This document shows positions 1 to 64,000 of a DNA stretch of 64,000 nt, one piece after another. Below the pieces are notes generated by a model, which did no database searches, was not told where the DNA came from, and was given only the letters and a program-made list of their open reading frames with translations. The stretch's first letter is position 1; each line of letters begins with the position of its first letter. The stretch covers positions 62,001 through 126,000 of the forward strand of contig WIXG01000012.1 of assembly GCA_009869945.1 (NCBI GenBank), in the 5' to 3' direction. Source of the DNA: Mesaphorura yosii. Taxonomy: Eukaryota; Arthropoda; Collembola; Poduromorpha; Tullbergiidae. The translations under genes were made by a program, and so were the position numbers.

Positions 1-2605
1 CTCTCTCGAAATACTCGCTGGGGTTCAGCGGTCGGTGACACTCGTCACAGCAGAAGTGATCCTTGTGGTAAGGCTTGCCTTTGACGGTGATCATGTCACT
101 CTGCAAATACGCAAAGAGAAAATACAGTTTTAATTGGATTGAACCTTCTTCACAGCAGCGCAGGAAAGAAAGTTCTAGTAAAACATTGTTCAGTTAAGCA
201 CTGACCGTATCCATGATGGGGTTGTGGCAGCCATTGCATTGAGGAAACAGTTTGTTGTAGTCGTCAATGCAGTACGGGCCCATGCCATTCTTTTCGTAGT
301 ACGTCGTTGGTGTCAACAGTTTGTGGCATTCAATGCACTGATAAATAAGACATAAATAATTAAGAGATGAATGGCCAGTATGAGCACAAGACAGTGTTAT
401 TACGTTTGGGATCATGCACAAGATCAAATAAATGGATGACGATCAATGAGAGTGCAGGATTCATCAATTTGTTAATTGCAATGCGCTGATTGGCTTACTG
501 AGAATTTGTTTGTTTCTACTTAATATTAATTAAAAGAAATGTAGTGTTTGATGACTTGTCTTGTCCAAACATGTTTTTGGTTTTGGTCAACAATTCTTGC
601 GACCTTTACTTGTACGCGCAAATTACTTTGAAGTGATATCTTACCTTGAAGCAATCCGGGTGGTAAGTTTTTCCGATTGCGGTGATCATATTTTTCTAGA
701 AACAAAGTTTATTAGCGCAACGTCGCAAATGCAATTGCATTTTTCTTACCTGTTCCCTGATTGGCCTCTTGCAACCAGCACATTTTGGGCTAATTGGTAG
801 AAAGTGTGGAAAGTGAGATTGTGTCATGAAATTCGCTGTCAGTCGGACTCAATTTGCATTCTCACCTGTACTTCTGATGGAAACAATCCGGGCAGTACGG
901 CTGTGAGTTCTTTTCGATGAAATTGCTTGGTGAAAGTTGCTTTTTGCACTCCACGCATTGAAAGCAGGCAGGATGATAATTGTTTCCCATTGCCACGGTT
1001 GGTGTCTCAAGAATTGGTGTGAAACACTTGGCGCACTTGGGCTTGAAGAGATTGTTGTAATCCTTCGTGCAGTACAGATTCCCGTCCTTCTCCTTGAAAT
1101 CGTTCGGATCCTGAGCAAAAGAAAATGTTCTGAGTTCAATTCAATTCTGCATTCTACAAGAGAGTATTGGATATTGAACCAATTGACTGGCTTACCAATG
1201 GAACCGCGCATTCACAGCACTTGAAACTAAATTAAGGAAGTGAAAGATCTCATTATACATGGAATTCATGGAAAAATCTCGGAAACAATGCAATCCTTAC
1301 CAGTGTGCATGATATTGCTTTCCCCTGGCGAAAACCTTGTTCTTTGACTGTTATTCAAGATGAGATTAATTAGAACACTAATTTTTCAGCTTTCTGGCAG
1401 CTTTTGCGACTAAAAGCAAAAACTTACGTCTCTGATGGGCTCCTTGCACTTGGCACAGCGTGGGCTAAATTTATTATGGTAGCAATTTGGGCAGTATGGC
1501 CTGAAGTCCTTTGTCATAAAGTTGTCCGGAGAAAGCACACATTTGCAAGCGGTGCAAGTAAAGCATTCAGGGTGAAACAGTTTCTCGACATCCAATTTGA
1601 CGTTGATGTAATGCTACAGAAAGTTATGCAGACAGGTGTGAGTTCATCGCATTAAAGCCGAGTATGCTCTCCTCACTGTAATAGCACGAAAATACTTACT
1701 CCACGTAAATCTTTGCCACATCCCGCACATGGCGGAAGAAACAATGAATGATGACAGGTCTTGCAGTACGGCTTTCCGTCGTGTTCCAGATAATTCGGGC
1801 CAATAAGTTCCACGTGACAGTGCGTGCAAGTAACTGGATAAAAGGAATCATAAAATGTAGGTCCGTGTATGCTCCATAAAATTATTGATGCGTGAATCAT
1901 ACTTACAGTGTTGAGGATGCCACATTTTGTCCAAAGCAGTGACCATCTAAACAAATTATTTGGGAATAATCTTCAGCATTGTTCAAAGTTACGCGTGAAT
2001 GTAATGGAAATAGAAGGAAACACGTACAGCACCGACGATTCCCTCTCCACACACACAGCACGGGCCCTTAACAATTGGCGGTGTGTGTTTGTAGTCCAGA
2101 TGATAGCTGCTGAAGTTCCAATCCTCGTTCAGATCGTTGATGCTCGGAGTCGGTGGCTCGTACGCAAGCGGTCTGTCTGCAACGGCCCATGGCGCGACCC
2201 GTGGTGGCGTGGGTTTCTTTTGCACCAAGTGAATTGGGATTCTCGGAGATCCCAATGGTGAAGCGGCGCCGGCATTCGTATTGTTGAGATTCGGTGTTGG
2301 TGAAAGCAAACTCGGAGAATTTGTTAGGAACTCAAAATCGGGGATTTGCAGATTGAGAGACGCGTACGGGTCTTCCGTACTGCGTGGGCGAGCGGCAGAA
2401 CGCTGATGGCTCTCGTGCTCATGGCCGTGAAAGCGGACAGTTTTTGGCGGAGACTTCTCGCGCTCTCCTGTGACATGTGAAATATGGCCATAAAAATTCG
2501 TAATGGCAACCCTGATACGCTTTCTTGCTCGAGAAAATCCCTTGTGCGAGAATTTAAGAAAATAGGCTTACTTTTGTGCGTGAGTCGCGTCAGGACATCC
2601 GCCAT
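1..2605 (-). CDS. Multi-LIM-domain protein, at least six tandem LIM domains (3' end off window)
   Basis: LIM domains are double zinc fingers that bind proteins, usually at adhesions or on actin. The start ATG (2603-2605) opens a short exon (MADVLTRLTHK). A second exon then encodes a Ser/Pro-rich linker with a PPTPSINDLNEDWN segment and the first Cys pair (CCVCGEG). Successive exons read as LIM arrays: CTHCHVEL, CAGCGKDLRG, CTACKCVL, CAKCKEPIRD, CCECAVPL, CAKCFTPILE, CVECKKQL, CAGCKRPIRE, CIECHKLL, CNGCHNPIMD and CDECHRPL, each with the WHP/YHP/FHP-type central histidine. Exons are small, with GT-AG introns of about 60-200 bp. The last coding exon visible (about 1-100) is still inside LIM6, so the protein continues to the left. 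Finger style resembles paxillin/Hic-5 and PINCH, but paxillin has four LIMs and PINCH five. I give no gene symbol. It is sure to be a LIM protein; the subfamily is open. Confidence 0.85.
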
Positions 2606-5600
2606 TGTTACTTATTTCCCAGGTTGATTCCCAATCAGCAGAAAGTCGGTCACCAGATAAGAATCCAGAGGTTATTCACACTCTAAACTCTCAACGAACA
2701 AAGCACAACACTGAATTCCCTTCAGAAAATCCGACACGACGCACACAAAAATAGGAACTGTCACCAAATGTTGCCAATTCAATGAAAAATGTATCCCGGA
2801 ACCAAACAGCCAACAGAAAACGATCGTGCTGAGCCGAACTGATCAAGATGAATGTGGCATGGAAGCACTTGCGCCAAACGCCACAGCAAGTCACAAAAAA
2901 TTATGTGGCTCAGTAGGTCAGGCAGATCGTCGAGTAATGCGCTAGCGTGCAGCAAATCAAGTCAACCAGCCTAGGCAAACAAGAAGATGGAACAGAACAG
3001 CAAAGAGCAACAGGACGAGTTGAATGAAGAAATACAACTGGTGCGAGGTGCGCTAACGATACAACTGTTGAGTTATTTCTAGAATTCGTACTCGCAGTCG
3101 TCAGAGTCAAGTGAGTGGGTCTTGCATCCTCGTCGCCTTGCCAAAGCCAATGCAGGCCTGCAGGCTGAAAACTGGCGCTCATACTACAGAAATTTCGTCA
3201 CTGCGAGCTAGAACAAGATCATATTTCAAGTACTGGCTTTTAGTGTGCGAATGCGAAATCTGCGAACTGCGAGTCTGAGCTTTCCAAGAACTCGGCCCAG
3301 AAGCTTAAGCTTTGATCGGATCGAGGTCTCGGGATTTGGATCTGACAAGAAATTCATTCATTTGGCAAAAAGCACATAAATCTAATCTACAGTTACGCCT
3401 GGTAATGAAGGACGATCTGCACGGCGCGCGCGGTCTTGAATGTGTATGTGACTCAGTCCGATTAAAACTTACTTTATGTCATCCTTTTCACCCGGAATCC
3501 ATTTAACGACTCTTACTTTTTTACTTTACGTTTACGCTTTTTACAAGGAGACACATTCGAATTTCGAAGGTTCGTGATGCCATGATCCAAATTCTGACTC
3601 GCAGCAAGTCGAATAGTCGAATATTCAAACTTGCTGCTTATCATTTGCCAAGTACAAGTTAATTTCTTGTTCTTTTGCTCCACGCTCCGGTGTACTACGC
3701 TTGGACCAATGACAAAGATCGCGGATCGCGTAGTTATTCTCTTGGGACAAGCCGAGTCTGAATCTAAGTACGAATGCGGATGAGAAACTGAGAAACATAA
3801 ACATGCTCTTAATGGCAAATGGCACGACGGTAGCAGTTAAATGTTTCTGCTGAAGTTGCCAAAATGACTAACTTCATGTTAAAGGACGCAGAGTCAAAAA
3901 GCCACATTCTGGCACATTAAAAGCTAAATGCTGTTTCTAATTTCTTGTTCTCAATCAGCATTCTCTTCGTGCATCCGTGCTTGTGACACAAGGAGAAGAC
4001 ATGGTCTTGTGTCCCGTGCTCCTTGCGTCCTGTGGCCATGTACGAATTTTGCTTTCATTTAAATCTTCAGGGAATTTCGACAACTCAATAATTCTGTTCC
4101 ATGAACTCATCCGCCTGCCTGCCCGCCTGCACAAAAGAAAGCCTTTCGGCCTTGTGCTCTGTTTTCACTGGCACACCAACAAAAACGAACGCGAGCAGGA
4201 ACGGAAGAACATCATCATCAGAAACCTGCACTGCTCGCTAAAAATAAATCAATTAATTTCAGCTAATCTTCTTTTGCTTTTGCTCTTGCCCTTCCAAAGC
4301 TTGGGCAAGAATTGGCAATGACGAGACCCGAGTCGAGTCGAGATGATGAGGCTGAAGACTGAGGTGAGCAAATTCGACATTCGGCTTTCGGCTCCTGGCG
4401 TGACAAAATTATTTTTACTTCCTGAATTTCTGACTCATCTTTATCCGCTTCATATTTATTACACAGCAAGGTTATAAATCAATGCCAAAATTTTGTATGA
4501 ACCATCTACTCTACGTCTACGTCTACGCGGTAGACCATATAGACATAGACCAGTCACAGTGGCAGTGGCGGTCGGACGCGCCTATTCGTGCTTTCTGTAT
4601 TCTGGCTGATCACTAATCATGTGTGTCCTTCGAGCCGTGCCAATGTCAGGAACGAGAACGAGAATGTTCACTGCGCACACATAAAACTCAAATCAAGATA
4701 GTCAACGGAGGCTAAACAGAAATTACCTTTCTTCTCTTAACGTAAACAAATACGAAATACCGTAGGACGAGTTCTAAACCTGGGATTTTCAGCTAAACAA
4801 ATGCTCCCATTTTGCATAGGCTTGGCCCCGAATTTTGCTGATCCTGGCGCAGAGGGCGAGAAGACAAACAAACGATTCGGGTAGTTTCAGTGCAGAGAGA
4901 AGGTCCAGGAGATTTACTGTTCTAAATATCAATTCGCGTGGGCGCTGCTCACTCGTCACAGATGCCATTTTTGGATTATTGAGCTATTACATTTCATTCT
5001 CGCCATGTAATGAGGTGAATGAGGTCGTTAATAAAAGATCCACAAGTTCTTGTTCGTTTTCTTCAGGATTAGCATTATCGTGTGTGTATGTAGCGTCGAT
5101 CCAAATTTGATACCCCGCATTAGCATTAGCATCAAGATCATTGAACATTCAATGCTAATTGATATTTGCTTTATAAGCGAATGAATTATGAGAAGGAACG
5201 CAATCGCCATTGTCATTGCCGTTGCGGAAATGGGCGACAACGACAAAGGCAACAAAACAACAATGCTGAGCAGACTCCAGACTGCAAGGAGACATTTCAT
5301 AATTAAATCACCAATTCAGTTCCCAAAGAAGAGATGTTTTGGTGTGGTTTTTGGGCATGAGACATTATTCATGTTCATCCTTTGTGCATAGTGCAGGCCA
5401 TGCCAAATTGACAAAATTGGCAATATTGAATTACAGGCCATACGTTACTGTCTGTTGTCTTGTTTTGGCGTTTGTATCAAATAACCTCAGTGAGTGATCA
5501 TCGACCATGCCACTGCCGAATATCATGATCAGAACACTAGTAATTCGAATCAGGAATGCTTATCCGTTGCGGTCAACCGCCTTCGCGTCACCGCTGGAGC

Positions 5601-6427
5601 GCTATTATTAGAGAAACCGACAAGACAATCGCCATAGATTATTCGGGCAAAGCCATGTCTCGGCTGATTGCGAATAATTCAGAAACAGCGACTTGAAGCG
5701 TCAGCTTCTTAAATTCAGCAGAATGATAAATACTTGTACCAGTGCACGGCCTCCTCCACAATAATACAATGCAATGCAATGATTCCCTGGGATAATCATA
5801 ATGAAGATGCAGATGCAGCAGTTGGATGGGATAATTTTGTCAACTCGTTGAGCTCCACTTGCAAGTTTGCGTTTTTCGCGACATCTCTACAAAGTCGAGG
5901 GGCACGACTCAAATTCTTGTAGAAGTACGCAAAATCAAAAAGAGAGAGCTACCAGCTGAGAACCTACGAAGAGAGTTAAGTAACTTTTGTATTTTGCAAT
6001 GGGAAATTATCATAAACGTTTATAATATTTTGCACAATATTGGCATTTCGTTTTGGCATTGCCAACAAATTGGTGGAGAATCGTTCTGCTTTTCGCAATA
6101 AGTTTATTAATTGGAATCACGTTTCTGACGTGTTAGTTCGGCAGACAGCCTTTGTGGAGCACAAGTGATTCTGCTGTGCTCATTAATTTTTTATTATTTA
6201 CTACCGTTTTAGCCATTCTTTCATTGTTAATTCCGACAAACGGTTTTTAGAATTAAGTGGTGCACGGTGATTGCGGTGGTCTCAGCAGTATTTTGCTGAA
6301 CGCCACACGTGACGGACGGAGGAACTGAAACTGAAGCACTCGAAGGAAGACTGCACCGATACCTGGATTAACTAGTTTTGAAAGGGCAGAAGAATATCAT
6401 CGTGCTACCTCAGCTGATACTGACAGC
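2606..6427. other. Intergenic region between divergent LIM gene and TFIIB
   Basis: About 3.8 kb between two divergent genes. I found no open frame resembling a known protein on either strand; open stretches are under 130 codons and lack coding character. It should contain the promoters and 5' UTRs of the LIM gene (left part) and TFIIB (right part). An ACGTCTACGTCTACG short tandem run lies near 4510. No RNA gene or transposon was recognised. Confidence 0.6.
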
Positions 6428-7755
6428 ATGGCTTCCAGAGTGGACCCAACTGGAGTTTACTGCAGAGAGCACCCGGAGGCCCCATTGGTCGAAGACTACA
6501 GAGCAGGCGACCAGATTTGTTCCGAGTGCGGGCTTGTAGTTGGCGACAGGTAATCTTGAATCAGTTAATAGTATCACGAACTTACTGATTATACTAAAGT
6601 CTTAAGCACGCTGGATTACACAACAATACGTGTGCAGTTTGGATAAGGCATCATCATTCTAATGAAACAATTGATTTATTGCTGGAAATTAAAGGAATGA
6701 CAGGATTGGCATCAAAATATAGTTGAATTGAGAAGTCTAACGCTCTGTTCTTTATTACAGAGTGATTGATGTTGGGTCTGAATGGAGAACATTTAGCAAC
6801 AGCAATGAGAAGGCTAATGGCGACCCGTCACGTGTTGGTGGCCCAGAAAACCCACTTCTAAATGGATCGGACTTGTCCACAATGATTGGTGGAGGACGCG
6901 GCGACGCAGCCTTTGATGAATTTGGCGTAGCCAAATATCAGAATCGACGAACAATCAGCAGCGGTGATCGTGCCCTGATTAATGCATTCAAAGAAATTAG
7001 CCAGATGGCTGATCGTATAAACCTGCCGAAAACTATTGTGGATCGCGCTAATAATCTCTTCAAAGTAAGTAAAAATTATGGTCGAGCCAATCGTATGACT
7101 ATACGAGGAGCAGCACAAATTAGGATCCATATTTTCATGTATTAAGATGGTTCACGACGGCAAAAATTTGAAAGGGAGGTCAAACGACGCGATTGCATCC
7201 GCCAGTCTTTATATCGCTTGCCGACAAGAAGGAGTTCCGCGAACTTTCAAGGAGATTTGCGCTGTTTCAAAGATTTCCAAGAAAGAAATTGGTCGGTGCT
7301 TCAAGCTGATCCTGAAAGCATTGGACACGTCAGTTGATCTGATTACAACTGGTGATTTCATGAGCCGATTCTGCTCCAACTTGAGCCTCCCGATTTCAGT
7401 ACAAAGAGCGGCTACCGCAATTGCTCGTGCAGCGGTAGACTTGGACATTGTTCCTGGGCGTTCTCCGATCAGCGTCGCAGCTGCAGCAATCTACATGGCA
7501 AGTCAGGTACGACGAATGACTTATCGCTTATAGATTTCAGCACACTACGAATCGTGAAGGAAATTGTATCGTGATTATCCTGATGAATCCTAGGCTTCGG
7601 AACTTAAGCGTTCTCAGAAAGAAATTGGAGACGTGGCTGGAGTCGCAGATGTCACGATTCGCCAGTCGTACAAACTAATGTACCCCAAGGCCGAATCACT
7701 GTTTCCGAAGGATTTCAAGTTCTTCACTCCTATCGATCAACTTCCACTCGCTTAA
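6428..7755 (+). CDS. GTF2B: Transcription initiation factor IIB
   Basis: TFIIB bridges TBP-TATA DNA and RNA polymerase II during start-site selection in the nucleus. Four exons (6428-6549, 6761-7064, 7147-7506, 7594-7755) join in frame to 315 codons; human TFIIB is 316 aa. The N-terminal zinc ribbon has a C-x2-H ... C-x2-C set (CREH, then CSEC). It is followed by the B-reader/linker segment (SEWRTFSN) and two cyclin-like repeats: the first around [18 protein letters not shown] and [18 protein letters not shown], the second around [13 protein letters not shown] and [18 protein letters not shown]. The start ATG lies directly before the ribbon. Nothing is missing. An AATAAA at 8122-8127 is a candidate polyadenylation signal. 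Confidence 0.97.
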
Positions 7756-8824
7756 ACTTAATAACGTACAAATTGTAAATTGCGATTTACCCTACCATGT
7801 AATCGTTCATACGCGTAGATCGACATTGACAATTCCAACTTCATTTCAGTGAAATAAGTAGCTTTTTATGCTAGTGGTACCTGCTTCTTGACTTGGAAGC
7901 AGTTAGCAATTACATACACCTAGTTTTAAGTATTAACGTGACCACCAAATATAAATACGCACAGAAGTAAGTCAAGAATCAAGAATTCACTTCAAACTTG
8001 GAATAACGGACAATTTACGACGTTGAAAGTCGTCAGCAGATGCTGTTCTGCACTTTATTTTACTGCGCTAAATAGTGAACGGTAATTAATTGAATGTATC
8101 ACCGATCTACTTGATTACTTGAATAAATTGACGCAAACCCAAGCCCCGCAATCATTTTGTACATAATTTATTTCAAATACATATAATAATAACTTTGTTT
8201 GAATACATGAATAATTTCCTAAGCGTATTTCGTCAATAAATTGATATGCTCTTAAAATATTTTAAAACAAAGGAAGGTAATGCATTTGGTAAAACGTTTG
8301 ATGAGATATGCAAAGAATACATTGACATTTGATTGAGACATGACATCGCTTCTGCTCAGTCATTTCCACATCGTCTTCGATGAGTTGGCATTGTTTGAGA
8401 CTACAAAGTTACAGCATTCCTGCCATTTTGACTAAAAGCTCAACTGCTCAATTGGCAAACTTACACTGAGAAGGAGTCTACGATTATGATTAAGAAATAT
8501 CACTTGAAGGTTACACTCACTCTTACGATACGACTATTTTCTTTTGATTTGAAAGGCGGACATTTTCAGTTTGTTTCGTACATTTGACGTTGAGTAAACT
8601 CGCTGGACAGTCTTGATTTTGATGTTATTAAAACTATTACAAGATATCATCTAACATAAAAGCAAAAAATATGTCAATTAGCATAGTTATAAGTTGGTAA
8701 TTATCATTATTGAAGATCAAGTAATCACATCTAGTCTTTATAGTCAGGTTCCAAATAAATAAATGGCCCAAATAATGCATTGTATTGCAATTGCATCACT
8801 AGTTTGTGGTTTCAAGTGAGCTGT
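7756..8824. other. Convergent 3' region of TFIIB and the two-RRM gene
   Basis: AT-rich, about 1.07 kb, between the TFIIB stop and the stop of the leftward RRM gene. It carries several AATAAA/TTTATT elements suitable as polyadenylation signals for both genes. No coding signal seen. Confidence 0.6.
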
Positions 8825-11114
8825 TTACTCAGATTCACTTTCGTCTTTGTCTTCAGCTTCGACGGTGCTTGTAAATCCGTCAATGACAAGTTCTCCACCG
8901 GAAACAACGTCCATAAAAAGCAGGGCAGAACTGCGACAAAGAAAAATCAGTTAATGCCATTGCTACTCTATCTCATTTAATTTCTGTCGAAGTTGACATT
9001 AGACAAGCAACTTACTCAAGATCAATGAAGGTCATTCTGGCTGTTGTCTTCTTGATGAAATGAATACTAATTAGCCCTGGATACTCCTTGAGACGATCAA
9101 TAACATTTGATGTGGCCGCGTTCATTGGCAAATTTTTCAAGAGCACCACATTATTAACGATTCCCTTATAGATTGACAATGGCATCACCATTCCTGCAAC
9201 AATCAAACACTAGTAAATATTTCACCCGTACATACGCCGTGAAGTGTTTCATAAAAAAGGTGCACCTGGAATACGACGCTGGAGATGAGCAAAGAGAGCA
9301 TTTTGAGCACCATCGTAGGATACGAATGTCACCAGAGCCCATCCATTTGCTGCAGGAGTCTTTGGGCCTTTCCTTGAGAAGTTGACTGAGAGCTCAATAC
9401 TGTACAATTTCCTGTAAATCAACAAAGTGGTTAGAATTGGGTTTGTAACGGGTACTGACCCGTGTCATGGTCATGAGTTTGTATGAGGGTTCATGAGACT
9501 CGAACGCAACGAAGTTGAGTTGAGAGAACTTTAGCTACAATGCAGTTCCAACCCAATTTGTAATTTAGCCTTTCCTTCGTTCTCGTTGCGTTGAGTTTAG
9601 TTTTCTTTTGCACACAGTTTTCCATTTTCAGCCTAAACCCTCATACTCATAACTACAAGCACCTTTCTTTAAAGTTTAATAGTTAGTTAATTATACTTTA
9701 TGCATCATCATTTGGAGCTAAATCCGCCACTAAAATTAGACGAGTTGTTGCGAAAATGGAAGCTAAAGGTCGAGAATCTGGACTAGAAGCCTCATACAAG
9801 TGCAACTATTTGGGATGTGACGCGACTTTTCATACTAGTCGCAATCTTCAACTTCATGAGGCGACGCACGCAACGTTAGTCACAAAAACTTTCCAGCCAT
9901 TGCTTAGAACTTAAAGTTAAAACAAAACTTAAACTGCAAATTCTGAATAGGCATTCAGGAAGAGATTTGAGTGGTTATTTCAGTGGATTCAAAGAAAATA
10001 TCGAGCTCAAGGAACTGGACGACTCACAAGACGAAGATACAAATTCGTCTCAAGAAAGTAACACAGCTTCTGAACTCAAGCAAATTCGGGTTATTAAGCA
10101 GATTTTGGAGACAGGTCGCAGCGACAAATCAACTCCGATTTACACTACATACTTCGTTCTGGTGGTAGATGCAGAAGAAAAATCTGTTGGCCTTCATGAG
10201 TACGTCAGAAGTGTATCAAACAATCCTCAGAAAGAAATCATGACATATGTCGGAAAGAAAACAGTTTATACTAACGCAAATTTGAACATCGTTGATGATC
10301 ATAAGTCAAGAACTAATAGCACTCTGGTTACGCTACGTGGGTCTGGGGAGAAAGTAGCATACGAAATAGCAAGGCACATTCACGATACGAAGAATGAAAT
10401 GGAGCCCGAAGAGTCATTTTATCAGGTAACTTAAATTAATTCTCTTTCAGTGGTTGGGTTTGACTGGGTACTGAAATTAATGGGATCCTGTTCAATGTTG
10501 ATTAATTTTAGCTACTGGGAAGCTTTCGTACTAGAGCAAACAACCCAACTAATAATGTGAAATGGGCATTCTGCAATAAAAGAATGGACGCTACTCCCAT
10601 GGTGTCCTTCTCCGATGCCAGATACAGCAAGGCACAGAAGTGCCCATTTGAACACAATCAATTGGGCTGAGATTTCTATGGCAAGTTTCATGCAGAACCC
10701 AAACTACTTGAATTTTAGATGCAAGTGTTTCTTAAAACTTAAACCTAGTTGAACATGTGTCTTCAAACAAAATTTCTTAAGCCTAAGATCTCATTCATTT
10801 GTTAAACCTAATTTCTCATTCGTTTGTTAAGCGTAAATAAACCAGGCAAAATTCAAATACTATTAATACAGTATACCTTACCCAAAACCTTCGAATACTT
10901 CAACCAAATCCGACATTGCTGCCCAGTCTGGAATTCCGCTCACGTGCACCGTGTTGGCTTTTGGCGTCTTGTAGTCGTACAAATGGATTGGAGGACCAAG
11001 GACAATCAGACTTTCAGCTGCACTGCGTAGGATACGTTCAGGGTAGCCGAACGTTGGAAATGAATAGTTCGGAAAGTTAGGCACAGTCCGGAGAATTTTA
11101 CTGTGCGCTCTCAT
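8825..11114 (-). CDS. Two-RRM RNA-binding protein
   Basis: Four exons (11114-10882, 9411-9266, 9193-9016, 8930-8825) close in frame to a 220-aa protein. RRM1 starts near residue 55 with an RNP2-like strand (NTVHVSGIP) and has an RNP1-like strand GWALVTFVSY near residue 105. RRM2 starts near NNVVLLKNLP (about residue 135), with TARMTFIDL in the RNP1 position and a helix SALLFMDV. The tail is acidic (EAEDKDESESE). The layout of two RRMs, with the second reading ...LKNLP...YPGL..., recalls U1A/U2B''-type RRMs, but RRM1 lacks the residues that would identify U1A, so I do not name it. Exon 1 ends in the middle of RRM1. The following 1,470-bp intron (10881-9412) is far longer than others in the window because it contains another gene on the opposite strand. 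Confidence 0.8.
9756..10670 (+). CDS. Single C2H2 zinc-finger protein nested in an antisense intron
   Basis: Three exons (9756-9874, 9951-10425, 10512-10670) join in frame to 250 aa. Residues about 14-36 form one classical finger: CNYLGC, then 12 residues, then HEATH (C-x4-C-x12-H-x3-H), followed by THSGR, like the start of an inter-finger linker. The exon boundary falls inside this linker. Residues about 40-200 contain an acidic Asp/Ser stretch (DDSQDEDTNSSQES) and a region of apparent beta/alpha character (STPIYTTYFVLVVDAEEKS) that I do not recognise. The C terminus has two further Cys and one His (FCNK ... KCPFEH) not in a standard spacing. Function is unknown; nucleic-acid binding is likely from the finger. 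The whole gene lies within intron 1 of the leftward RRM gene. Confidence 0.72.
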
Positions 11115-13803
11115 TGTTGCTTCGTGATTATTGCCAACGTTGCGTTGAAGTTTGTTCGGATAGAGTCAGTCAAGGTGGTATTTTCGATTTTCGTGTTTGC
11201 ACCGGGCAGGGCAGGACGCAGGAGAAACTGAAACAGAATGATAGCAGCGAATTACATACCAAATCCTTCAAACTGGGACGGAGAATGAAATGAATGGTAT
11301 AAAATTAAACTAGGGCAAAAACAAAACAATGCACAATGTAAATATTTTTGAGTACGTACTTGGTGACGGTAAGTGAAGCGTTGAGCTGAGCCAAGCTAAA
11401 GACCAAAGCTTAAGAATGTCAAGTCGAACCAATCCCCGATGCTAATAATAGAACCCGAGAATAGAGAATGTTATTAAAGTAGTTACTTGTAAGTAAAAAA
11501 TAGGTTCTCTAATTCCGTGCTTGAGCTAAGTAAAATAATGCCCTAATCTCGGTTCGGTTTACCTATGTATGAATGGCTTCATTATCAATAAGTACATTAC
11601 GAACCAGTGGGAAAGGTCTTCTCGATTTAGTACCTACAACGAAGAGAATTATAACTTTATAACTGCTAACTTGTTCTCTCAGACGGCCGAAACCTTCTTC
11701 TCACCCTATTCGACTACACTCCATTTGGATCTTCGAACATTCTATGAAGTTAACAACGAACGCTAAGCCACGTACAATTTATGCCAGACATATCATTCTC
11801 ATGAACTGATTGATTTGAGCCGAGCATAGTTTAGTACTAATTAAGTAATGTGGTTTTGAAACATTGCATGTGGTTATGTGGTAAGTCGTATGTCGTACCG
11901 CACGCGATGCAATATACAAGCACCCAAATTGGACATAGAAGTTAATACTCTCTTGTTATACTTATTATGGAATGTTAATTTTGTTGATGTTAAACTGCTT
12001 TGATTAGCGATTACGTGCAAGTATGGTAATTTAAGTAAGAGTCATCAGAGTACGTTTTATCTCAGCCTTCAAACTTCAAATGTCATACTGAGACATGTTT
12101 TTGCAGTCATTCATTTCGTAATCCAACTACACCAGGCAGGAGATAAGGCGGAAAAGTAGGAACAACATCAATTTCACACACTTTAACAATGAATTAATCA
12201 CGAGAGGGTTTCAAGATGTTTTCCTAAACATGGACTCTAGACTTTCGTCCGCTCGCATGCAATGCAGCTTGCAATTTCCAAGTACAAATAGCTAACGATG
12301 GCATCGCATGTCCGTATTGCAATTCAAATTTCCTCATAACTTCATCAAGATTCTCTGCTTCTTCGATCAGATTATTTTTACGAAACCATTTGCACAATCA
12401 CTTAAGGACTTAACCGCGTATTGCAATTCATATACTCCTTTCTTCCTAAATTAGCAAAAGCCACTTTCATGATATGGCCACTCCACGAATATCTACTCTT
12501 TAACGACAAAGTTTAACGTATTTTTAATTCACTTAATTCAGTCGCCAGAACCTAACTTGATTGATCTTGATGCTGCCGCTTGTCTGAATTGTACGCTCCT
12601 ACGGCTTATGTCAGAATACAAATGCAAATCGTCGACTAGATTTCTTGTTTCCTTCCTCTGAAGATATGCTAGAATTGGCTAACCATGCACTTTTGGATGG
12701 AACACAACATGCTATGCTATGCACATGCTCGCTGATCTTTGCGATAGTTATAGTTGAAATCGTTCAAAAATTGGTTTACCTACGTTTTCTCCAATTCGGA
12801 TCCAACGTTACCCACAAGCATTCGCCTTAACTCTCATTAGACGCCTTAATTTATCTTTCGGTTCCAACCTCCAACAACCATCGAAACGAAATTATACAAT
12901 CACGCACGACACAACTATCAGAGGTTTGCATATCTTTCAGTTTCCAATAATCATGCTGGAAACCGTTATCACGTACAACCAAAGGCTTGCCTTATATATT
13001 TATATTATTTTTAATATTCACGTGAAATTTAGGACAATCTTTAGATGTATTGAGCCCAGAAAACAGTCCTGTCCATTGTGTCCGGTATAATAAATGAATA
13101 TCAGTGTAGAACTTAAACCAAGCTCTGGTTAAAGCATCTAAAATAAAGTTAGCTTCCGCGCGGATGAAGAGTCGTGAACCTACCGAATTCCTTAGGCAGC
13201 CATTATAACGGTCCACCTCCAATCCTTTGGAAACTCTGAGAACGTACACCCAACAACTCGTCAGCTACACTGATGCTTAATTCAAAAAGCGAGCACAGAA
13301 CGATGATGAATGCAGAAGAGAACGGTAAAAAGTGGATCGAAGATCACATGGGCCCATTTGTTTGAAAAGGTGGAAATTACAAGCAAATGCTACACTCGAG
13401 GATTCACGGTTCATCTGTAACGTGTTAGTTAAGTTAAAATCTGTCATCCATTTGTTTTGATCCAGGACAAAAGTAGATGCGTAATTTTAAGAAATTCACA
13501 ATTCAACACAGGGATTTGCAAAATTGTATGCGACAAATCGTGGAAATCGAGGCCGCTTATCTGCTACAGTCACAGGGCAACAGCAGCAGTTGAGCATAAC
13601 TGTTTTGTAAGTTCCACAATTCACGTCTTCATAATAATTGCAATTTCGTAAGGGCCCATCTTCTTACTAACCTGCATCTGGGTCAACAGGTTCCAAAGCA
13701 TGATTTAATCGGACTCGAGTTAAATTAACGGACGGAGGAGGCGACATCTAAGAAATTACAAGTCACTTCATTCTAGTTGCCAAATTACTTACTAGGAAAC
13801 AAA
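11115..13803. other. Intergenic region between divergent RRM gene and ATP13A1
   Basis: About 2.7 kb, AT-rich. Short open frames (for example 11569-11766 plus, 12992-13249 minus) have no recognisable domain and no supporting splice partners. Nothing else was identified. It must hold two divergent promoters. Confidence 0.5.
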
Positions 13804-16800
13804 ATGCCCTCAGCCGATGGCGAAGAGTTGGTCGAAAGTGTCAAGCTTTACAACAGAAGATCAATCTTACTTCATGGCTACATTGGACCATTCGTTATAT
13901 TTTATGCTCTTTGGGGATTTGTATGGTCATCATGGTTTCCTCCAGTGGATCCTTCAGAGCAGTTGTTCAGTGCTGAGAGCAATCTAACATTAGATGATGG
14001 CAATGCAACTGGCAGCCTAAACAATTCAAACAGCAACAGCACAGAGGGGCTTGGAACAGAGTCAAAAGATGACAACTCAACTGAAGCTGGACTGATTGGG
14101 TTGGCAATTATACTTCTCATCCAAACCGTTATTTACCTATTATGTCACTGGTCTGTTCATGCAAGAGCTTTCCTCACGTGTTCGAAGGTAAGCGAAGTAA
14201 AGCGATTATGGCGTTATTTTGTCTTATTATAGTTAACAATATCTTAAAATACAGAATGATGATCCATCAACTGCAACCTTGGCAAAAGTTGTCCCAACTC
14301 CCACAAACGGATCTCCTGAACTAGTCAAATTACAAAGGACTAGTGTAAGTTCAAGTTCCATGCCATGTCACTGATGTCGAGCCAGGAATTTCGCGCTTTG
14401 ATCTATGTCATGCTTTTATCACTAGCCTGAACAAGATGCACCATCCAAGATTTGCTTCATATTTCAAGAGTGCAAATATGAATGGATTCCGGAAAACAAA
14501 TCATTTCAATCAATTGAGTTTCCAACAAGACACATGCTCACGACGTACTTAAATCATAAAGGACACCAAGACGATGATGACGTCGCCGGTGTGCAGAAGA
14601 AGTTTGGGCCGAACAAGTAAGTCGACACTCGACTCTCCTAGCTTAAATATTTGCAAGTGGCAACACTGGAAAAATATAACATTGGTTTACTTTAGAACAA
14701 CGATGCGGATTCCATCTTTCGAAGAACTATTCATCGAAAGAGCAACTGCCCCATTCTTCGTTTTTCAGGTATCTATACCTAATACTAATCATATATGGTG
14801 TGAACCCTTTTGCTCATTTCTAATTTTATGCTTTAGGTGTTTTGTGTATTGTTGTGGTGTCTGGACGAGTATTGGATGTATTCTGTGTTCACACTTATGA
14901 TGCTGGTCGTCTTTGAGTGCACTTTGGTACAGCAACAAGTGCGAAATATGACAGAGATTCGTAACATGGGAAATAAGGCCTATAAGGTTCAAGTTTATCG
15001 AAACAGAAGATGGAGACCTATCAGTTCGTTCGAACTCCTACCAGGAGACATTGTCTCTGTGTCGCCAGCACGGTCTGGAGGTAGCAGTGGCTCGTCCGCT
15101 AACAATGACAACTCCTCGGAAACTCCAATGGAAGAATTAATTCCTTGCGACATGCTCTTGCTGCGTGGGTCGTGCATTGTGGATGAAAGCATGTTAACTG
15201 GTGAATCTGTTCCCCAAATGAAAGAACCCATTGAGTCAGAATTTCATGAATCGAGCTCTGGCACTGGAATGACCGGGGAGGACAGAAGATTGGAGGTTGA
15301 AATTGATGGCAAATTGAGAATTCTGTTTGGTGGAACCAAGTTGGTTCAGCATACACCTCCTTCGAAGACTGCGAATGGACTTCGAGCTCCGGACAATGGA
15401 TGCGTGTGCTACGTTCTACGAACTGGATTTTCAACATCTCAGGGAAAATTGCTGCGTACGATAATGTACGGTGTCAAGCGAGTAACGGCTAATAACTTAG
15501 AGGTAACAGAACTTGTCGAACCTACAATTGCACATTGGAATCGGCTAGCACACTTTAGCATTTTTGACTTCTCAACTTTTCACCTTTTCAGAGTTTTGCA
15601 TTCATTTGCTTCCTTCTAATCTTCGCAATTGCTGCTGCTGCTTATGTTTGGATTAAAGGTAAGAGCGACTTAAAGATGGTGCATTACGTTTTTTGGCTAT
15701 AATTTCATGTTTCGATGTTAGGAACCCAAGATCCAGATAGAAATCGATACAAGCTGTTCCTGGAATGTACACTAATTCTTACCTCAGTTGTGCCACCGGA
15801 GCTTCCAATCGAACTCTCCTTGGCAGTTAATTCTTCAGTATTGTCATTAACAAGACTCGGAGTGTACTGTACTGAACCGTTTCGAATTCCATTTGCTGGG
15901 AAGACGGAAATTTGCTGCTTCGACAAAACAGGAACTCTCACTTCTGATCATCTCATTATCGAAGGGGTTGTTCCGAGTGGACATGCAAAGCCCGAGTCAG
16001 CGCTTTCGCTTTCATTGGAAACCGTTCAAGCACTGGCAAGTTGTCACGCTCTGGTGACATTGGATGATGGGACTGTAGTTGGAGATCCGTTAGAAAAAGG
16101 AACATTGAAATGGATTGATTGGAATTTGATGAAAGATGTGGTGGTGCCAAGGAAAACTTCGGGTCAGGCATCCCAATGGACAGGCCGTGGAGTGAAAATA
16201 TTTCACAGGTTTCACTTCAGCTCAGCTTTAAAGCGAATGTCAGTTGTCGCTGGGTTTTCTGAGGGCAATCAAACAAATTATTTCGCAGCTGTAAAGGGCG
16301 CGCCCGAAGTTATGAAGCACATGGTAAGAGTATAGCTTTCGTCACTTTTATTATGCTCAAAATTATTTGGTGTCATCAAGATTCAACTTTCCTTCTGCAG
16401 TTTGCCAAGTTACCAGCAGACTACGACCAGACGTACCTCGGATTTGTTAGAAAAGGCGCAAGAGTTCTAGCACTTGGGAGTAAGGAATTGGGACGCCTCT
16501 CCCATCAGGAAATTCGCCAACTCAGTAGAGAAGATATTGAATCCGAACTGGTATTCCAGGGCTTCATAATTGTGTCCTGCCCTCTAAAGCCAGATTCGAA
16601 GAAAGTGATTAGCGAGATTATGCATTCTTCGCACAGGGTATACAATTTATCACTTGAACAGCCTTTGCTTTCGTTGTTTGACGTCACATTTCTGTTCTAG
16701 GTTGTAATGATAACAGGTGATAATCCATTGACCGCCTGTCATGTTGCAAGAAAATTGAAAATGTCGACACGAGATAAGATGCTGATATTTAATCCGGAAA

Positions 16801-18682
16801 CCACGTACTGGGAATCAGTTGATGAAGAAGTTAAAATTCCTTTTGACGGGACACCAGAAAAGTATGCTAGTTTAAATGCTTTGAGCATAAATGCAGCAGA
16901 CTATTGAATTCAAACTGTTCTTTTCTTTGTTCACAGAGAACTGACAAGCAAATATGATCTGTGCTTAACCGGCGATGGTCTGTCACGAATTATGACACTC
17001 AAGGAAAAGAACTTTATTAACCGGCTGACCCGCCTGCTGCCGTTCATTGTTGTGTTTGCCAGAATGGCACCTAAACAAAAGGAATGGATAATTAACGCGA
17101 TTAAGAATAGAGGTTACTTCTGCTTGATGTGTGGTGATGGAACAAAGTAAGTATTGGGAGTGTTAACTATTTAAGATTGAAAATTATACCGGACAACTGT
17201 CAATTGTCCGTGCTTATTCTTTTCAGTGACGTTGGCGCACTTAAGCACGCTCACGTCGGAGTTGCAATCCTGTCAAACTGCCCGGAATGGCTCGAGAAGA
17301 AGCAAGAAATACTTTCACAATTAGGAAAGAAAAACAAAGAAGCCAAATCCAATGCAAACGGCGAGAATGCCCCGTCAGCTGTAGCTTCGACACAAGAAGT
17401 GAAAAGTGCTTCTGGTTCTCGTAATCCTGGCCCCCGAAATCCAAGACGCCCGGGACCCGCCGCCACAAGAGAGATTCCCGCCGCCAACACAGAAAGACAT
17501 TTGAACCAATTGTTGAAGGAATTGGAGGACCAAGAACGCGCACAAGTTGTCAAACTGGGAGATGCGTCAATTGCTGCTCCATTTTCTTCTAAAATGTCAT
17601 CGATTGAATGCAGTACGTAAAGTGTCATGAATGAACGAACTGGGTCAACATCAGCTGGCAAAGAATTAAATGGGTCATTGTTCTTTTCACAGTTTGCCAT
17701 GTTATTAAGCAAGGCAGATGCACTTTGGTTACCACTCTTCAGATGTTTAAAATCCTGGCACTGAATGCACTGGTTTTGGCTTACTCTCAGTCGGTGCTTT
17801 ACTTGGATGGAGTAAAATTAAGTGATACGCAAGCTACTTTCCATGGGTTGCTGCTGGCTGGATGCTTCTTCTTTATTTCACATTCTAAGGTAAACCTCAT
17901 TCTAATTTTATTAAGCAAATTGGTCTGATCTCAATATTTTTTGCTCGTTTGTAGCCCATGAAGATTTTATCCAAGCAGCGACCATTACCAAATATTTTCA
18001 ACATGTACACATTACTGACTGTTTTCCTACAATTCTTCCTCCACTTCTTCGTGCTGGTCTACCTCGTGCAAGTCGCGCTACAGCTTTCACCAGACAAGTA
18101 AGAAACTTTCTTTCACAACGCAAGGTCGTGAAGAGCTGCAAGTCTGACGTGTAAATTTCAATTTCTTAATCGAAGGCCCGAGAAGGTGGACTTGGAAAAG
18201 AAATTTGAGCCCAATCTCCTGAATTCTGTGGTCTATATCATTTCTTTGTCTCTTCAAGTGACCACGTTTGTGGTGAATTATCGGGTACGCGAAATGCGCT
18301 TAATCATCATAGTGTTGAGCAATGTTAGATTGAGATTATCTTTACAAATTTCCACACGCAGGGACACCCATTCATGGAGAGCATTTCAGAAAATCGGCCA
18401 TTCTTCTACAGTCTGCTGATTTCGTCAAGTGCTGTGATTGTACTCGTGACGAGAATGTTTCCTGATTTTAATGAACAATTTGAAATCGTTCCAATCCCTT
18501 CTGAGGTACGTTGCCATTCTTCGCCTTAATGTTCCTGCTCAGTCATCTGAATTCATTATTTCTTTTACTTGCAGCTACAAAACCTGATGTTGCTCTTGCT
18601 AATGGTGGACCTGGTGGGATCATTCTTGCTAGACCGAATTTGCATGTGGTTGTTTGGGGAAGGGCAATTGCGAATTCGATGA
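13804..18682 (+). CDS. ATP13A1: P5A-type ATPase ATP13A1 (Spf1 family)
   Basis: ER P-type ATPase that extracts mis-inserted transmembrane helices (dislocase). It is multi-exon with introns of about 60-150 bp. The start ATG at 13804 precedes two hydrophobic segments separated by a Ser/Asn-rich lumenal loop with several N-x-S/T sequons (NLT, NAT, NNS, NST). Catalytic signatures in order: LTGES (A-domain) near 15200; the P5A-specific [15 protein letters not shown] near 15790; the phosphorylation motif CFDKTGTLT near 15920; the nucleotide domain [10 protein letters not shown] near 16300; [10 protein letters not shown] near 16707; and MCGDGTND, split by the intron after 17148. The C-terminal membrane region contains [18 protein letters not shown] and ends in GEGQLRIR. 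All catalytic motifs are intact. It converges with RRP12. AATAAA at 18876-18881 is a plausible polyadenylation signal. Confidence 0.97.
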
Positions 18683-18989
18683 CATGCATAGGCTTTAAAT
18701 TTCATCTTAGGTATTAAAACCTAAATAGGACCTAATGCACCACCTCAGCGTCAGCCTCAATTATTTAAAGCCAGTTTAGCCAATATATCAAATCAAGGTG
18801 CAATGTCAAGCTATTTATATCTCAATTAAATATCAATCGATGTGAAGTATTTGTTTTATTATTTTATTGTTGAATAATAAATAGTCATTATGCTATTGTA
18901 CCTGTTCTAATGATTCATATGAAATGTCGTCACAGAATAGCTAATACGAAGAAGCTTCTTCAAGAAATAGCTAAATTCCAACTTTTATT
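18683..18989. other. Convergent 3' region of ATP13A1 and RRP12
   Basis: 307 bp, AT-rich. AATAAA at 18876-18881 can serve ATP13A1, and TTTATT at 18984-18989, just 3' of the RRP12 stop, can serve RRP12. Confidence 0.55.
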
Positions 18990-21900
18990 TTAGAAACGAG
19001 AACTCTTTGCACTCGAGGTTGCCTTGCCCAATTTCCTGCGCTTTGCGTCTTGAGGTTTATTAGCACCTTTTATGTGCCCGCCTGCGCTGGACTTCACTGA
19101 CGCCGTGCCTCTTGCCCTTGAGCTCTTGGCAGTTCCTCTGGACGAAGATGACATGAAGCTTCGCGTACTTCGCCTTGACGTTGTGGAGCCGCCGCTCTTG
19201 AGCTTTCTCTTCCTAGAGAGTTCTGGCTTCTTGAACAACTCATTGTATTCCCTTTCGTCGTCGCTGTCCAACTCCTCCATGTCCTGCCCAGACTTCTCCT
19301 TGATAATCAGCTTCCCATCAGCTGATATTTCAAACTGATCTTCTTTCTTTGCTTCTTTGGGCTTGCCTGCGGAAGAGTAAAAATTAGGAAAAGAATTAAT
19401 ACTTTAAATACGCCTGAGAGGGCGGCTGTTTAATTCGTTTTCTTACTGATAAGTGACGAGGTGATATTGTGGGGATCCAAGAAATCGACTAAATCCTCCT
19501 TCATCAGCAGCTTTTCTTGACTGGTTCCTTTCGTGCTGCCGGTCCAAGAATCCAGCACTTCGTCAGTGTAATCTTCTTCGTCCGACGCGTCTTTTTCCTG
19601 TGCATTTGCCTTCTCCCGTTTTAAATCCTTTAGTTTCTTGAGCTTCTTTTGCAGGTTTCTAATTCGTATGTGCATTTTTGGGTCGGTCGAGTTCGGCAGA
19701 ATGGCTTTCAAACCAGCAACCCCGAAAATTTTAATTAACTGAGCGAGTACTTTGTTTGTCTCTTTCCTGGGAAGTCCTCCCGCACTGAGTGCTTTTCCGA
19801 TTTCACTCGCGAAAGTTCCCATGTTCCCTTTGTGCAGTGATAAAGACAGTGAAATGAACTTGAATGCTTCTGTAGTAATCGCTGAGTCTTTCTTTTCAAG
19901 AATCAAACGTATGCATTGACTTAACGTTGAAGCCGGAGGGCTCGCTGGCATAAATGGACGATAAATCAGCGACAAGAAATGAAGCGTACAGGCGCAAGTG
20001 AATGAGTTTGATGAATTCAAGCCAAGGTTAATAATATCCATCATATTTTCCAGTGTCGCTCCTTTCTCCTAAACACACAAGTACATGAATTAAGCCCCAG
20101 TTTAATGCTAAAATCAACTCAAGAACTACCTTCAGCTGGTCGACCAAGGACGTAATGAATTTGACAGCCGACTTCCGGGCTTTCATATTTACACTGAGGA
20201 GATTGAGGATGGCCTCAGGAAGAAATTCAGTGAACCAAGTGTCATTCTGTACGAGAGATCAGTCAAGTACAAAACATCCTTCAGAATGCGAAGTAACATG
20301 GTTAAGGGAGTCATTTGTGCCTAACCTGATATGCAAGAGTAGTGATGCTTTCTAATCTGAACGGTTCCGCATTAGATTTAGTCTTTCCTTTATTTTCTCG
20401 AAGGAGATCCGCAATCTTGGTCTTGATAAATATTGGGACGTTTTCATTCTTGATTAACACTACCAACAACCTGTACGATCTCTTCATTTGTCCCGAGTCA
20501 TTTATTAATTTCGATGCAATCGAAAATCCTTCTTCAAGCATTTTCTCATCCGTTTGCATGCTCATGAGGAAAGTGAGCAAGTCCAGCAAAGCAGACTTCT
20601 CGAAGTCATTTGGAGCGTCGGTGTATTTCTTAAGCGCTCTACAACGCAAATTGCACGATTACAATAATTGCAATTAGACTAGACTCGTTTAGTGCTATTA
20701 TTTTAAATGAACTTACTTTTGTGTTAACTCCAGAACGAATTCGCTTCTGCAATGGGGCAAGTACTCCTGGATTGTCGTCGCCACAGCCTCCGCATGTCCA
20801 TCGTTGACTTTCACGTCGTCTTCACCTTTGCCAGCTTTCTTGCTCAGAGCAGCACACTTTTCTTTAACGTACAGGTTGAACAAAATTGGGAGATAATTCA
20901 CACTGTACTTTGTTGTGATTGGGTTTGCTTGCTCCCATTTCAAAATCTGTCTAAGTGCCGCAAGTGTGCTCAAGCGAACTTCCGGCACACCCACAATCGT
21001 CTTGCCCAGTATCTCGGCGGGGAAGTTGGATGGATCAGCAGGATTCTTGCAAAATCCTACGAGCGAGTCCCAAACCAGGAATTTCAGCGATGGGTTGTTG
21101 CTTGATTCTGGCGTGAGAAGGGTTAGAATACCCTCCTTCCAAAACTGGAACTTTTCATTTGATGCACTTCCCCGAAGTAAAGGCAGCAAGATCGTCCTCT
21201 GTGTTTCAGGTTCAACCGACTTCCACACATTTTCGACACCAAATCCTGACACAAACAGGCGGAGAATATTCTCAACTGCTTGCATTGTCCTGAGTGGAAT
21301 CAGTTGAGTGAGAACTTCTTTCGCTGATTCGCAAAAGGTCGCCGGAGTCATGCATTCCAAGAATTTTGAGAGAACGAGCAGACAGTTTTGATTCGGTGGT
21401 AAAGTGATTAGATTCTTGGAAAATATCTCGAAGCTTTTCTCAAATAACTCAACTGGCATTTCCGGGTTGATGAGATGAGGGAGATAGTCGGCCAAGATCT
21501 TTGAAGTCACCAAACCAAACGAGGCCGACCAAGTCAGGCTAACTGTGTCCAACACCAAAGGCATGTACTTCTGACCAATTTCAGCGTCTTCAAAGGAGAG
21601 TTTCACCAAACCATTTAGTACGCACTGCAGCCAGTTCACAAACACTTCTTCGTTCTTCCAATTTGGTTTGAATTCCCAAATTGCAGTGACGAGCTTGGCG
21701 TGCAAGCCTTCAATGGACGTGGACGTATTCGTTGAAGATGGAATGCTGAAGGTTACACTTCCCGTTTGGAACATGGCCACAAAGAACATAAATCCAATCT
21801 TCAGAATGGAAATGTCCCCACTCGACATGACTCGAAGCACCGACTCAAACAATTTCTTAGCTCCATTGCTTGGGATAACTTTAATATTGGGCCAGACGTG

Positions 21901-23180
21901 CTGAAGGAGGCTGAGTGCGTCGACCACCGTTTTGGCGCCGCAGGCTGGATATGACGCTAATTGATCTAGGATCCATCCAATCACCAGAAACGTGATTGCT
22001 TGCGCGTCCATGTTGTTTTGTTCTTCCATTATGAACGAAATCGCCCAGCGCGCCTTCTTCCTTACTTTAGGATTGTCGTATACTGCACATTTCAAAATTG
22101 AGTACACCAAATTCTGAACCGCTCTCTCAGATTCTATTAAACTTGGGTCTTGAACGGCGATGCATTTTCTCAGAATATCGCAACACTAAATTGGAACAAA
22201 ATTAAATTAGTAATTAATTGAAGTTAAATGACTACCAACTACCAATGACATCACTACACATCAAGCAGTTATCAAGTAGCATACCAATCGGATTAGGACA
22301 GAATCCTGCGAATCCATTGCCTCCTCGAGAATCGCTCCGATTCTGGGGTAAAAGTCGCCAAACTTTCGTCTTAAAATTGCTTTAGGAATTTTTCCGATTA
22401 CAATTGCAAGTAACGCCAGCATCGGATGATACTGTTCGCGTTCGCATTTCTCTAATCCAGTGACCTGTCAAGCCAATGCAACAACTTTCAATTAATCTAC
22501 TCTAGTAAACAAGCGTATAAAGCAAGCATAAAACAACTTACGAAAGATGCAAAGTATTCAGTCTCCTTATGTGTTCCTCCCATCGTGTTGATAATTTCCG
22601 AAGTAGCTGCTAAAATTGAGAGCATGTCCTTATGAATTGCCGAATCCAGTTTACACTTTGTGAGGAACCTAAATGTGGAAATAATTTCAATAGTGAATAG
22701 TTCGCTAAAACATGTCCGACACAAGTACGAACCGTTTAAAGGCCTCATTGGAGCACTTCGACCAATCCGAAGCGAAAGATTTATACGACCCAAGTGACGT
22801 TCGCCCCAGTGATCGACAATCAGAAACGGTTAAGGACTGAATGTCCTCAGATAGCACATCGTCTTCAATCTCATCATCGTCCAAACCCCTTGATTGAAGG
22901 TTACTGGCGGTGAGCAACGGGTTCGCTGCAAATAGCAAATGGACAAGACACGACCAGATTAACGACATGACACATGAACCTAGCGGCAAGGTTCACAGTT
23001 TACTCAGTTTACTGATTTAACTACAAACTTACATCGAACTTGGTGATAATACACAGACGAAGCTTCATCTCGATACTTTGTTGTCTCCGGATTCGATACA
23101 CAACTTTGACCTTTCTGCCATCGGGCGCCGCGCTTGCCTTTTCGCCGCCCGGCCTTGCTTTTGACCGAATCTCGAACCAT
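18990..23180 (-). CDS. RRP12: RRP12-like ribosomal RNA processing protein
   Basis: RRP12 is a HEAT/ARM-repeat factor for nuclear export and maturation of both ribosomal subunits. The start at 23180 gives a basic N terminus with KGQSCVSNP, matching the family's KGH-x-SNP signature. The long exon 22110-20713 holds helical repeats and a NUC173-type region (for example NPKVRKKARWAISFIMEEQ). Later exons encode LHFLSLIYRPFMPASPPA, TLIRIFGVAGLKA-type helices and LLMKEDLVDFLDPHNI. The C terminus is Lys/Arg/Ser-rich (RKRKLKSGG, KRRKLGKA), as expected for nucleolar targeting. Length is roughly 1,150-1,200 aa by estimate, similar to the animal proteins. It converges with ATP13A1 (about 300 bp apart) and lies head-to-tail behind the sHSP-like gene. 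Confidence 0.92.
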
Positions 23181-23613
23181 GACACGATTAAATGTCCGAA
23201 ACTAAATTCTAAACTCGAAATTAATCACTTTACAATTGACAGTTCACTGGCTTCTAAATTCCAACCACCCGACTCAAGAATTCAACACAATACAATAACA
23301 TTGGACCATCGACCATGTGCCGAGAAACATAGCACAGGCACGTTAAAATTTAAACTGCATCGATTCGTGGCTTGAGCTTGAAAGTGGAGAAGCTCCCCGG
23401 GGCGAAATAAGACGATTCAGGATAGGCATCCACACGTGCCAAAAACCCAGCGTTCCCCCTGCTCCAGGTTCAGAAATCAACGTCTTATCTTCCTTTTCTT
23501 CTCGTCAATTATTTATTCAGTCAACTAATTTCTGTACACTCAATCCAATGCAATCGACGGGAGGGCAAGCAGTATAAATTGACAATTTTGTTTACGCTAT
23601 CGCTTTGAAAATT

Positions 23614-25508
23614 TTAAAGATTGCCCAGGGAAAACTTATTCGTGGCCGCCACTTTACGCTGGCCGTCGATGTCCTCAACAATCGCAACGGCAATTGACTG
23701 TGACTTGCTGGAATATTCTTCGTTCAGGTAGAAATTCTTCTCGCGCTTCAAGTCTTCCTCGGAATCAGCAATCCATTCCTCAATCCAAATAGCCCCATTT
23801 GGCCGACGACCAATTCGTAGATTGTTAACATTCACGTCCGCTGGAATCTCCACGAGTTCGGTGATCTTACGAGCGTTGTGCTTCTTATCTTTTGGTCGGT
23901 AAGCGATGACCTACCAAAGAAAGCGCAGAATGTGAAGGGATGTGACCACAGTTGGCAATTTAAACTTCCGAGTTGGAATCATATGCTAATGGATGGTTAC
24001 GATGAGAACGTTGCCAGCAAACTCAAGTGAAATATTTTGGTTCTGAATTCCAGGCAATTTGACTTCTGCTCGGAACTTTCCTTTGCTCAATTCTGCCTTT
24101 GACGTCTTTGAAGCAGGAACCTGCGAAAGTCTTTGGAGAAGGGTCGGTGAACGTTGTTTCTTCACCTCACCCACTTTGTTTACACGTGCAAAATCGACAA
24201 ATGTCTCCGCATTTCCAACGATGATAGTGTCTGCCGTATCCAGTTTCTGTTTATCAGTACCGACAAGAAGCTCAAAGCGTCCTATAGGTCTTCCAGCCGA
24301 CGGGGAGAGAGGCTTGGGCCCGGATTTGCCAGCCTGTTTCGCTGTTGGAGAGTTTGGCTGGCTTGATATTCTAGAATCTGAAAGAGTCAGCCCAAGCGAA
24401 ATCGCTTTGAGTGAGTTTTTCTTCGTGATCTTCGCATTTGGGTCGCGCAACAGAAATCGAACATAGTCAACTTCTGGACTCGGGCGAACTTCCTTTGCCT
24501 TCCTTGATTTTCTGCTGTTGGGTTTCGTTTTCGGGTTTCTAGGCTTCGACAGTTCTGCAATTCGCTGGTTAAATCTGGCGAGTTTGCTCATTCGGGCAGA
24601 TTTTGCAGTTGATGCACCATCTGTTAGCTCGCTAACACTTTCCGCCTTTGGTACCCGAGCTGTTTCAGCAGTTCCAGTTTCAATGTCAGCGTCAGCCACC
24701 TGAACCTGCTCCTTCTGTGCCTGCTTCTTAACTTTACGTGCTCTGACGAGGTAAGAGATAATTTATTACGTCTTGCCTGATGTAAATTGTAATTTTGTAA
24801 TTTGCTGGTTTGTTACTTTGGGGATTTCGCCCTTTTTGTAACGGTGATGCAAGTGCTCTTCTTCGAGGCTTGGCCATCATCTTTTTCACGGGTGCTATCT
24901 TGTTTCAAACCTCCTGTTTCTGACTTCGAAGTTGCTGCACAGGGCTCACTTAAATCATTTTGCTTCCGCTGCTTTGACCTTGACTTGAGTTTCTTTTTGG
25001 TGACATTCCGAACGATTTGAACTCGATTCGGACTTGGAGTCGTTCGAGAGATAGGGTTCGGCTCTTCTTGAACAACTCCATCTTCTTGTTTAGCCGTCTT
25101 ATCCATGCGCACAACTTTCTGTGTCTTTTGCTTCTGGCCCAAGTTTTTCTCGCTTTGGCTTTCGTCATTTTGCAAATTCAACTTTCCAGCCGTGATTCTC
25201 TCGACCAACCGCGCAATTTGTCTCTGGGCTTCTGGTGTACCCAACAGTTGAGGGTTTGATGGACGAAGGTACCCTAAAACGATCATATCGTTTAAGTCCT
25301 TCGTTAAGTGCATCTATCTGAACTCACCGTGTATCTTCAAGTCTTTGACAACGTACTCCAAGTCCTCTTTGATCTTAGCACCAATGGCGGAGGGCTGGTT
25401 ACCGCGAGGAAGTTGTTCCAGCAGCAGCGAAGATGCGCCTGTCAAGTCACTGGGAAGCATGCTCTTTTGTGAAAGCTTTCTCCCTGGCTTTTGAAGAGAT
25501 TTTGACAT
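23614..25508 (-). CDS. Large protein with C-terminal alpha-crystallin/Hsp20-like domain
   Basis: Four exons (25508-25328, 25273-24817, 24742-24001, 23910-23614) sum to 1,677 nt and close at 558 aa. Residues 1-110 include a helical stretch (GYLRPSNPQLLGTPEAQRQ). Residues about 110-430 are highly basic, Ser/Lys/Pro-rich and probably disordered (KKKLKSRSKQRKQ, KARKVKKQAQKEQ). From about residue 434 the sequence matches the sHSP fold strand by strand: FRAEVKLPGI, NISLEFAGNVLIV (split by the last intron), RKITELVEIPADVNVNNLRI, then RPNGAIWIEEW in place of the usual DGVLTIEAP. A tail of about 45 residues follows (FYLNEEYSSKSQS...). Typical animal sHSPs are 150-250 aa. The related CS domain of PIH1/p23 proteins has the same fold, but the LP-x-x-V-D-x-x-x-L and N-G-x-L-x-I-E pattern fits sHSP better. 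Function is inferred only. Confidence 0.75.
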
Positions 25509-25939
25509 TTTGAAAATTTCTAAACGATTCAATTGCTTTCACGAAAAATGGCAAAGAACCCGGGATTCTGTAATTGAAAAGCAACCAAGCAAAGTAAAGC
25601 TCGCATAACGTTCTGAAAAGTTCATCTAAAGAACTCAGAAATCGGATTCCGCGTTGATTGTGGGCTCCTACGCCATTGTTAATTGCCCATTTGGCAGTGT
25701 CAATAACACAAGCATTCTACCGCCGTTAAGTGTGGTTGTCGTAACATTCGAAAAAATTAAATTACACGTCATATTTTCAGGCTCATTGACTTTCCTCAAA
25801 TTATAGAATCGTTTTATTCGCAAATACTTGTGCAGGCAAATAATAAATACCATTCTTTACGAAGAAGAGTTTAGTGATAAAACGAAGTAGCAAGAGTGTT
25901 TATTGATTGATTACGGACTACTTAACTATACTAAGCTAA

Positions 25940-28900
25940 CTACCTCCACAGTTGCTCTAAATGCTTTCGTTGAGCCAATTTCTTCGTGGCGTATGTGGCA
26001 ATGCAAAGCGCGCTGAGCACGATTGTTATGAACCAGTGATCGAAGTCATCTTTTAGCACGTCAAAAGTCTTCGATGGAGCCACTTTCGTGAAGAATAAAT
26101 CTGTAAATGCAAAGCAAGTGCCAGATTAAGGTCAGCAATTTCATGAACAAAGTAACACGCTTGCTTCGTCTTTTGCCTACCATTTCCATAGACTAGAACA
26201 AGGCAAGTTGACTCCAGTTTCGTCGGCCACGTTTTAATGCCTCGAACATTTTTCACGCTTTGGTTGTAGTTAATTATCATTTCAGCGGGAACTGGAAGTT
26301 CTGGAATGTATGGCACTGAATGAACCACACCGTCTTCGTCCTGCACTTGGTGGACATACTGCGACTGACTCAGGCGTGGTTGCAGTATCATCCTCGGCAA
26401 CTCCAAAACGCCTCCATTCGGCAAGCCAATCAGAATGTCTTTGTTCGTGATTCCTTTCGCTGTTCTGGTGTGTGCCAATACATTAATTCCAGTCGGGAAA
26501 ATGTACGACTGCTTCGCAATAATGGGTTGGACCGGTGGAGCAGCAAATGAGGAAAATGCTGCAATGGAAATACAAACGGCATATTTTTAGACGACAAAAC
26601 ATAAATGTCTTAAGAACTAAAGTTAACTTACAAGTAGAATTGCTCTGAGTTTGTCCTTCATAAAGTTCGACGGATGTTACTTCGTATCGGCGAGATTTTT
26701 CACTGTATAGGGAATAAACGATCCAGTGTTCAGAGTGGACGACGTGAACAGGACCTTTTGCTTTCTTGTGCCAAAATGAATGGACAACGGAGCCTGAAAA
26801 CGTAATGCACATTAGACAAAGACAACTAAGCATACTAATTAGTAATTACCAGGGATGGCACTGGATATATATCCGATAGATATCGAGTGATATTTTGATA
26901 TTTTTGATATTTTCATATTTTGACTTAAAATGATTACCAACGAGCTTTAAAGCATTTTGCGCATGTTTTCGCGAAAATATCGATGATATTTTTGATATTT
27001 TAAAACACGCCAAAGAGTACGAAAATTTGAAATTTTCGGCATAAGAAGGAAGGGATGACGATAAATATCGAAAATATCAAGGGGTCAAATGAAAATATCC
27101 GATAAATATCAAAAATATCAAAATATCAAAATATCATGATATATATCAAAATATCATGATATTTTCATAAATATCGTGATATTCTCCATCTCTGGTAATT
27201 ACACTGACATACCTGAGACGGCGTCCACAAGGAACACATTGACGTTGCCTACTTCAGCTTCGTACGTAACAACCACCACGAGATTGGGATTCACGTACTT
27301 GTACGAAACCGAACGATCCGGTAGTACTTTGCCTTGAGACTGCACCACTTCTCCTGGAATCTTTCCGTACACTCCAAGTAGCTCCGACTTTCCGAGCTTC
27401 AAGTCCCATGTCAATTTTGCGTCAAGCTTCTGTGCCAGTAAGCACAATAAGGATTAAATTGGGCTTTTGATTTTCGTTCATCCTACACTTACATTATTAG
27501 ACGGGTTCGATTTCATGGCGAATCCTTTCAAGACCGGGCTTCCATTGTTCTTCTCAGCAGTGAAGAAGTACGTGTTCTTGATTTCTGGCACATTTAGTGG
27601 ATAAGTATGAATTACTAGATTTGAATCCAGTAACAAGATTGGTTTAACAAAGTTAAGTGATTCAACTCGATGCTGAAGCATTTGACTCTGAATGATTGGT
27701 GGGTATGTTTGCGGCTCATCCAGATGCATTCCTTCAACGGGATTAAATGGGAATAAGATGGTGGATTTTGAATTAGGCTTTGCGCTGCTGTATATGACTG
27801 TGGCCAGTGGTTTCAATGGTCCATAGCTCGAAGATCGCTGAATGTACAATTGTACAGATGAGTCACTGAAAACTCCAAATTCTGGAAGGATAAAGCTGTA
27901 ATTAATTTGTCCGGAAGTGCTGTCCATCCCGAGCACCTGCGATAGTGATAATTTATTAGTTCACACACAGGCTCTAAGACAGAAAAGACGTAGAACGTAC
28001 CTTTCCAATGGAAGTAACCAACACAATAACCTTTCTCATGCCAAAGCGATCCTGCCCCTGAGTGTCTATCTTCCCACCAATGAGCATGTTTTCAATTTGA
28101 TTCTTGAATTTTACGAGAAATCCTGCTATCATGTCGACTTGCGCCTGTGGGTTCCAGGAAGTCTCCTCCTCCTCAGGATAATCAACCATTTCAACACTTA
28201 CGACGTGGGCGAGAGATTCTTGTCTTGACCACTCCATTTGAACAGAGCCTTTGTCACTAAACTTTGTTCCAAACAGCAACTCGTCTTGAGTGAATCCAAC
28301 GAACCCACATTGCGAGTTGAAACAGATTCCTCTCGTGAGTGATAACGACGGGATGAGCATCGAAGTTTGGATTTGTAAGGACATTGAAGGCTGTTTTTCG
28401 TTCTTCTCGTTGTAGGCGTCCATGCTAATCATTCGAGCCGTTTCCAGCGTCGAGATGAATAAAATTGGCTCTCCTTTCACATTTGTTTGCGATAAAGCAA
28501 CGTAAGGCGACTTCGAAGTGTGAGGAACTGGGACGAGTTCTGTCTCGGATCTGTGCCAGTCATTAACGTCAGTGAATTTAGTGCTTGAAAAACAAATGGA
28601 AGAAATAAAGAAGTATTACGTACTTTGCATTTTGGGTGATGCGGAACACCTTGGCATAGCCATTTCCTTTGACAGCTACCGCAGAAAGTTGGTTTGTTCC
28701 AGTCAATGAAAGTTCTTTGATGGGGCTACCAACTTCAAGCCTTTTCTTCAGTATGCTACCATTTTCCAGATGAATTATAGATATCGACTGGTCTTGAGCG
28801 CACACCAAATATGGCCCAGCAACTTCACAGACGTCAGCCTTTTCAAGTCCTGCTGTAATTTCCTTATGCATTATCGGAATATTTTGCTCCTCATTCACTC

Positions 28901-29541
28901 CTTTTCCGTCTTTTATGGAAAATTTGCTTATTCTGATCCTTGGAAAGCTCTTCGCGTTCACAAAATAAATGTTGGAATTGTATTCAGCAATGTGTGTTGC
29001 ATCTTCTTTGAAAATCCATTCGTATTGAGCGAGCCCATTCGTCGTTACGAAAGTCCGAGCTTTAATCTTGTTATCTTGCGAAGAAACTGATAGAATGTGT
29101 TTATCGCCATACGTTCCCAAGAAGTGCAATCGACCAGTTGGCTCAAGGACGTTACGATAGAGCACGGCGCCTGAAATACAATACGGAATCAGTAATTGTT
29201 GTAATCAGACCACGGCAACAGAATGTGATGTCTGATGATCACCCGTAACTCCATGAACAGCTCCAATGACATTATTTTCTGCACCAACTATTACTCGCTT
29301 AGGTTGATTGGGGTCTGTCAGAATAAATCTGATGTGTCCGAAATACTTTTGATGCCTGGAATCACGCATTTCATTTTATCAACGCTAGACACAAACACTA
29401 AATGAATGACGGATTGATTAGATTTAACTCTTACCAGTCAAACTTCCCTGCTTGATCTTCGTACAATGCACTAGTGTAATAACTCGGTAGGATTATGCTT
29501 AGTACAATCAGCAGAACGCTCACTCCGAAATGACCTCGCAT
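25940..29541 (-). CDS. EMC1: ER membrane protein complex subunit 1
   Basis: EMC1 is the large scaffold of the ER insertase for tail-anchored and multipass proteins. The start at 29541 gives a signal peptide (MRGHFGVSVLLIVLSIIL). The next residues LYEDQAG-KFDW, then QKYFGHIRF and VIVGAENNVIGAV, match the N-terminal propeller of EMC1. The C-terminal DUF1620 region includes KKAKGPVHVVHSEHW, ELYEGQ, RTAKGITNKDILIGLPNGG and INYNQSVKNVRGI. A single transmembrane helix follows DDFDHWFITIVLSAL and the protein ends KHLEQLWR, as in other animals. About ten exons. One intron (about 26850-27200) carries a hAT-type MITE and is therefore several times longer than its neighbours. Confidence 0.95.
26850..27194. 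mobile_element. hAT-type MITE in an EMC1 intron
   Basis: 345 bp bounded by short inverted repeats (CAGGGATGG at the left, CCATCTCTG at the right, one mismatch when inverted) and an exact 8-bp duplication GTAATTAC on both sides (26842-26849 and 27195-27202). An 8-bp target duplication with CAGRGATGG-type ends is the signature of hAT elements. The interior has no open frame and is built of repeats of a GATATTTT / AAAATATC unit in both orientations, making it largely self-complementary. GTAATTAC is itself palindromic, so one could also read the ends as a longer inverted repeat. The length, ends and lack of a transposase point to a non-autonomous element. Confidence 0.82.
26863..27185. repeat. 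GATATTTT/AAAATATC repeat interior of the MITE
   Basis: Repeated ATATC/GATAT units spaced 8-20 bp apart, mostly GATATTTT on the left half and AAAATATC on the right half, with ATCATGATAT palindromes near 27135-27165. The composition differs sharply from the flanking coding exons. Confidence 0.75.
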
Positions 29542-30234
29542 GCTTCCAATTTCCTGCAGGCATAAAGTCCGTAATTAATCGCCGACCAACCACTCACTCA
29601 CTGAAACAGGAGTGGACATACCTTAATTGTTGGATTCTAGGGTAAATTCCTTGCCTTACTGCTGGTCTAATAAAGAGACTGGAATAAATTAGAAATCAAA
29701 ATATCAGCCTCTCACTTGAATTTAACTTGGAGATATTATCCGCACGTCCGTCCGGCTAATCGAATTATATCATGTGTTATATTGCTCTTTGCATGAAAAA
29801 TTTCTACAAATTCAAATGGCGCGTGGCTGACAGAGTCGCAGTGTCGCAAGAAATTACACGCCTGCGAGAGACGAGAATGGGATGCGACCGCACTTGGAGA
29901 CTTGTGCACAATTTCACAGCATTGTTCACGCAAATTATCGTTTGCCACTACCATGACGAGCCGGTAGGGAAAAGGAAGGATTCGTCGTGGGTACCCCTGT
30001 TCATGGTAACTCACGGAGTGTTTTGTCAATGAAATTAATCAATGGAAGCAGAACGTTGATGACGCTTATGGATAAAAAAGAAGCGTTCCAAGCTGAAAAA
30101 AATGAAGGTTAGGTTCGCGACACGTAGTAAAGAATCCTGATATCGTTCGGTGGCAGCAGCTAATTAATTGAACTTGATTTTAAGTAGCACCACCACCAGC
30201 ATTCCAGTGAATTGATATCAACTACGAGCGGAAA
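29542..30234. promoter_or_regulatory. Shared upstream region of EMC1 and the PIERCE-like gene
   Basis: About 690 bp between two divergent start codons. No coding signal was recognised. It must contain both promoters; I do not see a clear TATA box or a defined initiator. Confidence 0.5.
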
Positions 30235-31471
30235 ATGGGTGAAGGTTGGAATCCGTCAACAGGTTATGCGTGGGGATGTACAAATCCCGTCGGTTGGGTC
30301 CCGTTTCCAAAGAAAATCCCGAGGCGTCATCCACTTTTGGACGCAACCGGACGAATTGATGACCCGTGCGCACGACCGGCGTATGTTGCTCCGAATTATG
30401 AGTACGTTCACGACAAAGAGAACGCGTAATAATGCTGTTGATCGTGATCAATAACTTTAACGAATCCTGACTAGGCTGACGCCGAAATTCCAGGCACCGC
30501 TCGAAGGACATCCGAATGATAACTGTAAATTGGCTGACTATCAGGGCCAGAAGGACGCGGAAGAAAGTGGAGCACTGGCAACCAATAACCTCGCGAATGG
30601 CACGGCTGGCGTCAGGCTGAGGGTGCAGCCTGTAATGACACCTAACACAATGTATAATTTCTATTATCTCTTGTCCACGCTTCACTTTCAAAGTCCAGTC
30701 CAGAGTCCAGATGATAATGCGTTTCCTTAATTCCAGAATGGCCGAACCTCCAATTGAAGACTGTTGCAAGGATTCGCGTGATTTGAGCGTACTCAAGCAA
30801 GAAGTTGAGAAGATCGTTGGACCCGATGAAAGGTTCGAAGACCAGATGCCGCAGCCACAGGATGATGACAAGTGCAAGTCTGCGAGTGGCCAAACTTTGC
30901 CGGAATACCCTTGCAGAGGAGTTATTAAGTAAGTGTTTTGGTGATTGAAATTTTCATTTCCTGTTCAGAAATTCTACAACTGCTTGCTTGTCGCTACATC
31001 TATTTTTAGGGCGCCTCGTCCAGGCTGGTTGAAACAAAGGCCCGGAGAGAAATGCAAGCCGTCGTTTGTCTCTATGCGTGAGCCAAGCCCGGAAGACAGG
31101 AAGCCTCTGACCGGAAGAGAATTTGTCGAGGGAAAACGCACCTGCGACCTGTACCCGATTCACAAAGACTTGCCGGCGAGATTTAACAATGCCGAATGGT
31201 TCAAGGTGAATACCTGTGATGCAATATCAAATTAAATGCCAAGTCTAAATATTAACTGGCTTGACTTCTTGTGCAGGGATACGGATGCGAACATCAGGCT
31301 CACCCATTCTACCAAACGACACAAATGGACTACTTCCGATTTCCGCCAACGGCTCACACGATGACTCAAGTCTTCTACCCATTAAATTGCAAATTCACAG
31401 ACCATTTAGCAAAAACAGGAATGCCCCGAAACAGATCATTGAATCTCATGTCTGATAAGTCATATATTTGA
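30235..31471 (+). CDS. PIERCE-family (piercer of microtubule wall) axonemal protein with long N-terminal extension
   Basis: PIERCE1/2 are microtubule inner proteins of motile cilia doublets. Five exons (30235-30425, 30475-30651, 30737-30928, 31010-31205, 31277-31471) close in frame at 316 aa. The last roughly 85 residues match the family: DLPARFNNAEWFKGYG, FYQTTQMDYFRFPPTAH, QVFYPLNCKFTDHLAKTG and MPRNRSLNL correspond to the conserved RFNN-x-x-WF-x-GY, Y-x-T-x-x-x-x-Y, VFYP and RN-x-(S/T)-LN blocks. The N-terminal 230 residues are Pro/Cys-rich (WGCTNPVGWVPFPKK, PEYPCRGVIKAPRPGW) and have no counterpart in the roughly 110-140-aa vertebrate proteins. The acceptor of exon 3 and donor GTATAA of exon 2 were chosen because they keep the frame. 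AATAAA at 31548-31553 is a likely polyadenylation signal. Confidence 0.8.
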
Positions 31472-31547
31472 AGAAACGAACAGCAGCAATTTGTCAGTTA
31501 TGTAATGTAAATTGATTCTCATTTATTCTACAAAGTGCGAGCGAGTA

Positions 31548-31553
31548 AATAAA
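31548..31553 (+). terminator. Candidate polyadenylation signal of the PIERCE-like gene
   Basis: AATAAA 76 bp after the stop codon, within an AT-rich tail. Confidence 0.5.
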
Positions 31554-31778
31554 TTTCGACGCTATACAAATTTACAATAAATTGTAATTTGAAGCTAACG
31601 GAAAGCGGAACCGAAGTTCGTGACTAAGATTGAGTCTACTTTGTAATCAATTAACGAATCAACTTAATTAGTGGTATATTCTACACTACAGATTTGTGTT
31701 TTAGTGTCCTATCCATTAACCAGTCTCATTCAATTATCGTCCCTTAGTTCTTGCACTTTTCTGTTCAGCCGGCTAAAT

Positions 31779-32315
31779 TTATGCCGTTGTGGGCTTCGCA
31801 ACTCCTTTCGCGTTATTCTTGACCTTGTAATCGGCAAGTGCTGCTTTGATGGCGTCTTCCGCGAGCATGGAGCAATGCAACTTGACTGGGGGCAGGCAAA
31901 GTTCCTTCGCTATATCGGTGTTCTTAATCCTGCCGGCATCATCCACAGATTTCCCCTTAATCCACTCGGTAGCAAGAGAGCTTGATGCGATTGCTGACCC
32001 ACAACCAAATGTCTTGAACTTCGCATCAATGATCTTGCCATTTTCGTCAACTTTGATCTGCAGCTTCATGACATCCCCACAGGCTGGAGCACCCACCAGA
32101 CCCGTTCCTACACTCTGATCGTTTTTGTCCAATGCTCCAACGTTTCGAGGATTTTCGTAGTGGTCGATGACTTTCTCATGGTAACCAGCTTGCTGCTGCA
32201 AGAAAGGGCTGATGCAGGGAAGCGATCTTGAAGTAGAACCGTTGAACAAGCCCGATCCAAGACCGGAACGTGAAGCGGTCTTAATGCAATTGAGAACGAT
32301 TTGAGAATTCGACAT
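31779..32315 (-). CDS. ISCU: Iron-sulfur cluster assembly scaffold ISCU (mitochondrial)
   Basis: The scaffold on which mitochondrial [2Fe-2S] clusters are built with NFS1 and frataxin. A single uninterrupted 178-aa frame. Residues 1-43 form a Ser/Arg-containing, acid-free mitochondrial presequence, followed by YHEKVIDHYENPRNVG. The three cluster-ligand cysteines are present in APACGDVMK, FKTFGCGSAIASSS and KLHCSMLAEDA, and the chaperone-binding motif LPPVK is intact. The coding region has no intron, unlike nearly all neighbours; a 5' UTR intron cannot be excluded. It is divergent from PEX12. Confidence 0.97.
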   Translation of the reverse strand: MSNSQIVLNCIKTASRSGLGSGLFNGSTSRSLPCISPFLQQQAGYHEKVIDHYENPRNVGALDKNDQSVGTGLVGAPACGDVMKLQIKVDENGKIIDAKFKTFGCGSAIASSSLATEWIKGKSVDDAGRIKNTDIAKELCLPPVKLHCSMLAEDAIKAALADYKVKNNAKGVAKPTTA

Positions 32316-32898
32316 CTTGAAATTCTGCAGGGTTAAACAAATTACAACTTAATTAGTTCTTGAAAACTTACTTTATTTGCGTACAATAATTAATTCTGGA
32401 TACTACTGCGATCGCAAAGTCATACCCGTCATATTATGCCTGAAACTAATTAAAAGATTAGCTGATATTAGATCGCTGGATCCTAACCTGACTGGACACA
32501 ACGATATCGTAATCGTAAATGATTTGGTCGTTTACTTTGGTGTTAAAAATGGTTTACCTTCAATTTTGCGATGTTTTCCAAATGCGTCAAATGTGAAAAC
32601 GTTTGTGATTAATAGTGATGAAACTTTTCCAGCAAATACTTATAATACGTTGCTGAAAATGACCTTGTATTTTTGCACAGAACTGTTCACGCGCTGCTCC
32701 TACGTAGTGAAATGAAATAGCAACTTTCGAGAAGATAGGTTATTACGTTGTAGTGAGAGAGGAATCTTACCTTCCTTGCTTCATGTGACAGAGATTCTTG
32801 ACCAGTTCCGTTGTTTACATTTCGAATCACGAACTCAGTTCTCGGATTTCGGAATAAATTGCACTTGGCATCGGAGGATAAATTTATGTGATTTCCAA
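32316..32898. promoter_or_regulatory. Shared upstream region of ISCU and PEX12
   Basis: 583 bp between the divergent starts of ISCU and PEX12. An open frame at 32377-32715 has no recognisable domain and is probably fortuitous. No defined promoter element is seen. Confidence 0.45.
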
Positions 32899-34339
32899 AT
32901 GACGGCATCCACAGCGTCGCCAGAAATTGGAGCACATTTAACGGATGTCATTAGCAGAAGATCGCCATCACTGTTCGAAATCCTCTCACAGCAGAATCTC
33001 GCTTCCGGTTTGCATTCAGCATTTCAGCATTTAACAAAGGTAGGCTATGAACCACTCAACAACGAGAAGCAAAAGGGGATTGTTCATTGTTCTTATCACT
33101 GGTTGCGCCATTTGTAGGTTCTAGCTTCGGAGCAGCCTGAGAGGCTGGGCTGGTTGTACAGACGATGTGATGAAATCTATCTTCTGTTCAATGCAGCCGT
33201 TCAGTACCACTATTTGAGGACACGAGGTAAATTAATTAACACGGACATGTTCTCTCACAGCATTGGTTTGCTGGGCACAGACTTAATGACTTTGCTGACT
33301 GCGTTTCTGCAGGTGGCACATTGAGTGAAGCTTTCTATGGCTTGCAAAGGGTGCTTTCTTCTGCCTCATCGATTAACTCAATTGGGATTAGGACAATTTT
33401 CCTGACTGAGGTGCTACTTCCATATTGTGAGCAGAAATTTCAAAGAATTATCCAAGATTCAAATTCGGTCGATGCCACCAGTACGCCAAATGTAAGTGTG
33501 CGTTGATCCGAACCTTAGTCTAATTACGCGGGTGGGACCAACTAGCCGGTCTTGAAATAATTTTTCCTCATAGGAATCCAGAGCGAGAACCCTTGGGTTG
33601 AAATATTACTCTCATGTGGTTCGCATCTGCACATTGGTTAAATTCTACTTCTATTCTATGTACATTCTGGACAAAGCAAAATCTCATTCCTTAATTTTCG
33701 CACTCTTCGGATGGAAGCTTCTGTATGCTGATCCTGAGTCGCAGGCAACGTTTGGACTTCATTTGAAAGGTTGGAGGTGAGCAATTAGCAATAAATTGTA
33801 AATTAAGCCTTGAATCAGTACAAAGAATTAATTTTACCAAATGTTTCCAGGCGGGCATTCTTTACTTTGGGCGAGGCAGTTTTGCCTGTGATTGAGTTTG
33901 GATCATTCTTTGTACAATTTCTTAATTGGTGGAATCATGAAAGACGCAGAGAATTTGACGTGAAGCCTATTCCTGCCCCGTATGAAGTAAGTGGATTCGC
34001 AAATCACGACCTTCAGGCGAAAGAATTTGTCTGGTGCATTCGCTAAACTGATTGCAACTTATTTAAGGGAAACTTCAACCTCGACAAAGATAAATGCCCA
34101 ATCTGCAACCAGACAAGGAGGAATAATGCAGCTCTTCGTACGTCGGGGTACGTCGGCAAGCATTTACCCTTAATTTAGTTACAAAAAGTGCCGTCGAACC
34201 GAAGATAAGTCACCTGTTTGCTTGTTGCAGAATCGTTTACTGTTACGGATGCATTTCCAAATACTTGAATCAAATTCACAAGTGCCCCATCAGTGGTACT
34301 CCGTCAAGTGCTCAAGATTTGGTTAGAATATACTCTTGA
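32899..34339 (+). CDS. PEX12: Peroxisome biogenesis factor 12 (RING E3 subunit)
   Basis: PEX12 forms, with PEX2 and PEX10, the peroxisomal ubiquitin ligase that recycles the import receptor PEX5. The start at 32899 precedes PSLFEILSQQNL, then VLASEQPERLGWLYRRCDEIYLL and LSEAFYGLQRV, matching the conserved N-terminal membrane region. Further segments RTLGLKYYSHVVRICTL and VLPVIEFGSFFVQFLNWW correspond to transmembrane helices. The C-terminal RING is degenerate as usual for PEX12: CPICNQTRRN, TSGIVYCYGC, KCPISGTPSSAQDLVRIY. About seven exons. Two junctions (PAPYE / GNFNLDKDKC and RTSG / IVYCY) were checked for frame. Confidence 0.93.
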
Positions 34340-34596
34340 AGTACACTCATCGAAATCACGTTAAAGTTTAAGGTACAGACCCATTAAATCAACTCGAAGA
34401 TTTACAAGAACAAATTCGTTAGCTTGTGTCTTTCAGCTTCAGTTAACAAAATCTAGTCTCATTCTGGTTTCACGAATTTTTTTCTTACAATAAAACAAGA
34501 AACAATTGAAACGAACTACCATAGGGCGAACTTTATCCTTATATATCTGTTTTAATTCTACTAATGGAATTTATTTCGTGCATCCTTTTTAAGGCG

Positions 34597-35115
34597 TCTT
34601 TGGAGACGAAAGTCCCCAAATCACCAAATTCCTGCCTGCAGCTGAAGCAAGTTTCAATTCTTGACCGTGGACCAAATTAATCCAGTCTGCCCGAAGTCTT
34701 TGAACCGAGAAGAATGCCGTGTAAGGCTTCGGACTTCTTAGTGAAACTCGTAAGACATTCAAGCCTGTCACTCTTAGCCTGATCCCAGCCTGATTTCCGG
34801 AACGGTTTCATCTTTCTTTCCCAAGCAAGCGGTCTCATGGGTTTGGAGAAAGTGTGTCCATTCGGTCCGTCGCCTTCAATGAATACCGAAAGAACCGATG
34901 TTGTATGATGCAGTACAAGCCAAGAACAAGAATTGCTGTCAAATATTTGTTGTTTGCTCTCCTCAACTTCACTAGGCTGTACCTCCTCAACGTAAACGTG
35001 AGGTGCTGAAACCCATCCCCACTGCATTAACCGTACGTTTAGTAGCAAGTAGCAGTGGTTGCTTGCCTTCGCCTGTAGTTTTGTAGTGGATCGTTATGTC
35101 AGGTTGAAACCAAAC
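34597..35115 (-). pseudogene. Possible frame-shifted coding relic or misassembled gene
   Basis: Three overlapping leftward frames look like consecutive pieces of one protein. The first (35115 to about 35000) starts MVWFQPDITIHYKTTGEGK. The second (about 35010 to 34790) includes HVYVEEVQPSEVEESKQQ and SVLSVFIEGDGPNGH. The third (about 34795 to 34597) includes LRVTGLNVLRVSLRSP, FFSVQRLRADW and ends SSPKTP before a stop. No GT-AG intron of normal size can link them; one would need about a 26-nt intron, the other a 1-nt shift. I do not recognise the protein. It lies convergent to the end of PEX12. Alternatives are sequencing indels in a real gene, or chance open frames. Confidence 0.4.
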
Positions 35116-35637
35116 CATGTAGTAGTACTACAAACGGCAAATTACTGAACATGCAGCTCTTCTTCTTTAGGCTCTCGCCTACTTCTGCCTCTGTTAAACT
35201 GTTTACATTTTACCCAGCATTGCAATGCTCACTGCTGATTGACACCCTTTCTCATTTTCATTTCTCATTCTAAGCACAAACACAACCCAGAATTTAAATG
35301 GGAAGTAGAGTTATGTGAAATATAAACAATCATCAGTTTTTGTAAATTTCATAATCAATTTTTACGCTTACAATTTTACAGTTTGTACCAAAGTTCCCTG
35401 TGCTATTGCTCGACCTATCCCTCATCAAGCCTCGCCTAAAAGGTAACCCGAGTTCAAGGCGTTTCTCTAAAAGAGGAAGGAGCATATTGACCGTTAAACG
35501 ATCAAACTTATTGACATTTTCTTTTCTGTTTGTAGAAATATGGGTGTTCCACGACTTCTGTCGGAATTAGACCTTAATTGGTGACAACAACGTCGAAGAA
35601 CTCTATACAGTCCGTGGTTTGAAAGCCACAAAACACG
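35116..35637. other. Upstream region of the transmembrane adaptor gene
   Basis: About 520 bp without recognisable coding sequence. Several GT and AG sites suggest one or more 5' UTR exons may lie here, for example a GTAACC at 35441, but none can be proven. Confidence 0.4.
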
Positions 35638-38600
35638 ATGGCGATAATTTCAAGAAATGAAGTCGAAGAATTGTGGGTCACTCGCATCGGAGTGGCCCCT
35701 GTCTTCATCGCAGCAGTGCTCCCATTTGTTATCGGAGTGGTTGTGCTTTTGAAATGTGTTTTTAATCACTGCTGCGTCAGAAAAACCACAACAAAGTACG
35801 TTCTCATCCCTAATCACTATGTTTAGTCCTTTTATTCCCGAGAGATCTAAAACTAAACATCGAAACAGCCAGACAGTGACAGAGATAGCGTTTATTTTTT
35901 TAGCTATTCATTCGGAAGTGCACTTTGCTTTCGAGAACAGGCCCAGGACCAGATATATTTCTTGTTGCACTTAAAAAGAAGCTTGTGCATGGATTTGACA
36001 CATAATTTTGACCGATTTTCACAAATTAGCACATTTAATGGAAACTTTCTACGAATCGACCTCAGGATGTGCCTTTCTATTTTTGCGATAGTCTTTCCAT
36101 GAATGACATGAATTCGTATGAGATGAATCTTTAGATTAGCCCTCTGGATTACTCTGGAAAGTGTTTGCAATGCCTTGCCTTATGTACGGTTGATTTTGTT
36201 TTGTTTGCACGCACTAATGATTTGCACTTTTTGTTTTGTCTTTTGTTTCGTTTCGCCGACTTTCTGCCTCACTCGTCGACTCGCCTGTTTTGTACGTTGG
36301 ACAACATTCAGAGAGGAATTATTCGGAGTGGAAGGACGAATGACAATCTTATCGCAGAACGAACATGCGTTAACAACTAACAATACAAGTCAGCGTGCTA
36401 CTAACGCCGTGTCGCTGAATAATAACAACTCGAGACCTTGCTCCTCCATTTCAATGGCTGCTGGCAGCATTGTGCATGACTCAAAAAAGCAGACAAGTCA
36501 TCTCCTACAATCTTCAGGACCGATGTTGGCTGCAGACACGGTTGATGGAAGTGACTCCTTGCTTGAGACTGTCGATCTCACCGACTCCTTAAGGTTCTTA
36601 ATTTTTTGCCTTGTGCGCTTATTCAGTTCACTTGTAGGCTAGTGCCATGCCGTAGTTTTGATTTGCTTAAATGTCCTAGTCTTCCCTTCTGATTTCTAAT
36701 AGCTTTAATCTGATTTGCAAAGTTGCTTTCTGACATCGCTCTCCCTCTCTCCCACCACTTGTGTCAGCAACCATGTTAAGGACATGCCAACCACATCGCA
36801 CAAGTCAGAGTAAAATGTCTGCCGTAACTAAGATTTTGAATTTGTTCGCTATTTAACAGGGCCGCAGTGAAACGTCAGCTACCAGCCCCTCCACAGAGTC
36901 CAAATCACGCTCCCAGACGCAGCAGCTCAATGCTGAGCCACGACGGGACATCGGAGCTCTACGCTACTGTTGAAGAAGTTCCTAGTATTAAAAATTCAAC
37001 CGTAGCCGCTGCTGGAGAAAGAGAGCATCTGTACGCTAAGGTGATAAAACCCAAATTGGCGAAAGGGAAGTCTCTTGGGGACCAGCCCAGTTCAAGCAAA
37101 GGAACCGCTCGAGACCCTTCAAGTGACTCAGAAACCTACGCGTCTAGTCTCACAAATCCTCATCATCCATACGCGAAAATTAAGCGACCAAACTCGATTG
37201 AACACCCGTACGCCAAGGTCGGAGTGACAAACAGGATTCGAACTGAGAGCACAGAAACAGCGGGCGATGACGCAGAAGAAACTGACACAGACAATTATGA
37301 CGTGGCTCATCCTTACGCTCTCATAAATAAGGCTCGTACAGACCATGCCCAGGGAAGCAGCCGAAGCACCCGCAGCGGCAGCGCCGAGGTAGATAACGAG
37401 AACACTGCGTTGAATAATCAGCCAAGCACAAGTGCTCAAAGCAGTCGCCGCAGATCTCCCGAACCAGACCAGGCTGAGGAGGACGTTCCTGTACCCCCTA
37501 GAAGGCTTGGCCGCCAGTGGCGCCGAGGCAGCAATCCACAACCAAATGCAACTGTAAGTCACTCATTCAGCTGGTTGAGTTACTTGTAGAATTAGACCGA
37601 AACTAATGCGATTCACTTTCCTCAGGAGAACCAGGAAAATCAAGCAACGTTTTCTGGAGACTCGCAAGACTCGAGAGGGTACTCACATTTGTCAGTTCGG
37701 GAACCATTGTCCACCATAAAAGCTCAAACAAAGAAGGCGTCAGATCCAAATTACGCGTTTATGTCTGACGATTCCGGTATGTCAAAGATTTACGTTTCAT
37801 GAATTGTATACTTTGAGTAGACGAAACACAAATAACTAAATTCAGGTAACGATTTTATTACTTTAGAGGAAATGTACGCTGCCATTGAAGATCCTTCTGA
37901 TGCTAACTACATGTCAATTGACAGGCCCTCGCGATTAGGTACGCAGAAAAGTTTTCTATGAAAAGTTATGCTTGGAACTGGCTTGGGTTTCATTTAAATT
38001 ATTTTTGTGAACAGGGCCAACTAGCCTGATATCTCCCATTCCTGAGAGGAGGGAAGCCAACAGTCCTCTTCCTCCGCCACCGCTCGTATCCTCGCCACCG
38101 CCAGCTGTAGAAAGTCCTTTGGCAGCAAATCCTAGCAGCGGACCTGCGATTTATGCTCAAGTAACTAAGCGTAAGAAGAACAAAGCACCGCCCACTCCAA
38201 GTGCAGATACGAATGGTCAACCACACGCGCAACTTGGCGCTGACACTCCATCAAAGCCGAAACAGAAAGCAGACCCCATAAACGTCAGTGCAAGTTCTGC
38301 TTCGGCTCAGCTTGCAGCGGCTGAAGCCGAGCCGAGACGCTGGTCAAAGGCAGATATTAGTTACTCAGAGTTCGAAGTGATCCGTGAGTCCCTTTTCCCG
38401 TCAACTTCAACTTCTGGTGCTTCTCAAATCAAACACAAATCGTTCAACGGGGAAAATTACGCCAGCATTGGCGCGGATGCGTTGCTCGACGAAGACAACT
38501 ACAACATCATTCCTGAACCACGGATTCGAAGCCAAGTTCCCAGACAACCCGAACGTCACTCTTCGCGCCACGAAAGTATGTATCAAGAAATTGACGAAGT

Positions 38601-39453
38601 GACGGGCTCCAACAGAGCTGGCAAACACACGTACCAGGAGTTACCTCATCGCTCCAATGCTAGCACTAGTGACGACCACTATCACGGGATTGGAAGCAAT
38701 CGAAGGCGCAAGAGGAACAAGAGCAACGAAAAGAAGTCCGAGAATAACGCCCCTGGAATGTACCAAAGAGCGAACGCAAAAACCACGGAAGGAGAAGATT
38801 CTGACGACGAAGACGAAGAAGGCTTCTACGAAAAAGTAAAGGCTAAACCTCGACCTCAGGACAAACCGAACAGCAGCAGCAATGCAAACATGGATTCAAA
38901 GAAGCACGGGTATGAGAAATTGAAACGAAAACCTACCGAAAACAATGTCAATGCAAATATTTCTGACGACGATGACGACGGGTTCTACGAGAAAGTAAAG
39001 TGCCCACCGAAGATACCGTCGACGTCAACGCCGCAGGAGCAGGGCCACAATTCGAAGAATTCGAACCATCACCCGGCTCAACCCAGTAAAGAGTCAGTTC
39101 TTGGTGCTAGTGCCAAATCAGTGGTGAGCCACAATCACATTCATGCCGGGCGGCTCGGTAGCGGTGGTGATGAGGACGTGCACAATGCGGAAGTGGACCA
39201 ACTCTACGCTCGTATTGACAAAACAAGAAAGAAGAAACCGGAGCATACCGTTGTCGCTGTCGATGAAGGCAAATTTGTAAAAAATCATCAACCTGCTGCA
39301 CCTACGTACGAGCCTTCGAAGTCAACGTCGGCGTCAACGTCAAAAGCGCATTCGTCTAAAAGCCCCAGCAACTGGCACGGAAGCAGCGGCAATGAGAGAA
39401 GGAACGAACCAATCCTGACATTGACCAAAGATGTAACAATCGAGTATATATGA
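35638..39453 (+). CDS. LAT/PAG-like transmembrane adaptor with 19 YxxPhi motifs
   Basis: Six exons (35638-35795, 36312-36593, 36860-37553, 37626-37776, 37867-37938, 38015-39453) close in frame at 931 aa. Residues 1-16 are a short extracellular end. Residues about 17-38 are one hydrophobic helix (VAPVFIAAVLPFVIG...). Cys40, Cys45 and Cys46 follow (KCVFNHCC), as in palmitoylated adaptors, then a stop-transfer RK. The remaining 880 residues are hydrophilic, probably disordered and cytoplasmic. I count 19 Tyr-x-x-hydrophobic motifs, for example YATV, YAKV (twice), YAKI, YALI, YSHL, YAAI, YMSI, YAQV, YASI, YQEI, YQEL, YEKV (twice), YEKL and YARI. Candidate SH3 ligands are LPAPPQSP and VPVPPRR. Vertebrate LAT, PAG1 and LAX share this plan, but I see no sequence identity. 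The role as a kinase substrate that docks SH2 proteins is inferred from architecture. Confidence 0.72.
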
Positions 39454-40531
39454 CACAGGCTAAACTCAGAGGTTAGTACCTTTTCACCGTATGCAGAATT
39501 CTCAATCTGAAAGACTTTTGTCTTCTATACTCATTTGTTGTGTAAACTAAACTTTGCGTTTGTGATCTAGTATTGTAATTAAGCTAGCAGGCTTTTACAA
39601 GTTTTAATTACCTTTGTACGTTCATGCTTTGCAAAAAGAACTGATTTCAAGTACAAACTTTTTATTTTAGTAGAATTTATACTTGTTTTCTTTTTAGAAA
39701 AAGTGGTAGCTGGAATGTTTGTCTGCACTGGCGCTATTAGTACTAATTAGTAGTAGTAAATGATTGCAGAATACGTCGAAGATTAATCCTATTGCTAGTT
39801 AGAACATCGGTGTATTACTTAATGATAGAAAGGCGCAAATTTCTAGTCTAAAGCAAAATCAATGATTCATTGTACTGTCGTCTCTTTAATAAGGTTAAGA
39901 AACTCAAACGTTCTTGGGCTGCGACCCATTTCTACGAGTATTTAGTTATAATTTCGTATTTCCTTGATTTTTGCAATTTTATAGATCTTTAACAATTGAC
40001 ATGGGACTACAATGAATGTAGTTCCTTCGACTTGGGCTTCACGATACCCATTTATTAATATCAGTCATGTGTTCAGTAATTTACAGTGAGAGCTACACTT
40101 AAACAAGTGAGAACAGTTTTGTGCAGATTTCTTTTCAGGGTAAACTTTTGTTCTTTATTATCAGGGCCTTGAGCCACACTCATTCTATCGAAATTAACCT
40201 TCAGCTCAGATAGCAAAATGTGAGTAAAGCAATTTCAGGCAGGTACACTTGGATACTCGTGTTCAGATTCAGATATTAGTACGAGATTACTCAATTTGAG
40301 CCGTCTTAAAGGCGCTAGAACAATACAAACGATATTAAACGAATTATGGCAGAATTACTGTCATTTGAGAAACTTCGGCCTTATGCCTTAAGATAAGTTA
40401 CTACCGTTTTTACTTGAAATAAAAGATGAAAGAACAAAACGACGGTTAGCTGAGAATGCTTCACTTTAATTCATTTCAAGCGTATTATATAACAAACTAA
40501 GTAAACCAAAAATTGATTGAGCGAAATCAAA
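39454..40531. other. Convergent 3' region of the adaptor gene and FIGNL1
   Basis: About 1.08 kb, AT-rich, with several candidate AATAAA-like signals (for example AATAAA near 40419). It presumably contains the 3' UTRs of both genes. No coding signal seen. Confidence 0.55.
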
Positions 40532-43233
40532 TCATACATGGCACCCGAATTGCTCATCCCAGTTTTCATAAATTGACAAATCATGAGACGCCACACTCGC
40601 CTTGACCCGTTTACGAGCCACTTCAAAGTCCTTTAGCTGTATCGGGCGCACCTGAAGCAATAATAAGTTAAGCATTAAACTGGATACTGGATAGTGGACC
40701 ATGTCGGAGCTGATTGTAATGGCAGTGGGCCAGTGGGTATCAAGTTTCATTTTACCTTTTCGACGTTAATGTGTTCGATATCATGCCCAATATCTCGAAT
40801 CGGTCCGTAAGCCGCCTCCCGCACTAGCGACGACATATCTGCATAAACAAGACATGACACATTCACATTACTGAAAACTTTCTGGCCTTGATCTCCATTC
40901 AACGTTCGAGCGAATTCAGCGAACTGAAGAAGAATTTGGAATACCTGCACCAGAATATCCATCTGTCATTTGAGCAATAGTTTCAAAGTCTTTCTCACTC
41001 AATTCAGCATTTTGTCCCATCAAAACGCGTTCTACTAAATGCTTGCGGCTCTGAAATCGAAGGCAAATGGGAACTCTTAATACAAGTCTCACATTCAAAA
41101 TATCTCATAGAATAACAAAAACTTCTGACTTACAGCTTTATCAGGTAAGGGAATATAAACGCGTTTAACTAATCGACGACGAGCAGCTTCATCCAGTTCT
41201 TGGGGTCTGTTCGTGACGCCAATTACAAGAATTCGGTCCTCGCTGGCAGTTCCACATCCGTCCTGAGAAGCAAACGAAGACCGGTAGCTTAAATGTAATG
41301 CCCGTGAGAGTTGGGTTATCAATTATCCATCTCCACTTACAAATTGAATCAAGAATTCAGTTTTAAGTCGCCGGGAACTCTCGTGCTCGGTATCACTTCT
41401 CTGAGTCAGGATGGAGTCGATTTCGTCGATGAATATCACCGACGGTTGCTTTACACGTGCGACTTGAAAGAGTGCCCGAACCATTTTTTCTCCGTCTCCG
41501 ATCCACTTTGAGGTTAAGGACGAGGCACTTATGTTGAAGAAACTAGATTTTGATTGAGTTGCGATAAGTCGACCGATCATTGTTTTTCCAGTTCCTGAAG
41601 CGAGACCAAGACAAAGTCACTGATCATAATTCCATACAGAATTCTCTATTCTCATATCAGCATTACCTGGCGGGCCAAACAGTAGGACACCTTTCGGCGG
41701 TCCTCGCAATCCCGTGAAAATATCAGGGCGCAGAATTGGCCAGATTATGATTTCCTAAACGCCAAGAAATGGATATTAACATGTGAGATTCAAGGGATGT
41801 AAATTGAAGTCTAAAACAAACCCGAATCACATCCTTTGGACCTTCCAGGCCTGCAATGTCGTCCCACTGTGTATTTGTCTCAATTTCCATGATTTCGTTT
41901 AAAATCGCCTCGACCATTTTCGATTCCACATTTTTAAGTCTTTCATCCAACATCAGTTGCTGCACTCTAAAGTTAAGCAAAGTCAATATTAATTTCTTTC
42001 CTTTCACGGTTAACATTCTTCATGAACTTACTCAGGGTTCTCAGACACTTCATCCGAATCGGTTTTGCAAACTTTCTTAGAGGGTTCTGCGTTGTTATCA
42101 AGGCCTTCCATTTTTCGAAGCCCAGACACGTGGACATTCGACGAATTTCCTGCTGCTGGAGGTGGTAGACGACGCTTTATGCCTCTTACTTTGTCGTCAA
42201 TTATCTAACAATTATAAGGCATAATTCTAAAGCGTACACTGAATTCTGAAGGGAAGAACTAAACAAGATGCTGGCTTTGTACCATTTGCTCATATGCGGA
42301 CTTAAATGGGTTCATCGGCCCGGAACTCTCGATCTCCACCCTGGAATTGCTCGGTTCAGATCCAACGGATGGTGCTTCAGATCTTCGACTAAACGCTGGG
42401 ATGTTGTTCTGGGAAGTTCCGGTAGGATTAGCACTTAATTTCTTGCAGAAAGCATTCAAAGAAATTGTGTTGTTATTGTCTCGTGAGTTTCCTGTACTAT
42501 CCGTGATTGGTCCAGCTTGTGACGTTGACGCAAAAACGAGAGTGTCATCACAAAGGTTTCGTGGTGGAGAGGATCGTTTCTGAATTGGTCTCGGAGGAGC
42601 GAAGTTCTTTCTAACATTCCTACTTGGAGCTGGCGCTGGTAATGAAGGTATGATGTTGGACTGACCTTGCATGACGGACTCAACTGCTTGCTGGTTAAAT
42701 CTAAATGAGCTGAGTTCATCGGCTAGCAAAGGAATAAATAGGAATACAATGCAAGGAGTTGTATTGACAAACAGTTAATTTCACGTGATAATGCTAATAC
42801 CTTTAGGATTGTTCGACTTTGAAGGGAAAATTGCCTCAACCAAACGCCTGTTGTCAGGATTTTCGGCATCAACGGAAAATCCTAAACTACGAAAGATTTC
42901 TGTGATTGATCGTTTCTTGTACGACAACGTTGGCTGATTCTCTGCTTTAAATTTGCATTCCCAATTTAGGCAGGAACTTTTATGAAATAAATTAGAGTAT
43001 TGTAATATCGGCTCACCGTCGTTGACCTCAGCAGAATCCCCCCTTTCGCTTACACCAAATGTAAGTGGTTGCCTTCTACTATCAGCAGTTGGCCCATCTT
43101 CATTGTCTCGAATTCCAAAGAGTATTCCAACGCACTTGACAAGGTGTTCCATGTTGTTTTCATGGACGTCTTTGGAAACATCCCCGTTGTGCCTGGCTGT
43201 AGACATGCTCTGGAAGGGGGAGAATGACTTCAT
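40532..43233 (-). CDS. FIGNL1: Fidgetin-like AAA ATPase 1 (FIGNL1)
   Basis: An AAA ATPase that removes RAD51 from DNA and takes part in homologous recombination. The AAA module is complete: [35 protein letters not shown] joined to [14 protein letters not shown] (Walker A, split by an intron); [12 protein letters not shown] (Walker B); [18 protein letters not shown] (sensor and arginine fingers); [22 protein letters not shown]. It ends with [14 protein letters not shown], the conserved Vps4-type C-terminal helix of FIGNL1. Upstream, [10 protein letters not shown] contains FxxA, the type of RAD51-binding motif found at this place in FIGNL1. I chose the ATG at 43231-43233; an in-frame ATG at 43204-43206 is a possible alternative. 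It is divergent from the RAD51D-like gene. Confidence 0.95.
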
Positions 43234-44278
43234 TGAAAGAAGATAAGAAGAATGTTATAATTAATTTGCAATTAGTCGTAATACCAGTTCAGTTAGGCTA
43301 TCAAATTATCTATTGAATAAATTAATTCAGAGTAGAAAGAAACCAGAACATAGCCCTACATACGTTTTGACACTTGATTGCAATGAGTTGCCGCCTGTGC
43401 CGAATTTGAATAAATCTGCTGCCAAGGCGGTCAAAGCGGACTGGAAAAAAATCAAAGCAACTGGTGGCATTGGACTCTGTGTGTTCAGATTTTCTGTCTA
43501 TTGTATACTGGGCCGGTGGAGTGTAGTTTAATTTTCGGAAGTTTTCAATTTGTCGATTAGACTGGTCAATTGGTCCCACTGTCGCTGTCGATAGTAGCTG
43601 GGCTGGAAAAGATACGGGCATAACACGAAACACGAGTGAGTGTTTACTCTTTTAGTAATTTCAATGCAATGAAGATAGAGACTAGTGATGAATTGTTGAT
43701 ACTAACTACATTCCTTTTGCAGGTTGCAAGTTGATAAGATTCTTGGATTCTTCGTGCTCTATGGGCAGATACCTTCAAGTTGCATCTGGTTGAAGATTGA
43801 GATTGAGGTAAGTTGTCTTTGAATGAATGTATGCTTCAGTTAGGGAAATGCTGGCGCGTGAAGCAGTAAGTTCATTTCATATGAGTCCAGTGTTCAGGGG
43901 TTGGCACCATAGTTAGCCTTTCGGCCTTGGAGTTACTCGTGTCTGTCCCTGTCCTAATTTATGGTAGTAGCAAATAGTGTTATGAAATGAAACGCCAAGA
44001 AATACCGGCCTCGTTGTCTCATGTTCTCTTTGGTCTGATCACCACACTTGTAGATATCTTAGGAGCATTCATGTGACAGTTATTTTCGAGGAACCTGATC
44101 CGTATTATTGTCCTAAATTGAACTTGGACCTATTGCATGGACATGGTCTTAACTAAGTCCAGCTCCATTTAGCGCGTGGTGCATTGTTGCTCGAATTCAT
44201 GCATGTTAATTCATCGTATCTGTATGCAGGACTTGAGCCGCTCCATCGTTTCTTAATTCTGGCTTCTGCTGAACAGGA
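43234..44278. other. Shared upstream region of FIGNL1 and the RAD51D-like gene
   Basis: About 1 kb between divergent genes. It may hold 5' exons of the RAD51D-like gene: a candidate exon at about 43732-43808 lies between a TTGCAG acceptor and a GTAAGT donor. An open frame at 43313-43531 is unassigned. Promoters of both genes should be here. Confidence 0.45.
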
Positions 44279-45070
44279 ATGCTTCCTCTACATGTCCAAA
44301 AGGATACTAGAAGCCAGACAGGAATAACAAAGTTAGATGTGGCATTGAATGGAGGCCTCCAGCCTGGCGAAATTCTTGAAATATATGGAAAGTCATCGGT
44401 TGGAAAGTCAATTATGGCCCAGACAATTTTGGCAGAGATTTGTCATCGGCGAAAGGATGGAAGTCAGGCTTTATACATCGATACAAAGAACGATTTGATC
44501 CCTTCCAGACTTTTCAACATTTTCAATAAAAGCCAGTCAAGTATGCGGAAAGTTCGAGTCCTTCGAGAACGTACTCCGAAAAAGATCATAAGGGTCCTGA
44601 AATACTTTGATCAAGAAATTGCTCTGGGCCAGTCGCAGTTCTGTGAAAAGTTACGAATCATCGTGATCGATTCATTGCCAGTGATATTTTACGGCATCAA
44701 AACAGATGACAGTGAAGAGTGGAAGAAGGAAGTAGAAAAGTTTATGGCAAAGCTGAAGAAAATGGCTGAGAAGCGTCGTCTAATTGTGATCCTAATTAAC
44801 CACGCAGTTAGTAACTTTTATTCACGTGACAAACAGAGAGGTAGTACTGGTTCCAGTTCACATCCGCCAAATCCACCCGTTAAACCGGCCTTAGGAAAGC
44901 ACTGGCTCTCAATCCCAAACTATCGACTTCTGCTGACTCGAGTTGATTCTACGGCGAGCGCAGAGGCAACATTTCGGGCAACTCTTGAAAAAGGAACACG
45001 AGATTCTCCGAACGCGAATCAAGAATTTGATTACCGCATTACAGAAAAAGGAATCGTAGACCCGTTCTAG
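44279..45070 (+). CDS. RAD51D: RAD51D-like recombinase paralogue
   Basis: RAD51 paralogues assist RAD51 loading in recombination repair. The visible exon gives 263 aa: LQPGEILEIYGKSSVGKS (Walker A, G-K-S-S-V-G-K-S), ALYIDTKNDLIPSRLF, LRIIVIDSLPVIFYG (Walker B), RRLIVILINHAV, and the KPALGKHWLSIPNYRLLLTR block that fits RAD51D better than XRCC2. It ends GIVDPF. Human RAD51D has about 100 residues before Walker A; here only about 36 follow the first Met. The sequence just upstream (CTGAACAG) looks like a splice acceptor, so the gene probably starts further left and this is the last exon. The paralogue name is therefore likely but not certain. Confidence 0.75.
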   Translation: MLPLHVQKDTRSQTGITKLDVALNGGLQPGEILEIYGKSSVGKSIMAQTILAEICHRRKDGSQALYIDTKNDLIPSRLFNIFNKSQSSMRKVRVLRERTPKKIIRVLKYFDQEIALGQSQFCEKLRIIVIDSLPVIFYGIKTDDSEEWKKEVEKFMAKLKKMAEKRRLIVILINHAVSNFYSRDKQRGSTGSSSHPPNPPVKPALGKHWLSIPNYRLLLTRVDSTASAEATFRATLEKGTRDSPNANQEFDYRITEKGIVDPF

Positions 45071-45270
45071 TTTAAAATTTCAACTAGTTCGTCAATGTAA
45101 TTTCCTTTATTTGGAATGGCTTATTTCGCATTTACATAAAGTTTGAAAATAATAATAATTGTGCTAGTTAGTGAGCGTCGGTTTGACTAATTCGTGTATC
45201 TCTTTCGTATGGCGCAGACAAAGTCTCATAATATCAATATGCACCATGTCCAATGCCCAGCACAGGCAAT

Positions 45271-46735
45271 TTAAGATACTGTCGTATCTTTATGACTCCA
45301 TATCGGTTTCCTTTTCTCCTTGAAACCTTGAAGTCCTTCCTGGCAGTCTGTCAGCTGAAGGTTCGATACCATGATTCCTCCTCCTTGTCTAAATTAGAAA
45401 TGTATAAATATTCAACTTTGCTTAGCAATCAAATTTAATGTACATTCCGTCTTGTTCATACTTCAGTGCTTCTTCATGCCCCAGGCACAATTGTTCATAG
45501 AAGAATTTCTTCCCCAGCTTTAGGACTGGCCTGCTTTTGTTCCTAATTTCGTCGTAGACTTGCTCCAGCAAGGGTTCTGTGGACAGACATCGTTCGAATT
45601 CCGGTTTTTCTAGTCTGCATCGCCATAATTCCAACTCACCAATTTCTGCTTCGGGCACGCTCTTCACAATTAAGCCAGCCTGTAGCGCTTCTTGTGCGGT
45701 TAATGGTAAACCTGTTAAGACCATATAAGCGGCTACTGAACGATTGACCACGCGTGACACTTCAATTCCTGGAGTAGAACAGAAAAGTCCAAAGTTCGAC
45801 CTGCCGAAGTATTACACAGCGTTTGGAAGAAATCTTCTAAAACTTGAGTCTGTTTTTCTAATCATCTGATATGGTTTACTTGTGCTGTAGTCTCACCCCG
45901 GTGTAGAAAAGGTAGCCTTATCACTGGCTATTACGAAATCACAAGCGCTCAATAATTGGCACCCGGCAGCTGCGGCCAATCCCTTGCAAACGGCAATGAC
46001 AGGAACTTCCGCATTCTGTGAAGGAGGTGAGAAGATTTGGGGTCATAAATATAAATGACGTACGCTTTTCATTTACTATGAAAGCTGAGACTGATCATCA
46101 TTGATCTTACTTACTCGTATCGCTAACATGAGTTCAGTGCATTTTGAGAATATTGCCCGTTGAGTCTCGATTCCATTGTCATGCATCTAAGTCCATATGA
46201 TAATGCTCATATTTAAGGCCGGAAGGAAGGGATTCTTGCGCTTTAAGGGAAATTATTTACCAACTCTTTCAAATTGTGTCCCGCACAAAAGACAGGGCTG
46301 TCAGCAGCTTCTATCGTTATGCACCGAAGTTCGTCGCTAGATTTGTCGACGTTTATTGCTGTCAGTAAATTCGACATGAGCTCCAAGGACAGGGCATTCC
46401 TGACAAAGTAAATGTCAGTTTACATGATATAACATCAAGCTTGATATGAGAACAACTGCTAAAACCTTGTCTTGGTATCCGTCATTGTAATTCGACGTAA
46501 TCCATCGACTTGCCGTACATTCAGATTCTTGAACGTTTGCTGTGACATATTTCGGACACGAACGCATGCCAGTAGGCTTGTACGATTTCCGCCTGTCATG
46601 GCAGAATCTGACAGCCACGCTAGGCTGGGCCTGATTATCGATGCTGGCTGAAAGAATCAACCGGAAATTGAATTGCAATAATGCCAATGTAGTGCAATTG
46701 CAATTGCAATCCTAAGGTTGGCTTACATATCGCAT
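45271..46735 (-). CDS. ECHDC3: Enoyl-CoA hydratase domain-containing protein 3
   Basis: A mitochondrial crotonase-fold protein implicated in fatty-acid metabolism. Exon 1 is only MRY (start 46733-46735); the next exon continues [17 protein letters not shown], a likely mitochondrial presequence. Core: [32 protein letters not shown] (oxyanion-hole loop), [19 protein letters not shown] (second oxyanion loop), [34 protein letters not shown]. The coding frame appears to end at 45439, but a 118-bp exon at 45388-45271 restores the family C terminus ([20 protein letters not shown], then RKPIWSH), with an acceptor CTAATTTAG and matching phase. It converges with the RAD51D-like gene, 200 bp apart. Confidence 0.92.
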
Positions 46736-47525
46736 GGCGTAATTTACAAGTGGTGCAATCCGTTCCGTCTCAGCAATCGTGCAATGGTAGATTTGGGTAG
46801 CTTAGCTGGTTGGTGGTAGAGGCAGCAGCGGTGGGTTGGAAACCAAGAAAGTGTTGATCGCATTTACAGCGGCGAAGGCGATAGCTGCGCTGTATTTATA
46901 AACCGCCTCTCATCGTGTCCCTGGCCTGGGGTTAGTGATCGAGCGGTATAGTTAGCAACGCATTACACAAGAAGAACGTTACAGTGCATATGAATTTCGG
47001 GAGACTCGAAAACAGCTCTTCCCCACAGGTACTTTATACCAAAAGCTTCGCTGAAGGACGTACAGAATGTAGTGGAAAAACTTTTGCGCTTGCTACGTTG
47101 AGGTGGAAAGCCGAATTGTGAACGAAATAGTTTACGGTGTTACAGATTTGAACTTCTGTGGTGTGGACCGTGCAGATCTTGCGAGTTCAGCTTGACCATT
47201 CGGCAAACTTCCTGATAACGCATTTCGTCTTTTGGTCTGATTTCTAGTGTGCCGAATCCATTTCTACACGTTTGGACTGGACTGGCAAACTGTTTGAAGA
47301 CAATCAGCGAGGTAGTTAGATCGAGCGGGTCACTGCGTTATATCAACAAATCCGCACAAACTGCGTGAAGGTCTTGGAATTGGCATCTATATCAGTAAGT
47401 TCTTATTAGTAGCGTATTCACTGTACAGTCAGCGTGCGCTTTCCGGTACAACCACCACTGATCGACCTATGTTCATTAATATCACTAAGGTTTGCGTTTA
47501 TGGTGTATCTTTACAGTTGTGAAGG
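46736..47525. promoter_or_regulatory. Shared upstream region of ECHDC3 and ZMYND8
   Basis: 790 bp between divergent starts, including candidate 5' UTR sequence of ZMYND8 (a GTAAGT donor-like site at 47397 and an acceptor-like TTTACAG just before 47517). A CAATTGCAATTGCAAT run lies at about 46695-46710, at the left end and inside ECHDC3 intron 1. No coding signal seen. Confidence 0.45.
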
Positions 47526-50500
47526 ATGGAAGAGTCGTCGTCGTCATTAAGTGAAGCCGAAATGGAAAATCAGACCAGAACAAACGATGGAAATGCGGAC
47601 GATGCTGCTGGTGCCCCAAATGAGGACGAACTTGCTGGTTCTCCAATGGAAACTGACCAACCGGACATGAATGAGAGCGGAAGCAGTGAACAGGCAGATA
47701 AGGCGGACGAGTCCATAGCGGAATCAAAGAACTATCAAGGTGGGGAAGGTGATAAAAGCGATGCTGACATTGGAGAAGGACAGAAAGAAGACCTAAAGCA
47801 AAAACTTGGCGAAGAAGATGGTGCAGCCCGAGAATACAAAACAAGAAGATCAATCCGAAGAGTTTCCACTGACGAATCCGTTTCACGAAAAAGAACTGGG
47901 TCTTCTGTTTCTGGCGATGAAGCTCCCAAGAAGAAACTGGTTCGTAATAACTCCGTTTCATCGGTGAGAAATTGGTTTGCCAGTATCAATTTATGGTTTA
48001 ATAACAATAACACAATCTTTCTTGACTTTGCTACTTCTGTCCTCTTTTTGCAGAAACAAGAAGGAGGTCAACCCAAGCCCCAACAAGGCGTCGTCGATGA
48101 AAGTCATGACAAGTACTGCTGGGTTTGTCACAAGGAAGGAGTCATCTATCATTGCAAAATTTGTCCACGTTCGTTTCACCCTAAATGCATCAGCTTGTCA
48201 GAGGTTTCCGACAAAGGCGATGGGGATGGCTCCGCTAAAGTCTGCGTTTGCCCGGAATGCACCCTTGTAATGAAAGCTGAGAACGTGGAAACGAGGTAAG
48301 ATGGCAATGGAAGCTACCATTTTCGACTCGCATGAAGCGTGTATTGTCAATGAGCAAAAGTTGAGTTTTGATTCTGTGTCAGATCTGACGCAATGAAGAG
48401 CCTTTCCCAGGAAGACCTTGGAACTGTACTTCAATACATTTGCAAACGTCTTAAAAATGTACCTGGAGTAAGTTCACGAGATTGAACGAAAAGACAAACA
48501 TTTGCTTCACATTCTTAACTTAAATTACAAAATTACAGGTTGAACCGTTTCTGAATCCTGTCAAAAGTGAAGACGCGGAAGACTACCACGACTTCATTGT
48601 GTACCCAATGGACATACACACTTTGGAGAAGAACATAAGCCAGGGGCAGTACGGATCTACCGAGGCGTTTATGTCGGACGCTCAATGGATTGTGCATAAC
48701 TCGATTGTTTTCAATTCAGGTAAGTTTAGTAAGCTATGAGCATAAATGATTCTCAATTTATTGTGGAGGTTCAGGAGACGTTTTCAATCTGACTAACAAT
48801 ATTCTCTTCACATTTGTAGTCGCATCGGTTTACACACACGCTGCAAAGAAATTGTTGAAAGTATGCAAACAGGAATTGACGGAAATTGAAACTTGCCCAG
48901 AATGTTACAAAAACGGTAAGTTCGTGTTTGCGTCAATGCCGATTAAAGAACTGTGTGCTTAATTGTAAATGACTTTGTATTGTACAGCTCATGAAAAACC
49001 TACATCTTGGTTTGTGGAAGCTTGTGTAAGTTCCCATCTCATTGCGAGATATTTCAATTCTTCGGTGGTTGTGCCATGACGTGCGGATTGACATATTTAT
49101 ATCTTCTCGTCGTCTCTATTTGTAGACCCGGCCGCATCTTCTCGTTTGGGCGAAGTTGAAAGGTACGCACCTCAGTTGTCAATTGTGTGTACAGCAGACC
49201 TTTCTGCACGGGTTCTGGTTCTTTTTCCGCTGTTCCACCACGGGGAAGTAATACAAGTATATCCTGAACTTTTTGTATTTCCTTACAGGATTTCCTTTTT
49301 GGCCGGCCAAAGCCATGAAAATTAAAGATGAGCAGGTGGATGTTCGGTTTTTTGGCGAACATGATCGGGCCTGGGTTAAATTAACAGACTGCCTTCTTTA
49401 CATGGTTGAACTACCCTATCCCATGCCTAATAAGAAGATACCTCAGCATCTCGCCAACGCCTTAGATGTATGTGAACATGTTAAATTATATTGGGCTACA
49501 TCAATGGTTAATGCATTTATTCTATTTTTCTACGCCTAATATTTTACTTAGGAGTTGAATCAGCACGCGGAGAGATTGAAAGAAACATTTGGCGAGGTTA
49601 CATTTGCAACAGAAAAGCAACATCTCGGACCGAATTTTTCTGTGGAACAAATTCGAAAACTTATACCTCAGGTAGATTCGACTTTCAACGGCATTATTCC
49701 ATTTTGTAGAAGAGAGTAATTAGCATTCTTCCTTGACAGTACAACCCGGAGAGCAAGAAGGAGGAAGAACCGAAATCCATGCCGCTTGAATCAAAGTATC
49801 GGTTGCGTACGACTTCAAAAGACTCCAAATCAAAAGCAGACACGAGTGATTCTGAACCAAATTCTGGGAAGCAAGACGAAAGTGCAGAATCCGATTCTCG
49901 AGTTCCAGATGGCGAAATTTTGGCCAGTGCATTGGGACTGACACGAATTAACAAAACTGGATCCGAACCACAAAGAAAATCAACTAGACTCTCTTCTACA
50001 GCCGAAAACGTCCACGTAAAGGCAGAACCCGACGACATTCCAGACGATAACATGGACCAAGAGCCTCTAGACGAGAGACGCGGTACTAAAGCGAAGAACT
50101 TGATGGAGCAAATCTCGAACCAGACACAAGCTAAGCCTGGCTACAGATTCAACATTTCAAAGGACATTTCAATATCGGCTATTGAGGACAACGAAGGTGA
50201 TAGCGACAGCGGTGAGGTAAAAAAGGTCAACCGGTTCCCACCGGGAGCGACCGCAACAAATCAGCTGAAAGGAGTCGGAAATCAACGCTTCGTCGTTGGA
50301 AAAGACGGCCATCTCAGGCCACTAGTAAAAGGAAGCGGAGTCGCCATGAAGCCACCGGCCAGGTAATATGGTGCAATATTTTATGTGTGCAGCTGGCGAA
50401 ATGACTATTTCATTATCATTTTTTATTCGTCTCCCTTTTTAGGACGCCGATGCAATCAGCATTACAGCCGTCAATGAGAAAAGCGAAGGATGGTTCCTAT

Positions 50501-51482
50501 CAGCCGTTGACTGGTGACGGTAGTGTGACAAAAAGCACACCACAACCACAAGGCGCGATCACACTTCCAGGTGGATCAATCACCGTAACTCCATTATCGA
50601 GCTCTGGAAGACCGGCAGCCGGTCAAGGAGCAAAAGGTATTCACATTGTCACTATTTTCACTAGTAAAGTCCATACTCATTCAGTGTATTGTTTGTATTC
50701 TTCTAAAGGGGCAAATGGACTTCCCATGAACGGAGGCAACAATCCGAAGTTTGGGAAAGCTTTGCGGGCGCAGCAACAAATCACACGAAACTTTGGTCAC
50801 TCATCATCATCGACGTTGCCTCCTTCCGCTAGAATTCTTGTCCAAAATTGTTTGAAAGCATGTGAGGAACAACTCTCCAGCACCATCACAGCCGCTATTG
50901 CGGAGATTCAACCCAGCACCAGTAGTGGAAAGGGAGACTCCGCGGGTGGTGACAAGGAGCAACTGCAAAGATTGCAGCAACGAATTCAAAGATACGAAAA
51001 GGAAGTTGCGGATTTGAAGCATGGTCACAGTAAGTAATCTGATTATTGATGGCTAGCGGGTGTAGTTTTCTACATAAATTGTAATATTACCATATTGCCA
51101 ATCGCAGGTGTGGTTGTGAAAGAACTGAAAACTGGTTATGAGAAACGCATGGCTGAACTCAAGCGAATGTATGAACAAGACAAGGCAAGGCAAGCTGCGG
51201 AACTGAAGAAGAAACAGTGGTGTGCAAACTGTGGACGTGAGGCCATGTTCTATTGTTGCTGGAATACTTCATATTGTGACTACGCATGCCAGGTGCGCTA
51301 GCCATTGTGATTTGAAGATTCGATTCGACAATCGATCCTTATCATTCAGAATTTAATCGTAATCGCGTCCTTTTCTGCTTTTTCAGGAAGAACATTGGCC
51401 AGCCCACATGACAAGCTGCTCTCAAGGACAGAATCGAAATCAGATCAGCAACAACCAAGCCCAGCTTCAGAACGGAAGATAA
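47526..51482 (+). CDS. ZMYND8: ZMYND8-like PHD-bromo-PWWP-MYND chromatin reader
   Basis: A nuclear reader of acetylated and methylated histones that recruits co-repressors. Domain order: an acidic N terminus; PHD finger near 48110-48290 ([19 protein letters not shown] ... FHPKCIS ... CVCPEC); bromodomain near 48390-48900 ([31 protein letters not shown]); a CPECYKNA link; PWWP near 49130-49460 ([33 protein letters not shown]); a long disordered middle; a coiled coil near 50940-51200 ([19 protein letters not shown]); and a C-terminal MYND finger ([29 protein letters not shown]). This order is diagnostic of ZMYND8/ZMYND11. The PHD-first order and long middle favour ZMYND8. The protein ends [10 protein letters not shown]. 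About 12 exons. Confidence 0.95.
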
Positions 51483-52656
51483 AATGGTAAACACAATAAT
51501 ATTCACCACAGCGCTGGCTGGCTAATAATTGCTGGCCTGTTCAATTGCAGATTGCTGGAGCATAGAGCATCAATCAATGGGACACAGATCACTACTGCAC
51601 TGCACTACTGCTCAGTAATTTTACTGGTTAAAGATTTATACAGAGTATATGGCTATAAAAATCTGTTATCGTTGTTTCCTATTCTAAGCAGAGCCACTTT
51701 TATTCAGAAATACACAGAGCTGAATTTAGAGAAAGCCAGTGCCAGTACAGGTTTTCGGTTTCTGGATGAATTTGCTTTAGAATTTAAGTTAACTTTAGTA
51801 TTAACCCCTTTAAGTTGCCCAACATTGCTGTAAGTTATGTATTATATTGATTTTTGATATTTCAATAAATTAGACGTGTGATTAATAAATGAACTTTTAT
51901 TCCAAACAAAGATTATTTCATACATAAAAACGACGCTGCTGATTTGCATTTGCATTACTCTAAGAACTTCTTGAATCTTGATTTCTTCTTCTGCATCCGC
52001 ATGCCTGTCCTCTCTTCTCTTGGAGCTACATAATAACGATAGCAAGTATGTTTCATGTCTAATAATTTTTCTAATCACGTCACGTGGCAGGTAGAACCAA
52101 GAACCTCAAACTCGACGTGCTTACTAAAATGATAAGAATAAGAAAATTCGTGTTTCGGTGTTTTGTTTCGTGCATTTGTTTACACATGCAAATCAGGAAA
52201 GCACTAATCTAACTTATGTTAATACCATCTCTAATGTTAAGTTAAGATAATTAAGGATGAAGTCTTCTGGTTTTCTTAAACTTACTGCTAATGGTCGTAT
52301 CCTACTCTTTATTCAACGAAGTATGCTTGCTTTTGCTAATTACGTGTAAGACAGTAGAATCCGTCAACATGCTTCACACTTCATGCGTAATTGAACAACA
52401 TAAAAACTACCAACTTAATTAAAATTGTATTGATTTCTCCTTCCAAAGTGGGCCAAACGGCAAACGTGTCTTCTCTTCTACTCTTCTCTCGGATGATGGA
52501 CTTCGGGTTGCGGCTGCGACACCAACTCCAACAGTCTTGCGAGGAATTTTGATTAGTGATCGGGGCCAATTCAGTCGAAAAAGGGAACGCGGCACTGATT
52601 AACATTGTTAAGTTAATTTTGACACAAAACTTGAGTGTTCATCAGTTGAAGTCATT
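51483..52656. other. Intergenic region downstream of ZMYND8
   Basis: About 1.17 kb containing ZMYND8 3' UTR sequence at the left. Small open frames on both strands (51552-51833 plus, 52381-52605 minus) are not recognised. AATAAA-type signals occur near 51862-51890. Confidence 0.5.
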
Positions 52657-53004
52657 TCAAAAAAGGATTCTGGCCGCGGAAAATTCATTTAAATAGTCAT
52701 TTGTAGGCTGTAACATTCGTTTTAATTTGTGGAGTTGACCTGACTGGAATTTGTATCTGACATCTGACGCCAACGCCAAAGCACGACGACGGCGACGAGT
52801 GGAGCTGACTCGTTTCAGGCCTTCTCGGCTTGCCAGCAGCTTAAAATTATAAACACCATTTAAGAATGAATTAGAAACACTCGTGAGAAACTGTTTCGCT
52901 TTTGCGTTTTGCAGAAGTTCACCAGTTCCGGCGGCAGAGGAAATCAATTCGGCGAAGACACTTTGTAGTCCGAACGTATGAATTCTAGCAGTAAGCTGTC
53001 GCAC
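52657..53004 (-). CDS. Small hypothetical protein, 115 aa, unrecognised
   Basis: A continuous frame starting MRQLTARIHTFGLQ, with an N terminus free of acidic residues until residue 19, as in mitochondrial presequences. It is followed by a helix-rich body with a strongly basic block SSTRRRRRALALAS and a C-terminal KLKRMLQPTNDYLNEF. I do not recognise a family. It lies between ZMYND8 and YTHDF, in the same orientation as YTHDF. It might be a mitochondrial protein, or a chance frame. Confidence 0.35.
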   Translation of the reverse strand: MRQLTARIHTFGLQSVFAELISSAAGTGELLQNAKAKQFLTSVSNSFLNGVYNFKLLASREGLKRVSSTRRRRRALALASDVRYKFQSGQLHKLKRMLQPTNDYLNEFSAARILF

Positions 53005-53352
53005 TTTTCCACACTAACCACAATAACAAGGGAATTTTCCAAGTGAATAATTTACAGTGATTGTTTGAGTCATACCATTCGTGGAAACGCGAAATTCGAT
53101 TTCTTCCACCCACAAAAATTCACTACGACAAAGTAAGCTTAGTGTTTTCTGTTCTGTAGGTTCACTTAACGGGTCGAAGTTGAAGCAGACGAACGAACAT
53201 CAAGTCGTACTTTACCAGACGTAGAGACGATTTCTAGTAATTCTAGGGTTTTCGTAGCGATGATGAACTATGCACGCACTTCAATTTCTAGAATAACAAA
53301 GAGTGCAATTTCCATGCGTAGTAGGTCTTCTCTGGTTATATGTCATCTGACT

Positions 53353-56050
53353 TTACGGTCGAAATATCCGTCCTCCACTGCCTCCACGACCTCGCTCTCG
53401 TTGATCTCGGTCCTATGAAATAGGCGAAATTGAGAGTTCAGTTTAAGTTAACCGAATAACATCAAAGAATCTCTTGAAGATAACTCACCCTTGAATGAAA
53501 TTCAAAATCGCCGCGGTCTCTTTCTCCTCCACCACGACTCATGCCCATACCACCTCCACCAAAATGCCCTCGAGGGCCCGGACCACCTCCCCGGTGGTCA
53601 TTGCGGTCCACTCTCCCGAAACCGCCAGGTGGGTGACCTCTTCCGTTATCACGCTGATTGTCTCTGTCTCGATTATGGTAATCACGAGGATCTCGGCCAT
53701 TACTTGGAGGCATGTGGTCACCACCGCCGTGATGCCCACCATGATCACGGTCATGTTCCCTCCCACCCGGGCCCGGGCCAACTGTAGTCCTCCTTTGATC
53801 CTCCTCCTCTTGTCGCTTCTCGTAGTGGATGAAGTCGTCAAAAATTGATGTCGTGTGGGAATATGTGTGAATTATCTTTAGCACTTGCTTCCCTTTCTCG
53901 AAGGGAACTTCCTGCATTGGAAAATATTCAGAATTAGTGTTGTCTAATTAATTACATGATGAATTAGACGAATTATTGCCATTTTCTTCACCTGTGTGTC
54001 ACGCGAATTTGTGACTGGTTTGTTTTCATTGTTTTCCAGCCGAATATGTCTTAAAGCGGAATTCGGCACATCCTTCACATAAATCCATTTGACTTTAAAC
54101 TGCCCTCTCCACTTATTTTGGGACCACACAGACGACGATGAATCATAATCAACTTCGCTCATCATCTGTGCCATTCCGCAAAAGTGACCTGACGAGTTCA
54201 CTGAAAACAGGAGATAGATAGGGCCTTTTCCTTTACTCTCGCGGAACGATTGGTCAAGTCTCTTGTTTCCTAAAATACCGAAAGAGAAAGAACAATTTCA
54301 GGATGTGAACAAGTTGATCAGCAGAAATTCTGTGAATTGAACTGTTCCATTGTCAAAATACCATGATCAGTACTGCACCAAATTTCATATTTAATTGATC
54401 TGTGAATATCATCCTCTGAATAGCTCTTGATTACGAAAAACCTTGCACTTTCCGGGTTCAAGTCGAAGGTCGCAGGGTTGTATTCACTTTTCATCTTAGC
54501 TTCATCTGTAAATCACAATGGTCTTTAGATTTAGATCCCACCTTCCATGTCATGCGCACAGGAGTTGTTTTCATTTACCTGGATATTGGGGCTGCGGTGG
54601 TTGTGAAGGAGGTTGCACCTCGGAATTCCTAGCATTGGTCGACTGACTCCTTACGACAGATGGAGGGGCCGCGTGATTAGCTTTGGTAGTAACATTGTGT
54701 GAGTGACTCTGTTGTGTCGATGGAGGAGGGTGCATCTGAGACGAAGGTGGCATGTAACCCATTTGTTGTTGATGCTGCTGGAATCCCCTTCCCGGCCCGC
54801 TTCCACCCATCAGAGGTCCGATAGGGCCGCCTGGTGGCCCTGATTGATGAGGGGGCAAAGAGGGTGGACCACTTGGCATCGTGGGCGGCATTGCTGAAGG
54901 TCGATCCATCCTTTCCCAAGCAGGTGGACGAGGAGCTTGAACTGGAGCTGCGATTGGTGCTTTAGCTACTGTTCCATTCTTGGTATCCCACGTGCCTACG
55001 AAAATTCGGATAAAAAATCGTGGATTTTCGTTATACGGTTACGCTCTGAACTTAAGAGTCTGAATGATTCTCAAATGTAACTTACTCAGCATAATTGGAG
55101 GAGGTGGCATACCAGCCTTCTTCTTCAGCAAACTCGGTTGTTTGGCAGGTTGAGAAGCAACCGTGGCCCAGCTTTTTGTCTTGCCGCCACCTTGTTCCTT
55201 GTCACCGCCCAGAGACAAGCCACTCATTCCATGCTCCATCATTTTCATGGCTCTTTCGTCGCCATACATGCTGTCCCTGAAAAAGTAGCATAAATCATGG
55301 GATCCTGGCGCTTTACAATATGACGAAAAAAATGTCCAAGAGTTTGCAGCGAGTCTTACCTGTAGTAGTCATCGTAGGGCTTCCTAGGCTGTCCCCAGGT
55401 ATTGTAATCTCCATTTCCGTGAAATCCATATCCAAAGCTTGGTTGTCCACTCAGGTTACCGAAGCCGCCAGAATTACCGCCGCCAAACATGCCTCCATCA
55501 TAATGACCGGAATGTGGGTGCTCGTGTGGAGCAGAATATCCACCGCTTAAGAACCCCATTTCTCCTCCGTTAGTTGACCAGGGCCCACCACTTCCGTCAC
55601 TTACACCAAATGGAGTCTGATACTGGAATGATGCTGCGGCTCCGTAATACGAGGACATGTAAGGATCTGACGAAGGCGCCATTGGTGATGAATAGCCCTA
55701 AGAAATCGAGATTGTTGAAAATTAGAGGCTCTATCGTCACGTTGATTTTGCAATCACGATTCAGCAGGCACTAACATGGTGTTGTTGATGGTTGCGCCAT
55801 GAATCTAAATCTTCTTGTTCTCCTCCATGATGATCTTTAGGTCCATTTTGCACTAAGACATAAATAAACCATCAGCATCTTGAATCATTAGGGGACTAAA
55901 AACTGTCAAAAGGTGGTTTATAATTTACCTGAGCTTCCTTGTGGTTTACTCTTCTGAAAGCAATAAAATTGATCAAATTATAACATGTTCCTACGTTAAA
56001 TCTTACTACAGACGCCGAGTTACCTGATACTCTGGCACGCTTGTAGACAT
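53353..56050 (-). CDS. YTHDF: YTH-domain m6A reader (YTHDF family) with RG/His-rich C-terminal tail
   Basis: YTHDF proteins bind N6-methyladenosine in cytoplasmic mRNA and promote its decay. The start at 56048-56050 gives [20 protein letters not shown], closely matching the family start (MSATSV...VQN), then [17 protein letters not shown] and PWSTNGG. Next are Gly-, Pro- and Gln-rich segments ([16 protein letters not shown]), then the YTH domain: [100 protein letters not shown]. The cage tryptophans are retained. After the domain the family usually ends soon; here about 115 more residues of Gly/Arg/His/Asp-rich sequence follow ([33 protein letters not shown]). Confidence 0.96.
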
Positions 56051-57821
56051 GAGTAATATTCGCTGGATCCTTTTCCTGACAGTGGTCAAAAGGGAAAAGT
56101 TCGTTTAAGTAGTTCTCGAAGTTCAGCACTTAAGTTTCAGAAATCGTCTTGCTTGATGTAATGCGGTGAATTAAGCGACAAGATGTTGCACACTGGTAAA
56201 TCTGAATTTTGAATGCAATCACTCCACTTCTGGTGCAGTCAGTCGAAATATTAACCGCTTTCACTTCACTTGGTTCTCTAAAATTCTATTTCGATGCAGT
56301 TCTTCCCCCGGTTAAGTTGATTAAAATACACACGGCCGATAAAATGGTTGACCCGAACTCGGTTACTGAATCATGCACTTAACTTTGCGTAGACCGACAA
56401 GAGAAGTTCTCAAACGGTCACTGCAGTTGTCCGTTTGACGCGTTTCAGCTGATGGTAATTAATTAGTTGGTCCAATTTGGGGTTAAAATCAATCACAATG
56501 CAAGTGTTCTTTCACGCAAATAATAGGCGAGTCTCGGTCGTCGGTCGGGAGACGGATGAGTGAGTTGTATTGAATGGAATGTGAGTTGCTGCGGGTTGAC
56601 TGGTGGTGCTAGACAACACAATGCAGGCAGCATAAGAGTAGGAGAAAGAAGTCGGTTTATTTGTATGTAAACTGCCACTGCTGACTAGGGCAAGCAAAAT
56701 TTCCACTGCTCGGCTGTGTTGTATTGTCTACGGTCTACTGTGCCTTGCGATTGAGATTTCGTCGTACGCGTATGTACATTGTACTGGCTTTGCTGAACCC
56801 TTTCAAGCCTCTTGTAGTTTTTCACTCATTCATTCACCTCGGCGATGGACGCTCAGACGTGGACTTTCACAAATATCGGGCGGCTGGCCCCTCTGTCCCG
56901 TCACGCAGTCCCGGGATGGTGTGGCCCGGTGGTGTATGGCATTGCGCTGGATTTCTGATCGATTTTTGACAGATGAAACGCCTGTGATGATGACAATCAA
57001 GCGTGATCAGGCGTTTAATTCAAAGCAGCCGTGGATTCATGGATAAGACGATCAAGTGAGGCATAAGCACTTTAAGTACAATGGGTAAAGCTGAGACCCA
57101 CGTCATGTCAGAACTTCTTTCACTTTGCGTGGGCGGAGAAATTAAACTTGCCTGAGAATTAGCACCTTATCCCACCCAAACCCCTAACAAATAGAAATCT
57201 TATCAACTAGAATTTCGAGAAGTTCGAGCGATGATTCATTGAAATTGGCAACACAAATGTGAATTGCATCAAAATGGCAAGTTATTCTCCCGAAATTGAT
57301 GATTCAGGCATAAAATGGAGCTGAAGAGCCCACCCGTGAGCCGCCGCAGACCGCCGAAGCCTGGCACCTCGTATCACCGCCTTTGTTATTGTTCTGGTGC
57401 ATGAAACTTATTATTATGGGCCTGTGGTGTATTTCCCGTTACGTTGGATAGGCTATGGCTTTGATCTCTTGGTCTTGCTGTGCTGTGCTTCAGCGAGGAA
57501 ACGGACGCCCTCACGCGCAAAAGTTCTCGAACTGCACGCTTGGCTCGGTGTAGATGGTTCTTGCTGCAGCTGCGTCTCGGGTACCTCATCTCCGCATCTC
57601 TCGTGCCGTGGTGCTCTTCTCCATCTGTGAGCGAATTGGCTGTACGTTCATGCCGAGTACGTGCTGTTCTGCGCTGCGGTTCAAAGCGAAGAGAGCAGCG
57701 TGTTCATCCGGTTGGTCGGCACTGTACAGCCTTGTATTGTGTGCGTATTCAATATTGTCATTTAGTTAATTAAGTTGGAATTCTGTCAAAAAGCATCTAA
57801 GGAATCGAGTAAACATTCAAA
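56051..57821. promoter_or_regulatory. Shared upstream region of YTHDF and RPL30
   Basis: About 1.77 kb, relatively GC-rich from about 56850 to 57730, between divergent genes. No coding frame is recognised. It presumably includes the promoters and possible 5' UTR exons of both genes. Confidence 0.45.
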
Positions 57822-58492
<671 letters not shown>

Positions 58493-59021
58493 CTTGTATC
58501 TTTCCAATTTACAAATTAAGAATTGGTTTGTTATATTGCTATTACTGCTCCAGATGTGTTAATTAATATCGAACTGTTCTAATAATATCCGTAAATACTA
58601 GAATTCGTGGGCAAGCCGTCATTCTTTGATTTCTGCTGGTCACTTTACCTTCAAATGCTCTCCACTTACTCAAATCATTATAAGTATCCGCCCACATCGT
58701 TTCTTGTTTAACTCATACATCTTCGACCTTCACTTCGAAGCTTCTTGGAATTTTGACTGGACTATTATTGTCTTGTTGATTGTAGTTCGACTTATTGCAA
58801 TAAGGAAATCCCGGCATAACTGCATAACAAAATGAAAGGAGTGCATTTATTCATTAATTTCTCCAGATTAGCTGTTTGCAGCCCCATACAATCTCCTGAT
58901 ACTTATATCTCTGCGATTTATATAAAAATTGGCTGTCGATATCATTGATCGTTCAACAACATTTAACGTAACTACTCTTACACTGGCATTGATTATCAAT
59001 GTGGCGTTTCGTAATCACAAG
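58493..59021. other. Convergent 3' region of RPL30 and GOSR2
   Basis: 529 bp, AT-rich; nothing recognised beyond presumed 3' UTRs. Confidence 0.5.
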
Positions 59022-59891
59022 CTAAGTGAAATATAAATAGATGAAAAATATTATTACAATTGTTAGAAACATTCCACCGAACAGCACGAATTTGTCTTGG
59101 TACGCCCTTCGTTCGATGAGTTGCAAAACGGTATTCGAGAGCCCCAACGTATTGGCAAAATTCAGCATCTTCGTTTTTGTTCTCTTGATTATGTTCTTTT
59201 GGTCTTGAAGATTCGTCAGTACATGGTATCCCGAGCTCAGCATGTCGTCAATTCCACGGTGAGCGTTCTAACGTTTTCAAGAAAGCCGTATTGTTAAGCT
59301 CGAACCCAGAGTGGTGTGGTTGTCGTTGCGCAAGAAGTCTTACCTGCAAGGAGTTGTGATGCTGAATTGAATGATCAATGCTGATCGCTGTATTGTCGTT
59401 TGTCGTAAATCTGCGATTCAGAAGTTCTTGGCGTTCTGATTGCTCTCTTTCTCTTCGATATCTTTTCTTCTGGAAGTTCTGCAGGGAAGCCTGGATAAAA
59501 AGTTAAAAACAAATTATTGGCCTTGGGCCCAGCTACAAGTCATGGTATTCTATCGCCAGTTCTTACATTTAAATGAGTTGCATCGTATTTCATTTGGTTG
59601 AGCCGTAATCTGGAGGCTTGTCTTCTGGTAGGAGGTTCTTTGAGCACGTATACTTCAAGACGATCGAAGGCCCTACGCCAAAGTGTACAAACCTTGTAAT
59701 TAGTAATTAACACGATGTGATGATGAAAGTAGCGTTCTCGTGCTCTCTTACGTGTTTAGGCTGTCGATTTTCTTTTTGATGCTGTCCTCGATGCTGATTT
59801 CATCAGGATGGCCGGTGTGCTTCTCAAGTTGGACAAATAACGTGCCGATCTGTTCGAGGATACCGTGGGCTTCTGCGAATGACGCTTCCAT
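59022..59891 (-). CDS. GOSR2: Golgi SNAP receptor complex member 2 (membrin)
   Basis: A Qb-SNARE for ER-to-Golgi and intra-Golgi fusion. The start at 59889-59891 gives MEASFAEAHGILEQIGTLF. It continues with AFDRLEVYVLKEPPTRRQ, LRLNQMKYDATHL, SLQNFQKKRYREERESERQE and LLNRRFTTNDT. The SNARE helix follows (NSLQNAHRGIDDMLSSGYH, LTNLQDQKNI, with Gln at the central layer), then LGLSNTVLQLIERRAYQDKF and a C-terminal anchor (LFGGMFLTIVIIFFIYLYF). The junction SLQ/NAHRG was checked: the donor GTAAGA and acceptor AACGTTAG keep the frame. Four exons. Confidence 0.95.
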
Positions 59892-60609
59892 CTTGATCTT
59901 GGATCCTGGCAGATACAATGAAGCTCTATTCCCTTAAGGAAAGAGTCCTGTCCTGGGAATGTTTTTTTGAGCTACAGACAACAAACATCCAAGTTTACAA
60001 AAAAAACGCCTCCAAATCGCACCGATTTCCCGGAAACTTACCTTAATGCAATCGCACTTTCATCGGCGATGTGATAAATACCGGAATATAATCGTTCTAT
60101 GCTGTTAATTTTGGTTTAGGAGTTTCGATGAAACGAAGCGAGCTGTCAATGGAACAGCTGAATGCTGACACGACATTCAGGCTAGCCAGATGACGAATAC
60201 GCAATCCTTGAGTTTCAGAATTACCACGTCGATTCCAAGCATAAAAGACTGTGCAATAATAAACTCAAGCACCAGAACGACTTTATTCGTAACACATTTT
60301 TCGTAAAAGTAAACGTCGTAAAATGTTCGTAGTACGAGATCGCGACGAGTGAGCCGTAAACTTTCTAAAATAACATTGCAAGCAGTCAAGTCAGGTGCAA
60401 GCTGCACGCGTTCGCTTAATTACAATTACAATTAAATTGGGAAACTCTTGAAATGTTCGGAACCCATGTTTTGTGACTAAATCTACCGTTGATAGTTTAA
60501 TTGAGCATAAGAATCCTGTCTGATGGAGTTCGTTATCGTCGAAATCAAGTAAGTTTCGGGACAGTTTTTGCTATTTGTTGCTGGAGTGGCGGCGGACATC
60601 GCCGCCAAG
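59892..60609. promoter_or_regulatory. Shared upstream region of GOSR2 and RNGTT
   Basis: 718 bp between divergent starts. A small ATG frame at 60522-60549 ends in a GTAAG donor and could be a 5' exon or an upstream reading frame of RNGTT. No other signal recognised. Confidence 0.45.
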
Positions 60610-62985
60610 ATGTCCTACCATTATTCTGGTGGAGGTGGTCACAGTGGCGGTGGCTACAATAATGGGTCCGACTACCAGACGAGGATACCACCAAGATGGC
60701 TAAATTGTCCACGAAAATCTGACGGGTTCATTGCCAACAAGTTTATCGTATTCAAGACACCGTTGAGCTCAAATTTTGATTCAGTTATGCCAGTGGCGAA
60801 CAGATTCCAGCCGAATATGATTCTTCAATTTGTCAAATCGCAAGGGGTATGTTCGAGTAAAGCTCTCAGAGAACCAAATTAAGATAAAGCTTTGAAATTA
60901 ATGAGATCCTTCGTCTGCAGTTGAAAATAGGGCTATGGATTGACTTGTCAAACACGTCGCGTTACTACTCGAAAGATGAGATCGAAAAACATGGAACTAA
61001 TTACGTCAAATTGCAATGTCGAGGTCACAGAGAGACGCCTTCTCCCGACACTGTCGCAACTTTCAGACGTTTATGCTCAGACTTCCTTAACAGAAACGAT
61101 AAAGATTTAATCGGAGTGCACTGCACACATGGATTCAATCGAAGTGGCTTCCTGATTTGCTCGTTCCTGGTAGAAGAGTACGACTTTAGTGTCAACACTG
61201 CTTTCAACTTATTTGCTCGCCACCGACCGCCTGGGATTTACAAGCAGGAATACATAACTCAACTTTGGAACAATTATCCCGACCCAGATTATCCAGAGCC
61301 GCCGGCAGCTCCACCATTACCAGATTGGTGTTTTGAAGACGGCGACGTAGTAGATGATGACGGCGTTGGGTCGGTTCCTGGTACATCTTCGAGTTTCCGA
61401 ATGCAAAATGGCAATGGTCAAACCAAGCGACAGAACGATGGATCTGTGGAACCTGTAAACGGGATAAAAAGGCGAAGAGAAAATTTTAGGGAGAATCCCA
61501 CATTCGTGGAGGGCGTCGAAAATGTCTACCCAATTACTAATCGAGAAGAATTGCTTTACTTGCAAAGAAAAGTCCAGGACATGTGCGGCTGGGAATCGTA
61601 AGTTGGCAATGTTGTTTTGCATTACCAGTTGTACGTACTTCATTCGCGAATTTTTCGCAGCTCTGGATTCCCTGGCTCACAGCCTGTTTCAATGGACATT
61701 AATAACATTGCCAAATTGGCTGAAAAGCCATACATGGTCTCCTGGAAGGCGGATGGAACACGGTATCTGATGTTGATTGAAAAGGCTGGAAGCATATACT
61801 TCATCGATCGTGACAACTGTGTCTTCAGAGTGGAAGGCGTCACCTTTCCTAGCAAGAAGAATTTTGATGAGCATTTATATCAAACACTTGTTGATGGTGT
61901 AAGTGCTCCAACATTTAGTGCAAGCAAAAGTGGCCATTATTGCATTGACTTACTGTTGTGTATCGCTTAACAGGAAATGGTTTTGGACAATGTCAACGGA
62001 ATTACGGTACCAAGATATTTAATTTATGATATTATTAAGTTTCGTGGCGAGGACACTGGCAAAATGGACTTTCGAATAAGACTGACATGTATTAGGGTAA
62101 GTTCAGAAGTTCGCTCATGGGTTTTAATGCTGAAAACATTTTCTCCTGAACTAATAAAAACTTTGTTTCATATACACAGGATGAAATTGTAAATCCAAGG
62201 TACAAAGCCATAGAAAGTGGCTTAATCGACAGAGCGCTGGAACCATTTGGAGTTCGCTTTAAGACATTTTGGTTTGCTGAGGACGCGTTCCGAATTCTGG
62301 AAGGGAAATTTTCTCAGGAATTATTGCACGAGCCAGACGGATTAATATTTCAACCTACAAAGGATGTAAGGGTTGCTTGATAACGTGCTTGACTTCCCGA
62401 AACTACTGTCACTTGTTTTGTAGCCGTATGTTTGTGGCCGTTGCGATGAAGTCCTCAAGTGGAAGCCACCCGAGTTGAATTCAATTGACTTCAAGCTGAA
62501 AGTTTGCACAGAAACTGGAGAAGGGTAAGAAGAGACTCAAGACTCGACAGACCATTGCATAACGGCATAATGCAATAATCACTATTCTAATGTTTCTAAT
62601 GCTAGTAAACTACCTACGAAAATTGGTGAATTGTACGTCGGCGGCCTATCCACACCATTTTCGGTAATGAGCCCCATTCCCAAAGCCGTGCAGAAGTACG
62701 ACGGGAAAATTATCGAGTGCAAGTACGAGAACCGGAAGTGGGTGTTTATGAGAGAGAGAACGGACAAATCTTTTCCGAATGCATTCAACACTGCTAAAGG
62801 TAAACAAGTAGTTAACTCCACTCTCCAATTGTCATAAAAAATCGTTTCCAATCTGTTCAACGTTCACCTTTTCCATTTCAGCCGTTGCCTTCAGCATTCA
62901 GCATCCCGTGACGAAGGATTACCTCCTGGAGTATATCGCGCTAAAGCGGTACAAGAAACCTACGGAGGTACAAGAACTATCGTAG
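60610..62985 (+). CDS. RNGTT: mRNA capping enzyme (triphosphatase-guanylyltransferase)
   Basis: A bifunctional nuclear enzyme that adds the cap guanosine to nascent mRNA. The start at 60610 precedes a short Gly/Ser-rich leader ([11 protein letters not shown]), then [20 protein letters not shown]. The triphosphatase half contains the phosphatase loop [13 protein letters not shown] (HC-x5-R). The guanylyltransferase half has the nucleotidyl-lysine motif [11 protein letters not shown], then [44 protein letters not shown] and [15 protein letters not shown], and the OB-fold region [26 protein letters not shown]. About nine exons. The stop at 62983-62985 follows [13 protein letters not shown]; an intron starting at the GTACAAG there could replace the last five codons. 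Confidence 0.96.
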
Positions 62986-64000
62986 TATTTAGGTTCCTAT
63001 CGTACGTTAATTGCTGCAACTGCAACGCAACTGCGCAATAACTAATCTCAATTCAACGTGACCTTGTTTCACTATCTTCCTTCATGTATGATATACCTTG
63101 ATTTGACTTTAAGTACTTATAAGAGCTCTCGCTCGTTCTGTATTCTGTTAAACTCATAAATGGATGAACGACGACGAGAACTGAGGACTCAGATACTTGC
63201 TTTATTTTCCTGTGGTACCGAATAAATTGACTTGAGTCACCTTTCGTATGCATTACGAGTATTTTGTATGTATGCGTGTTTTTTTGTCACGGGCTTCACT
63301 GTCAAGACGTCAAGATTGCGTTCGCGATGTGCAAAACGCAAAAGATCCACCCTTGATTTTGATATTTACTTTCACCACCCTACCGACCCGACCCGACAGC
63401 GACAGGAAGATAAATACGACACTTTGTTCTGTTTGTACCGCAAAGTACGCCGGAATAGTCATTCTCCAGAATAGCACGGCACTTCGTTCCAGTTCATTGA
63501 CCACTCAAAAGGTGAAAGTCATCTTCCTTTCACCGTCCAAGACCTGCAGCCTTGACTGTGAAGCATATGAAGCATTGCTTGAGAGATTGGACTGACATGT
63601 GTTCGTCCGACAAACTAATGCAGACGGGCACGCGGCGCGGATCGAATTACTTCCCAAATAGCAATGGCTTAATCGAGTAAAATATCTAATCTGAACTTTC
63701 ACATCTGCACCGGACTGGACAGAGCATGACTTGGGTGGGCGAAGAAGCTTTTGCTATTGAACACGCAACGGACTTTCACTTTGTGTGCCATCAACATCGC
63801 CTGCAGAATTTCGTGATACACGCCACACGCGCTTGTCAGAAGCATTTCCGAATTCATTCATTATGGAAGAGTTACTCGGTCTCATTGCCTCATACTTTTA
63901 CTTACTGTAACGTACGCACACTTCACAAATGACAGGCAGCCATAATTCTCAAGTTAGCCAAGACAAGTTCAATTTATTAATAGCTTCATTAGCTTTTGGC
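62986..64000. other. Right-end region, nothing recognised
   Basis: About 1 kb after RNGTT. Open frames such as 63248-63595 have no recognisable domain or splice partners. It probably holds the RNGTT 3' UTR and flanking intergenic sequence. Confidence 0.4.

Follow-up and report, generated by a model that had tools for sequence, protein, structure and literature searches.

How Csk is brought to Src kinases in arthropods is a question to which we know of no settled answer, and it is raised by a gene of Mesaphorura yosii lying within the 64,000-nucleotide stretch of DNA that was analysed as a whole (the window). Cytosolic Csk needs adaptors such as PAG to act on membrane-bound Src, and the adaptors named in the accessible parts of the literature are vertebrate (PMC2803307, PMC6082945, PMC10312003). 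A single-copy, tyrosine-packed and putatively membrane-bound scaffold, in a genome that also carries Csk and Shark genes, is a concrete and testable candidate for the recruitment of Csk to Src. If this is true, lymphocyte-style adaptor platforms would have been invented more than once; the locus suggests that such docking platforms may exist in animals without lymphocytes.

Gene model and predicted membrane anchor

Exon-by-exon reconstruction of 35638-39453 on the plus strand yielded six exons, five GT...AG introns and 931 codons without an internal stop, in agreement with the initial annotation, which had read a frame of this length and exon number from the sequence. The parts of the model are as follows.

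35638..35795, plus strand: exon 1, residues 1-52, with the outer end (1-18), the helix (about 19-41) and Cys40, Cys45 and Cys46
36312..36593, plus strand: exon 2, residues 53-146, tyrosine-free; 282 nt, phase 2-2, skippable in frame
36860..37553, plus strand: exon 3, residues 147-378, with YxxPhi tyrosines Y181, Y205, Y251, Y264 and Y299 and the SH3-type motifs RQLPAPP and PVPPRR
37626..37776, plus strand: exon 4, residues 379-428, with Y397 and Y421 (YAFM, the sole YxxM)
37867..37938, plus strand: exon 5, residues 429-452, with one ITAM-spaced pair, Y432AAI-x7-Y443MSI; 72 nt, phase 1-1
38015..39453, plus strand: exon 6, the remaining tail and the stop codon, with a polyproline run, the C-terminus IEYI and motif tyrosines Y499, Y569, Y601, Y615, Y642, Y659, Y675, Y724, Y752, Y777 and Y850

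The tail is very probably coding, and the joining of exon 1 to exons 2-6, predicted from splice signals and phase, is likely. These grades derive from shuffling and from codon usage. Of 1000 dinucleotide shuffles for each exon, one left the exon 3 frame open and none the exon 6 frame. A codon-usage score, with ten further ORFs of the window as its training set, ranked the called frame top for exons 2-6; for exon 1 the called frame scored 0.183 and another frame marginally higher, at 0.194.

The 931-residue protein has a single hydrophobic helix at about residues 19-41, with a 19-residue hydropathy peak of 2.81 at 19-37, and the best stretch beyond residue 60 reaches 0.43. One helix had been described before; the outer end, previously given as 16 residues, comes to 18. 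Flanking charges, counted by eye, are -1 for residues 1-18 and +2 for residues 39-56, which fits a predicted N-out orientation. The three cysteines reported earlier are present in the rebuilt protein, at the inner border of the helix and in the pattern C-x4-CC. Beyond them extends a tail of 885 residues, close to the original estimate of about 880 and carrying the proline motifs that had been noted with it; Ser, Ala, Pro and charged residues are abundant in it, and by the charge-hydropathy criterion it classes as disordered (0.379 versus 0.415).

The edges of the model offer some minor observations. The frame of exon 2 is open upstream into intron 1, and the stretch 36127-36311 of the window would there encode a hydrophobic, Cys-rich segment; it is probably T-rich intron sequence, the other reading being an alternative first exon. 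At the far end a donor-like GGTTAGT occurs soon after the stop codon (within 39454-39490 of the window), possibly the start of a 3' UTR intron, and the earliest plus-strand AATAAA within 39453-40600 is at 40418.

Tyrosine motifs and repeats of the tail

All 25 tyrosines lie in the tail, and 20 of them begin a Yxx[LIVMF] motif. The initial annotation had counted 19 YxxPhi motifs, a figure that holds for Yxx[LIVM] and rises to 20 once Phe is admitted; Yxx[LIV] accounts for 18. Among 5000 composition shuffles the mean number of Yxx[LIVMF] motifs was 3.66 and the maximum 10, so that none reached 20. The residues around these tyrosines are biased as well. An acidic residue occupies -3 in 12 of the 20 motifs (shuffle mean 0.48), Ala occupies +1 in 10 (binomial p 3e-6) and Ile or Val occupies +3 in 15. 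Nine tyrosines conform to YAx[V/I] (shuffle mean 0.18), the longer form [DE]xxYAx[VI] occurs 4 times (shuffle mean 0.02), and the pattern Y[ATS][KRQN][MIVR], which we take to be that of the Csk SH2 domain, occurs at 5 sites (Y205, Y251, Y264, Y499 and Y850; shuffle mean 0.25); for the -3 acid and for each of these three patterns, 0 of 5000 shuffles reached the observed count. Neither YxN nor NPxY is present in the 931-residue protein.

According to the accessible part of PMC11136658, ABL favours an aliphatic residue at -1, Ala at +1 and Pro at +3, and tyrosine kinases generally favour aliphatic residues at -1 and +3. As putative kinase sites, the tail motifs fit these preferences well in their +1 Ala and +3 aliphatic residues; among the ten YA motifs just four have Leu or Ile at -1 (Y181, Y205, Y499 and Y850), and none has Pro at +3.

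Near-repeats of HPYA and GFYEKVK had been read as a sign of expansion by duplication. Both are present in the sequence, and expansion by duplication at the DNA level is clear for the GFYEKVK pair only.

38806-38841 and 38965-39000, plus strand: internal duplication, two 36-nt copies encoding GFYEKVK, 83% identical and 159 nt apart

The HPYA triplet is not among the direct repeats of at least 16 nt, and within that limit its origin by DNA duplication is unsupported. At its three sites the Tyr codon is identical, with synonymous differences in the codons for His, Pro and Ala, a pattern compatible with selection on the motif, the sites being too few for a test. Two further matches are short enough for chance: one of 17 nt at 82% links Y181 with Y850, and another of 23 nt at 74% falls at a different place in exon 3.

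Likeness to known adaptors and a proposed brake on Src

Transmembrane adaptors (TRAPs) commonly consist of a short outer end, one helix and a long tail with multiple tyrosines, as set out in the accessible part of PMC2803307, and the six-exon model has the structure by which that source defines them; its juxtamembrane Cys also agree with the shared features given there. The earlier designation as LAT/PAG-like holds for this plan alone, and a relationship to LAT or PAG was not detected. The CxxC of palmitoylated TRAPs (LAT, LIME, NTAL and PAG) is absent, Cys40, Cys45 and Cys46 being spaced differently, and YxN is likewise missing. No Pfam family, PAG included, matches the 931 residues at E<=1, nor does any PDB sequence at E<=1. 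A genome search with the Pfam PAG profile PF15347 returned nothing at E<=10, nor did the profile match in control genomes, which leaves the absence of PAG from the genome unproven.

LAT and NTAL, as far as the accessible accounts of them go, share the overall plan with this protein. The YxN motifs of LAT are its Grb2/Gads sites, and the LAT tail is much shorter; here the tail is several times longer, and LAT was set aside as the nearest analogue on account of the absent YxN sites. PAG/Cbp (PAG1), in the parts of its description available, shares the short outer end, the single helix, the juxtamembrane Cys, the multi-tyrosine tail and the Csk-type motifs; it differs in having 10 potential sites against 20 motifs here, CxxC against C-x4-CC, and a place in vertebrates, whereas the arthropod protein is without a Pfam PAG match. 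PAG anchors and activates Csk by way of the Csk SH2 domain, as the accessible text of PMC10312003 and PMC6082945 has it. EPIYA-like Tyr-Ala sites in p140Cap and Pragmin also recruit the Csk SH2 domain, in the accessible parts of PMC3561454 and PMC3593179; those two proteins carry two motifs and one, respectively, and Pragmin is cytoplasmic, whereas the present protein has nine YAx[VI] motifs, all of them beyond its membrane helix. Motifs of the form YA[K/R/Q][V/I] suggest partners of the Csk, Src or Abl type, which would make PAG a better analogue than LAT. In the open-licence literature on invertebrate adaptors, Csk and ITAMs, covered in part, no arthropod LAT/PAG-like adaptor appears in titles or the beginnings of abstracts.

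The assembled genome comprises 93.0 Mb in 1127 contigs, and in it the gene is single-copy: a search with the 931 residues, in which candidates were pre-filtered, returned six matches at E<=10, all of them its own six exons. Expansion of a gene family was rejected, there being no further copy at this threshold. A scan for SH2 domains gave at least 38 exon-level matches over the cut-off, and 30 of the 38 became loci that were read by eye. The genome has a Csk SH2 exon, whose best PDB match is a CSK chain (E 1.2e-32). It also has a kinase gene (G000:C20:155476-159950, loci L020 and L026) with SH2 and ankyrin domains recognised by Pfam and the order SH2-ankyrin-SH2-kinase, which we take to be the Shark/HTK16 layout; its top PDB relatives are SYK and ZAP-70, after one chain labelled EGFR. 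Labels assigned by eye include two Src kinases (L002 and L005), Abl and an SHP2-like phosphatase, along with Grb2, PLC-gamma, RasGAP, Crk, Nck, p85 and others. The scaffold for Src-family kinases and SH2 proteins that was originally proposed has its candidate partners in this genome, the Csk and Shark-type genes identified by PDB or Pfam comparison and the others recognised by eye; that the protein serves as such a scaffold is what we infer from its motifs.

Taken together, the +1 Ala and +3 aliphatic fit, the Csk-binding precedents among EPIYA-like sites and the TRAP plan favour, as the best explanation, a PAG-like protein of convergent origin that brakes Src signalling or serves as its hub. 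At a probability of about 0.6, the protein would be a single-copy arthropod transmembrane adaptor acting as a Src brake of the PAG/Cbp type, and at the level of sequence it is a strong candidate for an adaptor convergent with PAG. The outer end appears too short to form an ordinary ligand-binding domain. The helix, together with the juxtamembrane cysteines, possibly fatty-acylated, would keep the protein close to Src kinases on the inner side of the membrane, where kinases of the Src or Abl type could phosphorylate the Yxx-hydrophobic sites of the disordered tail. The phosphorylated sites would then dock SH2 proteins, chiefly Csk through YA[K/R/Q][V/I]; Src, Shark and the SHP2-like phosphatase are the other candidates for docking there. 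Csk recruited in this way would turn Src off, a feedback brake in which the direction of the signal, like the choice of Csk over Shark as the main partner, is presumed.

Alternative readings and genomic surroundings

The strongest alternative, though a doubtful one, is an activating platform in which YxxI pairs act as ITAMs for the tandem SH2 domains of Shark, in the manner of the fly engulfment receptor Draper, in place of a Csk brake. Three strict pairs (Yxx[LI]-x6-12-Yxx[LI]) and four relaxed ones are present, the best-spaced of them stands alone in exon 5, Y421, Y432 and Y443 are spaced 11 apart, and the Shark-type kinase is available. Src42A-Draper-Shark is an established pathway in flies, and Draper exists in an ITAM form and, through alternative splicing, an ITIM form, as described in the accessible parts of PMC4503800 and PMC8092387. 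The likeness would extend to the Src-ITAM-Shark logic and to splicing that changes the motif; Draper as portrayed there differs in its EMI/NIM ectodomain and NPxY, neither of which is found in the 931-residue protein. Against this reading, block shuffles matched the pairs in 432 of 5000 cases (strict) and 1218 of 5000 (relaxed), so that their spacing does not exceed chance at the given motif density, and the Pfam ITAM profile has no match in the protein and one in the genome, below the cut-off at E 9.8 and on a different contig. An ITAM array was rejected as the main reading on these grounds. Omission of exon 5 preserves the frame and leaves 907 residues, and the exon 5 pair may be an ITAM-like, Shark-binding site that predicted splicing could remove.

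A composite reading would see in the locus a membrane-anchored series of EPIYA-like sites native to an animal, an arthropod counterpart of PAG independently invented and equipped with a splice-switchable ITAM module. EPxYAxV is under-represented in mammalian proteomes and has been proposed as a promiscuous SH2 'master key' for bacterial effectors, as stated in the accessible part of PMC3593179. The full EPxYAxV does not occur here: an acid stands at -3 in four of the nine YAx[VI] motifs, but Pro at -2 in none, and because of this missing Pro the composite reading is slightly less probable and best regarded as doubtful.

A docking protein of the cytosol, comparable to Gab/DOS or Cas, with exon 1 unused or belonging to another transcript, is an unlikely reading. 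Exon 1 is short, the codon-usage score does not favour its called frame, and its join is drawn from splice signals and phase, all of which would suit such a protein; yet an ATG, a single clean helix and a phase-matched GT donor are all present in it, and no other gene to which it might belong was recognised in the interval from 34339, where an ORF ends, to 40532, from which minus-strand ORFs follow. More improbable still is that the tail belongs to a receptor whose ligand-binding part is encoded by an unrecognised upstream exon. Receptors with a ligand-binding part encoded upstream are common, but here an in-frame TGA at 35620-35622 stands five codons before the ATG, and the three stop-to-stop ORFs of at least 60 residues wholly contained in 34340-35637 on the plus strand are of 64-71 residues, none of them coding-looking by eye. 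That the YxxPhi motifs are AP-2 type endocytic sorting signals and not SH2 docking sites is likewise very unlikely, for although YxxPhi is also the AP-2 consensus, sorting signals to our knowledge need neither an acid at -3 nor Ala at +1 nor twenty far-spread copies, and here twenty biased copies run from about 140 to about 810 residues from the helix.

The candidate PAG-like adaptor gene lies in the window among genes recognised by Pfam as NifU_N (ISCU type, 31779-32348), an AAA ATPase (41323-41616), Rad51 (44273-45070) and a dual-specificity phosphatase domain (60888-61601, of the mRNA-capping type by eye). Elsewhere in the genome two genes read by eye as PLC-gamma-like differ in structure: the one in L011 is split into exons, and the second (L008/L023, G000:C647:17800-21357), situated on a contig of 29 kb, has an uninterrupted 948-residue frame and may be a retrocopy or may mark a contaminant contig. 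Exon-level matches to Chitin_bind_4 and Hemocyanin_M number 66 and 26, which indicates an arthropod with genes of the hemocyanin/phenoloxidase type; a tardigrade or a mite was set aside, neither group being known to have them. Of the 66 Chitin_bind_4 matches, 13 form a cuticle-protein cluster on a single contig (G000:C314).
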